From positions 1-42,517 of the IMG/VR virus record IMGVR_UViG_3300013132_005449: DNA of 42,517 bases. One strand, given 5' to 3'. A program made the position numbers and the translations under genes. Positions 1-42,517 of the stretch are shown here, in pieces. The DNA is from a virus. The notes under the pieces are model-generated. The model saw nothing but the letters and a program-made list of their open reading frames with translations. It ran no database searches and was not told where the DNA came from. Position 1 is the stretch's first letter, and the number at the start of each line of letters is the position of its first letter.

Positions 1-2577
1 AGTTGTAGTTGTTGTTGGAGTAGGTGTTTCAGTTGGTGTTTGTGTAGGAGTTTCAGTTGCTGTTAAAGTTGTAGTTGTTGTTGGCGTAGGTGTGTTGGTC
101 TGAGTTACGGTTGGTGTTTGAGTTGGGCAAATTGAGTAAAATCCAACAATATCACCATTCGAATCGAGCTCAATTACAATGTTTTCGTAAACATAGAATC
201 CTGAAATATCAATTGTATTAGGACCTATAGCAGAATCATAAAACTGAGTGTTCTCATCGAAATTTGAATAATCGCCCCATATTGAACCGTTCGCAGTACA
301 ACTACAAGCATCAGATAAAGTAACACCAGTACAACAAACGAATTCAATTCTAAGGTGTGTTGGAGTAGGAGTACTTGTTGGAGTTTCAGTTGGTGTAGGT
401 GTTTGTGTGGAACTCTCAGTAGGAGTCATCGTCATTGTTGAAGTTGGTGTTGGTGTCTCAGTGGAGGTTTGTGTTGGAGTTTCAGTTGGAGTTTCAGTTG
501 GAGCTGGTGTTGCAGTAGGAGTGAGTCCTGGCGTAGGTGTAAAAGTAGGTGTAGGAGTATTTGTCGGAGTTTCGCTTGGAGTTGGTGTTTGGGTTGTCGT
601 TTCGGTAGGAGTTTGTGTTATAGTCTCAGTTGGTGTCGTTGTGTTTGTTGGTGTGTATGAAGGGGTTTGAGTTTGTGAAGGAGTATTCGTTGGTGTAGGT
701 GTTCCTGTAGGTAATATTACAAAGCAGTCGGGACACTTAGGGTCAAGTAGGTCATACTTGTCTTTTAGAAGTTTGAAATTGTGCCAAATTTGTGACGCAT
801 TCAAAGGCTCTGTGTACATTCTAAATGCACTAATGTCCCCAATCAAACTACCACCAAAATATTCCTCTAATTTAATGTGAGTTGTTAATCCAGAGTATAT
901 TGTGTTATTCAAATCATGAGTGGTTAAACACTCAGGGTCTTGTTGGTACACTATTTCATCAATTGTTTCAGGACACCCACCAGAGAATGTAAGGTTATCA
1001 TGTAATCCTTGTGTACCACCACCAATTGATATGTTATATGATACACCAATTTGTTTTTCTTTTGGTGTATTAAGAAGTCTTGGAATAATTTCTTCAAAGT
1101 TTTCAACGACCATGAAAAGTCTACCATTGACGTAAAATTTCATTGTACCCAACCTATACTTTTGTTCTTCAGTCCAATTATCATTGAAGGTTACAATTTC
1201 AGTCGTCGCTGGGTCATAATCTGTTTCATGGGTGATTGGAGGTTCAATTAAACTAACACTGTTATGTGCGGGTGTTGCCGTATATATTGTATCCACTAAA
1301 AGACCGAGACCACCTTTCTCATACAAATCACAAGCATCAAACCATTCATATCGTTGGAACACAGCATCTATCTGAACCCAATGTTCTACTTTACTATAAT
1401 CTGTTTTATCACAATTATGGAATATCCCTTTCGTTGAACACCATTCGTGTACAGTAACCCCTGTTACATAAGTCAAACCTGTTAAGCATGCTCCAGTGAA
1501 TTCACAATCACCTGTTATACGATAGGTTTTTACACAAAGTCTTGGGTCACCTGTATCCCCACTCAATCTAAGGGAAAGAGCATTTGATACACCATCATAT
1601 AGTGGGTCAAGCTCAGGATACTTGGCAGTAACTGTGCAATTACACGGACAACCACATGAACAGTTTTGAGAAGTACCTCCTGATTGTTGATATACTTTCA
1701 TACAGGAAATTTCGGCGGTGTGACCAGTTTCTAAGCACTCACAGGTGTGCATACAGCTCAAACCCGATGTTACCCTTGTGTATCCTGTGTCTTGAACAGG
1801 ACTTCCATCAGGATAGTGATAAAACTTATTTTCCGCACGAGCACCCATATAAAAGAATGTTCCTTTGTTATCGGGATATCTTTCATTCAACCCAACGTCA
1901 GTATTACCAGTCCATCTATATCTCAACATAATTTCAGATGTCCAACCCAAGTGGACTCTTTGTGGGAAAATTTGGTACGTGTACCCTGGTAATTTATAGA
2001 AACCTTGGAAAAATCCCCCGTTTAATCTTGCAAAGTAACCTACGGAATCTCCGTAAGTATCAAAGCTCAAATCATAGGTATAAGAATCATCGTTCCAAAG
2101 TCTATTTGATGTTGTTGTAAATCCTGTGATAGGATGAAGTTTCATTCTCCTATCATATTTGTATCTTGAAAACTTATCTGAAATATTTGTGTAAAGTCCT
2201 GTTGTAATGTCTATTGTTTCTCCCGACATTTTTTTCACCAAACCATTATCAATACCTGTGAGACCTACATCACACAAAGTTTGTGCTGATGGACAAAAAT
2301 TTGGGTCAATGTATAATGGGTTCCAATAGTTTTCTGAAACTATGGTTTGAGCACTAAAATCACAACTGTTCGTTTGGCATAAAGTAGTACCAGTACTATT
2401 AAAGTTGAATTTGAATGGCATTCTATTACCATCATCTTCACCTATTAATAATGGCGAAAAAACAACCTCTTGGTCATAGGTTTTTTCGTCCGATGCAAGA
2501 CAAATGTCTGTTATTTCATTTACGAACTGTAAACCCCACCTCCTAAAATTATACTGATTAATATTTTGGTAAGCCAT
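1..2577 (-). CDS. Large tail fibre/adhesin-like protein with LamG-like region and Thr-Pro stalks (3' end outside window)
   Basis: An open frame of 859 codons runs on the minus strand from an ATG at 2577 to base 1 with no stop, so the C-terminus is missing. The N-terminal ~450 residues are aromatic and Cys-rich and include a CSCGCPCNC cluster (1636-1662). Around bases 800-1200 there are features of concanavalin/LamG-type lectin domains, such as [11 protein letters not shown] and [19 protein letters not shown]. Two low-complexity stalks of alternating Thr-Pro with Glu, Gln and Ser follow (about 360-715 and 1-126), separated by a ~75-residue Cys-containing module. This layout fits an elongated receptor-binding or decoration protein. 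Its start faces the plus-strand gene at 2630, with a TATTTAT box 9 nt upstream. Family assignment is by pattern only. The Thr-rich stalks are possible O-glycosylation targets for the sugar genes nearby, which is inference. Confidence 0.75.
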
Positions 2578-2586
2578 AAACTAATG

Positions 2587-2593
2587 ATAAATA
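2587..2593 (-). promoter_or_regulatory. TATTTAT box upstream of the fibre gene
   Basis: Sense-strand TATTTAT ends 9 nt before the ATG at 2577. It is one of eleven such boxes before probable late genes. No experimental start site is known, so the promoter role is inferred from recurrence. Confidence 0.5.
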
Positions 2594-2606
2594 CCTTGCG
2601 TCAGAG

Positions 2607-2614
2607 TATTTATA
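2607..2614 (+). promoter_or_regulatory. TATTTATA box upstream of the 2630 gene
   Basis: TATTTATA lies 15 nt before the ATG at 2630. The 52-bp divergent gap carries one TATTTAT box in each direction, which shows that the motif follows the transcription strand. Confidence 0.5.
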
Positions 2615-2629
2615 GATTAAAAACACGAG

Positions 2630-3448
2630 ATGATTACGACTGATAAAGAATTTTATTCATCGCCTTATTATTTCTTCCTCAGAGATAAAGGAAAAGACTA
2701 TTCATTATATTTTTCTGCAGAACAGACAATTGTTGAAGCAAGAAAAAAAGATGAAATGATTAAAGTGCCAAAAGACAAAGTAAAACTTGTTAAACAATAC
2801 TTAGAAAAATTGTTGAAATCGAAATCAAAGAAGTCTACAAAAGATATGAAGGGTGAGATTGAGGAGTTGGTTTCTATGGATGGTTCTTTTACAAATTCAA
2901 AAATTCCAATCTTAGACCCAAGACTACACCCTAAAAAAACTATGGACCAAACGGTTGCCGCTTCTCGTATCACAAACGACCCAATATCTCGTGGATATAG
3001 AACATATTACGGTGAGTCAGTTGAAGAAATCGGTGAAGAGGATATGTCTGCAGCTTTTGGTTATGAAGAAACAAAAGACATGGACGGTAAGGATACTTTC
3101 AAATATTTTAAAGACGAGTTGGAGATGGGTACTGAAGAAGCAAAAGATAGAACAGAACAACAAGGAAAAGACCCATCAGGAAAAAGGGATAAAAAGTCAA
3201 AGTATAAAAATGACCCAAACTTTATTTCAAGACAAATTTTACCTGAAATCCAAAAACAAAAAGCAATTAAAATGTTGGAAGACATGTTGGCAAAAAAGAA
3301 AAGTTCATCTGATGCAGACATTTCAGAAAAAGAAAAAGAAGTGAAAGTTTCTAATATTTTGAAAAAGAATTTGAAATCATTAAAAAAACAAATGGACAAA
3401 GAAGGTCTATCAAAAAAAGATATCCTAAAACTTTTGGACGGTGAATAA
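2630..3448 (+). CDS. Hypothetical protein, charged and helical, probably late
   Basis: A 272-residue protein that I cannot assign to a family. Residues 1-60 look globular (KEFYSSPYYFFLRDKGKDYSLYF). The rest is Lys/Glu-rich and probably helical, with Lys-rich stretches and a C-terminal LKKQMDKEGLSKKDILKLLDGE-type tail. No signal peptide or membrane segment is visible. It is the first gene of the plus-strand series, with a TATTTATA box upstream. Its stop overlaps the next gene's GTG start by 8 nt, so the two are probably translationally coupled. A virion or assembly role is inferred from position only. Confidence 0.75.
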   Translation: MITTDKEFYSSPYYFFLRDKGKDYSLYFSAEQTIVEARKKDEMIKVPKDKVKLVKQYLEKLLKSKSKKSTKDMKGEIEELVSMDGSFTNSKIPILDPRLHPKKTMDQTVAASRITNDPISRGYRTYYGESVEEIGEEDMSAAFGYEETKDMDGKDTFKYFKDELEMGTEEAKDRTEQQGKDPSGKRDKKSKYKNDPNFISRQILPEIQKQKAIKMLEDMLAKKKSSSDADISEKEKEVKVSNILKKNLKSLKKQMDKEGLSKKDILKLLDGE

Positions 3449-3908
3449 AGATTTATATGATAAGGAAGTAGAGTTACCAGAAGATAAAAGAATTCATTTA
3501 AGAAAATGTTTTCAAAGAGTTAATAATGCCGATGCAAATTCCGAGGGTTATAAAAGAAATAAGGAGTTACAAGACCAAAAGTTTGTAGGTTACAAACAAC
3601 TTAAAAGAATTAAAAACTTCTTCGACAATTTCAATGGAAATCAAAACGATTCTGAGTTTGTTTTGAATGGAGGATTTGAAATGAAAAATTGGGTGAATGA
3701 TGAGCTCAGAAAATTAAGAGAGTTTGGTCACCTTACTAAAAGAAATAAGATGGATGCAGGAATGCAAAACCAATTCATCAAGCCACATGAGAAAAAAGAT
3801 TTCACAAATGTGAGACCATCTCAAGAACATTCAAAAACTGTAGACAAATACAACGCTTCAGTAACTGAAAGTTTGAAGAGAATAAAAGAATTAATTTCTA
3901 AAATTTAA
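3441..3908 (+). CDS. Hypothetical protein, GTG start
   Basis: A 155-residue, highly charged protein that I do not recognise. The frame opens with GTG at 3441 (NKDLYDKEVELPEDKR), overlapping the preceding stop. The next in-frame ATG is far inside the conserved-looking part, so GTG is preferred. The sequence is mostly helical and basic, with an alternating Lys/Glu pattern in the last 30 residues (SLKRIKELISKI). Five bases separate it from the next start. Nothing indicates a catalytic function. Confidence 0.7.
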   Translation: MNKDLYDKEVELPEDKRIHLRKCFQRVNNADANSEGYKRNKELQDQKFVGYKQLKRIKNFFDNFNGNQNDSEFVLNGGFEMKNWVNDELRKLREFGHLTKRNKMDAGMQNQFIKPHEKKDFTNVRPSQEHSKTVDKYNASVTESLKRIKELISKI

Positions 3909-3913
3909 ATAAT

Positions 3914-4207
3914 ATGTCTGAACAAATTAACCTAGATTTATCTCAAAACATTCCAAATCAACTGACTGCTGTTGCAGATATTGAAAGAGCAAAGTTGATA
4001 CCAAGAAACGATTACAACGCAGTTGGTAACCCCTATTCATCTGTGAATAGAGATGCAATTGCTGATGGCGATTCTATGGGCAGAGGTACAGGTACCTTCT
4101 TGGATGTTTACAACGTCAACGCTGGAACAATCACAGATGTTGTGGAGAGAAAAAATGAAATCAAAATCAATAAATTTAATTCCAGCAAAACATATCCCGA
4201 TTTCTAA
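3914..4207 (+). CDS. Hypothetical protein, small
   Basis: A 97-residue protein with no recognised family. It is rich in Asn, Asp and Gly, with phrases such as GNPYSSVNRDAIADGDSMGRGTG, more like a structural loop-rich protein than an enzyme. The stop TAA overlaps the next ATG (TAATG), so translation is probably coupled to the WYL-like gene. No Shine-Dalgarno sequence precedes the start (AAATTTAAATAAT). Confidence 0.65.
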   Translation: MSEQINLDLSQNIPNQLTAVADIERAKLIPRNDYNAVGNPYSSVNRDAIADGDSMGRGTGTFLDVYNVNAGTITDVVERKNEIKINKFNSSKTYPDF

Positions 4208-4614
4208 TGAAATTAACAGGTTCATTACGAGGTCTGCTTTTGGAGATTGCTTCCATTGAAACGGTACAAGATGCTGTTAATGGTAGAAAGGTTTGTATTG
4301 TCTATTATGACGGTGACGAACCTGGTGGACGTGGTCTTCGTGAAGTTGAGCCTGTTGCACTTGGTAAAAGTAAAGCAGGAAACCTTGTTATGAGAGCTTG
4401 GGATAGAGAAGGAGCATCACATACGGGATATAAAGGGGAACAACCATTACCAGGTTGGAGACTTTTTAGATTAGATAAGATGTTATCTATGAAACCAACT
4501 GGTGAGGTTTACAATACTCCAAGACCAAATTATAATTTTAGTGGAGATAAGAGTATGACCTCCGTAATAACGATAGCAAAATTCGATAACGCACAACCAC
4601 AACAAACTGTTTAA
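4207..4614 (+). CDS. WYL-like domain protein
   Basis: A 135-residue protein. Residues ~28-93 follow the WYL pattern: a hydrophobic strand with a Tyr pair (CIVYYDG), an Arg-containing strand leading to a Pro (GLREVEPVAL), a strand-rich middle (NLVMRAWDREG), and a closing WRLFRLDKM. WYL domains are SH3-like folds that bind nucleic acid or small ligands and usually regulate transcription or nuclease partners. No helix-turn-helix is present here, so this would be a stand-alone WYL module. It sits in a tight run of probably late genes. The family call comes from motif layout only. Confidence 0.55.
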   Translation: MKLTGSLRGLLLEIASIETVQDAVNGRKVCIVYYDGDEPGGRGLREVEPVALGKSKAGNLVMRAWDREGASHTGYKGEQPLPGWRLFRLDKMLSMKPTGEVYNTPRPNYNFSGDKSMTSVITIAKFDNAQPQQTV

Positions 4615-4615
4615 T

Positions 4616-5230
4616 ATGAACGAAAATGATTTAATGAGTAGATTGGTAGCTTCAAAAGCTATCATGGATAGTCCAAAATTTAATAGTAAGGCTAGTCAAT
4701 ACGACGGAGGACTTCCACCTACATCTTTACAAGAATTCAATGCACCTCAAGCAAGATATAATATCCCAGAAGAATTCCTACAGGAACAACCATCTTCTGC
4801 ACCTTTATTAAGTTCAGTACCTAGAGAAAACACAAAGCCTGTAGGGGTTCCTACTGTTGATGCAATTAAGAACTCTAGACTACCTGACGAAATCAAAAGA
4901 CTTATGATTGAGCATCCAATCGCTCAACCTCAACAACAACAGTCTGCAACTTTATCAAACGATTTGATTGAAAAGGCATCAAGACTAATGAAAAGTGGAA
5001 CTAACAATTATGTTCCCGATTCCGCAAAACAAAAACAACAGCCAATTAAAGAGTCTTCAAATTTAGACGTTTCTAAAATCCAACAAATGATTGAAGCGGC
5101 GGTTGAGAAAGCACTCCAAAAGAACGGCATGATTGTTGAAAGCACAGAAAAAACTGGTGAAATTTTTTCATTCAGAGTTGGTAAACATATCTTCGAAGGT
5201 AAAGTTACCAAGATTAAAAAGTTATCCTAA
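4616..5230 (+). CDS. Hypothetical protein, Gln/Pro-rich middle and compact C-terminus
   Basis: A 204-residue protein. The first ~110 residues are Pro/Ser/Gln-rich and probably disordered (including QPQQQQS). A helical stretch near 115-175 could be a coiled coil (SKIQQMIEAAVEKALQK), and the end is a short beta-rich module (GEIFSFRVGKHIFEGKVTKIKKL). This shape resembles small virion adaptor or assembly proteins, but no family is recognised. It is the last gene before a perfect inverted repeat and the start of the glycosyltransferase locus. Confidence 0.65.
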   Translation: MNENDLMSRLVASKAIMDSPKFNSKASQYDGGLPPTSLQEFNAPQARYNIPEEFLQEQPSSAPLLSSVPRENTKPVGVPTVDAIKNSRLPDEIKRLMIEHPIAQPQQQQSATLSNDLIEKASRLMKSGTNNYVPDSAKQKQQPIKESSNLDVSKIQQMIEAAVEKALQKNGMIVESTEKTGEIFSFRVGKHIFEGKVTKIKKLS

Positions 5231-5250
5231 CATATTTCTTTATTCGAGTA

Positions 5251-5281
5251 GAATTGTTATACTTTAACATTATAACAATTC
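5251..5281. promoter_or_regulatory. Perfect 11-bp inverted repeat before the sugar locus
   Basis: GAATTGTTATA (5251-5261) is followed after 9 nt by its exact reverse complement TATAACAATTC (5271-5281), ending 3 nt before the ATG at 5285. The stem is AT-rich and has no T-run behind it, so a strong terminator is unlikely. It could be an operator for a dimeric repressor or a hairpin that hides the start codon region. Confidence 0.6.
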
Positions 5282-5284
5282 ATT

Positions 5285-6496
5285 ATGCCCAAAATCAATG
5301 TATTAGTCGTACCTTCAGATAGAACAGGTGTTGGCAAATTTAGGTCTGTAGACCCACACATTTTCTTACAAAATTTATATCCCGATGATTTTTATGTGGA
5401 CATCATGTATGATGTTCCATATGGTGATGATGCCTTTTGGAAAAAATATCAAATTGTCGCTTTTCACAGAAGTATTGGTCCCGATTTCGATTTGGCAAAT
5501 GCATTAATTCCGAAACTTAAAAGTTGGGGTATTAAAACAGTTTGTGATATTGATGATTATTGGATGCCAGGCAAAGAACACCCAATCCACGATATTATCA
5601 AGATTAATAAAATTAACGAAAAGATTGTTGCTAATCTCAGGGTATCAGAATACGTAACTACAACTACAACATTATTTGCGGATGAGATAAAAAAATTAAA
5701 TAAAAATGTTTTTGTATTTCCAAACGCGATAAACCCAAATGAATCTCAATATAAAGAACCCACCCCCCCATCAGACAAACTAAGAATAGGGTGGTTGGGT
5801 GGTTCATCTCATTTACACGATTTAGAATTATTAGACCAACCTTTAGGAAGGTTAGTCTCAAAAGCAGACAAACTTCAATTTGTACTATGTGGTTTTGATA
5901 CGAGAGGTACAATAACCGAAATCAATTCCCAAACTAAAGAACACAAGAAAAGAAATATTCTTCCACACGAAACTGTTTGGGCTAAGTATGAAAATATTAT
6001 AACACAAAAGTATCAGATAGTATCGGAGGATTACAAAAAGTATCTTTTACAATATACCCAAGAATTCTATCCAAATGAATTACAAGAATCTTATTTAAGA
6101 GTTTGGACAAAACCTGTTCAATCTTATGCTAAGAACTATTCAAAATTTGATGTATCTTTAGCACCAATTAAAAACCATCTTTTTAATAGAGTTAAGTCTC
6201 AATTAAAAGTGATTGAAGCTGGTTTTTATAAAAAAGCAATTATTGCTTCAAACATCGGACCTTATACAATTGATTTGAAACATTGTTTACAAAACGGTAA
6301 TTTTGTTGAAGGTAATGCTCTTTTAGTTGATGAAAATAGAAACCATTCTGATTGGGCAAAGTATATCGACAAGTTAGAAAAAAATAGAAACATGGCAATT
6401 GATATGGGAGAAAGATTATATGAAACAGTCAAAGACACTTATGATTTGAAAAATGTAACAAAAAACAGAGCAGAATTTTATAAATCGATTTTATGA
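5285..6496 (+). CDS. GT4-like (GT-B fold) glycosyltransferase
   Basis: A 403-residue protein with GT-B organisation. The N-terminal domain ends in a CDIDDYW segment, with a TTTTTLFADEI stretch as seen in phage and bacterial glycosyltransferases. A linker, FVFPNAINP, matches the PNGID-like element of GT4 enzymes. The second Rossmann domain begins LRIGWLGGSSHLHDL and holds the donor-site stretch (SLAPIKNHLFNRVKSQLKVIEAGFYKKAII), where Lys and Glu correspond to the GT4 EGFG-type site. Length is normal for the family. It heads the sugar locus, behind a perfect inverted repeat, and overlaps the next gene by 4 nt. Donor and acceptor are unknown. Confidence 0.85.
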   Translation: MPKINVLVVPSDRTGVGKFRSVDPHIFLQNLYPDDFYVDIMYDVPYGDDAFWKKYQIVAFHRSIGPDFDLANALIPKLKSWGIKTVCDIDDYWMPGKEHPIHDIIKINKINEKIVANLRVSEYVTTTTTLFADEIKKLNKNVFVFPNAINPNESQYKEPTPPSDKLRIGWLGGSSHLHDLELLDQPLGRLVSKADKLQFVLCGFDTRGTITEINSQTKEHKKRNILPHETVWAKYENIITQKYQIVSEDYKKYLLQYTQEFYPNELQESYLRVWTKPVQSYAKNYSKFDVSLAPIKNHLFNRVKSQLKVIEAGFYKKAIIASNIGPYTIDLKHCLQNGNFVEGNALLVDENRNHSDWAKYIDKLEKNRNMAIDMGERLYETVKDTYDLKNVTKNRAEFYKSIL

Positions 6497-7191
6497 TAAC
6501 AATCCCAATTAACAAATTACTTTTTATTGATATTGAAACTGTTGGGTGTGAGCCTGATTGGGAAAGTTTCAAAAAAAACAAACCTGAACTTTCCTTCCAA
6601 TTTGAACATATACAGGACAATTTGAGAAAAAGATTCCCTGAAGAATCCGAAACTCCTTTAGAACAATTGTTTGTTAACAGAGCGGCGTTGGTTCCTGAAT
6701 TTCTAAGAGTTGTTTGTGTAAGTGCCGCCTTTGTGGTTGAAGGTCAAGTCAAAATACAATCTTTTCATAGTAATGATGAAAAGAAGTTGTTACAAGACGT
6801 TCAGAAACTTTTATACAGGTCAGGAGAGCTCGGATTCTTTTTGTGTGGTCATAATGTGAAAGGATTTGATATTCCCGCATTGGCAAAAAGAATGATTATA
6901 AACGGTCTTCAACCACCAAATTTATTACCAGGACATGATGTAAAACCTTGGGAAGTAAAAGCTGTTGATACAAAAGATATATGGCAATACGGTGGATTCG
7001 GGCAGTTTGCGTCATTAGAATTGATGTGTGTTTGCTTAGGTGTTGAATCATCTAAAAATACAGAAGTTGTTGGAAATAAAGTCCACGAAGCATATTGGAA
7101 AAATAAAGACATCGAAGGTATAGTGAAATACTGTGAAAAGGATGTTACTCAATTAATAGAAGTCATAAAAAAATTAATAAATTTAAAATGA
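6493..7191 (+). CDS. DEDDy 3'-5' exonuclease, PolB-exonuclease-like
   Basis: A 232-residue protein carrying all three exonuclease motifs: Exo I FIDIETVG (D13, E15), Exo II GHNVKGFDIPAL (N121, D126) and Exo III YCEKDVTQL (Y213, D217), so it is of the DEDDy type. The size and the long Exo I to Exo II spacing fit the stand-alone 3'-5' exonucleases related to the DNA polymerase B proofreading domain. It would remove 3' nucleotides from DNA during phage replication, repair or host DNA breakdown. It overlaps both neighbours (ATGA and ATGATG junctions), lying between a glycosyltransferase and dUTPase. All catalytic residues are present. Confidence 0.88.
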   Translation: MITIPINKLLFIDIETVGCEPDWESFKKNKPELSFQFEHIQDNLRKRFPEESETPLEQLFVNRAALVPEFLRVVCVSAAFVVEGQVKIQSFHSNDEKKLLQDVQKLLYRSGELGFFLCGHNVKGFDIPALAKRMIINGLQPPNLLPGHDVKPWEVKAVDTKDIWQYGGFGQFASLELMCVCLGVESSKNTEVVGNKVHEAYWKNKDIEGIVKYCEKDVTQLIEVIKKLINLK

Positions 7192-7808
7192 TGCAAGACG
7201 AAGTAAAAAAATCTGACGAAGAAATTTGGAAGGAGATTTACGACCAATTCAATAAAATCAAAGAAGAGATTGGAATTGAACCTGACGAAGAGTATCGTAA
7301 AGAATTAGAAGACATGTTTGGAATGTCTATTGACGACATGAATGAAGAAGCGGCAATTTCAATGATGAGCCAAGATATTGAAATTGAAATGATTAATCCT
7401 GATGCGATATTTCCTTCATACAATTACCCGAGTGATTCAGGCTTCGATTTATACTCAGTAGAAGAGATAACATTAGAGCCTTTTGGACGAGCTGCCGTTC
7501 CAACAGGACTGAAATTTAATTTTAACGAAGGTTATGAAATACAAGTAAGAACCAAAAGTGGTTTAGCGGTCAATCAAGGTTTAATGGTCTTGAATTCACC
7601 AGGAACTGTCGACCAAGGATATACTGGAGAAATCAAAGTTCCTGTTTTTAATGCAAATCCGTCTAAATTTACAATCACAAAAGGAATGAAGGTAGCCCAA
7701 GCCGTCCTTTGTCCTGTGAAAAACGGTAAATTTGTAAATCTAATATCTGTAGATAAAATTGGAGAAAAAGACCGTGGAGACAACGGGTTTGGTAGTACGG
7801 GTATTTAA
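7188..7808 (+). CDS. dut: dUTPase with N-terminal extension
   Basis: A 206-residue protein whose residues ~65-206 form a trimeric dUTP diphosphatase. Motif 1 is SGFDLYS (84-90), motif 2 RTKSGLAV (121-128), motif 3 SPGTVDQGYTGEI (137-149, with the conserved Asp and Tyr), motif 4 KGMKVAQAVL (165-174) and motif 5 RGDNGFGSTG (196-205). It converts dUTP to dUMP, keeping uracil out of phage DNA and feeding dTMP synthesis. The first ~62 residues are an extra acidic, helical extension absent from standard ~145-residue enzymes. Motif 5 has DN where RGxGGFGSTG is usual. The start overlaps the exonuclease stop. Confidence 0.95.
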   Translation: MMQDEVKKSDEEIWKEIYDQFNKIKEEIGIEPDEEYRKELEDMFGMSIDDMNEEAAISMMSQDIEIEMINPDAIFPSYNYPSDSGFDLYSVEEITLEPFGRAAVPTGLKFNFNEGYEIQVRTKSGLAVNQGLMVLNSPGTVDQGYTGEIKVPVFNANPSKFTITKGMKVAQAVLCPVKNGKFVNLISVDKIGEKDRGDNGFGSTGI

Positions 7809-7818
7809 AACCTTATTT

Positions 7819-7989
7819 ATGGGAAAATATTATGAAAACTTGGATGCTCTTATAGAGTTAATCAAGAAATTAGAAAAGAAACATATGCTTGCAGAGTTTA
7901 TTTTAGATTGCATACAGATTTCCAAACAAGACCCTAAACTAACTCCACATGAAGTAATTAAACAAGCAAAGAAAAAAAGATTATCATAA
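7819..7989 (+). CDS. Small hypothetical protein (56 aa)
   Basis: A short frame with a Lys-rich helical product (MGKYYENLDALIELIKKLEKK start). An upstream in-frame ATG at 7759 would overlap the conserved dUTPase motif 5 region, so the ATG at 7819, 11 nt after the dUTPase stop, is preferred. That ATG lies inside TTATTTATGGG. The stop overlaps the next gene's ATG (TAATG). No family is recognised. Confidence 0.6.
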   Translation: MGKYYENLDALIELIKKLEKKHMLAEFILDCIQISKQDPKLTPHEVIKQAKKKRLS

Positions 7990-9617
7990 TGTTGACTGTA
8001 GGATATTCAACAAGAGAACACAAACCTGAATTCATTGAGTACTTGAAAAAGTCTTCAGGTTTTAAAAAAATCCATGTAATTGAAAAAATTAATAATGGAG
8101 ACAAATCATTGTCTCAAGTGTACAATGAAATTTTGGAAGAATCTGAAACTGATATAGTTCTTCTCTGCCACGATGATATCTACTTCGATACAAACTCTTG
8201 GTATTCAAAGTTAATGAAACATTTTGAAAAATCTGACTTTGGAATCATAGGTATGGCTGGTACTACTTCAATGCCATCAAGTGGTCAATGGTGGGAAGAC
8301 AGAAGAAAAATGATTGGTATTGTTAATCATGAAAACCAAGGAAAGAAATGGGAATCGAAATATGCAGATTCATTTGGTAATTCAATCAGTCCCGTAGTTG
8401 TACTTGACGGGTTATTTTTAGCGGTTAGTAAAAGCAGAATTAAAAAAAAGTTTAATAAAGAATTCAAAGGATTTCACTTTTACGACATCCCTTTTTGTTT
8501 TGAAAATTTTTTAGAAGGTGTAAAATTAGGTGTAATTACAAACATAAGAATTACACACAAATCCATAGGAGCCACAAATCAACAGTGGGAAGAAAACCGA
8601 AAACTATTCGAAGAAAAGTACAAAGAATTTCTTCCTTCAAAAATACCTTTCGACTCACAAAGAAAAATCAAAGTTTTATTATCTTGTCTTTTTTTCAGAA
8701 CTTTTACAGGCTCTGAACTTTACGTTTATGAACTTGCAAGACAATTACAAAAATTAAATTGTGATGTAACCGTACTTTCTCAAGTAGGCGGTGTATTAAC
8801 AGACATGGCCAAAAGACAAGGTATTAAAGTTTTAAGTTTTGAACAAGCACCTGGTTTCAAAATGGGTGATGGAAAATGGGGATTTACCACAGATAAAGGA
8901 TTTCAACCATCTCAACCTAACATGATGTATCGGGTTTCAGAAGCCCCTTTCGATATTATACACATGCAACACAAACCAGTTGCCGAAAGAATGATGCAAT
9001 TTTATCCTGAAATCGAAAAAGTTTATTCAATTCATTCTGAAGTAATTGAACTTGAAAACCCAATCAAACACGAATCCATAAAAAAATACATCGCAATTAG
9101 ACCTGAGATTAGAGATTATCTAACAAATGAATTTCAAATTGAAGATAAAGATATCAAAATAATCTATAACCCAATTGATGAAGAAAAGTTCAAATCAAAA
9201 AATCCAAAAGATGAGAATTCAATTCTTTTCGTTGGTACTATCGATTACCTTAGAAGAGAAACCATAATGGACTTAATTGACTATACAAAAGAAATCGGTA
9301 AAGAGTTATGGTTAGTTGGAGAAGATAAGTCAAACTACTTACCTCAAATTCTTTTAAACTCACACGTCAAACATTTCCCCCCAACTTGGTCAGTGGAAAC
9401 ATTCATCAATAGATGTTCAGAAACTGCGGGTATTCAACTTGGAAGAACAACCATTGAAGGGTGGATGTGTGGAAAACCTGGATGGATTTATAAAGTAGAT
9501 TCGGGGGGATTCATTCAATCCAAAGAACTATATCAGGTTCCTGATGATATGGAAAAATACAAAGCTTCCTTGGTTGCACAAAAAATAAAATCAATTTACC
9601 AAGAAATATTATCGTGA
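7989..9617 (+). CDS. Bifunctional glycosyltransferase: GT2-like domain fused to GT4-like domain
   Basis: A 542-residue protein with two parts. Residues 1-~225 resemble the compact GT-A glycosyltransferases of the Glyco_tranf_2_5 type, with a DIVLLCHDDIYF metal/nucleotide site and a later VVVLDGLFLAVSKSR segment. From ~232 a second, GT-B enzyme starts afresh (KIKVLLSCLFFRTFTGSELYVYELARQLQ, broken by the usual Gly-rich turn). It includes IIYNPIDEEKF as the GT4 linker and SILFVGTIDYLRRE opening the donor domain. Two sequential sugar additions by one polypeptide are plausible. It is coupled to both neighbours by overlaps. Substrates are unknown. Confidence 0.82.
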   Translation: MLTVGYSTREHKPEFIEYLKKSSGFKKIHVIEKINNGDKSLSQVYNEILEESETDIVLLCHDDIYFDTNSWYSKLMKHFEKSDFGIIGMAGTTSMPSSGQWWEDRRKMIGIVNHENQGKKWESKYADSFGNSISPVVVLDGLFLAVSKSRIKKKFNKEFKGFHFYDIPFCFENFLEGVKLGVITNIRITHKSIGATNQQWEENRKLFEEKYKEFLPSKIPFDSQRKIKVLLSCLFFRTFTGSELYVYELARQLQKLNCDVTVLSQVGGVLTDMAKRQGIKVLSFEQAPGFKMGDGKWGFTTDKGFQPSQPNMMYRVSEAPFDIIHMQHKPVAERMMQFYPEIEKVYSIHSEVIELENPIKHESIKKYIAIRPEIRDYLTNEFQIEDKDIKIIYNPIDEEKFKSKNPKDENSILFVGTIDYLRRETIMDLIDYTKEIGKELWLVGEDKSNYLPQILLNSHVKHFPPTWSVETFINRCSETAGIQLGRTTIEGWMCGKPGWIYKVDSGGFIQSKELYQVPDDMEKYKASLVAQKIKSIYQEILS

Positions 9618-10321
9618 TTGTTTTAACTACAACATATAATTGTGAAAAATATATAGAAAGATGTTTGTTGAGTATAATGAGTCAAAACTTTAAAGATTTC
9701 ACTTGTTATATCACAGATGATATGTCTACAGACAAGACCGTTGAAGTTGTTAAAAAAACAATTTATAACGACCCAAGATTTATATTAATAGAAAACCACT
9801 GTAAGTTTTATCAACCAGGAAATTACGACCAAGTAATTAGATTCAGAGCAATCAGTGGTGATGAAATTTGTGTTGAAGTTGACGGAGATGATTGGTTACC
9901 CAATCCAAACGTCTTAAAAAAAATCAATGAAGTCTACCAAGACCAAAATGTTTGGATGACCAGTGGGTCATTCAAATATCACGATGGCAGACCAGGGTTT
10001 GCAAATCCCCCAACCAAAACAGACGTAAGAAAACAAACTTTTACCCTGTCTCACATGAGAACATGGAAAGCTTGGCTTTGGAAAAAAATAGAAATAGAAG
10101 ACTTGAAAGATGAGAATGGAAATTACTGGAAAGTTGCTGGTGATTTGGCATTTATGTTCCCAATGTTTGAGATGTGTGGTCTTGAACATTATAGATTTCT
10201 AACAGATATAAATTACATTTATAACGAGTCAAATCCCATGAATGACCATAAAGTCAATATGCCAAAAGTGGTGGAGACCGTTAATAAAATAAGAAATAAA
10301 AAACCATATAACAAAATATGA
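9614..10321 (+). CDS. GT2 family glycosyltransferase, GTG start
   Basis: A 235-residue GT-A enzyme. It starts with the classic IVLTTTYNCEKYIERCLLSI strand, then ITDDMSTDKT (nucleotide site) and VEVDGDDWLPNP, whose DGDD is the metal-binding DxD-type motif. A later WKVAGDLAFMFPMFE segment holds the catalytic-base region. The GTG at 9614 overlaps the previous TGA stop (GTGA), and no better start lies upstream. Length is typical of single-domain GT2 enzymes. It sits in the middle of the sugar operon, coupled to the FkbM gene by a 4-nt overlap. Confidence 0.88.
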   Translation: MIVLTTTYNCEKYIERCLLSIMSQNFKDFTCYITDDMSTDKTVEVVKKTIYNDPRFILIENHCKFYQPGNYDQVIRFRAISGDEICVEVDGDDWLPNPNVLKKINEVYQDQNVWMTSGSFKYHDGRPGFANPPTKTDVRKQTFTLSHMRTWKAWLWKKIEIEDLKDENGNYWKVAGDLAFMFPMFEMCGLEHYRFLTDINYIYNESNPMNDHKVNMPKVVETVNKIRNKKPYNKI

Positions 10322-10965
10322 GCTTTGACCCAAGTATAGAAAATCTTATAAAAAAATTTAATGAACAGATTAAAATAAGGAACATTTTACATATCGGAGC
10401 TTGTTTAGGAGAAGAGGTTCATTTTTACAAGGAATTAAGTCCTGAGTCGGTATATTGGTTTGAACCAAACCCCAAGTTACTTACCGAACTAAATAATAAC
10501 GTTCAAAATAAAGGATTTGAAAATAAAGTATTTCCTTATGCTGTGAGTTCAAAAAAAGGAAAAGCCCAATTTAATATTATAGAAGACAACGCTAAATCAA
10601 ACCCAGGTTGTTCATCATTATCAGAACTAAAACTACATTCTGAATTATACAAACACATAAAAAAGGTAGAAACTTGTGAGGTTAATACTATTAACATTGA
10701 TGAGTTTTTAGATGAAAATAATCTAAAAACCGAATTCCAATTAGTCAGTTTAGATACCCAAGGACATGACTTTGAAATATTGAGCTCAAGTAATTATATA
10801 CTAAATTCTAAAATCATTGTAATTGAAACATCAAAAATTGAACTATACGAAGGACAAGTGATTGATGAAGATATTGAAAAATTCTTAGTTGGTAATGGTT
10901 ATAAAAAAGAATATTATCATGCCTTTCATGAAGTTTGGGGTGATTCCCTTTTTATAAAAAATTAA
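10318..10965 (+). CDS. FkbM family methyltransferase
   Basis: A 215-residue class I SAM-dependent methyltransferase. The SAM-binding loop is ILHIGACLGEE (~22-32), followed by the acidic end of strand 2 in VYWFEPNPKLL. Further FkbM-type elements are AVSSKKGKAQFNI, NTINIDEFL and LVSLDTQGHDFEIL. FkbM enzymes O-methylate sugars or polyketides. Inside a glycosyltransferase cluster, methyl-capping of a glycan is the likely role. The usual central DVEG is replaced here by DTQG. It overlaps the upstream GT2 and is 1 nt from the GT11 gene. Confidence 0.88.
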   Translation: MSFDPSIENLIKKFNEQIKIRNILHIGACLGEEVHFYKELSPESVYWFEPNPKLLTELNNNVQNKGFENKVFPYAVSSKKGKAQFNIIEDNAKSNPGCSSLSELKLHSELYKHIKKVETCEVNTINIDEFLDENNLKTEFQLVSLDTQGHDFEILSSSNYILNSKIIVIETSKIELYEGQVIDEDIEKFLVGNGYKKEYYHAFHEVWGDSLFIKN

Positions 10966-10966
10966 T

Positions 10967-11785
10967 ATGAATAACGTTATTACTTGCCATTTTATGGGTG
11001 GATTAGGTAACCAACTTTTTGAGGCCGCTCACGCACTTTCACAAGGTTGGAAACATAACAGACCCACGGTATTTTTTCCAAACTCTTATACACCAGGGCA
11101 AGGAAGAAACGCAGAAAATTATTTGGATAACATTTTTAGAAAACTAAAGTTTGTCGACAATATCGATAACCTTACAACCATACACGAACCATCATTCGAA
11201 TATATGGGAGTGAACCCATCAGAAGGTAACACAGCCTTCCACGGATACTTTCAAAGTACCAAAAACTGGTTCGGTTATGAAGATAAGATTAGAAAAATGT
11301 TTGAACCATCAGAAGAGGTTGTGAAATACTTTTACGACAAATACCCACAACTCAGTGAACCAAACACACTATCGCTTCACGTTAGAAGAAGTGAATATCT
11401 TAAATTGTCTCACATCCATCCAACAATAAGTTTGGAATACATCAACGAAGCTTTGAAAATTATCGGTGAACATTCAACTGTATTCATTTTCAGTGATGAC
11501 CATGAATTTGTAAAACAAAACTTACATTTTGAGAATTCTATATTCGTTAACGAATCTGAGGATTATATGGAATTATGGTTGATGGGATTATGTGAAAATC
11601 ACATCATGTCTAATTCTACTTTTTCTTGGTGGGGTACCTTTTTGAATAAAAATATAAATAAAAAAATTGTAGCGCCTTCAACATGGTTTGGACCAAACGG
11701 ACCAAACGCAAAAGACATATACCAACCATATTGGAATTTGGTAAATGTAGAATATGATAATGGTGTTCTAAAATTAAAAAAATGA
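10967..11785 (+). CDS. GT11 alpha-1,2-fucosyltransferase-like enzyme
   Basis: A 272-residue protein with the GT11 signature set. There is an N-terminal GGLGNQLF loop (11-18), the donor-binding HVRR (138-141), and C-terminal SNSTFSWWG (215-223). The family transfers L-fucose from GDP-fucose to position 2 of galactose, and length is normal (~280-300). Some GDP-fucose transferases also accept GDP-L-galactose, which matters because a GDP-mannose epimerase-like enzyme lies 4 kb downstream. It overlaps the next methyltransferase gene by 4 nt. Confidence 0.92.
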   Translation: MNNVITCHFMGGLGNQLFEAAHALSQGWKHNRPTVFFPNSYTPGQGRNAENYLDNIFRKLKFVDNIDNLTTIHEPSFEYMGVNPSEGNTAFHGYFQSTKNWFGYEDKIRKMFEPSEEVVKYFYDKYPQLSEPNTLSLHVRRSEYLKLSHIHPTISLEYINEALKIIGEHSTVFIFSDDHEFVKQNLHFENSIFVNESEDYMELWLMGLCENHIMSNSTFSWWGTFLNKNINKKIVAPSTWFGPNGPNAKDIYQPYWNLVNVEYDNGVLKLKK

Positions 11786-12408
11786 TTCACACCAACCCAA
11801 ATAATCTCCGTTGTGATATAAACACAATAAAAAACTTCATCAATTCTAAAAATTATGATTTAATTGGTGATGTTATAGAATTTGGTACATTCACTGGAAA
11901 AAGCACAAGATTTTTAGCCCAAAATTTTCCTGATAAAAAAATTTTTACAATTGACCATTTTCAAGGTTTGGAAGAAACTAACAAGAATATTCCTAAGGGT
12001 AGCGATTGGATTGAGAAAGCTTTTGCAATTGGAAATCCGCTCTACGAAAATATATCTTCAATACCTAAATCAATTGAAGAGGTTCAATTAAGATTGAAGG
12101 GTTATTCAAACATTCAGATGATAATTGAGGATGTGCACAAATTAAAACAACCGTCTGACTATGGTATTGGTCAAATTGCAATATGTAACGTTGATGTGGA
12201 CATATATGAACCAACGGTATCTGCTTTAGAGTTTTTAACAAAGTGTGAATGGTCCGAAGTCTTTATCAGATTTGACGATTGGCATGGTGGACAACCAAAA
12301 TATGACCAACACGAAAGATTGGCATTTTCAGAATGGATTGAAAAATATAAATACCAATATGAAATAACCCACGGGGGGTTCATCGGTGGTGTATACGTAA
12401 AAAGATAA
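11782..12408 (+). CDS. Class I SAM methyltransferase, TylF/Methyltransf_24-like (copy 1)
   Basis: A 208-residue protein. DVIEFGTFTGKSTRFLA is motif I of a SAM Rossmann fold, and KIFTIDHFQGLEE carries the acidic residue after strand 2. NVDVDIYEPTVSALEFL and FIRFDDWHGG resemble TylF-like sugar O-methyltransferases, where the Asp residues bind metal. It is a close paralogue of the next gene, with its C-terminal half especially similar. It lies between GT11 and GT10 fucosyltransferase genes, so methylation of a sugar residue is the likely role. Confidence 0.82.
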   Translation: MIHTNPNNLRCDINTIKNFINSKNYDLIGDVIEFGTFTGKSTRFLAQNFPDKKIFTIDHFQGLEETNKNIPKGSDWIEKAFAIGNPLYENISSIPKSIEEVQLRLKGYSNIQMIIEDVHKLKQPSDYGIGQIAICNVDVDIYEPTVSALEFLTKCEWSEVFIRFDDWHGGQPKYDQHERLAFSEWIEKYKYQYEITHGGFIGGVYVKR

Positions 12409-12410
12409 TT

Positions 12411-13019
12411 ATGGACAGCTCAAAAATGTCTTGTACCTTAGAAGTATTAGAAGAAGTTTCTAAGAAGTATTCTTTAGAAGGTGATGTATTGGAGTTCGGG
12501 ACTTGCACTTGCCAAAGCTCAATCCAACTTGCAACAATGTTCCCTGATAAAACAATTTTTACTATTGACCATTTCAAAGGTTTAGAAAAAACGTCAAAAC
12601 CATTACCAAACACAAGTGATTGGAGAGAAGGTTCATTTGCATTAGGTGCTTGGAACGCGCTCGGAAGTGAATTTCCGAGAACTATCGAAGAAGCTCTCGA
12701 AAAATTATCAATCAAACCTAACATCAAACCTATTATTTCTGATATTCATCAATTAACATCCCCATCCGATTATGGTATTGGTAAAATTGCAATTTGTAAT
12801 GTTGATGTGGACATATATGAACCAACAGTTTCATCATTGGAGTTTTTAAGTAAATGTGAATGGTCGGAAGTTTTTATTAGATTCGATGATTGGCATGGAG
12901 GTGTTGAAGAATATGACGCGCACGAGAGACAAGCGTTCAAAGAATGGATTGCGAAGTATGGTTATTTTTATGATTTCACACACAATTCCACATACGGTGG
13001 TGTTTATATAAAAAGATAG
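12411..13019 (+). CDS. Class I SAM methyltransferase, paralogue (copy 2)
   Basis: A 202-residue protein that aligns throughout with the preceding gene, sharing IFTIDHF, PSDYGIGxIAICNVDVDIYEPTVS and EWSEVFIRFDDWHGG. The SAM loop reads EFGTCTCQSS where copy 1 has EFGTFTGKST, so the motif I glycine is replaced by Cys. This could alter cofactor binding or specificity. The metal-site Asp residues are kept. Two adjacent copies point to tandem duplication followed by divergence. They could methylate different positions or act as a heterodimer. Confidence 0.8.
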   Translation: MDSSKMSCTLEVLEEVSKKYSLEGDVLEFGTCTCQSSIQLATMFPDKTIFTIDHFKGLEKTSKPLPNTSDWREGSFALGAWNALGSEFPRTIEEALEKLSIKPNIKPIISDIHQLTSPSDYGIGKIAICNVDVDIYEPTVSSLEFLSKCEWSEVFIRFDDWHGGVEEYDAHERQAFKEWIAKYGYFYDFTHNSTYGGVYIKR

Positions 13020-13023
13020 AATA

Positions 13024-13851
13024 ATGGAAAAAATTAACATTAGAAAAATTTCTGACTTTTGGGGAGAGTATGATTGTTCATCAAATAGAAATTTACCTAA
13101 ATTATTTAAGTGGGTACCAAAAGATACGAATGAACCTTATGAACACACCATTTATGTAGACCACTACATTGGTAGTGTGGGATTTAACGACCCGTCAAGA
13201 GAAAAATTAGGGTGGTTATTAGAATCGCCGCAAATGAATGAACAAATAATCAGAACACTTTTATCTGATTTACCAAAAACAAAAGAGCATTTCAAATACA
13301 TTTTTACATGTATGGATAGTTTGATTGAGATTGGTGAGCCGTTTGTCTATTCAATATCAAATGCAGTACCTTGGATATGGGAAGAAAACAGAAAAATTCA
13401 CCCCAAAACCAAACTTGTAAGTATGATTGCATCCAATAAAGGGTGGTTAAGAGGTCATCAAAACAGACTAAAGTGGGTTGAAAAACTCAAGGATAAAGTT
13501 GACTTATATGGTACAGGAAGACCTTTCCAATTGAAAGATAAAGAAGACGGGATACGTGATTATATGTTTTCTGTTGCAATTGAGAACGATGCCTCAGACA
13601 CTTACTTTACGGAAAAACTTACAGACTGTTTTGTTATGGGAACTGTCCCTGTCTACTACGGGTCACGTCAAGTAATTGAAAAATACTTTGATATCAGAGG
13701 TGTTATTTTTTTAGAAGATGACCCAGACTTAACAACTTTATCTAAAGAAAAATATGAAGAAATGATGCCATTCATAGAAAAGAATTTCAAGTTGGCACAA
13801 AAACTTCCAATTGCGGAAGATTATATCTATGAAAATTATTTAAAAAAATGA
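13024..13851 (+). CDS. GT10 alpha-1,3-fucosyltransferase-like enzyme
   Basis: A 275-residue protein. Residues ~180-213 carry the GT10 donor-site signature: YMFSVAIEND, then YFTEKLTDCFVMG and TVPVYYG, matching the family's F-x-ENS...YVTEKL...G-x-VPVxxG pattern. Upstream, KLVSMIASNKG and VDLYGTGRPF match the usual start of the GT10 C-terminal domain. The family transfers L-fucose from GDP-fucose to position 3 or 4 of GlcNAc or glucose. The protein is shorter than typical bacterial GT10 enzymes because its N-terminal acceptor domain is reduced. It overlaps the next gene by 4 nt. Confidence 0.88.
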   Translation: MEKINIRKISDFWGEYDCSSNRNLPKLFKWVPKDTNEPYEHTIYVDHYIGSVGFNDPSREKLGWLLESPQMNEQIIRTLLSDLPKTKEHFKYIFTCMDSLIEIGEPFVYSISNAVPWIWEENRKIHPKTKLVSMIASNKGWLRGHQNRLKWVEKLKDKVDLYGTGRPFQLKDKEDGIRDYMFSVAIENDASDTYFTEKLTDCFVMGTVPVYYGSRQVIEKYFDIRGVIFLEDDPDLTTLSKEKYEEMMPFIEKNFKLAQKLPIAEDYIYENYLKK

Positions 13852-14660
13852 AATATCTTGTTTTAGGGTCAGCAGGCCAAATCGGTTTGGAACTATGTGA
13901 GTTCCTTAGAAAAAAAGGAGAAGATGTTATAGAATTCGATATAGCGTCAGATAAATCAGAAGACCTAAGAAAACAAAATATTCTTGATGATTATATTCAA
14001 ATGTGTGATTTTGTTATGTTCTTGGCGTTTGATGTGGGAGGCTCGAGATATCTTAAAAAGTATCAACATACTTACGAGTTCATAGAGAACAATACAAAAC
14101 TTACTCTGTTCACTTTTGAAACAATAAAAAAACACAACAAACCTTTCATCTTTGCATCATCACAAATGGCGAACATGTCTTATTCCCCGTACGGTGTTTG
14201 TAAAAGTTTAGGTGAAATTTTTTCTACCGCACTCGGAGGTTTAACCGTTAAGTTTTGGAACGTATATGGTCCTGAACATGATTTAGAAAAATCACATGTT
14301 ATCACTGACTTCATCATCAAAGCTAAGGAAGGTAAAATTACAATGATGACCGATGGAACTGAGGAAAGACAATTTCTACACGCAGAAGATTGTTCAAACT
14401 GTCTTTATATTTTATCAAAAAAATATAAAGAAATAGACAGAACTCAAAATCTACACATAACCAATTTTGAATGGAATACAATTTTAGAAGTTGCTGAAAT
14501 CATAAAAGAATCAATTCCTTGTGAAGTAGTCCCATCAAACGATAAAGACACTGTGCAACTTAATAAAAGAAACGAACCAGACCCTTACATATTGAATTTT
14601 TGGAGACCTGAGATATCTTTGAAAGAAGGTATAAATAAAATAATCAAGTCCATTTATTGA
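13848..14660 (+). CDS. NAD(P)-dependent sugar epimerase/dehydratase (extended SDR)
   Basis: A 270-residue extended short-chain dehydrogenase. YLVLGSAGQIGLEL is the nucleotide-binding GxxGxxG loop. IFASSQMANMSYSPYGVCK holds the active-site Ser and the YxxxK pair. FWNVYGPE and ERQFLHAEDC are typical of nucleotide-sugar epimerases and dehydratases. The protein is shorter than most (~310-340). It lacks the SSCIYP signature of GDP-fucose synthase, so its product cannot be told from sequence alone. Position between GT10 and a GT23-like gene suggests it makes or modifies the donor sugar. Confidence 0.85.
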   Translation: MKYLVLGSAGQIGLELCEFLRKKGEDVIEFDIASDKSEDLRKQNILDDYIQMCDFVMFLAFDVGGSRYLKKYQHTYEFIENNTKLTLFTFETIKKHNKPFIFASSQMANMSYSPYGVCKSLGEIFSTALGGLTVKFWNVYGPEHDLEKSHVITDFIIKAKEGKITMMTDGTEERQFLHAEDCSNCLYILSKKYKEIDRTQNLHITNFEWNTILEVAEIIKESIPCEVVPSNDKDTVQLNKRNEPDPYILNFWRPEISLKEGINKIIKSIY

Positions 14661-15526
14661 TGGCGTTACATGATTTTCTGACTCATTTCGACAATTACGA
14701 CTTAGAAACAAAAACATATACCCAAAGTCGTGAAGCTGGTTTATACGCAGTACTTAATTCAATTTTGAGAACCGTTTGTTTTCTTGAAATTTATGGTTAT
14801 GAGGTAGATAAAATAAAATTATTGATGAATGAATACATTGACCAAAGAGATTGTTTTGGTGAACTATTCACAATAAAGGACACTAAATTAAATCTGAATA
14901 GACTACCTGATGATGAAAAGTCAAACTTTTTAGAACAATTAAAATATAAATCAACAGGTTTAGGAGAAAATCCAAAAAATATCAATTTAAAAATATCAAA
15001 TCAGATTATTTCCAAATTTTTTAATCCTACTAATGAAGTTGTCGATTTCTACAAAAGTTTTGTTTCATATTTGGGTGGTGACTTATCCAAAATAATTTTT
15101 GTTTGGGCAAGAAAAACCGACAAAATATTAGAAAATAATGTTCCATCAGTCAAAAAATACTTAGAAGTTTTATCAACTTTAGATTTGAGAAATAACAAGG
15201 TTTTAATCCAAACTGATGACCAATCTGTAATTGATGAATTCACTTCACACAATTTGGATTTTATAACAATACCTCACATACCATTACCAAAAAATAAGGA
15301 TAATGCATTTCACCGAAATTTGAGGGACGTTTCAGACAAATCTTTTGAAGAAAGTTATGGGATTTCCAAAATCAATCATTTGAGGCAATTTGTCGCACTT
15401 AGTTTGATTGCACAAAACGCAAACACAGTTATTTTATATCCTGGTAATCCAACAACATTCCTCCCCTTATTTTGTGGTTCTTTTGACCACTTTATTTTAT
15501 TTGAGAATGAATTAAAATTATACTAA
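14660..15526 (+). CDS. GT23/NodZ-like fucosyltransferase-like protein (distant)
   Basis: A 288-residue protein that I assign weakly. The C-terminal half follows the layout of FUT8/NodZ-type alpha-1,6-fucosyltransferases. IIFVWARKTDK (~145-155) stands for the donor-binding HVRRTDK. A helix follows, then KVLIQTDDQSVIDEF (compare ATDDPSLL). A late segment, TVILYPGNPTTFLPLFCGS, occupies the place of the family's CTFSSQV region. The first His is lost, so activity is uncertain. A TTG three bases upstream could also be read, but the ATG at 14660 overlaps the previous stop (TGATG) like its neighbours. It lies among other GDP-sugar-type enzymes. Confidence 0.55.
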   Translation: MALHDFLTHFDNYDLETKTYTQSREAGLYAVLNSILRTVCFLEIYGYEVDKIKLLMNEYIDQRDCFGELFTIKDTKLNLNRLPDDEKSNFLEQLKYKSTGLGENPKNINLKISNQIISKFFNPTNEVVDFYKSFVSYLGGDLSKIIFVWARKTDKILENNVPSVKKYLEVLSTLDLRNNKVLIQTDDQSVIDEFTSHNLDFITIPHIPLPKNKDNAFHRNLRDVSDKSFEESYGISKINHLRQFVALSLIAQNANTVILYPGNPTTFLPLFCGSFDHFILFENELKLY

Positions 15527-15527
15527 A

Positions 15528-16640
15528 ATGATAAATAAAATGGAACAAAAAAGAGTAGTAATACTTGGCGGAGGTGGTTTTATTGGAGGTCATCTTGCAA
15601 AAAGACTTAAGTCCGAAGGTTGCTGGGTTAGAATTTGTGATTTAAAAGAACATGAATACTTCTTCAAAGATGAAATTTGTGATGAATTTATTGTCGGTGA
15701 CCTTACACAAGAACACGTTGTAGATTTGGTAATTGGAACAAAAATAGATGAAGTATATCAGTTAGCTGCAGACATGGGTGGTGCAGGATATATCTTCACA
15801 GGAGATAACGATGCAAACGTTATGTACAATTCAGCAATGATTAATCTACATGTTGCCAAACATTGTGTGATGAAAAAAGTGAAAAAAGTTTTTTATTCAT
15901 CATCAGCATGTATGTATCCCGAACATAATCAGTTGGACCCATCCAACCCTAACTGTGAGGAATCTTCAGCATATCCAGCAAATCCTGATTCAGAGTATGG
16001 TTGGGAAAAACTATTTTCTGAAAGAGTATTTTTGGCATTCCAAAGGAACCATGGACTTAATGTTAGAATTGCAAGATTTCACAACATATTTGGTCCACAA
16101 GGGACTTGGAGAGGCGGTAGAGAAAAATCACCAGCGGCAATGTGTAGAAAAGCTGCCGAAGGTAAAGATGGAGATGTAATTGAAGTGTGGGGTAACGGTT
16201 CTCAGACCCGTTCATTTTTGTATGTAGACGAGTGTGTTGAAGCAGTAGTGAGATTAATGGACTCAGACTTCACAGGCCCTGTTAACATCGGAAGTGAAGA
16301 GATGGTATCAATTAACGAGTTGGCCATGATGGCAATTAACATATCAGGAAAAAAACTAACCGTTTCGAATATATTCGGTGAAGAATTTGAAAAAAAATAT
16401 GGACATAAATGTCCATTAGGTGTAAAAGGTAGAAACTCGGACAACAGGCTTTATAGAGAGAAAATCGGTTGGGAAGTAAGTCAGCCCTTGGAAGTGGGAA
16501 TGAGAAGAACCTACCAATGGATTAAGTCACAAGTTGATGATAAAGAAAAAAATACACCATGGATTTATGAAAGTCCTGATGGTGGAAAAACGGTGTATAA
16601 AAGAGAACCACAAAGTTTAGAAAAAATCAAAGTAAAATGA
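15528..16640 (+). CDS. GDP-mannose 3,5-epimerase-like enzyme
   Basis: A 370-residue extended SDR strikingly like plant GDP-mannose 3,5-epimerase (GME). It has GGGGFIGGHL (NAD loop), LAADMGGAGYI, SSSACMYPE (active-site Cys128), YGWEK (Tyr157, Lys161), RFHNIFGPQGTW, GGREKSPAAMCRKA (Lys200), QTRSF and NIGSEEMVSINELA, and GRNSDN near the end. Cys, Tyr and both Lys match the catalytic set known for GME, which converts GDP-mannose to GDP-L-galactose (and GDP-L-gulose). The C-terminal ~35 residues are an extra charged tail. An ATG at 15540 is an alternative start. It overlaps the DUF6165 gene by 4 nt. Confidence 0.87.
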   Translation: MINKMEQKRVVILGGGGFIGGHLAKRLKSEGCWVRICDLKEHEYFFKDEICDEFIVGDLTQEHVVDLVIGTKIDEVYQLAADMGGAGYIFTGDNDANVMYNSAMINLHVAKHCVMKKVKKVFYSSSACMYPEHNQLDPSNPNCEESSAYPANPDSEYGWEKLFSERVFLAFQRNHGLNVRIARFHNIFGPQGTWRGGREKSPAAMCRKAAEGKDGDVIEVWGNGSQTRSFLYVDECVEAVVRLMDSDFTGPVNIGSEEMVSINELAMMAINISGKKLTVSNIFGEEFEKKYGHKCPLGVKGRNSDNRLYREKIGWEVSQPLEVGMRRTYQWIKSQVDDKEKNTPWIYESPDGGKTVYKREPQSLEKIKVK

Positions 16641-17029
16641 TTAATGTACCTGTAAGTGTTGGAGAATTGATTGATAAGTTATCAATTCTTCAAGTAAAAA
16701 AGAAAAAAATATCAAATCCTGAAAAACTATCTTACGTAAATAAAGAATTTGAGTTACTTTATAATACCTCGGCAGAATTCTTAAACAATATGGAAATTGA
16801 AAATCTGTACCATGAGTTAGTTGAGACTAATTCAAATCTATGGGAGATTGAAGATAGGTTAAGAGTTTTAGAACAAAACGGAAGATTCGAAGGTGAATTC
16901 GTTGATTTGGCTCGCAAAGTTTATTTCACCAACGACAAAAGGTTTGAATTGAAAAATGAAATCAATTTACTCACTTCGTCTGAAATTAGAGAAATCAAAG
17001 AATATGTGGATTATAAAAACAAAAATTAA
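16637..17029 (+). CDS. DUF6165-like protein
   Basis: A 130-residue helical protein with the layout I associate with DUF6165. It opens VPVSVGELIDKLSILQVKKKKI, where the family reads SVGEIVDKLTILEIK. A central NSNLWEIEDRLRVLE and LARKVYFTNDKRFELKNEINLL follow. DUF6165 proteins occur in bacterial polysaccharide and glycosyltransferase clusters and their biochemical role is unknown to me. Here the gene lies between the GME-like epimerase and phoH, consistent with that link. Confidence 0.65.
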   Translation: MINVPVSVGELIDKLSILQVKKKKISNPEKLSYVNKEFELLYNTSAEFLNNMEIENLYHELVETNSNLWEIEDRLRVLEQNGRFEGEFVDLARKVYFTNDKRFELKNEINLLTSSEIREIKEYVDYKNKN

Positions 17030-17032
17030 AAC

Positions 17033-17767
17033 ATGGGAAGAACCTCAAAAAAAATGAGTGGCTCAACTACTCAAAGGGATGAAACGAACCCTAAAACAAA
17101 AAAAGATTTAATTTCCTCAATAATAAAAAGAAAAACGAAACAAAAATTTTTATCAGAAAATCAGAAAGTCTATTATGAAACACTTTCTAAAAATCAAATA
17201 ACAATATGTTCAGGACCAGCGGGTGTTGGTAAAAGTTATGTTGCAATGAAATGTGCAATTGATTTACTATCAGACCCTCTTTCTCCTTATGAAAAAATAA
17301 TAATTGTAAGACCAGCAGTTGAAGCTGAAGAAAAATTAGGAAGTTTACCAGGAGGTGTTGAAGAAAAACTTGACCCTTATATTTTTCCGTCATATTATCT
17401 TCTTAATAAAATTATTGGTAAAGAGGTCAGAGAAAAATTGAAAGAGATTGAAGCAATTGAAGTTTTTGCCCTTGCTTACATGAGAGGTATGAATATTGAT
17501 AATTCAATATTAATTTTTGAAGAAGCTCAAAATTCAACTCCAAGTCAAATGAAACTTTTACTTACAAGAATAGGTTTCAATTCTAAATTCTTCATATCGG
17601 GTGATTTGGAACAATTTGATAGACATAAAGATAGAACACAAACAGGTTTATATGATGTACTACATAGGTTTGAAGGTATTGAAGATATCGGAATATTTGA
17701 ATTCAAACCATATGATGTGGTTAGAAACCCAATAATTTCCAAAATTCTTAAGAACTACGAACAATGA
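17033..17767 (+). CDS. phoH: PhoH-like ATPase
   Basis: A 244-residue P-loop ATPase of the PhoH family. It has Walker A GPAGVGKS (61-68), the PhoH-typical IIIVRPAVEAEEKLGSLPG segment (~89-107), Walker B ILIFEEAQN (159-167), the sensor KFFISGDLEQFD, and a C-terminal DVVRNPIISKIL. The first ~40 residues are a basic extension. PhoH is common in marine T4-like phages. The family is an ATPase, with RNA helicase/nuclease partnerships reported for cellular relatives, but its job in phage is unsettled. The 4-nt overlap couples it to the HAD-like gene. Confidence 0.92.
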   Translation: MGRTSKKMSGSTTQRDETNPKTKKDLISSIIKRKTKQKFLSENQKVYYETLSKNQITICSGPAGVGKSYVAMKCAIDLLSDPLSPYEKIIIVRPAVEAEEKLGSLPGGVEEKLDPYIFPSYYLLNKIIGKEVREKLKEIEAIEVFALAYMRGMNIDNSILIFEEAQNSTPSQMKLLLTRIGFNSKFFISGDLEQFDRHKDRTQTGLYDVLHRFEGIEDIGIFEFKPYDVVRNPIISKILKNYEQ

Positions 17768-18354
17768 GAATTGGTATTGAAATAAATGGTGTGTTGAGAG
17801 ATACTCTGAAAAAAATTTCAGAAGTATACGAAAAATGGTATATAGAAAACCCTTATAAAGATGAAGAACAGAAAGGTGAGGTTTTATCAGAACTAACTTC
17901 AATGGATATTAGAAAACATCTAAAATTTAATGACGACGATGAGTTATATAACTTTTTATACAAAGAATACACAATGGAAATTTTTGGTCATGCAGGCTCT
18001 GTTGAGTATAATGGTATGAATGATTTAAATGATTTTTATATAGATATGAGGGATAATCATGATATAATCATCGTTTCTGATGAAATAGGAAAATCAAAAC
18101 CCGCGTCATTATTTTTCCTTTCAAAGTTTGGATGTTTGGTTGAAAATATAAAATTTTATAGTGAGTCAACAATAAATTCACTTTGGGAGTCTGTTGACGT
18201 TTTACTTACAGGAAATCCCAACCTATTATTAAACCATCCTGATTCAGTGACTTTGATTAAATATGAAACTTTGTATAATAAAGAAATTCAATCAAAACAC
18301 TCAATCACCAAAATAAAAGATTTGAAATCTGAAGTAGAAAAAATTTATGCTTAA
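17764..18354 (+). CDS. HAD-like protein with degenerate catalytic motif
   Basis: A 196-residue protein shaped like phage HAD-fold 5'-nucleotidase/phosphatase proteins (MRIGIEINGVLRDT opening, then IIIVSDEIGKSKPASLFFLSKF, then VDVLLTGNP). HAD enzymes use DxDx(T/V) as motif I. Here the two Asp positions are Glu6 and Asn8, and the motif IV acidic pair is TG, so classical phosphatase activity is probably lost. Motif II and III positions (Ser, Lys) are still recognisable. It may be a binding or regulatory pseudoenzyme. It overlaps both neighbours. Confidence 0.65.
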   Translation: MRIGIEINGVLRDTLKKISEVYEKWYIENPYKDEEQKGEVLSELTSMDIRKHLKFNDDDELYNFLYKEYTMEIFGHAGSVEYNGMNDLNDFYIDMRDNHDIIIVSDEIGKSKPASLFFLSKFGCLVENIKFYSESTINSLWESVDVLLTGNPNLLLNHPDSVTLIKYETLYNKEIQSKHSITKIKDLKSEVEKIYA

Positions 18355-18637
18355 CGTACTTGGTGAAAATTACTACATTGACTTAGATGAAGTTGAAAAA
18401 TATTTGGATATGTTTGACCAACAAAATGATACGTTGGATTCTATAACAGGCACAACCGAAATGAGAATAAATGTTATCAAATTTGAATTGGTAAAACTTT
18501 TGTTAGAAACAATTCTATCTGAACAAGAACCCTTAGAAGACAAGTTAGGGTTAAATTCAAATAAACATAATACCTCGGTTCCTTTCAAATTAGCGTTCAA
18601 CTCATTACTAAATAAAAAATTAATTAATCATTATTAA
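18347..18637 (+). CDS. Hypothetical protein
   Basis: A 96-residue acidic, helical protein without recognised family. It opens MLNVLGENYYIDLDEVEKYLDMF and has a Leu-rich central helix (FELVKLLLETILSEQEPLEDKLG). The start overlaps the HAD-like stop by 8 nt and the stop is 1 nt before the next ATG. Such small helical proteins at operon joints may be partners of a neighbour, but nothing in the sequence shows which. Confidence 0.65.
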   Translation: MLNVLGENYYIDLDEVEKYLDMFDQQNDTLDSITGTTEMRINVIKFELVKLLLETILSEQEPLEDKLGLNSNKHNTSVPFKLAFNSLLNKKLINHY

Positions 18638-18638
18638 T

Positions 18639-19685
18639 ATGCAACAAATCGCAAAAGAAAAAGTAGAGTTATCTATCAAAAACTTGGAAGAAAAAAAAGT
18701 CAAACTTTATTTTTTAGTTCAAGACACAAAGGGTAACGCTAAAGCATCTGTTAGATACATTTATCAGATTGCAGAGACTCTCAAAAGAAATGGATTCAAT
18801 CCTATAATTCTCCACGAAACTAAGGACTTTGGGAAAGTAACTTGGATGGGTGAAGAATTTACAAATCTTCCTCATAAATCTATTGAAGGTGAACAATTGG
18901 AAATTTCTCCTGAGGATTTTTTAATTATTCCAGAAATATTTGGTTACGTAATGGACCAAGTAAAACAATTACCTTGTGCTAAAATTGTTATCACACAACA
19001 ATACGCACATATGTTAGAAACTTTAAATCCTGGTCAATCTTGGAATCAATTTGGTTTTTTAAAATGTATTACAACAAACCACAAACAAAAAGAATATATT
19101 GAAAGAGTGATGAGACAATCATCAATTGATGTTATCAAACCATATTTGACTGATAATTTCACACCAAAAACTACACCACATTTACCAATTATTGGTATTC
19201 ATACTAAAGAACAATCTGACGCTTTGAATATCATCAAAACATTTTATCTTAAATTCCCTCAATATAGATGGTTTACTTTCAGGGACCTCAGAGGGCTTTC
19301 TGAAAAAGAATTTGCAAGCTCATTGAGAGATTGTTTTGTGAGTGTTTGGATTGACGATAAAAGTGGTTTTGGAACATTCCCATTGGAATCTATGAAATCA
19401 AATGTGCCTTGTATTGGAAAAATACCTGATTTGATGCCTGATTGGATGAATGAAGATAATGGAATTTGGATTACGGACCAAACTTTGTTCCCCGATGTTA
19501 TCGCAGATTTTGTTCAGAATTGGTTAGAAGATAATATTAAACCAGAACTTTACGAACAAATTAAAACAACCGCAAATTCATTCACTAAAAATGAATTTGA
19601 ACAAAACGTAATAAATTTATTTGATGGCTATTTGAATGTAAGAGCAAATGGATTCAAAGACCAACTTTCAAAAACAGAAAACTAA
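18639..19685 (+). CDS. GT-B glycosyltransferase (GT4-like)
   Basis: A 348-residue protein with GT-B organisation. The N-terminal Rossmann half is KVKLYFLVQDTKGNAKASVRY... and ends in CAKIVITQQYAHMLE and LKCITTNHKQKEYIE. The second half starts LPIIGIHTKEQSDALNIIK and includes the donor-site region VSVWIDDKSGFGTFPLESMKSNVPCIG, whose FGTFPLESM matches the EG-x-x-x-x-E pattern of GT4 enzymes. It ends the larger sugar operon together with the following GT2. Donor and acceptor are unknown. Confidence 0.8.
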   Translation: MQQIAKEKVELSIKNLEEKKVKLYFLVQDTKGNAKASVRYIYQIAETLKRNGFNPIILHETKDFGKVTWMGEEFTNLPHKSIEGEQLEISPEDFLIIPEIFGYVMDQVKQLPCAKIVITQQYAHMLETLNPGQSWNQFGFLKCITTNHKQKEYIERVMRQSSIDVIKPYLTDNFTPKTTPHLPIIGIHTKEQSDALNIIKTFYLKFPQYRWFTFRDLRGLSEKEFASSLRDCFVSVWIDDKSGFGTFPLESMKSNVPCIGKIPDLMPDWMNEDNGIWITDQTLFPDVIADFVQNWLEDNIKPELYEQIKTTANSFTKNEFEQNVINLFDGYLNVRANGFKDQLSKTEN

Positions 19686-19686
19686 T

Positions 19687-20493
19687 ATGGAAAACAAAGT
19701 ACCAGTCTCAATAATTTTACCCATCAAATCTGCATTAGCGAAAGATTTCGATGATTATTTCAAAAAAGCAATTGATTCAATTAAGAACCAACAAGTTGAA
19801 GTCGAAGAATTAATCATAATTCATACAACTGAAGAACAGTTGAAAGATGTTCTCAAAAACTACGATTTTGGGAATATTAATGTGAACTTACTTGAATGGG
19901 CAGAAGAACCAAATTACGCACTTCAAGTAAATCACGGTATCAAAAATGCTAAATCAGAGTGGATTTCTCTTTTCGAATTTGATGACGAATATTCGAATAT
20001 ATGGTTTAAAAATTTCAAAAAATATTCTGAAAGTTTCCCTGAAGTACAAATGTTTTTACCTGTTGTGGTTGAAGTTGATGAGAAAGGGATTTTCGCGGGA
20101 TTTACTAATGAAGCAACTTTTGCGGCAAACTTCACTCAAGAACTTGGTTTCTTAACGAACGAAACATTACAGGAATATCAAAATTTCCAAACTGCTGGTT
20201 CTGTGATTAAAAAATCATTGTTCGAGGATTTTGGTGGATTCAAACCTTCTATTAAACTTACTTTTATATATGAACTACTACTGAGACTTACTTACAATTC
20301 AGTTTCAATTATGACGATTCCTAAGCTTGGATATAAGCACATCAATTTGAGAGAAGGTTCAATCTTTTGGAACTACAAATTTGGTGAAGAAAAAATGATT
20401 GAAGATGAAGTAAGATTTTGGATTCAGACCGCTAAGAAAGAATATTTTTTCACCGACGATAGAGTCATAAAATATGAAACATCAAATGCTTAA
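19687..20493 (+). CDS. GT2 family glycosyltransferase
   Basis: A 268-residue GT-A protein. VPVSIILPIKSA is the first strand, LIIIHTTEEQL the nucleotide-binding turn, ALQVNHGIKNAKSEWISLFEFDDEY the region holding the DxD-type FDDE site, and TAGSVIKKSLFEDFGGFKPS the usual segment after it. The frame is open further upstream (ATG at 19648), but the ATG at 19687 lies 1 nt after the preceding stop, as for its neighbours, and gives the normal family N-terminus. Its stop overlaps the sigma-factor start by one base (TAATG). Confidence 0.82.
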   Translation: MENKVPVSIILPIKSALAKDFDDYFKKAIDSIKNQQVEVEELIIIHTTEEQLKDVLKNYDFGNINVNLLEWAEEPNYALQVNHGIKNAKSEWISLFEFDDEYSNIWFKNFKKYSESFPEVQMFLPVVVEVDEKGIFAGFTNEATFAANFTQELGFLTNETLQEYQNFQTAGSVIKKSLFEDFGGFKPSIKLTFIYELLLRLTYNSVSIMTIPKLGYKHINLREGSIFWNYKFGEEKMIEDEVRFWIQTAKKEYFFTDDRVIKYETSNA

Positions 20494-21239
20494 TGCAAGA
20501 AACTCTATCTGCACAAACAGAGGATGTATTATCAAAAAAAAGGGGAAGAAAAGCGGTAAAAGAAAATTATTTTGATGTAAGAGAAGAAACGGCAGTTCGG
20601 AATTTCCTTATTGCAGAAACCTCCGAAGAGAAGAATAAAATCTACAACGAATTTCTTAGAGCTCCTTTGGACAAGATGATATCGTCTATCATAAGACGTT
20701 ACAAATTGTATCGTAAAGATATGGATTTTATCGAAATCCATACAGACACTCATTCTTTCTTGATGACCAAAGTTGATAAATTCAAACCATCAAAGAACAA
20801 AAAAGCTTATTCATACTTCGGTACCATATGTAAGAATTACCTCATGGGTCAAATTATAAAAGACCAAAAAGAGACAAATAGAAAAGTTTCTTATGAGGAT
20901 ATATCTGCAGCAATAGAAGAAAGACCAGATATGATATACAGAATTGATGAAGATTTAGTACAGTCAGATATTTTAATTTCTCAGTACCTCAACGAGTTGA
21001 AAAAGTTTATTGAATTAGAAACTTTAAATGAAAACGAACAAAAACTCGGTTACGCTCTGATTGATTTATTCGACAATTATGAAAGCATTTTTTCAGGTGC
21101 CGACAACAACAAATTTAATAAGAACGTAATCTTACTGTCCTTGCGTGAAATGACTAATCTAAGTACCAAAGAAATCAGGAGTTCAATCAAAAGATTCAAA
21201 AAACTATATTTGGTTATTCAGCATAAACTAAAAAATTGA
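20493..21239 (+). CDS. gp55-like late sigma factor (candidate)
   Basis: A 248-residue protein with sigma-70 region 2-like layout. LDKMISSIIRRYKLYRKDMDF is followed by KVDKFKPSKNKKAYSYFGTICKNYLMGQIIKDQKETNRKVSYEDI (given here in outline), comparable to T4 gp55 with its HNFD...[24 protein letters not shown]. Near the end, VILLSLREMTNLSTKEIRSSIKRF could be a helix-turn-helix like region 4, longer than in T4 gp55 (~185 aa). The role would be to direct host RNA polymerase to late promoters, plausibly the TATTTAT boxes. It lies directly before the structural genes. The similarity is distant. Confidence 0.62.
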   Translation: MQETLSAQTEDVLSKKRGRKAVKENYFDVREETAVRNFLIAETSEEKNKIYNEFLRAPLDKMISSIIRRYKLYRKDMDFIEIHTDTHSFLMTKVDKFKPSKNKKAYSYFGTICKNYLMGQIIKDQKETNRKVSYEDISAAIEERPDMIYRIDEDLVQSDILISQYLNELKKFIELETLNENEQKLGYALIDLFDNYESIFSGADNNKFNKNVILLSLREMTNLSTKEIRSSIKRFKKLYLVIQHKLKN

Positions 21240-21246
21240 TAGAAAG

Positions 21247-21254
21247 TATTTATA
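21247..21254 (+). promoter_or_regulatory. TATTTATA box between sigma gene and structural genes
   Basis: TATTTATA ends only 3 nt before the ATG at 21258. If it is a -10-like element, the transcript would start at or after this ATG, so either a leaderless or later start applies here or the box acts differently. Confidence 0.4.
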
Positions 21255-21257
21255 GTT

Positions 21258-21623
21258 ATGCCAAGACCACAAAGAAAAGAAATTAATTTTACTAAAGATT
21301 CGATTCTATCTCTCATGCAAGAGATATATAATGAGTTAGTTGAGCAAAGACAAACAGCAATACGAATTCAAAATAAAATGTTGTCTATGTTGAAGGACCC
21401 CGAAGACATGACGACAATCGGACCCGTCATAGAGAAACAACAGAAAATCGTTAACGATTGTGTTGAGAAAAAAATAAGTCTATCAAAATTACAATCCAGT
21501 ATTTGGGAAAAATCTAACAGTACTTCTGAATCTTTCTCCATGGCAGATTTGGACGACGACTTACTACAAAATCTCATAGAAAAAGATGTTTCTAATGACG
21601 AAGGAACATACAAAATGAGATGA
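21258..21623 (+). CDS. Hypothetical helical protein
   Basis: A 121-residue protein, probably a helical hairpin or coiled coil (ILSLMQEIYNELVEQRQTAIRIQNKMLSML, then IEKQQKIVNDCVEKKISLSKLQSSIWEK), with an acidic Ser-rich tail. No family is recognised. Size and helical content would be compatible with a chaperone, small packaging subunit or baseplate protein, but nothing decides between them. It is the first gene after the TATTTATA box that opens the tail-type structural run. Confidence 0.6.
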   Translation: MPRPQRKEINFTKDSILSLMQEIYNELVEQRQTAIRIQNKMLSMLKDPEDMTTIGPVIEKQQKIVNDCVEKKISLSKLQSSIWEKSNSTSESFSMADLDDDLLQNLIEKDVSNDEGTYKMR

Positions 21624-21624
21624 A

Positions 21625-23757
21625 ATGCAGGCAAATAATATTTTAGACGTTACTAACGCTGAAGAGAAAATCAATTCCAAAATTGGTGCTCTTAAAACTG
21701 CAATAGATGTTCTTAAGTCTGAAAAGGATTTAAAAAAATCACCAGGTGATGCATTTCAAGAAGCTCAGAAAAATATCACGAGTCAACTCAACAAAATCAA
21801 AGATTTACAAAAAAGATTCCAAAGAGAACCACCGAACTCTATGGACCAACTTTTGAATTTCTTGGGTCAGACGAGAGGTAAAAATATTCAAACTTTAAAA
21901 TATCTGAGGAGAAAAATTTTGGATACCTCAGCCTCTATGGAACCTAAAATGGTTGCAATACTTAAAGAGGAATCAATTAAAGCTTTGGGATGTTCACAAG
22001 AACAAACATACAAAGGTACATCTGCAAAAGATTTTCAATTACAACCATTATCAACAATCCCACAAGGACCAAATGATGGATTTCTATATATCCCAGTTCA
22101 ATCAGTTGATTTTTTCGGTAATTTAAAAAATAGCCCTGATTCACAAATCGGTAAGGTTTATTACGAAAAGCCTGAACCATCCGCAGACCAAATTTTCAGA
22201 CCATTCGGAGGTCGTGAAACATACCCAATGAATAAACAACTTTATCAACTAATGGAGTCATCCAATATTGGTAGAAGTATGAATCAGATTTTGGGTAAAG
22301 ATTACGCTGGTGTTTCGGGACAACCCCTATTCGATGTTCAATATACACTGAATAATGGATTGGGAATTTCAGGTAATTTCTACAGGGTTGCATTAATTGA
22401 TAGAGTTGATAATAGTGGAATAACCGTTAACCGAGTAGGTGAATTTATTTCAGATTACTACAGTACTATCAAACTTGTAGACAACGTAGATGTTACTGCT
22501 CAACTTGTAAACATCTTATCTCAGGCACTTAACATTAAGGCAGAGGTAGGGTTTGGTGAATTGGACAAACAATCAAGATTTGCACTTATAGTTCAAAGAA
22601 TTTTAGGTTTGTGTTTTGATAACAGAAGAGAAATTGACGTAAGTGGTATTGCTAAGATAGGTGAATTAGATGGGGTTGATGAATCATTTTTTGAATTAAA
22701 TGAAATTGATTTGAGAAATATCGAACTTCAAATTGCTAATATCCAAAAGGGGGTAATGGAATTTGAAGATTGTGATAACGTGAAACTTCCCGTTGATGTA
22801 GAAAACTTAGTTGACCAATTAATACAATTTAGAGACTTTACTGCAAGTACAGTTGAACAACAAATTCAAAACTCTGAGCAGATTCTTGACTCTATTGCTG
22901 AAAATCCTGATTGGAAAACTTTAATACCAAATAATTTCAACGTAGGAATTGCAATCAATCAACAAATTATCAAAAAAATTCCATTAGCAATTGCGGCAAC
23001 AGTCCTTACACCAAAGGTCCTATTACCAATTTTTACCGTAATGGCAATTACACAGTCAGCCGCGACCTTCACCTACAACCAAGCGGTAACAAGTGCCAAC
23101 ACACAAATTCAATCTGCGAATACTTTCATAACGTCAGCAAATACAATGCAGACTCAAATTGGTCAAGAGGGTAGTAACATAATCACAAGTGGTGAAGATT
23201 TCTTAAAAAAATGGAAAACTTTTTCAATTGGTGTGATATCAAGAATCAATGAAGAATTTTTGAAAACCCTATATGAGGTTTTGAAAAAAGATATTTTAGG
23301 TTTAATTGCAATTGTGATTCAGGATGTTGAAAAATCTAAGGTATTGAAAAAATATGCAATTATACTTAGATTACTTGAGCTAACAATTATAATTGCTAAA
23401 ATCATAAATGATTATAAAAGATGTAAATCTTTATTGAGTAGTATACTTCTTTTACTAAACTTAATTAATGGCTTAGGTAAAAAAGCTCTCTTCGGTAGTA
23501 GACAAGATATTCCGTTACCGCTTTTGTTAGCTGCTAGTTTACTTCCTGGTTTTTCACCTGAAAGAGCCACAATAAATTTTATAGAAAAATTACAAGGACT
23601 TGGTATACCTACAGGAACTTTACCTGATGGGTCTCCCAATTTGATGTTACTCTATAATTTGATGACCAACAAATCGATTGACGAAGAAAGAGCCAATAAT
23701 GAAAAGATACGTATTGTTTTGGATTCTCCAATCACTGGTGTTGGTAAAGCAATTTAA
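21625..23757 (+). CDS. Large virion/tail-associated protein with hydrophobic C-terminal third
   Basis: A 710-residue protein without recognised family. Residues 1-110 are helical and charged, and 150-280 look globular with a beta-rich section (LFDVQYTLNNGLGISGNFYRVALIDR). Residues 280-450 are helical. Then come strongly hydrophobic segments at ~452-480, ~555-615 and ~630-643, unusual for a soluble tail protein. A Ser/Ala/Asn/Thr-rich repeat-like stretch lies near 488-510 (TSANTQIQSANTFITSANT). It directly precedes the gp5-like hub protein, so a baseplate, tape-measure-like or membrane-interacting ejection protein is possible. Confidence 0.65.
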   Translation: MQANNILDVTNAEEKINSKIGALKTAIDVLKSEKDLKKSPGDAFQEAQKNITSQLNKIKDLQKRFQREPPNSMDQLLNFLGQTRGKNIQTLKYLRRKILDTSASMEPKMVAILKEESIKALGCSQEQTYKGTSAKDFQLQPLSTIPQGPNDGFLYIPVQSVDFFGNLKNSPDSQIGKVYYEKPEPSADQIFRPFGGRETYPMNKQLYQLMESSNIGRSMNQILGKDYAGVSGQPLFDVQYTLNNGLGISGNFYRVALIDRVDNSGITVNRVGEFISDYYSTIKLVDNVDVTAQLVNILSQALNIKAEVGFGELDKQSRFALIVQRILGLCFDNRREIDVSGIAKIGELDGVDESFFELNEIDLRNIELQIANIQKGVMEFEDCDNVKLPVDVENLVDQLIQFRDFTASTVEQQIQNSEQILDSIAENPDWKTLIPNNFNVGIAINQQIIKKIPLAIAATVLTPKVLLPIFTVMAITQSAATFTYNQAVTSANTQIQSANTFITSANTMQTQIGQEGSNIITSGEDFLKKWKTFSIGVISRINEEFLKTLYEVLKKDILGLIAIVIQDVEKSKVLKKYAIILRLLELTIIIAKIINDYKRCKSLLSSILLLLNLINGLGKKALFGSRQDIPLPLLLAASLLPGFSPERATINFIEKLQGLGIPTGTLPDGSPNLMLLYNLMTNKSIDEERANNEKIRIVLDSPITGVGKAI

Positions 23758-23759
23758 TT

Positions 23760-23969
23760 ATGACTAAAGAAGAATTAAATGAGATAGTAAACGAACAATC
23801 AAATTTGGGTAATTTACCAAATGCTAAATTGATTAAGTTCATGGATTTGTTGAGTGATGATTTTGAAATTACAAAAAGAAATGTAATTGCTGGCACAATA
23901 TACTTAGATAAAGTAGAACAATTATATAACAACATTTTAAAGACGTACAATGAGCGAACAAGTGGATGA
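23760..23969 (+). CDS. Small hypothetical protein
   Basis: A 69-residue acidic helical protein (MTKEELNEIVNEQSNLGNL start). Its 3' end overlaps the next gene by 20 nt, and it starts 2 nt after the large structural gene. No family is recognised. Position suggests an assembly partner of the baseplate proteins. Confidence 0.6.
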   Translation: MTKEELNEIVNEQSNLGNLPNAKLIKFMDLLSDDFEITKRNVIAGTIYLDKVEQLYNNILKTYNERTSG

Positions 23970-25494
23970 TAAAAGTATATTTTTTCAATGTAAGGTTTTG
24001 GATATCCAAGACCCTATGATGCTTGGTAGAATCCGAGGTGTTAGAATAATTGATAACTATAATGATATTATAAAGGCGGTTACAGACCCACCATGGAATC
24101 CTGAAAAAGACCCATGGACATCTCGTGACCCATTGGTGTTCAATCCCTTATTACCGTACTTCTTGTATCAAGTTCCAAAAGTTGACGAACTTGTTCAGGT
24201 AATTTATGTTAATAAAGATTTTCAATATCAAAACCAATATTACGTACAAAATACTTTTTCAAGCCCAACCACAACATTCAAAGAATTTAATTTTGGAGCA
24301 AATAAATTTACAGGTACGGGTATGCAAATCAAAAACCCAAAGCCTCTAAAAAACCAAGACGGAACTTATACTGACCGTGCAATACACAAAGGCGTATTCC
24401 CTGAACCAGGTGATAATGCACTATTAGGTAGAGGAAGCGCTGACGTTATAGTAAAACAAGATGATGTATTAATAAGGGCAGGTAAATTTAAAGGACAAGA
24501 ACTACAACCAAACGTAACTCCCGTTAACAACCCACAAAGAGCATTCTTACAGTTATCGAGAATGCAAAGCACAAAACAAATCTTACCCCCTCAGAAATTC
24601 TTCGAACTACAAGAATCTGTTGTGTTGGTAAAATATCTTATTGAGTGGGTAATAACCAACCCTGAAAATATTCAAGACAAATTCACAGGTGACGTTTATT
24701 TATATCAACTCAAACCAGACGCCTCAGTGAATTCAAAAAATCTCACAGTTAATAGTGTTGTGAAAGATAATTTGAAATCACTTGTTGCAACAGAATCGTT
24801 TTCATCTTTATCAAAAGTTGATACTATTAAATTTATAAATGACTTTATAAAGGCATGTAACGATACAGACAAAACTATTAGAGGGACAAAATTATTTTCC
24901 AACAATTCCGCATCCAACAAATTTCCAATTTTTTACAGACCAAGTCCTTTGATGTATCAAAAACTCAATGTTACATCAATTCAGGGCGCAACAGCACTTC
25001 CCTCAACAATTTTGAACTTGATACAAATCTACAAAGGTGTAAAACTTAACGCAGGAGGGAAAGGGGGATATGGGTTGATTTACGCAAAAGGAAAGGTTGG
25101 AATACCACAAATACCAAAGAAAAGAATTGTACCTGACGTAAAATACACAACAATTAGTAATACTATGGGTGCGCTTGGTGCAGATAAAATATTTTTATTA
25201 TCTCACAATTCACAAATACCAGGTAAAAGTAAAATTGTAATGGACAATACTTTATATGGGATTGACGTAGATAAACAATCAGAACTCAAAGAACAAACAG
25301 CTAGTTTTGTACGTGGGGAACAACTTATGGAACTCATAGATTTGATTGTTAGATTCCTTGTAACACACACTCACGCTTATCCTGGGTTACCTCCAGTACC
25401 TGTTACACAAGACGGTACTTCAGTTTCAAAAATTCTCGAAGAATTACAAAACGCCGCAAACAAAATACTTAATTCCAATATCAGACTTAATTGA
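23950..25494 (+). CDS. gp5-like baseplate hub protein with N-terminal OB fold, no lysozyme domain
   Basis: A 514-residue protein. Residues ~8-115 follow the phage hub OB-fold pattern: FFQCKVLDIQDPMMLGRIRGVRI (compare the gp5/VgrG DP...GRVRVR strand), a DPW...DPLVFNPLLPYFLYQVPKVDELVQVIYV middle and NQYYVQNTF. The middle half has no lysozyme signature. The end has a VTHTHAYPGLPPVP motif, common near the C-terminus of baseplate spike/hub proteins of T4-like phages. It would sit at the centre of the baseplate. T4 gp5 carries a lysozyme domain, and here either that function is absent or another protein supplies it. Confidence 0.7.
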   Translation: MSEQVDDKSIFFQCKVLDIQDPMMLGRIRGVRIIDNYNDIIKAVTDPPWNPEKDPWTSRDPLVFNPLLPYFLYQVPKVDELVQVIYVNKDFQYQNQYYVQNTFSSPTTTFKEFNFGANKFTGTGMQIKNPKPLKNQDGTYTDRAIHKGVFPEPGDNALLGRGSADVIVKQDDVLIRAGKFKGQELQPNVTPVNNPQRAFLQLSRMQSTKQILPPQKFFELQESVVLVKYLIEWVITNPENIQDKFTGDVYLYQLKPDASVNSKNLTVNSVVKDNLKSLVATESFSSLSKVDTIKFINDFIKACNDTDKTIRGTKLFSNNSASNKFPIFYRPSPLMYQKLNVTSIQGATALPSTILNLIQIYKGVKLNAGGKGGYGLIYAKGKVGIPQIPKKRIVPDVKYTTISNTMGALGADKIFLLSHNSQIPGKSKIVMDNTLYGIDVDKQSELKEQTASFVRGEQLMELIDLIVRFLVTHTHAYPGLPPVPVTQDGTSVSKILEELQNAANKILNSNIRLN

Positions 25495-25501
25495 TATTTA
25501 T
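25495..25501 (+). promoter_or_regulatory. TATTTAT box upstream of the 25514 gene
   Basis: TATTTAT (context TTGATATTTATAAG) ends 12 nt before the ATG at 25514, in the only gap larger than a few bases in this part of the structural operon. Confidence 0.5.
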
Positions 25502-25513
25502 AAGAAAAAGTAA

Positions 25514-27013
25514 ATGTCGATTTTAAGGTCTTATTTCAGTAAAAATAATACAATCACCTCAAACTCATATGTGAACACGGGAAGAAACCCAGTAGTTCAA
25601 TTGAATTTTGGTGCATCTGATTATCTCGTACCAAACTACGGATACACAAGATTCATCTTTGATTTGGATTTATCTTTACTTGAAGAGATGATTGATACAG
25701 GTACAATTTCAACGGGTTGTACTTCTGCAATGACCCACACCCTTAAAATGACCAACACTTCTTCTTTCGATAATGAACTATTAAACACATTCATGTCTGA
25801 CTCAAGAAGAAGAGCAACATCGTTCGATTTGATATTGTTCAGAATACCAAAATTCTCGGGTTCTACGGGGTCAATTCAAGAATGGGACGAAGGTGTCGGT
25901 TACGATTATAATGACTTTAACATAGCTCAAAACAGCGCACAGGGTGGTTCTGCACCTCTTACCTATGTAGACCCAAGAAGTTTTTCAACAAGACCATCGA
26001 ATTGGTATCAAACTACCACAATCAATAATTGGTCACAGCCAGGAATTTATAATAATAATAACGAAGGTTTGGTTAATTTTTCAGGACTTACTATTGTAGC
26101 AGAACAACATTTTGAGTTGGGTAATGAAAATTTGAATATGGATATGACCAACGAAATTAATGGCATCCTTAACGGTAGTATTACGGGGGTCACAGGGTGG
26201 GGATTAGCATATTTACCACAAATAGAAAACATAACAGGATTAACAGACAGTTACAGTGTAGCATTCTTTTCAAGACATACCCAAACTTTTTATCAACCGT
26301 TCTTACAAACAACATTTGATGATTATATCCAAGATGATAGAAATCAATTTTTGAAAAACCAAGAAAACAAATTGTACCTTTATGTTTTCCAAAATGGTAA
26401 TTATGTAAATTTGGACTCAGACCCAATAGTTAGGATAGAAGATAGAAACGGAGTTGCTGTAAATGGAATGGCAACACTATCAACATGTTTAAGTACAAAA
26501 GGAATTTACGAAGTTATCGTTCCAAATGGATTTACTGGTGCTACACCTTGCCAATATTATGATGTGTGGTCAGGTTTGACGATTAACGGACAGTCTTTAC
26601 CAAACGTAACAAACACGTTTACATTACAACAATATACTGCAGGAATTCAAATCGGACCATTATCAAAAGAACCACAAAAATTTGGATTTAATTTCTATGG
26701 GATTTTACAAAATGAACAAATTTTGAGCACCGATATCAGAAAGGTTGGTGTAACAATAAAAAAAGCCTACACAGGACAGCAAATGTTATTAGATGTTTCT
26801 GCCTTCTACAGAGTTTATGTAACGGAGGGTACAACTGAAGTACAAGTTCAAGATTGGACTCCTCTCAATAGAACTCCAAACGAATATTATTTCATTTTTG
26901 ATATGAGAGACAAAATTCCAAATCAATATTTTGTGGACATACAAGTGAATACTTCTGGCGAAAAAGATACTTATAAAAAACAATTAACCTTTTCAATCGT
27001 AAATGTAAAATGA
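25514..27013 (+). CDS. Probable virion structural protein
   Basis: A 499-residue beta-rich protein, low in charge and high in Asn, Thr, Ser, Gly and aromatic residues, as in fibre, baseplate-wedge or tail-surface proteins. The C-terminal ~120 residues look like stacked beta-sandwich strands (IRKVGVTIKKAYTGQQMLLDVSAFYRVYV, then NEYYFIFDMRDKIPNQYFVDIQV). It follows the gp5-like hub gene with its own TATTTAT box and overlaps the next gene by 4 nt. No specific family is recognised, so the structural call rests on composition and position. Confidence 0.65.
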   Translation: MSILRSYFSKNNTITSNSYVNTGRNPVVQLNFGASDYLVPNYGYTRFIFDLDLSLLEEMIDTGTISTGCTSAMTHTLKMTNTSSFDNELLNTFMSDSRRRATSFDLILFRIPKFSGSTGSIQEWDEGVGYDYNDFNIAQNSAQGGSAPLTYVDPRSFSTRPSNWYQTTTINNWSQPGIYNNNNEGLVNFSGLTIVAEQHFELGNENLNMDMTNEINGILNGSITGVTGWGLAYLPQIENITGLTDSYSVAFFSRHTQTFYQPFLQTTFDDYIQDDRNQFLKNQENKLYLYVFQNGNYVNLDSDPIVRIEDRNGVAVNGMATLSTCLSTKGIYEVIVPNGFTGATPCQYYDVWSGLTINGQSLPNVTNTFTLQQYTAGIQIGPLSKEPQKFGFNFYGILQNEQILSTDIRKVGVTIKKAYTGQQMLLDVSAFYRVYVTEGTTEVQVQDWTPLNRTPNEYYFIFDMRDKIPNQYFVDIQVNTSGEKDTYKKQLTFSIVNVK

Positions 27014-27480
27014 AAAAATTAATCAAAATAGATGAGCAAGACTTGGAAAATTTAGTCAAAAAAGCATTGAAAGAGCAAGTTCAAGAGCCAGCCAATTATA
27101 TGTTCTTTAGTAATCTTCAACAAATAAAAAGACAGTGTGAGATGTTATTGAACCTGGACCCACAAAAAGTTGACGATATTATTCAAAATGGACACGATTG
27201 GGCGGATGACCACGTATCCGAAGCTAAAACGAATATGGACCAAGTTTTCGATTTCATGATGAATGAAACAAAAAAAATGGACCAATATGTCGACTATGAA
27301 GATTTGAGTGAAGGTAGAAAGAAAACTGGAACCAAGTTGTGTGCTCGAGGTAAAGCAGCCGCAAAATCCAAATTCAAAGTTTATCCTTCAGCATATGCTA
27401 ACGGATATGCAGTATCTGTTTGTAAAGGAAAAATTAAAGGATTGGACGGTCAAAAAAGATGTTCAGGGGCATATTGTTAA
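27010..27480 (+). CDS. Hypothetical protein with C-terminal basic Cys-containing module
   Basis: A 156-residue protein. The N-terminus reads MKKLIKIDEQDLENLVKKALKEQ, a short amphipathic segment that recurs inside the 28818 gene product. The middle is acidic and helical. The last ~50 residues form a basic module, with LCARGKAAAKSKFKVYPSAY and CKGKIKGLDGQKRC, probably a small metal- or nucleic-acid-binding fold. I do not assign a named family. LKE followed by Q near residue 22 would fit a T4-type prohead protease cleavage site, suggesting a possible packaged internal protein. Confidence 0.6.
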   Translation: MKKLIKIDEQDLENLVKKALKEQVQEPANYMFFSNLQQIKRQCEMLLNLDPQKVDDIIQNGHDWADDHVSEAKTNMDQVFDFMMNETKKMDQYVDYEDLSEGRKKTGTKLCARGKAAAKSKFKVYPSAYANGYAVSVCKGKIKGLDGQKRCSGAYC

Positions 27481-27504
27481 TTCAATATAATTCATTTATA
27501 TTTG
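27473..27504 (+). promoter_or_regulatory. Bacteroidetes-type promoter (ATTG-N20-TATATTTG)
   Basis: ATTG at 27473-27476 and TATATTTG at 27497-27504 are separated by 20 nt, matching the known Bacteroidetes primary-sigma form (TTTG, ~20 nt, TAnnTTTG). The start codon at 27509 is only 4 nt downstream, so the transcript would be nearly leaderless, which lowers confidence. Confidence 0.5.
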
Positions 27505-27508
27505 TCCC

Positions 27509-27922
27509 ATGGAAAAACACGAAGTAGTCGGATTTATACCCAAACTTCTCTACAAAATATTTCTTTTCTTAAAAGATAAATTTGACCCAAGACCTCAAAT
27601 TACTGATGAGGAGACATTTGCCCGACAAATTTGTGATAAAATGATTCAACACTCAGAATCTAAGTTAAATTTTACCCCGCTATCTTCAAAAAGAATCATC
27701 AAAAACGAACCACTAAACATGTACATTGTTATGGAAAACTATACAGTACATGTTATTAACCACGTATACAGCTATAGTGTATATTTCCAAGACAGCAATT
27801 CCTTCAATCAACTAAAAGAACTGTTTGACCAGGTTATGGAAAAAAAACGTGAAAACTTGGAAACTGAAATTAGGAGTAATATTCAACACTCTCTTAAGAA
27901 AATTTTAGACAAACTTAATTAA
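27509..27922 (+). CDS. Hypothetical protein behind a host-like promoter
   Basis: A 137-residue protein without recognised family. It has a hydrophobic stretch (VGFIPKLLYKIFLFLKDKF) near the N-terminus, a beta-rich centre (NMYIVMENYTVHVINHVYSYSVYF) and a charged C-terminal helix. It ends the plus-strand block: the next gene is convergent and its stop lies 2 nt away. A Bacteroidetes-type promoter instead of a TATTTAT box suggests expression early or independently of the late genes. Confidence 0.65.
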   Translation: MEKHEVVGFIPKLLYKIFLFLKDKFDPRPQITDEETFARQICDKMIQHSESKLNFTPLSSKRIIKNEPLNMYIVMENYTVHVINHVYSYSVYFQDSNSFNQLKELFDQVMEKKRENLETEIRSNIQHSLKKILDKLN

Positions 27923-27924
27923 AG

Positions 27925-28818
27925 TTAGTATCTTCCCGTCATATATACATGAAGAACCTCAGGTATCCTATAACAAAAACTCTTCTCACCAACATTATTA
28001 ATACAAGGAACAGGTTGTAATTTTTTCAGAATCCTTTTCAACTCCAAAGGGGCATTTGAGAACATTTTATCAATTTCTTTTACAGGATATAATCTGTTAG
28101 AGTCGTATTGTTCTTTAAGAACTTTTTTAATGATATCTTTTAAACTTTCGTTTTTTGGTTTGTAAGAGGTCATGGTTGGCTTGTTACCTGTTCCAACTTT
28201 GGGGTCTTTTTTTTCGGCTTTTCTTTTTTGTTGGCACGCAGCTCTTTTTGCGGAGTCAGACATTTTTGAAGCAACTCCAGCAGCTCTACATTTCGGATAT
28301 CCTTTACTACTCGCTTCAGGTCTTCCACAAGGAGGATGTCCTCCACCTTCTTTTTTTCTACATATATTCACCCATGGTCCCTTAGGTTGTTTACTACCTT
28401 TAGGTTTTTTCTTTGTACCAAACCAAACAGCTAAATCTTCTTTCAAAACTGTTTCATATTCACTTTTTGGTATCTTCGCAATTCTTTTTATCTCTTCAGG
28501 GGTTCCAGGTGCATCACTACCCATAGGATTATATCCATTCATAGGATTTCCATCGTCATCACTTTGAGAAAACATTGATTTAGCCTTTTTTGCTTTGTTT
28601 ATCGCCTTTTTTTCATTTTTATTTATTATTTTGGTACTTCTTTCCATTTTACCATCATAACTATCATAAGCATTGGTTGCGCTCACGTAATCTGAAACGG
28701 CACTCACAAAAGGTCTCAATGGTTCTTTTTCCCATAATTGTGGGGCAAGTACCAAAGGAATTTTCATTCTTCCTGAACTTCCAGAACCTGTAGTCTCACT
28801 TATTGAAAATTTTTTCAT
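27925..28818 (-). CDS. Hypothetical protein with basic Cys/Gly-rich module
   Basis: A 297-residue protein. Residues ~1-60 are beta-like and ~60-85 very Lys-rich. A module near 130-205 contains WFGTKKKPKGSKQPKGPWVNICRK, PPCGRPEA, YPKCRAAGVASKMS and RAACQQKRKAEKK, a spaced-Cys basic domain that I have seen in hypothetical proteins of marine phages but cannot name. ESLKDIIKKVLKEQ follows, like the N-terminus of the 27010 product, then a compact C-terminus. A TATTTAT box precedes it. Late, perhaps internal head or DNA-associated; this is inference. Confidence 0.65.
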   Translation of the reverse strand: MKKFSISETTGSGSSGRMKIPLVLAPQLWEKEPLRPFVSAVSDYVSATNAYDSYDGKMERSTKIINKNEKKAINKAKKAKSMFSQSDDDGNPMNGYNPMGSDAPGTPEEIKRIAKIPKSEYETVLKEDLAVWFGTKKKPKGSKQPKGPWVNICRKKEGGGHPPCGRPEASSKGYPKCRAAGVASKMSDSAKRAACQQKRKAEKKDPKVGTGNKPTMTSYKPKNESLKDIIKKVLKEQYDSNRLYPVKEIDKMFSNAPLELKRILKKLQPVPCINNVGEKSFCYRIPEVLHVYMTGRY

Positions 28819-28830
28819 ATCTTTACATTA

Positions 28831-28837
28831 ATAAATA
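28831..28837 (-). promoter_or_regulatory. TATTTAT box upstream of the 28818 gene
   Basis: Sense-strand TATTTAT (GATATTTATTAATG) lies 12 nt before the ATG at 28818, within a divergent gap of only 28 bp. Confidence 0.5.
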
Positions 28838-28846
28838 TCTATTATC

Positions 28847-29044
28847 ATGGATGTTAACAACGAAATTTTAATCTCCAAAATAATTAAACTTGAACATGAG
28901 ATAACTTCAGAAGTACTGAATGGTCATAAACCTTTTGTCGGTGACCATTTAGAAAGTAAAAGAAATGAGGTTAATACTCTCAGATGTGTTGTATATGGTT
29001 ACGAAAGCATTTTTTGTAAAAAAAATTTGGCAGAAAAACCTTAA
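28847..29044 (+). CDS. Small hypothetical protein (65 aa)
   Basis: A 65-residue protein (MDVNNEILISKIIKLEHEITSEV start) with helical character and two Cys near the end. The plus-strand pair 28847 and 29073 is enclosed by minus-strand late genes on both sides, so it forms a small separate unit. No TATTTAT box faces it. The frame is short, and coding status is supported mainly by position between a divergent start and the next promoter. No family is recognised. Confidence 0.55.
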   Translation: MDVNNEILISKIIKLEHEITSEVLNGHKPFVGDHLESKRNEVNTLRCVVYGYESIFCKKNLAEKP

Positions 29045-29057
29045 TCAACTAAATTTG
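29026..29057 (+). promoter_or_regulatory. Bacteroidetes-type promoter (TTTG-N20-TAAATTTG)
   Basis: TTTG at 29026-29029, a 20-nt spacer, and TAAATTTG at 29050-29057 match the published Bacteroidetes primary-sigma consensus (TTTG and TAnnTTTG) at every fixed position. The ATG of the secreted-protein gene is 15 nt downstream. It overlaps the end of the 28847 gene. Confidence 0.65.
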
Positions 29058-29072
29058 TAAAAATTAAACTAT

Positions 29073-29576
29073 ATGAGACTTATACTTACTTTAATTCTAT
29101 CTTTCGCTCTTTCTGTATCATTTTCTCAAAACCATGGACTTATTCATTATTTGAATGGAATCAAAGCAGCTGAGGATATTGAGGCGATGAGGCAGAATGG
29201 TCTGAATTTTCAAATTCAACCTAAACTAATATCGGTCGATAGTTTTCCCAAAATAAATACACTTTTGGAAGATTATAAGTCATATATCTCCACCTATTAT
29301 AGACAGATTAACTCCATTACTTTTTTAGACACTTACCAATTCACTAAACTTGATAAAAGAAACATGAGAGTTCAAACTGTATGCTATGTCCAATATAAGA
29401 ATAGAGACTATAAGTGGGGTGGATGTAAGTATTTCGAAATTTTCTACGTAAACTCAGACCTTTATTTTACACCAACTGTAGTTGAATATTCTGACCGATA
29501 CGAGATGGAAGTCACTGTTGCCGAAAAGATAAATTATAGTTTGGTTACCGTTAGGTCTACTCTTCTCATTTTTTGA
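29073..29576 (+). CDS. Secreted (signal-peptide) protein, moron-like
   Basis: A 167-residue protein with an N-terminal Sec signal: MR, then the hydrophobic core LILTLILSFALSV, then SFS-Q, with likely cleavage before Gln19, as in many flavobacterial exported proteins. There is no lipobox Cys. The mature part has no recognised family, looks alpha/beta, and has one Cys pair candidate (VCYVQ, GGCKYF). A complete host-type promoter precedes it. Its 3' end overlaps the convergent OmpA-like gene by 43 nt. A role in the host periplasm, such as superinfection exclusion, is possible but not shown. Confidence 0.7.
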   Translation: MRLILTLILSFALSVSFSQNHGLIHYLNGIKAAEDIEAMRQNGLNFQIQPKLISVDSFPKINTLLEDYKSYISTYYRQINSITFLDTYQFTKLDKRNMRVQTVCYVQYKNRDYKWGGCKYFEIFYVNSDLYFTPTVVEYSDRYEMEVTVAEKINYSLVTVRSTLLIF

Positions 29577-30745
29577 TTTTCTTCTTCGGTACCACAGGTT
29601 CCTTTTGAACCTTGTGCAACTACTCTAAATTGAGCATTTTTTAATTGAGGTATATTGGTTATTAAGAAATTTTTCAGATTTTGAGCACGAGCTTTAGTGA
29701 GATTTAAATTCCCAATATCATTTTTATCTGCTTGCGGGTCCACTGTAACATCAGGATATGTTGATTTATCATCACTCCATTTACCATTGACCTTATTAGC
29801 CTCTTTATAACCAGCACTACATTTGGATGCTGATGACTGAATATCAAAAATAAATTTGGACATGTCGTTACCTTCTACGAATTTTTTAAACTGAATGAAA
29901 TTAGGGTCATTCAGAATTTCATCTGTTGTAGGAGTGGAAACATTGTCTTTAAATTTATCCCCCAAAGGAATCGCCTGTGGTGGTTCTGGCTTAGGTGTTT
30001 CTTCTGGTTTAGTAGGTACGTCTTTATTGAATCCTTTAGGCATTGGGTATGAAGTGACTAATGTTGGTAATACCAAAGAGAAATAACCGAGTTTTTTACC
30101 GTAAAAAACATCAGTTTCGGGGTTGAATAAAGTTGTTGAATTTGTTTCTAATTGGTCAAATTCGATAACTTTATTGTTTTGCGAATAACCCCAATTTTTC
30201 GTTGGGCCCGCAACTGCAATCATGACTGTTATCGGAGAACCGTTTCTGTAAGTAACACCATAGAACATTTGATTTAGAGCAACACCAGATTCTTCTTTCC
30301 CTCGATATAAAAATGAATTTTTCGTAATTTCGTTACCATTATCAAACCTAAATTCTTTTTTTGATAATTTGGTCATTGAAAATCTAAATTCGTCCTTTCC
30401 CATATCAGCCAAGACTTTGTCCTTAAGAACTTCAACCTTGATTGGTCTATTTTTTTTGTCCACTTCGGTAACTTTACATTGATAGGATTTTTCCATATCT
30501 CTAGCATAAATAAGATATGGTTTGTTCCAATCGACATAATCTGAACCAACAGACATTGAAGGTTGTGAAAGAAAATAAGCATAGTTTTCGTCTTGGTCTA
30601 ATAAAACGTTTTGGGTACCAGGACCCTGTACTGGATTTACCTCCCCTTGTTCTCTAACTAAATATAATTTCTTAGTTGCATTTTCATGTAATTGTAGAAT
30701 CCTAATTTTTTCTTCCACACCAATATTCCACGTTTGTTTAATCAT
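29534..30745 (-). CDS. OmpA-like C-terminal domain protein
   Basis: A 403-residue protein. The N-terminal ~240 residues are beta-rich and unassigned. A Pro-rich linker follows (KPEETPKPEPPQ). The C-terminal ~110 residues look like an OmpA/MotB peptidoglycan-binding domain, with strand FIFDIQSSAS, then LNLTKARAQNLKNFLI (the NxxLSxxRAxxVxxxL helix), AQFRVVAQGSKGT and ENQKMRRVDLTV (the family's N-x-RRVE-x-x). There is no signal peptide, so cell-wall anchoring by the usual export route is unlikely. A virion protein that touches peptidoglycan during infection is an alternative. It lies after the capsid terminator with its own TATTTAT box. Confidence 0.6.
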   Translation of the reverse strand: MIKQTWNIGVEEKIRILQLHENATKKLYLVREQGEVNPVQGPGTQNVLLDQDENYAYFLSQPSMSVGSDYVDWNKPYLIYARDMEKSYQCKVTEVDKKNRPIKVEVLKDKVLADMGKDEFRFSMTKLSKKEFRFDNGNEITKNSFLYRGKEESGVALNQMFYGVTYRNGSPITVMIAVAGPTKNWGYSQNNKVIEFDQLETNSTTLFNPETDVFYGKKLGYFSLVLPTLVTSYPMPKGFNKDVPTKPEETPKPEPPQAIPLGDKFKDNVSTPTTDEILNDPNFIQFKKFVEGNDMSKFIFDIQSSASKCSAGYKEANKVNGKWSDDKSTYPDVTVDPQADKNDIGNLNLTKARAQNLKNFLITNIPQLKNAQFRVVAQGSKGTCGTEEENQKMRRVDLTVTKL

Positions 30746-30761
30746 GATGAAAACTTTATTA

Positions 30762-30768
30762 ATAAATA
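30762..30768 (-). promoter_or_regulatory. TATTTAT box upstream of the OmpA-like gene
   Basis: Sense-strand TATTTAT (GGATATTTATTAATAAAG) lies 16 nt before the ATG at 30745 and just after the capsid-gene terminator, so this gene appears to have its own transcription start. Confidence 0.5.
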
Positions 30769-30775
30769 TCCATAT

Positions 30776-30803
30776 AATAAAAAAAGGGTCCCGAAGGACC
30801 CTT
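30776..30803 (-). terminator. Rho-independent terminator after the major capsid gene
   Basis: On the minus strand, AAAAGGGTCC, a TTCG loop and GGACCC are followed by TTTTTTTATT. The closing C(UUCG)G tetraloop is a very stable form. It lies ~22 nt after the capsid stop codon and before the next TATTTAT box. Confidence 0.9.
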
Positions 30804-30824
30804 TTATATAAAGGTTAGACCATA

Positions 30825-32630
30825 TTATCTCAACTCTTTCAAATCGAATGTTCTAACTCCATCAACTGTGACTCTACCATAGAAACGGTTGTTAACCATT
30901 TTCTTAGCGTATCTAGTCATGATACCCTTGATAGGTGTGAAGTTGAATGGGTTATACATTGTAGGTGTAAGTTGTAAAGGTACGTATGGTGCGTAGATAT
31001 AACCTGTATCAAGAAGCGAAGTTCCTTTGTGTCCAATTAACACTTGGTTTGGTGGGAAGTAAGGGTCTCTGTAAACCTGGTATCTACCAGCAAGAGTTCC
31101 TACTCTCTCAATACCCATGTTGTATTGGTCTTGCTCAGGAGCTGCATTTGAAACGTGGAAATATTCTAAGTCATCGAAAATCGCAGAGATTTCAGATGAT
31201 ACAACAATCCAGTTTGCACCGCCTCTTAATGTTGATTTGTGGATTTGAGCTGAAAGCTGGTTGATTGCAGTAATCAACGTTTGGTTCCAGTCTTTCTGAG
31301 TGTAAGGTTGTGCGCTTCCACCTAATCTCTTCCATCCGTTGTAATCCCATCTTAAGTTCCATGCTGCACCTTTTCTAAGGTCTCTCAAGATTTCTCTATC
31401 GATTTCAGCTGCGACTTGCTCAGACAATAAAGCTGTTAATTCAGCTTCAGCGTCGATGTTGTGGAATGCTGCAACGTCTTGTGCCATTTCTGGTGACCAT
31501 TGAGCTCTTAATTTTCTTTCTGTTACAGAAACTGTTACAGACATAAGGTCAAATGATACCTCACCAATCTTATCTTCAAATTCCAAGTTCTTGTACAATC
31601 TATAAGTTGCAGAGAACGCGTTGTTAGAAGCTGTTGATGAAGAGAACGTTGAACCTGTGTAACCGTCCATAGAACCACCGCATGTAATACATACAGGAAC
31701 TTGTAGGTCGATTTCAAGATAAATGTCTCCATCAACATCACAGATATTGTCGAATTGACCACCATCTGTTAATGATTCAGGGAACGCTAAACTTGCGTTG
31801 TTGTTACCGTACTCTACGATACCTTTACCATATCTTTGAGTTACAACTCTAAATAGGTATGGACCACCGCCCACAGTTGTTGTGTTTGTAGACACACCGT
31901 AGATAGTCAAATCAGACAAGAAAGATTCTGTGTCGATTGGGTTACCGTCAGGACCGATTAATTTACCAGCTCCGTCAGAAGCAAAACCACTCATGATTAC
32001 AAGTACTTTTCTGTAGTTATCCTCTGCATAAGCCGCTGGTTCAAGATTCAAAGTAGTGTTGTTCCACTGAGCTGTTACAACTGAAGTTACTGCAGATGTT
32101 ACAGAAGTGAAAGAACCTTTTGAATAATCAAATAAACCTGGTGGGTCTAATGCTGGTTCGTTACCTTCATAAAATCTATCATAAAGGTCTCTTCCGTTGT
32201 TATAGTTGTATCCTGCATTTGGAGATGCTGGACCATTTGGTGCACCGTATGGTGAAAAGTGTTGGTTAAGACCTTCAGCTGCTGCTGGGTCATAACTCTG
32301 AATGTTTGGTACAAAGTAGAATAATTTACCAATTGGTAAGTTCATTGCTTGTACTGAAACGATGTCGTTAGCTAACAACTTAGAGAACACTCTTCTTACG
32401 ATTGGAAATACAACAGTTTCAAATGCACCTGTATCAGATGTAGATGAAGCTTCGTTGATTAAGTAAGAAGCTTGGTTTTCATAAAGTTGAGCAACGTTTT
32501 CTCTCATGTGACCTTTAAGACCCTCTAAGAATCCTAATTTGTCCCATTTTGTGATTGTGTCTTCTTTGATAACCTTAAGGTGCTTAAGACCGATGTTACC
32601 AACAAGACCTGATTCTAATAATGCTCCCAT
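30825..32630 (-). CDS. 23: Major capsid protein (T4 gp23-like)
   Basis: A 601-residue protein with clear gp23 features. After a ~60-residue charged N-terminus comes VVFPIVRRVFSKLLANDIVSVQAMNLPIGKLF (in T4 the matching stretch reads VTPVLPMVRRVYPNLIANEIVGVQPMSMPTG). Later comes KLRAQWSPEMAQDVAAFHNIDAEAEL, the conserved helix region (shown here in part). LINE followed by A at residues 57-61 matches the T4 prohead protease site ((L/I)-x-E), so removal of ~60 residues is expected. T4 gp23 is 521 aa, and the extra ~80 lie mainly in the middle, including a CITCGG segment. It forms the hexamers of the head. The protein lies between scaffold and terminator, and no Shine-Dalgarno precedes it (A-rich leader). 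Confidence 0.95.
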   Translation of the reverse strand: MGALLESGLVGNIGLKHLKVIKEDTITKWDKLGFLEGLKGHMRENVAQLYENQASYLINEASSTSDTGAFETVVFPIVRRVFSKLLANDIVSVQAMNLPIGKLFYFVPNIQSYDPAAAEGLNQHFSPYGAPNGPASPNAGYNYNNGRDLYDRFYEGNEPALDPPGLFDYSKGSFTSVTSAVTSVVTAQWNNTTLNLEPAAYAEDNYRKVLVIMSGFASDGAGKLIGPDGNPIDTESFLSDLTIYGVSTNTTTVGGGPYLFRVVTQRYGKGIVEYGNNNASLAFPESLTDGGQFDNICDVDGDIYLEIDLQVPVCITCGGSMDGYTGSTFSSSTASNNAFSATYRLYKNLEFEDKIGEVSFDLMSVTVSVTERKLRAQWSPEMAQDVAAFHNIDAEAELTALLSEQVAAEIDREILRDLRKGAAWNLRWDYNGWKRLGGSAQPYTQKDWNQTLITAINQLSAQIHKSTLRGGANWIVVSSEISAIFDDLEYFHVSNAAPEQDQYNMGIERVGTLAGRYQVYRDPYFPPNQVLIGHKGTSLLDTGYIYAPYVPLQLTPTMYNPFNFTPIKGIMTRYAKKMVNNRFYGRVTVDGVRTFDLKELR

Positions 32631-32668
32631 TTTGAGTATTTTTTAGTTTTTATTTATTTTATTTATTT

Positions 32669-34336
32669 TTACCCCAACTTAGACATTAAGTCTTTCATTC
32701 TCATGAATTGAGGATTTTCGTATGTTTTTGATTCAATCAAATTAACAGCTGAACCTGACGATACAGTATTGTTGATTTTCTTTTCAACTGACTCATTGAT
32801 AGATTTTGTTTCAGTTTTTGTTAACTCATCTTTCAATGATTTGTAAAGAGACTTAGACTCTTTCAAAGATTCAACATCGTCGAATCTTCTAAGAATGTTA
32901 ATTTTCTCTTTCTTTGTAGTTGAATGTTCTGTAAACAATCTTGTAGCGTATGCTAAGTTTGAATTGAAGATTGCAACTTCATTCAGTTTTTCTCTGAATA
33001 CATTAAGTGCTTTTCTGTACTCTTCATTTTTTTCTCTCAACATTGAGATTTCAGCTTCTAAAGATTCTACCTTAACACCATTTTTTCCGTAAACATATTT
33101 ACGGTTGTTACTGATGCCTTTTCTCAAACCTCTACCTTCTTTTGAACCATTTCCATAAGTTCTTGCAGCTTCTTTAGTTTCTCTTTTTTCAAAACCTGCG
33201 TCATCTCTACGAGCCTTAGTGGTTTTGAGGTCTTTAGAAGCAATTTTACCGTGCTTCATAGATAACCTTTCATCCTCTCTGTCTTTGTATCCTTGACCTT
33301 CTTTTGTTTCTGCCTTAACAACTTTGGATTTTCCTTCCATATTTTCACCCTTCTTGTATTCGAATTTAGCTTTACCAGTTCCCATCATTTTTGGACCTTC
33401 TTTTTTGTCCTCTTTGAATCCACCAGCTGCTTTGTCCTTATATTTGAATTTAGGACCGCTACCAATTCCAACACCTTTAGGTTTTACAGACATTTTACTC
33501 TCTTTAGTTTCAGATTTCTTTGCCTTTTTGTGATTGTATGCTTCCTCCAATTGGTCATCCTCTTCATCAAGCATGTCGTCATCTTCTTCGAGGTGGTCTT
33601 CACCTTCTTCGAGGTCTTCTTCATCCTCTTCATCAAGCATGTCTTCACCTTCTTCGAGGTCTTCTTCATCCTCTTCATCAAGCATGTCGTCATCTTCTTC
33701 ATCTAGCATGTCGTCATCTTCTTCGAGGTCTTCTTCATCCTCTTCGTCAAATTCGATTTCATACATGACTTCTTCATCGTCTTCCATTTCTTGGTCGTCT
33801 TCGATGTTACCATCGTTCGAAAAAATTGCGTCGATTACACTCTGTGTATCTACGTCGTCCATTTCGTCCATTTGCATTTCTTCTAAGTTTTTGTCTTCTT
33901 CAGACTCACCAAGCTTTACAAGGTATTCTGTGTCTGCGTTAGTATCAGAAAGATGAATATCTTCACCGTCTTTTTTCACGATGATACCATCTTCTTCTCC
34001 CATTGCTTTAAACACTTTGAGAATTTCCTCGTCGGAAGCGTCAGTTAAATCTATTGGAGTTTCATCAGAATCCATGTCCATATCAATTTCCATGTCCATG
34101 TCTTCTTCATTATCTGTATCCATATCTATGTCTAACTCTTCGTCATCCATGTCCATGTCTACTTCTGCATCAACCTCGGTTTCATCATCTTGTTCTGAAA
34201 GAGATTCTTTTACTAATTGATTGATTTCTTCCTTCATTGTAGAAGCAAGTATTCCTTTTGCATTTTCGGCGATAGCCTCTTCAACATTTTTCATTTGAAT
34301 GAGCGCCTCTTCAACTATGTTTTTAGTTTCTTGCAT
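32669..34336 (-). CDS. Acidic prohead core scaffolding protein (T4 gp22-like)
   Basis: A 555-residue protein placed between protease and capsid genes, where T4 has gene 22. Residues ~50-270 are extremely acidic, with tandem units of the form DEEDEEDLEEGEDML. Residues ~270-420 are Lys/Gly-rich. The C-terminal ~140 residues resemble T4-type scaffold cores: a coiled coil (VESLEAEISMLREKNEEYRKAL), then NSNLAYATRLFTE and KINILRRFDDVESLKESK. It would form the inner core that shapes the prohead and is later degraded by the protease. It is far longer than T4 gp22 (269 aa) because of the acidic repeats. Confidence 0.82.
   Translation of the reverse strand: MQETKNIVEEALIQMKNVEEAIAENAKGILASTMKEEINQLVKESLSEQDDETEVDAEVDMDMDDEELDIDMDTDNEEDMDMEIDMDMDSDETPIDLTDASDEEILKVFKAMGEEDGIIVKKDGEDIHLSDTNADTEYLVKLGESEEDKNLEEMQMDEMDDVDTQSVIDAIFSNDGNIEDDQEMEDDEEVMYEIEFDEEDEEDLEEDDDMLDEEDDDMLDEEDEEDLEEGEDMLDEEDEEDLEEGEDHLEEDDDMLDEEDDQLEEAYNHKKAKKSETKESKMSVKPKGVGIGSGPKFKYKDKAAGGFKEDKKEGPKMMGTGKAKFEYKKGENMEGKSKVVKAETKEGQGYKDREDERLSMKHGKIASKDLKTTKARRDDAGFEKRETKEAARTYGNGSKEGRGLRKGISNNRKYVYGKNGVKVESLEAEISMLREKNEEYRKALNVFREKLNEVAIFNSNLAYATRLFTEHSTTKKEKINILRRFDDVESLKESKSLYKSLKDELTKTETKSINESVEKKINNTVSSGSAVNLIESKTYENPQFMRMKDLMSKLG
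33545..33765 (-). repeat. Degenerate tandem repeat encoding acidic blocks in the scaffold gene
   Basis: Repeats of a unit reading (plus strand) CTTCTTCGAGGTCTTCTTC, with ATCCTCTTCATCAAGCATGTC between, recur four or more times in slightly different order. In the scaffold frame they encode DMLDEEDEEDLEEGE-type blocks. The pattern suggests expansion by slippage or unequal recombination. Confidence 0.8.
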
Positions 34337-34359
34337 GAAAAAATTAATTATTTTACTCT

Positions 34360-34366
34360 ATAAATA
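34360..34366 (-). promoter_or_regulatory. TATTTAT box upstream of the scaffold gene
   Basis: Sense-strand TATTTAT (ACACTATTTATAGAG) lies 23 nt before the ATG at 34336. Confidence 0.5.
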
Positions 34367-34390
34367 GTGTCTTATAGAGAAAAGTTTATT

Positions 34391-34720
34391 TTAGGCTTGT
34401 ACAAAAGCTCTATCTTGTAATGAAATAACTGAAACTTCTTTACCTGATTGGGATTGTATCCAAGTACTTACGTTTGGATAAGTATCGTAAATCAAATATG
34501 AAAAACTATTTCCTGTTGCAATATCTTTCAGGCCAACACTATAACATTCTGTTGTTGACGGGTTGTTCAATAACAAATTTTGATTGAGTTGGTAAGAAAT
34601 TTGTAGTGGAGTAAAATTATTTGAATCGCAATATAATATTGCTGAAGACATATTTGAGCCTGATAAATAAACTGCTATTTGTTCATTAGAGGCGTTTTTG
34701 TATAATAGAGAGAATAACAT
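34391..34720 (-). CDS. Hypothetical protein
   Basis: A 109-residue protein of neutral, beta-like composition (SSAILYCDSNNFTPLQISYQLNQNLLL) ending in a short helical tail. No family is recognised and there is no clear signal peptide, although the first residues are hydrophobic (MLFSLLYKNAS). It sits between a terminator and the scaffold gene, and has its own TATTTAT box. A small head or decoration protein is possible from position alone. Confidence 0.6.
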   Translation of the reverse strand: MLFSLLYKNASNEQIAVYLSGSNMSSAILYCDSNNFTPLQISYQLNQNLLLNNPSTTECYSVGLKDIATGNSFSYLIYDTYPNVSTWIQSQSGKEVSVISLQDRAFVQA

Positions 34721-34732
34721 ATTTTTTTTATA

Positions 34733-34739
34733 ATAAATA
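34733..34739 (-). promoter_or_regulatory. TATTTAT box upstream of the 34720 gene
   Basis: Sense-strand TATTTAT (ACATATTTATTATAA) lies 12 nt before the ATG at 34720, just downstream of a terminator. Confidence 0.5.
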
Positions 34740-34750
34740 TGTTCCTAAAT

Positions 34751-34777
34751 AAAAAAAAGTGGTCAATGACCACTTTT
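34751..34777 (-). terminator. Rho-independent terminator after the DUF4494-like gene
   Basis: On the minus strand, AAAAGTGGTC and GACCACTTTT form a stem closed by a 3-4 nt loop, followed by TTTTTTTT. The stem overlaps the stop codon of the 34776 gene. It separates the protease/portal part from the scaffold/capsid part. Confidence 0.85.
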
Positions 34778-34988
34778 ACTTTTCTATTACTTCGTCGATT
34801 TTACTCTCCGATACTGATGTTATTCTCCAATCGTATGAAAAAGACTCATATCTTTTTGTAACCTTCGCTTCAACATCCGTAACCGAAAAACCTTTAACAA
34901 GTTTTTCTTCTCTAATTTTTTTAATCTTCCCTGTATTATCATCGGGAAGTTCGTACTGAATTTTTGCAACAAAATATTTCTCGTCCAT
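34776..34988 (-). CDS. DUF4494-like protein
   Basis: A 70-residue protein resembling DUF4494, a family I know mainly from Bacteroidota. It has YFVAKIQYELPDDNTGKIKKIRE (family: WFECKVRYEKT...MQKKVTE), EKLVKGFSVTDVEAKV (family: PYLVDALSFTEAEARI) and WRITSVSESKIDEVI (family: FTVTDIKRAKYSEI). Function is unknown. It follows the prohead protease by 4 nt and its stop lies in a terminator stem. It supports a Bacteroidota host. Confidence 0.65.
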   Translation of the reverse strand: MDEKYFVAKIQYELPDDNTGKIKKIREEKLVKGFSVTDVEAKVTKRYESFSYDWRITSVSESKIDEVIEK

Positions 34989-34992
34989 ATAA

Positions 34993-35712
34993 TTATTTTC
35001 CTAAATAATGAGTAAGTTTTTTCATCAAGTCAATAGATTTACCCATTGGCTCGATTGATTTTTCACGGTTCTTCTTTTCCTCTTCTAAGTTTTCTTCATA
35101 CTTGGACCTGTCGTCAGGGTCAGTAAAAAGGTAAGCTCCTGGTGTTGATGGTGATGAAACTAAATCAAAACATATCAATTCAAAATCATCTTGAACTTCG
35201 TTTCTTTCTCCAATTTTTTTCAACGAACCCACTCCACGAGAAGATATTCCCAACGTAACCCCTTGTCTCATAAGATTTGCAGCAACATCTCCTTTTGATG
35301 AAACAATTCCTCTTTCGTGAAAACCTGGTGTTGTTAATAATTTTAATTTACCCATCAAGATATTTTTATCCCACCATATGTCTGTGATAATGTGCGATAC
35401 TCTATCTAAGTCAATTAATGAAGACTCAGGGTGATTCAACTCTGAAGTAGAAAGTCCTTTAGATATAATTTTTTTGTAATTATCTGCTTCTCTTTTTAAA
35501 ATTTTTTCAGGATAAAATCTACCGTTTCTATTCGGTGTATCGTATTTCTGAAGAACAGCATAGAATTCAAAAGGGTTCCTATAATCTAAATTTGCTGCTT
35601 CCTGTAGAACTTTTATATTTTTTTCATCTTTTGGTGAAACAAAACCTGCATCCATTTCTATCAAAATTCCATGACCAAGTTCGCTTGCTTCCAATATTCT
35701 TAAATTCTTCAT
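34993..35712 (-). CDS. 21: Prohead core protease (T4 gp21-like)
   Basis: A 239-residue serine protease of the phage prohead type. TPNRNGRFYPEKIL (59-72) and ELNHPESS (91-98, catalytic His94) are followed by GISSRGVGSL (155-164, nucleophile Ser157 or Ser158) and CFDLVSSPSTPGAYL (181-195), all hallmarks of gp21-like enzymes. It cleaves scaffold and capsid precursors after (L/I)-x-E, and such a site is present in the capsid protein here. The C-terminal ~35 residues are highly charged. It has its own TATTTAT box 13 nt upstream. Confidence 0.93.
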   Translation of the reverse strand: MKNLRILEASELGHGILIEMDAGFVSPKDEKNIKVLQEAANLDYRNPFEFYAVLQKYDTPNRNGRFYPEKILKREADNYKKIISKGLSTSELNHPESSLIDLDRVSHIITDIWWDKNILMGKLKLLTTPGFHERGIVSSKGDVAANLMRQGVTLGISSRGVGSLKKIGERNEVQDDFELICFDLVSSPSTPGAYLFTDPDDRSKYEENLEEEKKNREKSIEPMGKSIDLMKKLTHYLGK

Positions 35713-35725
35713 TAAGGTTTTTTAG

Positions 35726-35732
35726 ATAAATA
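35726..35732 (-). promoter_or_regulatory. TATTTAT box upstream of the prohead protease gene
   Basis: Sense-strand TATTTAT (ATATATTTATCTAAAAAACC) lies 13 nt before the ATG at 35712. Confidence 0.5.
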
Positions 35733-35738
35733 TATTGG

Positions 35739-36188
35739 TTAGTCAACTTTATTGACTTCAGTCTTTTTAGTGAGGGAAAATTCGAAGTATTTGTTATTGG
35801 AAATATTATCCTTGAAAATAGATTTTACAATATTTTTTACTGAGTCTTTTACTTCTTTGGATTTAAAATCCATTTGATTTTTGACGTATAAATTTACTTC
35901 TAAGTTGAAAAAAGATTTTTTTCCTGACGAAATACCGCTTGTTCTTAAATCTAAGTCTACAATACTTTGTTCCCTAAAATAATCTGTATTTATTGAACTG
36001 AATACAGAATGTTTAATTTCTCTACTTAGTATACCAACAACTCTATTCCAATTGTCGGTGTCGTATTTTGGGGTAACCCAAGATTGTATGTTTATGTATA
36101 ATGATTTTAAATTTTTGGAATCTACTGTTCCGTAACTAGATTTGATTGGAGTGAATAGCTTTAACTTTACACTTTTTCCCTTCTTCAT
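35739..36188 (-). CDS. Hypothetical protein
   Basis: A 149-residue basic protein without recognised family. It has alternating beta strands (VKLKLFTPIKSSYG, LYINIQSWVTP, FFNLEVNLYVKNQM) and one central helix, and could be a small structural or head-assembly protein. It lies between the prohead protease and the divergent bS21 gene. A long imperfect palindrome lies in the gap upstream of it, with no clear TATTTAT box. Confidence 0.65.
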   Translation of the reverse strand: MKKGKSVKLKLFTPIKSSYGTVDSKNLKSLYINIQSWVTPKYDTDNWNRVVGILSREIKHSVFSSINTDYFREQSIVDLDLRTSGISSGKKSFFNLEVNLYVKNQMDFKSKEVKDSVKNIVKSIFKDNISNNKYFEFSLTKKTEVNKVD

Positions 36189-36195
36189 TAATTTT

Positions 36196-36240
36196 CATGT
36201 TATGTAGTTTATTTTTAAAAAAATACTACATATAAACATG
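36196..36240. promoter_or_regulatory. Imperfect palindrome in the gap between the 36188 gene and bS21
   Basis: CATGTT (36196-36201) pairs with AACATG (36235-36240). TATGTAGT (36201-36208) pairs with ACTACATA (36225-36232). The centre is an A/T-rich arm pair. The element sits in a 93-bp divergent gap, 41 nt before the bS21 ATG, and could be an operator, or a hairpin in the leader if transcribed. Confidence 0.55.
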
Positions 36241-36281
36241 ATAGTCAAAAATTTCTTGTAAATTAGAGATATTTGTAATAT

Positions 36282-36467
36282 ATGCTAATAGTCAACATAC
36301 AAAATACTGAAAATCTTGAAAGAGCTCTAAAAACTTTGAAATCAAAAGTAATCAAAACCAAACAAAATCAAGAACTCCTTAATAGAAAAGAATACGTAAA
36401 ACCTTCGGTAAAAAAGAGAAAAAATCTTTTGAAAGCAATCTACACAAACAAACTTAAAAATTCTTAA
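36282..36467 (+). CDS. rpsU: Ribosomal protein bS21
   Basis: A 61-residue basic protein matching bS21 along its length: MLIVNIQNTENLERALKTLKSK (family, flavobacteria: MLIIPIKDGENIDRALKRFKRK), an RKEYVKPSVKKRKN segment (family: KPSVxKRxxxQKAAY) and a short C-terminal helix. bS21 is a 30S protein near the 3' end of 16S rRNA. In Bacteroidota it helps cover the anti-Shine-Dalgarno. The gene is transcribed against its neighbours and its stop overlaps the end of the 37162 gene. A phage copy could change ribosomes toward phage mRNAs. No Shine-Dalgarno precedes it. Confidence 0.87.
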   Translation: MLIVNIQNTENLERALKTLKSKVIKTKQNQELLNRKEYVKPSVKKRKNLLKAIYTNKLKNS

Positions 36468-37162
36468 AGAGAACCTTCTAAATTTTTCAATTTCAAGAAA
36501 TTCAATTGGTCAAATTTTTCTTGTTTTAACTTATCTATAGTTTCGTTAATTTTTGTTTTAACGTCACTTTCATTTTCGTTTTCAAGAATAGATTGTAATT
36601 TTGAAATCGCACTTGTTTTCAACTCCTCGAATCTATTTTCCAAATTTCTATTGTCTTCAGAAACAATTTGAAAAAATTCCTTTTTTGAATTCTCATCCAT
36701 AGTTTCGATATAACTTCTTAGAGTTTGATTTGCAATTTTCACCATTGATGTAACAGGGATATTAATTGATTCTTTGACTGAACTTTTTTGTTTTTTCAAA
36801 GTTTCAATAATATTTTTCTTAGCTTGAACTCTCTCAGAAAGACTTATCTTCTTGGTATAAACCAAGGTGTCGATATCTGAATAGTTGTTAGAAACTTCCT
36901 CTTCTAATGACTTTGGTAATTTGATTGAGGGTAAAATTCTTTGAAGAAGATTTACTCCCTCTTCGATAAATTCTTTGGCTTCTGACTCATTGAGCCCTTG
37001 TGGTGTACTTAATTGGTCATAAAGATTATAAACTTTAGAAATAGATTTGTTATTCAAAACATTGTGTTTGAATTCGCGTAAACTTTTTTTGAACTCTACC
37101 TCGTTTTTGTAGGATTCTAACAAGTTTTTTTCGATAAGGGATTTGATTTGGCCGAACGTCAT
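36464..37162 (-). CDS. Hypothetical helical protein between portal and protease genes
   Basis: A 232-residue protein, nearly all helical and highly charged (for example FKKSLREFKHNVL, KKISLSERVQAKKNIIETLKK, NRFEELKTSAISKLQSIL). No family is recognised. In T4, small core proteins gp67 and gp68 lie between portal and protease genes, so a prohead core role is plausible by position, but I see no sequence proof. A TATTTAT box precedes it. The last codons overlap the convergent bS21 stop. Confidence 0.62.
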   Translation of the reverse strand: MTFGQIKSLIEKNLLESYKNEVEFKKSLREFKHNVLNNKSISKVYNLYDQLSTPQGLNESEAKEFIEEGVNLLQRILPSIKLPKSLEEEVSNNYSDIDTLVYTKKISLSERVQAKKNIIETLKKQKSSVKESINIPVTSMVKIANQTLRSYIETMDENSKKEFFQIVSEDNRNLENRFEELKTSAISKLQSILENENESDVKTKINETIDKLKQEKFDQLNFLKLKNLEGSL

Positions 37163-37176
37163 TTTTTTATTTACAA

Positions 37177-37183
37177 ATAAATA
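37177..37183 (-). promoter_or_regulatory. TATTTAT box upstream of the 37162 gene
   Basis: Sense-strand TATTTAT (ATAATATTTATTTG) lies 14 nt before the ATG at 37162 and directly after the portal stop codon. Confidence 0.5.
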
Positions 37184-39022
37184 TTATGACTTCAACAACT
37201 TTTCGAGTTCTTTTTCAATTTCTCCCAAAGATTGTTGGGCATTGCCTAAATCAATTGCTTTTGACTTCTCAAAAAGGCTATTTTCCAATAAAATATTCAT
37301 GTCCTTTTTGGTAGATTCGGGAGTAATTCCTGCCGCTAGTTCACCGCCAGGTGGAGGTGGTGGTAATTCTTCCCCGCCAGGTGGAGGTGGTGGTAAAGGT
37401 GCCGCACCACCCAATTCTTCAGTTCCGCCAGGGGTTGTTGCCGCTCCAGCAGAAGGTGTTCCTCCTGAAGCACTTCCGTACAATTTATCTATATTATCAA
37501 ACAATCCTGTTTTACTGATTACTGTTGGAGTAGCTTTCAATTCTTCTCCGACCGCTCTTTCGATTCTTTGTTGTTGTAAGTCTAATCTTATTTCTTCATC
37601 TGACCAACCAAAAATATGTTTTTTAGCCCATGTTGATGAAGTTGCTTGAATACCATTTCCTGGGTCTGCAACCAAGTCTTTGTAAAGAAGAATTTTTTCT
37701 TTCCATACGTCAACTTTTAATAAATCAGCTTGAGTTGATGGGTTGGTTAATCCTAATGTGAAATTCCCTAATTCATCCTCAAATCCGAGTAGAAACAAAT
37801 GGACGATTGCGATTTTATTTAATTCCGCAATCATACTTTTTTGAATCCTGTTTATAGTTCTCGCGAAACGTATGTCTTGTAGAGCAAGATTTTTTCCATC
37901 ACCAACAACTTCTTCAAATCCTAAAAATGCTTTAGGTACACGAAGAGCCGTTAATAATTTCTTTTGGATGTATTCAATATCGGCAATCTCAGACAAGTTT
38001 GTTGCACCAGGTAAAGTTGTGATTGGGTCGGGTGCCGCTGGGTCACGAACAGGAATGAAATAGTCTTGGTCAACCGCCATTTGGTTGAATCTCATATCTA
38101 CGTTACCTGTTTTACTATCAACAATTTGTTCTCTTTTAAATTTGTTGGCAACACGTTGTACATATGCTTCAACATCGTCATCATTCATATTTCCAACAAA
38201 GACCTTAAACATTCTTCTTTCAGGAGCTCTTGATGTACGATAAATCAACATTGCATCTTCTGAAAGTAAAAGTTGTTTCCAAATTCTTCTAGCCTTTTCC
38301 AACATAGAAGTACCGTATGGTAATTTTCTATCGTCACCTAATAATCTGAAGTGAGCTATTTCCCATGATTGGAACTCCATGTTTTTATTTCTCCATGTAA
38401 AATGAAGGGCTTTTTTGTCTTTGTCCAATTCTTGGGTAATATCAACTGAGATTTTTGCACTTACACCAATTTCATGTCTTTCAATTTCGATTGTTGGTAA
38501 TTGTTGGCAACCTACAACACCTTTTTCAGGGTCCAATTTTAAATACACGAAGTTATCACCATACTTACAAGTGTTTCTTGTCCACATTGGTAGGTTAGTG
38601 TTTATATCTAAGTTGTTGTTGAATAAATCCGCTAGTACTCCTTTAATTCTTTTTGATTCAGAATAAATTTGTAGAATAAATCCGTCTTCGTTAGTTGTTG
38701 TGGATTCTTCCGCATAAATGTCTAACGCTGCAGAAATTTCAGGAGTATACTCCATTGACTCATAATCATATTGTGCTGAGAGTCTTGTTGGCTCATAATA
38801 AATGGCTTGTGAGTAAAGATTGTTTTCAACCTTAGCCCATTGGTTTGTGAGATAAAAAGTCTGTTGCGCTTGCAACTTCTCCATCTCATACTCTTCCCTA
38901 CTTTTAGTACGTAATAATTCCTTTTTATCAAACTTGAATGTTGGATAATCTTGTCCAAGTAATGAATCAGGACCAAATGTTTGTGATAACCTCTGCCAAA
39001 TCGTTAAATTCTTCTCAGCCAT
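37184..39022 (-). CDS. 20: Portal vertex protein (T4 gp20-like)
   Basis: A 612-residue protein with the gp20 signature YRTSRAPERR (261-270) followed by FKVFVGNMNDDDVEAYVQRV. QDYFIPVRDPAA and TLPGATNLSEIADIEYIQKKLLTALRVP are also present, matching T4 gp20 (DFWLP, TLPGG-NLGEI). It forms the dodecameric ring through which DNA enters and leaves the head and to which the tail joins. It is ~90 residues longer than T4 gp20 because of a Gly/Pro/Ala-rich tail near 525-575 with two PPPPPGG units. It sits directly after the terminase gene. T4 genes 18 and 19 do not intervene. Confidence 0.95.
   Translation of the reverse strand: MAEKNLTIWQRLSQTFGPDSLLGQDYPTFKFDKKELLRTKSREEYEMEKLQAQQTFYLTNQWAKVENNLYSQAIYYEPTRLSAQYDYESMEYTPEISAALDIYAEESTTTNEDGFILQIYSESKRIKGVLADLFNNNLDINTNLPMWTRNTCKYGDNFVYLKLDPEKGVVGCQQLPTIEIERHEIGVSAKISVDITQELDKDKKALHFTWRNKNMEFQSWEIAHFRLLGDDRKLPYGTSMLEKARRIWKQLLLSEDAMLIYRTSRAPERRMFKVFVGNMNDDDVEAYVQRVANKFKREQIVDSKTGNVDMRFNQMAVDQDYFIPVRDPAAPDPITTLPGATNLSEIADIEYIQKKLLTALRVPKAFLGFEEVVGDGKNLALQDIRFARTINRIQKSMIAELNKIAIVHLFLLGFEDELGNFTLGLTNPSTQADLLKVDVWKEKILLYKDLVADPGNGIQATSSTWAKKHIFGWSDEEIRLDLQQQRIERAVGEELKATPTVISKTGLFDNIDKLYGSASGGTPSAGAATTPGGTEELGGAAPLPPPPPGGEELPPPPPGGELAAGITPESTKKDMNILLENSLFEKSKAIDLGNAQQSLGEIEKELEKLLKS
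37344..37396 (-). repeat. Two 23-bp direct repeats encoding polyproline units in the portal gene
   Basis: CCGCCAGGTGGAGGTGGTGGTAA occurs at 37344-37366 and again at 37374-37396, 30 bp apart (plus-strand reading). In the portal frame each gives LPPPPPGGE. These GC-rich units stand out in an AT-rich genome. Confidence 0.85.
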
Positions 39023-39058
39023 ATTACAATTTTACTTCTTACCTTGATAATATAAATA
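39022..39058 (-). promoter_or_regulatory. TATTTAT box upstream of the portal gene
   Basis: Sense-strand TATTTAT is at 39052-39058 (AACTATTTATATTATC), 29 nt before the ATG at 39022, overlapping the end of the terminase gene. Confidence 0.45.
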
Positions 39059-39059
39059 G

Positions 39060-40817
39060 TTATTTTGCACCAAATAACCACCCATATTTTTGGTAATCCT
39101 GTTTGCTTGGACCTTGAGAATTGGGATGTTGTCTACCCATCTGAGGAATCATCGGGTTGAAATATTCTGATGTATTTTTGTTCTCACTTATTGCTGTTGA
39201 CCACGAGTTCAACATAGCCTTTGTGTGATTAACCACTTTTAGTAACGATTGGAATGATTTTTCCGCAGTGTATATTGCCATCGAGATAGCCATAATACAA
39301 TCGTCATGATGACCTTTTTGGTGGTCAGGTCTTCCGTTCACGTAAATGAATGTGTTCATTTCATTATACAATCTATGTGAATAGGTTTTGAATCCATGTC
39401 TCACAGCTTCTTCAAATGCAGATATAATTTGTACCCTTTTTGAATTGAAATTTATACCAGGTATTTTTTCATTCAGTTTCGGGTCCCACTTCCACTTTTT
39501 TGATGGGTCTACGTTATCGACATATAAACCTGCAGGATAGGACATCTCTTGCATTTTCCTTGCAGTAGAGACCCCCATACCCCCTGTAATATCAATTACA
39601 CAAAAGGCGTTATACATTGACCCCCACTTGAATGCAATCTCCGCTATAACGTCGGGAGGCACTTTACCAACGTATTCTAATACTTGTTCCCTCTCATCAA
39701 AATCAATTATTTCAATACATGAGAAATCTTCTGAGTCACCTCTTGATACGTCAACACCCATTACATATTTGTGACTATTTTCAGGTTCTTTGAAAATCCA
39801 CAAGGAACCACCCATTAGTTTTGCCGACGGTTCTCTCAGTTGGTTTTTAGCAATTGTTTGCATCAAATCAGATTCAAATACGTTATCACCTGAACCTAAG
39901 AAATTGCATTCCAATTCCTGTGCTACCCTTCTTCTGTCGAATTTAAGTTTTTTTACCATTCCCTCAAACCACGCAGAACAAGGTTTGTAACCTTTTGTTA
40001 TGTAATCTAGCGTTATTTCATGGTCTCTTTCGTATGGATTATCTACAGATAAATCTATAACAGTATCACTTGGATAATCTTCTCGATTAAGTAGATAATG
40101 AACCAAGTCATTTGTTTTTACCATATACAAATCACGAGTATATCTTGGGTCACGATACCAAAACATTTCAGAGATTTTGAACTCATTCATGTTTCTTAAG
40201 GCTTGGTCGTAGATGTCGTAATAAATCGCATCATATCCGTTTGGAGTGGAAATTACAATTACCTTACCACCTGTAGAAAGTGACGCCATACACGCAGACC
40301 AGAAATCATTATCTGCTTCAATGAACGCCGCCTCATCAAAAATCAATATGGTTGGGGTATATCCACGAAGTGCATCCTTTGATGTTGCAACCGCCTTTAC
40401 TTCACAATCGTTTGTAAGTTTAAAATGTCTTTGTGAATTTTTTTCTGGTGAGAAACCAACACCAACCCAAGAAGGCCACTGTTCAGTAAATCCTCTTACC
40501 TTGTTTGCCATCTCAACTGACGTATCCAATTTGTTGGCAATGATTAGAATTTTTTCAGGTTTGTTTTTTTTGGCAAAAACAAGTTTTTTTGATGCCCACG
40601 CGGCAGTCACTGTAGACACACCTGCTTGTCTATACTTCAATGCAATATTTTCATTGAAATTGTCGTAATCTTCAATCAATAAAACTTGGTCAGGGAATAA
40701 ATCTAATGGTACGTATTTTTGTACTGTGTTGTCGTACGTCTGTAAATAAGTTTTAAGAGCATAAGGAGTACTCCTCATGCACTTAGTAACTTCTATAATT
40801 AATTGTTCTTTAGTCAC
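39060..40817 (-). CDS. 17: Terminase large subunit (T4 gp17-like), GTG start
   Basis: A 585-residue DNA-packaging motor. The ATPase domain has KYRQAGVST (61-69) in the Walker A place: the usual GKT lysine is absent, but a Lys lies at the loop's front as in many terminases. Walker B is ILIFDEA (157-163) and the coupling motif is VISTPNG (188-194). The nuclease domain has GVDVSRGD (Asp356), CVIDITGG (Asp409) and HHDD (503-506). It cuts concatemeric DNA and pumps it through the portal. The start is GTG at 40817 (AATAGGTGACT), 9 nt after the upstream stop, with no in-frame ATG nearby. Confidence 0.95.
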   Translation of the reverse strand: MTKEQLIIEVTKCMRSTPYALKTYLQTYDNTVQKYVPLDLFPDQVLLIEDYDNFNENIALKYRQAGVSTVTAAWASKKLVFAKKNKPEKILIIANKLDTSVEMANKVRGFTEQWPSWVGVGFSPEKNSQRHFKLTNDCEVKAVATSKDALRGYTPTILIFDEAAFIEADNDFWSACMASLSTGGKVIVISTPNGYDAIYYDIYDQALRNMNEFKISEMFWYRDPRYTRDLYMVKTNDLVHYLLNREDYPSDTVIDLSVDNPYERDHEITLDYITKGYKPCSAWFEGMVKKLKFDRRRVAQELECNFLGSGDNVFESDLMQTIAKNQLREPSAKLMGGSLWIFKEPENSHKYVMGVDVSRGDSEDFSCIEIIDFDEREQVLEYVGKVPPDVIAEIAFKWGSMYNAFCVIDITGGMGVSTARKMQEMSYPAGLYVDNVDPSKKWKWDPKLNEKIPGINFNSKRVQIISAFEEAVRHGFKTYSHRLYNEMNTFIYVNGRPDHQKGHHDDCIMAISMAIYTAEKSFQSLLKVVNHTKAMLNSWSTAISENKNTSEYFNPMIPQMGRQHPNSQGPSKQDYQKYGWLFGAK

Positions 40818-40826
40818 CTATTGAAA

Positions 40827-42128
40827 TCATTTAGGTCTCGATATACCTAAACTACTTAAGAAATCATCAATATCGTCGTCATCGTCCTCATCTTCCGAGT
40901 CTGAACCACTTTCTTCTTTGTAGTCATCAAACTCTCTTTTGAGTTCCTGAGCTTCTTTCATGATTTCATCAAATCTTTGGGTTGCTTTTCTGACTTTTGA
41001 TTGGTCTTCAGAAATGGCATTTCCAATAATCTCCAAAAATTCTTCGGCAGGTATTTGGTATAACTGTATGTGAAACCAATTTATCAGACCCTTATTCTCG
41101 TCTTCGAACATCTCATCAGGTAATGCGAATCTAATTTTCTCAACAATCTCAGGACCTATTCTCAATTGCATTGGTTCGTTTGATAAAAGGTCAACTTGTC
41201 CTTGAACCTTTTGTCTCATTCCTTGGTCTTGAGGTAAACCGTATCTACCTTTAGCTTCTTCAACACCTTTAACTATTTCGTGGCATAGTATTGGAAAAAT
41301 AGCACCGTATGCTTTGATTACAGTATCTGGTTTTTCTTCACCGCCTTGTTCATCACCTTCTTCTTCATCATTATCATCCAATTCAACTTTACCCGCAACT
41401 CCTTGACCTGTCTGACTCATCAATTCAATCATCTGTTCCATAGTAAAATATAGAAAATCGTTGATTGCCATGATACCCAAATAGTCTCTATAAAGAGATG
41501 GGTCGATTGCATCGAGTCTAGCTTTGACTTCAGGTTTTTGAAAAAGATAATGTCCTTTCTTAGCTGCACCTTGAATTATAGCATTGATGATATTTCTTTT
41601 GTGTTTTTCTAATTCAAGTAATTCTTCATCGGTTAAATCTTCAACATCAAACGATGGTATTTGAAATTTCGGTTCTTTTTCTTCATCCTCATCATCTTCT
41701 TCATCCTCAGGTTCATATCTGAAATTAGAAGTATCAATAGGCTCTCTATTCAAATTAGGCTCTATTTTGAACCAGTCCTCAGGGATTTCAGTTTCTTCCA
41801 AAGATGCCTCAACCGCTAATTGTTCAAGTTCATCTCTGTGTCTGCCCTCAATTCTCATGATATTAGGAAGACGGTTCATCATTTCCATATAAATCATTTG
41901 TTGAACTTGTTTGGAGCTAATATTATTATTACCTGTAACTTGTTTCAACTTGTCGGCAACTTTCCCGAAACGTGAACTAACGAGCCTTTGTACATCTTGT
42001 ACACCCTTTTTCATTGAAGGGTTTTGGGCGTAAAGACCTTGTGGGTCTCCGAGTTTTCTTTCCAAACTTGGGTCCATTCTTTCAGGTCTATCACCGTAAT
42101 TGATTTGTTCTTGTATCTTCTTTGCCAT
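40827..42128 (-). CDS. Hypothetical acidic protein upstream of terminase
   Basis: A 433-residue protein without recognised family. It has a basic N-terminus (MAKKIQEQINYGDRPERMDPSL), acidic linkers (EPEDEEDDEDEEKEP and near 255-270), a globular-looking centre (LYRDYLGIMAINDFLYFTMEQMIEL, AIFPILCHEIVKGVEEAKGRYGL) and an Asp/Glu-rich end. It occupies the place before gene 17 where T4 has the small terminase gene 16. It is too long and unlike gp16 in composition, so I do not call it that. It is 1 nt from the next gene's stop. Confidence 0.65.
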   Translation of the reverse strand: MAKKIQEQINYGDRPERMDPSLERKLGDPQGLYAQNPSMKKGVQDVQRLVSSRFGKVADKLKQVTGNNNISSKQVQQMIYMEMMNRLPNIMRIEGRHRDELEQLAVEASLEETEIPEDWFKIEPNLNREPIDTSNFRYEPEDEEDDEDEEKEPKFQIPSFDVEDLTDEELLELEKHKRNIINAIIQGAAKKGHYLFQKPEVKARLDAIDPSLYRDYLGIMAINDFLYFTMEQMIELMSQTGQGVAGKVELDDNDEEEGDEQGGEEKPDTVIKAYGAIFPILCHEIVKGVEEAKGRYGLPQDQGMRQKVQGQVDLLSNEPMQLRIGPEIVEKIRFALPDEMFEDENKGLINWFHIQLYQIPAEEFLEIIGNAISEDQSKVRKATQRFDEIMKEAQELKREFDDYKEESGSDSEDEDDDDDIDDFLSSLGISRPK

Positions 42129-42129
42129 T

Positions 42130-42516
42130 TTATTTTTCTAATAAGTTCATAATTAAATCCATAACTTCATCTTTTGCAGCTTCAGGAGAAACTTTCTTAG
42201 CTTTTGGAGCAGGATTTTCACCAGGGTTTGGATTTTTACCAGGATGTTTAGGTCTTGGTCTTGGGTCAGGTTTTGTTCCTGGTTTAGTTCCTGGTTTAGT
42301 TCCTGGTGCTGGTTTTGTTGGTGCGGTCGCAGGACCTGCTTCAGAAAGATATTTAACTAAATCTCCTTTTGTAATTCTCGGTGGTAAATTCTTTTCTACA
42401 ATTTTCATGATTTCATTTTCAAGAAATAAAGATACAGGATTTTTACCTTCCTTCAAAGATTTTTTTACATCCTTCACACATCTTTCGTACTTGTTTTTTT
42501 CCTTTGCCGACCACAT
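42130..42516 (-). CDS. Hypothetical protein with Pro/Lys repeat linker (start may lie beyond window)
   Basis: At least 128 residues. The first ATG sits one base from the window edge, so the true start could be further out. An N-terminal basic segment (KYERCVKDVKKSLKEGKNP) and a short helix region are followed by a disordered repeat linker (PGTKPGTKPGTKP, then DPRPRPKHPGKNP). A C-terminal helix follows (AKDEVMDLIMNLLEK). No family is recognised. It lies in the same late operon as terminase. Confidence 0.6.
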   Translation of the reverse strand: MWSAKEKNKYERCVKDVKKSLKEGKNPVSLFLENEIMKIVEKNLPPRITKGDLVKYLSEAGPATAPTKPAPGTKPGTKPGTKPDPRPRPKHPGKNPNPGENPAPKAKKVSPEAAKDEVMDLIMNLLEK

Positions 42517-42517
42517 G

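What the first reader, a model, noticed from the sequence alone, without database searches (positions are those of the whole stretch)
29026..29576. Moron-like secreted protein with a complete host-type promoter
A signal-peptide gene on the opposite strand to the late genes carries a full Bacteroidetes promoter (TTTG-N20-TAAATTTG) and converges on a late gene. This independent unit is typical of genes that alter the host envelope, for example to block superinfection or protect from defence.
Basis: partly seen in the sequence, partly recalled or inferred. Interest (0 to 1): 0.6.

Follow-up and report, generated by a model that had tools for sequence, protein, structure and literature searches.

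The report
Phage gene pair: virion effector, secreted partner
In a little-known group of T4-like viruses that probably infect Bacteroidota bacteria, this small secreted protein is one half of a gene pair that is swapped between viruses as a unit; its other half looks like a cell-wall-acting protein carried inside the virus particle, so the secreted half probably blocks the same protein when a rival virus arrives.

Summary
ORF 29073-29576(+) has a Q-rule signal peptide, and its promoter (29026-29057) is kept in position in most relatives while the spacer drifts. The 'moron' label is too simple. The gene is half of a two-gene cassette. Its partner is the convergent late-strand gene 29534-30745(-): a constant 33-residue N-terminus ending in a T4-prohead-protease-like site (capsid-targeting-like), a variable middle and a peptidoglycan-binding OmpA-like domain. 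Of 61 distinct genes with this N-terminus in related uncultured phages, 55 have a convergent signal-peptide gene, 36 of those with the same host-type promoter. Controls: 39/342 and 2/304. Partner families follow effector families. In near-identical backgrounds both halves are exchanged together, from the end of the N-terminal tag to the start or signal peptide of the secreted gene. One relative carries a TseH-like (type VI effector) domain. Best reading: a virion-borne envelope effector plus a cognate secreted antagonist, working like T4 Spackle but polymorphic and modular. Pairing and co-swapping are shown. Packaging, early expression, binding and superinfection exclusion are inferred. No isolate in the searched phage collection carries it.

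The parts
29026..29057 (+). Bacteroidota sigma-A type promoter of the secreted gene: TTTG-N20-TAAATTTG
   Evidence: Sequence; position conserved with diverged spacer in most target-family relatives; motif rare before other ORFs, 2 of 304
29073..29576 (+). Secreted protein gene (167 aa as read; conserved part 154 aa, 29073-29537, because this allele lost a stop present in L002)
29073..29126 (+). Sec/SPI signal peptide, predicted cleavage S18|Q19 (Bacteroidetes Q-rule)
   Evidence: Hydrophobic N-terminus and Ser|Gln site; 42 of 55 partner proteins have [ASG]Q at the expected place, 5 more have a lipobox
29534..30745 (-). Convergent late-strand partner gene (403 aa): constant N-terminal tag, variable middle, OmpA-like C-terminal domain; the presumed effector
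   Evidence: late-type motif upstream; model and fold search
30647..30745 (-). Constant 33-residue N-terminal tag MIKQTWNI..RIL.LHE.ATK..YL..EQ, capsid-targeting-like, ending in a [LIVMF]xE site
   Evidence: At least 255 matching viral contigs; [LIVMF]xE[QDN] in 56 of 60 distinct tags; hhalign finds only this region in common between effector clusters
29537..30004 (-). OmpA-like peptidoglycan-binding domain of the partner (residues about 248-403)
   Evidence: VIA-align Z up to 10.9 to TagL, OmpA and Pal peptidoglycan-binding domains; Pfam OmpA E=0.03 for the window copy, below its cut-off, but 13 of 13 in sister cluster A4, best 8.5e-10
30758..30769 (-). Late-type promoter-like element (sense ATATTTATTAAT) before the effector gene
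   Evidence: TATTTATN upstream of 61 of 64 genes with the tag; TATTTATA before 121 of 527 long ORFs, TATAAATA before 9
34993..35712 (-). T4-type prohead core protease (Peptidase_S77) that could cut the tag; supporting context
   Evidence: Pfam PF03420 E=9.9e-22

Best explanation
The gene encodes the secreted half of a polymorphic two-gene cassette. The convergent late gene makes an envelope-acting protein (OmpA-like peptidoglycan-binding domain plus variable part) whose constant N-terminal tag targets it into the prohead. There the phage's gp21-type protease removes the tag, and the protein leaves with the DNA into the next host's envelope. Right after infection the unmodified host RNA polymerase reads the TTTG/TAnnTTTG promoter, and the secreted protein goes to the periplasm. 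There it neutralises the matching effector of later-arriving virions, giving type-specific superinfection exclusion and resistance to lysis from without, as T4 Spackle does against gp5 lysozyme. Shown: the ORF, promoter, signal peptide, systematic pairing, family correspondence, co-swapping and OmpA fold. Inferred: packaging, cleavage, early expression, physical binding and exclusion.
For: Convergent signal-peptide gene beside 55 of 61 distinct tagged genes against 39 of 342 control ORFs (Fisher p 4e-35), with host promoter 36 of 61 against 10 of 342. The promoter is before 0 of 71 effector genes, which carry TATTTATN instead. Of 133 pairs with homologous secreted proteins, 127 also have homologous effectors; identities correlate (rho 0.79). 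Co-swaps in matched backgrounds: L021/L030, L034/L036, L034/L044, L013/L087, L012/L109. Junctions fall at effector codons 32-37 and in the first 16 codons of the partner. Tandem cassettes each have a secreted gene. A second, unlinked tagged locus pairs with a CAP-domain secreted protein. One effector has a TseH-like domain, E=3e-8, with candidate His and Cys residues in place. Target Cys104 and Cys118 are lost together, fitting a disulfide. T4 internal proteins are diverse with only the targeting sequence conserved (PMC3012670); Spackle is early, periplasmic and inhibits gp5 lysozyme (PMC7677548).
Against: No experiment shows packaging, toxicity or exclusion. Most effectors show only a peptidoglycan-binding domain, not an enzyme. 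Some partners look like enzymes (Peptidase_C92, CAP), which is odd for pure inhibitors. Several related tagged genes (L047, L085, L092, L170) lack a secreted partner. In a sister clade, including target-family members L012-L014, the partner has no promoter of its own and follows a 74-82 aa gene, so expression timing may differ there. No similarity to Spackle was found. Eleven of 36 partner promoters also contain TATTTATA, though none in the target family does.
Confidence: 0.45

Rival explanations
1. Co-effector: the secreted protein does not inhibit the convergent gene product but works with it in the periplasm, for example as a ligand or chaperone for the OmpA-like domain during lysis or envelope remodelling, or as an enzyme whose product the tagged protein uses.
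For: Some partners are enzyme-like (Peptidase_C92, CAP). OmpA-like domains have known periplasmic protein partners (YfiR-YfiB, TolB-Pal entries appear). Physical partnership explains co-swapping equally well.
Against: The host-type promoter puts the secreted gene on a different schedule from the late effector. The variety of unrelated secreted families matches antagonist diversification better than a shared chaperone role.
Confidence: 0.25
2. Hitch-hiking: recombination junctions at the conserved tag and at the conserved flank move whatever lies between, so the secreted gene is an ordinary moron (envelope modification or general superinfection block) without functional link to the effector.
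For: Junctions do lie in conserved sequence, so linkage alone would produce joint swaps at one locus.
Against: Unrelated secreted families recur beside nearly every tagged gene, beside each tandem copy and at an unlinked second locus; random cargo would not always be a secreted protein. Junctions also fall inside the signal-peptide region, so only the mature part is exchanged.
Confidence: 0.2
3. Anti-host role: the secreted protein counters a host envelope-sensing defence, or the tagged protein is injected to counter a host factor, as T4 IPI* counters the Gmr nuclease.
For: T4 tagged internal proteins are anti-restriction factors (PMC3012670), and variability fits an arms race with hosts.
Against: No PADLOC match. 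The OmpA-like domain and the secreted partner both point to the periplasm rather than to cytoplasmic DNA defence.
Confidence: 0.1

Closest known systems
T4 Spackle (gp61.3) and gp5 tail lysozyme
   Same: Small phage protein with signal peptide, likely disulfide, apparent early expression, acting in the periplasm; its presumed target is a virion-borne cell-wall-acting protein (PMC7677548).
   Different: No sequence relation found. The target gene is adjacent and convergent, the pair is polymorphic and exchanged as a unit, and the presumed target carries a head-targeting tag rather than being a tail lysozyme.
T4-type capsid-targeting-sequence internal proteins (IPI-IPIII)
   Same: Constant N-terminal tag removed at an [LI]xE-like site, highly variable remainder, head-gene location, phage-encoded S77 protease (PMC3012670).
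   Different: The tag is 33 residues with a different sequence; the cargo is OmpA-like or TseH-like, and each cargo gene has a convergent secreted partner. T4 internal proteins have no such partner that I know of.
Polymorphic toxin / T6SS effector-immunity modules
   Same: Constant delivery segment, variable effector, adjacent cognate gene, exchange of both together; compare sequential effector displacement in Vibrio cholerae T6SS (PMC5361080). One effector has a TseH-like domain.
   Different: Encoded by a virulent-type phage, likely delivered by the virion, partner on the opposite strand with a host-type promoter; toxicity not shown.
Phage morons (phage-encoded superinfection-exclusion lipoproteins of the Cor and Llp type)
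   Same: Own promoter, opposite strand, exported product.
   Different: Not an independent insertion; systematically tied to the neighbouring late gene.

Membership tests
Spackle-type superinfection exclusion protein | Periplasmic export signal on a small protein | tested here: met
   Signal peptide with Ser|Gln site; heuristic, no SignalP available
Spackle-type superinfection exclusion protein | Early expression | tested here: inconclusive
   Host-type promoter conserved; no transcript data
Spackle-type superinfection exclusion protein | Homology to Spackle | tested here: inconclusive
   Profile search of PDB chains found nothing credible; own model too poor to compare
Spackle-type superinfection exclusion protein | Binds and inhibits a virion wall-degrading enzyme | not testable with these tools
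   Needs proteins and phage
T4-type CTS internal head proteins (partner gene) | Conserved N-terminal tag with divergent remainder | tested here: met
T4-type CTS internal head proteins (partner gene) | Prohead-protease-like [LI]xE site at the tag's end and a gp21-type protease | tested here: met
   56 of 60 tags with [LIVMF]xE[QDN]; PF03420 in window
T4-type CTS internal head proteins (partner gene) | Product packaged inside the head | not testable with these tools
   No virion proteome exists for this uncultured group
T4-type CTS internal head proteins (partner gene) | Sequence homology to T4's CTS | not tested
   Only the architecture was compared
OmpA family PF00691 (partner gene) | OmpA-like fold and signature | tested here: met
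   Fold Z about 10-10.9 over 104-119 residues; window sequence itself below Pfam cut-off, relatives above
Polymorphic effector-immunity system | Cognate pair exchanged together | tested here: met
Polymorphic effector-immunity system | Effector with a toxic domain | tested here: inconclusive
   TseH-like in L094 only; others show OmpA-like only
Polymorphic effector-immunity system | Immunity gene follows the toxin on the same strand | tested here: not met
   Convergent orientation in all cases
Independent phage moron | Autonomous gene without functional tie to neighbours | tested here: not met
   Systematic pairing and co-swapping

The most novel reading that the evidence does not exclude
A previously undescribed phage-phage compatibility system: T4-like Bacteroidota phages package swappable envelope effectors behind a constant capsid-targeting tag, each with a cognate secreted antagonist expressed early from the opposite strand. 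The cassette type would define exclusion groups among co-infecting phages, a polymorphic effector-immunity system delivered by virions.
Probability: 0.4. Interest if true: 0.88.

Novelty: new variant of a known kind. Interest (0 to 1): 0.72.

Why it matters
If the reading is right, virion proteins and superinfection immunity are inherited as one exchangeable module, the way toxin and immunity genes are in bacterial warfare. That gives a testable molecular basis for who excludes whom among related phages, a source of new anti-Bacteroidota envelope effectors with natural inhibitors, and a portable head-targeting tag. It also corrects a common annotation habit: an opposite-strand secreted 'moron' may be half of a system encoded by the late gene next to it.

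Tried and rejected
Family searches of the target (Pfam, PHROGs, PADLOC, PDB profile) gave nothing credible. The annotated phage collection has no relative of target, partner or tag. The AlphaFold model of the target had pLDDT 39.5 and was not used. Bacterial genomes gave no relative of the target or tag by the pattern scan. I first read TATAAATAT before the 74-82 aa gene as a T4 late promoter and the sister-clade partners as late. This was dropped because the sense late motif in this clade is TATTTATA and that stretch more likely belongs to the divergent gene. The raw promoter count alone was rejected as evidence, since the motif is common by chance. Spanin or Rz1 function was considered because some partners are small lipoproteins; rejected because most are SPI-type and families are too diverse. 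L025's convergent ORF was dropped as a false signal-peptide call. The middle part of the effector (residues about 55-235) was not covered by fold matches and was not folded alone, so no statement is made about it.

Full report
**What is in the window.** The window is a 42.5-kb virus record from a T4-like phage: Gp23 major capsid protein, Gp20 portal, S77 prohead protease and T4-type terminase on the minus strand. Its nearest cultured relatives by capsid and portal are distant: Flavobacterium phage immuto and Microcystis phage Mel-JY01, about 36-45% identity. None of 41 window genes has a Shine-Dalgarno-like sequence. With the Q-rule signal peptides and TAnnTTTG promoters this points to a Bacteroidota host; that is inference.

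**The observation.** The promoter is exactly as reported (29026-29057). TAnnTTTG/TTTG is the documented -7/-33 consensus of the phylum (PMC2483708). By itself the motif is not significant: 12 sites against about 4.4 expected. Its conservation is: the element recurs at -38 to -50 from the ATG in independent lineages whose spacers have diverged, although L012-L014 lack it. The ORF is conserved in 15 other contigs, with synonymous change far above non-synonymous change. The last 13 codons, which overlap the convergent gene, exist only because this allele lost a stop that L002 still has.

**The gene has a fixed partner.** The convergent gene 29534-30745(-) begins with MIKQTWNI..EEK.RIL.LHE.ATK..YL..EQ. 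The same 33 residues start at least 255 other viral loci whose remaining sequence is often unrelated. I examined 61 distinct examples (clustered at 95%) with at least 300 bp beyond the gene. After dropping one false call (L025), 55 have a convergent gene with a signal peptide or lipobox immediately after them, against 39 of 342 other long ORFs (p 4e-35). With the host promoter as well, the counts are 36 of 61 against 10 of 342. The effector genes themselves never carry that promoter (0 of 71). Instead 61 of 64 carry TATTTATN, the motif that recurs about 22 bp before late genes here. Where the tagged gene is duplicated in tandem, each copy has its own secreted gene. In one 142-kb contig a second tagged gene about 80 kb away, not beside the capsid gene, again has a convergent secreted gene, this time a CAP-domain protein.

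**The two halves travel together.** Secreted families nest within effector families; the target family occurs only with its own effector family (14 of 14). Of 133 pairs of cassettes with homologous secreted proteins, 127 also have homologous effectors, and identities correlate (rho 0.79). The clearest evidence is natural swaps. L021 (target type) and L030 (another type) are 95.7% identical on both sides but unrelated from effector codon 33 to about codon 10 of the secreted gene. L034/L036, L034/L044, L013/L087 and L012/L109 show the same arrangement, with junctions at effector codons 32-37 and in the first 16 codons of the partner. The constant parts are the tag on one side and the flank, in several cases with promoter and signal-peptide start, on the other. 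The variable parts are the two mature proteins.

**What the partner looks like.** The window partner's C-terminal domain has the OmpA fold (Z up to 10.9 to TagL, OmpA and Pal peptidoglycan-binding domains), the N..L[ST]..RA-type signature and two invariant cysteines. All 13 members of a sister cluster hit Pfam OmpA (best 8.5e-10) and 7 of 19 in the third do, weakly. One effector (L094) instead has a TseH-like domain, E=3e-8, retaining LGHGG and NCG, consistent with the His and Cys of permuted NlpC/P60 enzymes (PMC12994826). The tag ends in [LIVMF]xE[QDN] in 56 of 60 versions. The window's capsid protein has a matching INE|A site (seen in the translation), and the phage encodes the protease. 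This is the architecture of T4 internal proteins, which are diverse with only the capsid-targeting sequence conserved (PMC3012670). Packaging itself is not shown.

**Mechanism.** A cytoplasmically made, head-targeted, peptidoglycan-binding protein and a separately expressed exported protein can meet only in the envelope of an infected cell attacked by another virion, or at lysis. The simplest model is a virion-borne envelope effector and a cognate antagonist made early and placed in the periplasm, the logic of T4 Spackle against gp5 lysozyme (PMC7677548). Pairing, co-swapping, promoter type and export signal are shown computationally. Early timing, packaging, binding and exclusion are inferred. 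The main doubts are that some partners resemble enzymes (Peptidase_C92, CAP), that several tagged genes have no partner, and that a sister clade places the secreted gene behind a 74-82 aa gene without its own promoter.

**Comparison and novelty.** It works like Spackle, T4 internal proteins and effector-immunity modules, each in one respect, and is a demonstrated member of none. I found no description of such a convergent, exchangeable virion-effector/secreted-partner cassette (the library holds open-access papers only). It is absent from the annotated phage collection searched. I file it as a new variant of a known kind, with a real chance of being a distinct system.

Noticed in passing
window 27474-27504 and 27509-27922(+): A second gene (137 aa, hydrophobic segment near the N-terminus) inside the late region has its own host-type promoter TTG-N20-TATATTTG with almost no leader; the promoter is conserved in 9 of 11 relatives checked.
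   Followed up: partly
window late genes and relatives: The late-type promoter motif of this phage group is sense TATTTATA about 22 bp before the ATG (121 of 527 long ORFs), the reverse complement of T4's TATAAATA, which is found before only 9.
   Followed up: partly
window 28847-29044(+): A 65-aa ORF between the divergent gene 27925-28818 and the target; many relatives have a 74-82 aa gene (MEQ..QP.G.LF.S) at this place instead.
   Followed up: partly
L105 / L134 (142,443-base contig), around 6001-7826 of L105: A second tagged effector gene with a CAP-domain secreted partner, far from the capsid gene in the same contig as L084.
   Followed up: partly
L094:4176-5905: Cassette with a TseH-like (type VI effector) domain in the tagged protein and a Peptidase_C92 (YiiX-like) lipoprotein as convergent partner, both of the permuted NlpC/P60 group.
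   Followed up: partly
L027, L032, L034 and others, between the cassette and g27925: Many relatives carry a further late-strand gene MNY(A/T)T..V (241-323 aa) in this island that the window lacks.
   Followed up: no
window 7989-9617(+): A 542-aa protein with two glycosyltransferase domains, possibly part of a phage-borne surface-sugar gene cluster.
   Followed up: no
window about 33621-33750: Short internal repeats inside the 555-aa gene 32669-34336; this gene's middle part also varies in length between relatives.
   Followed up: no
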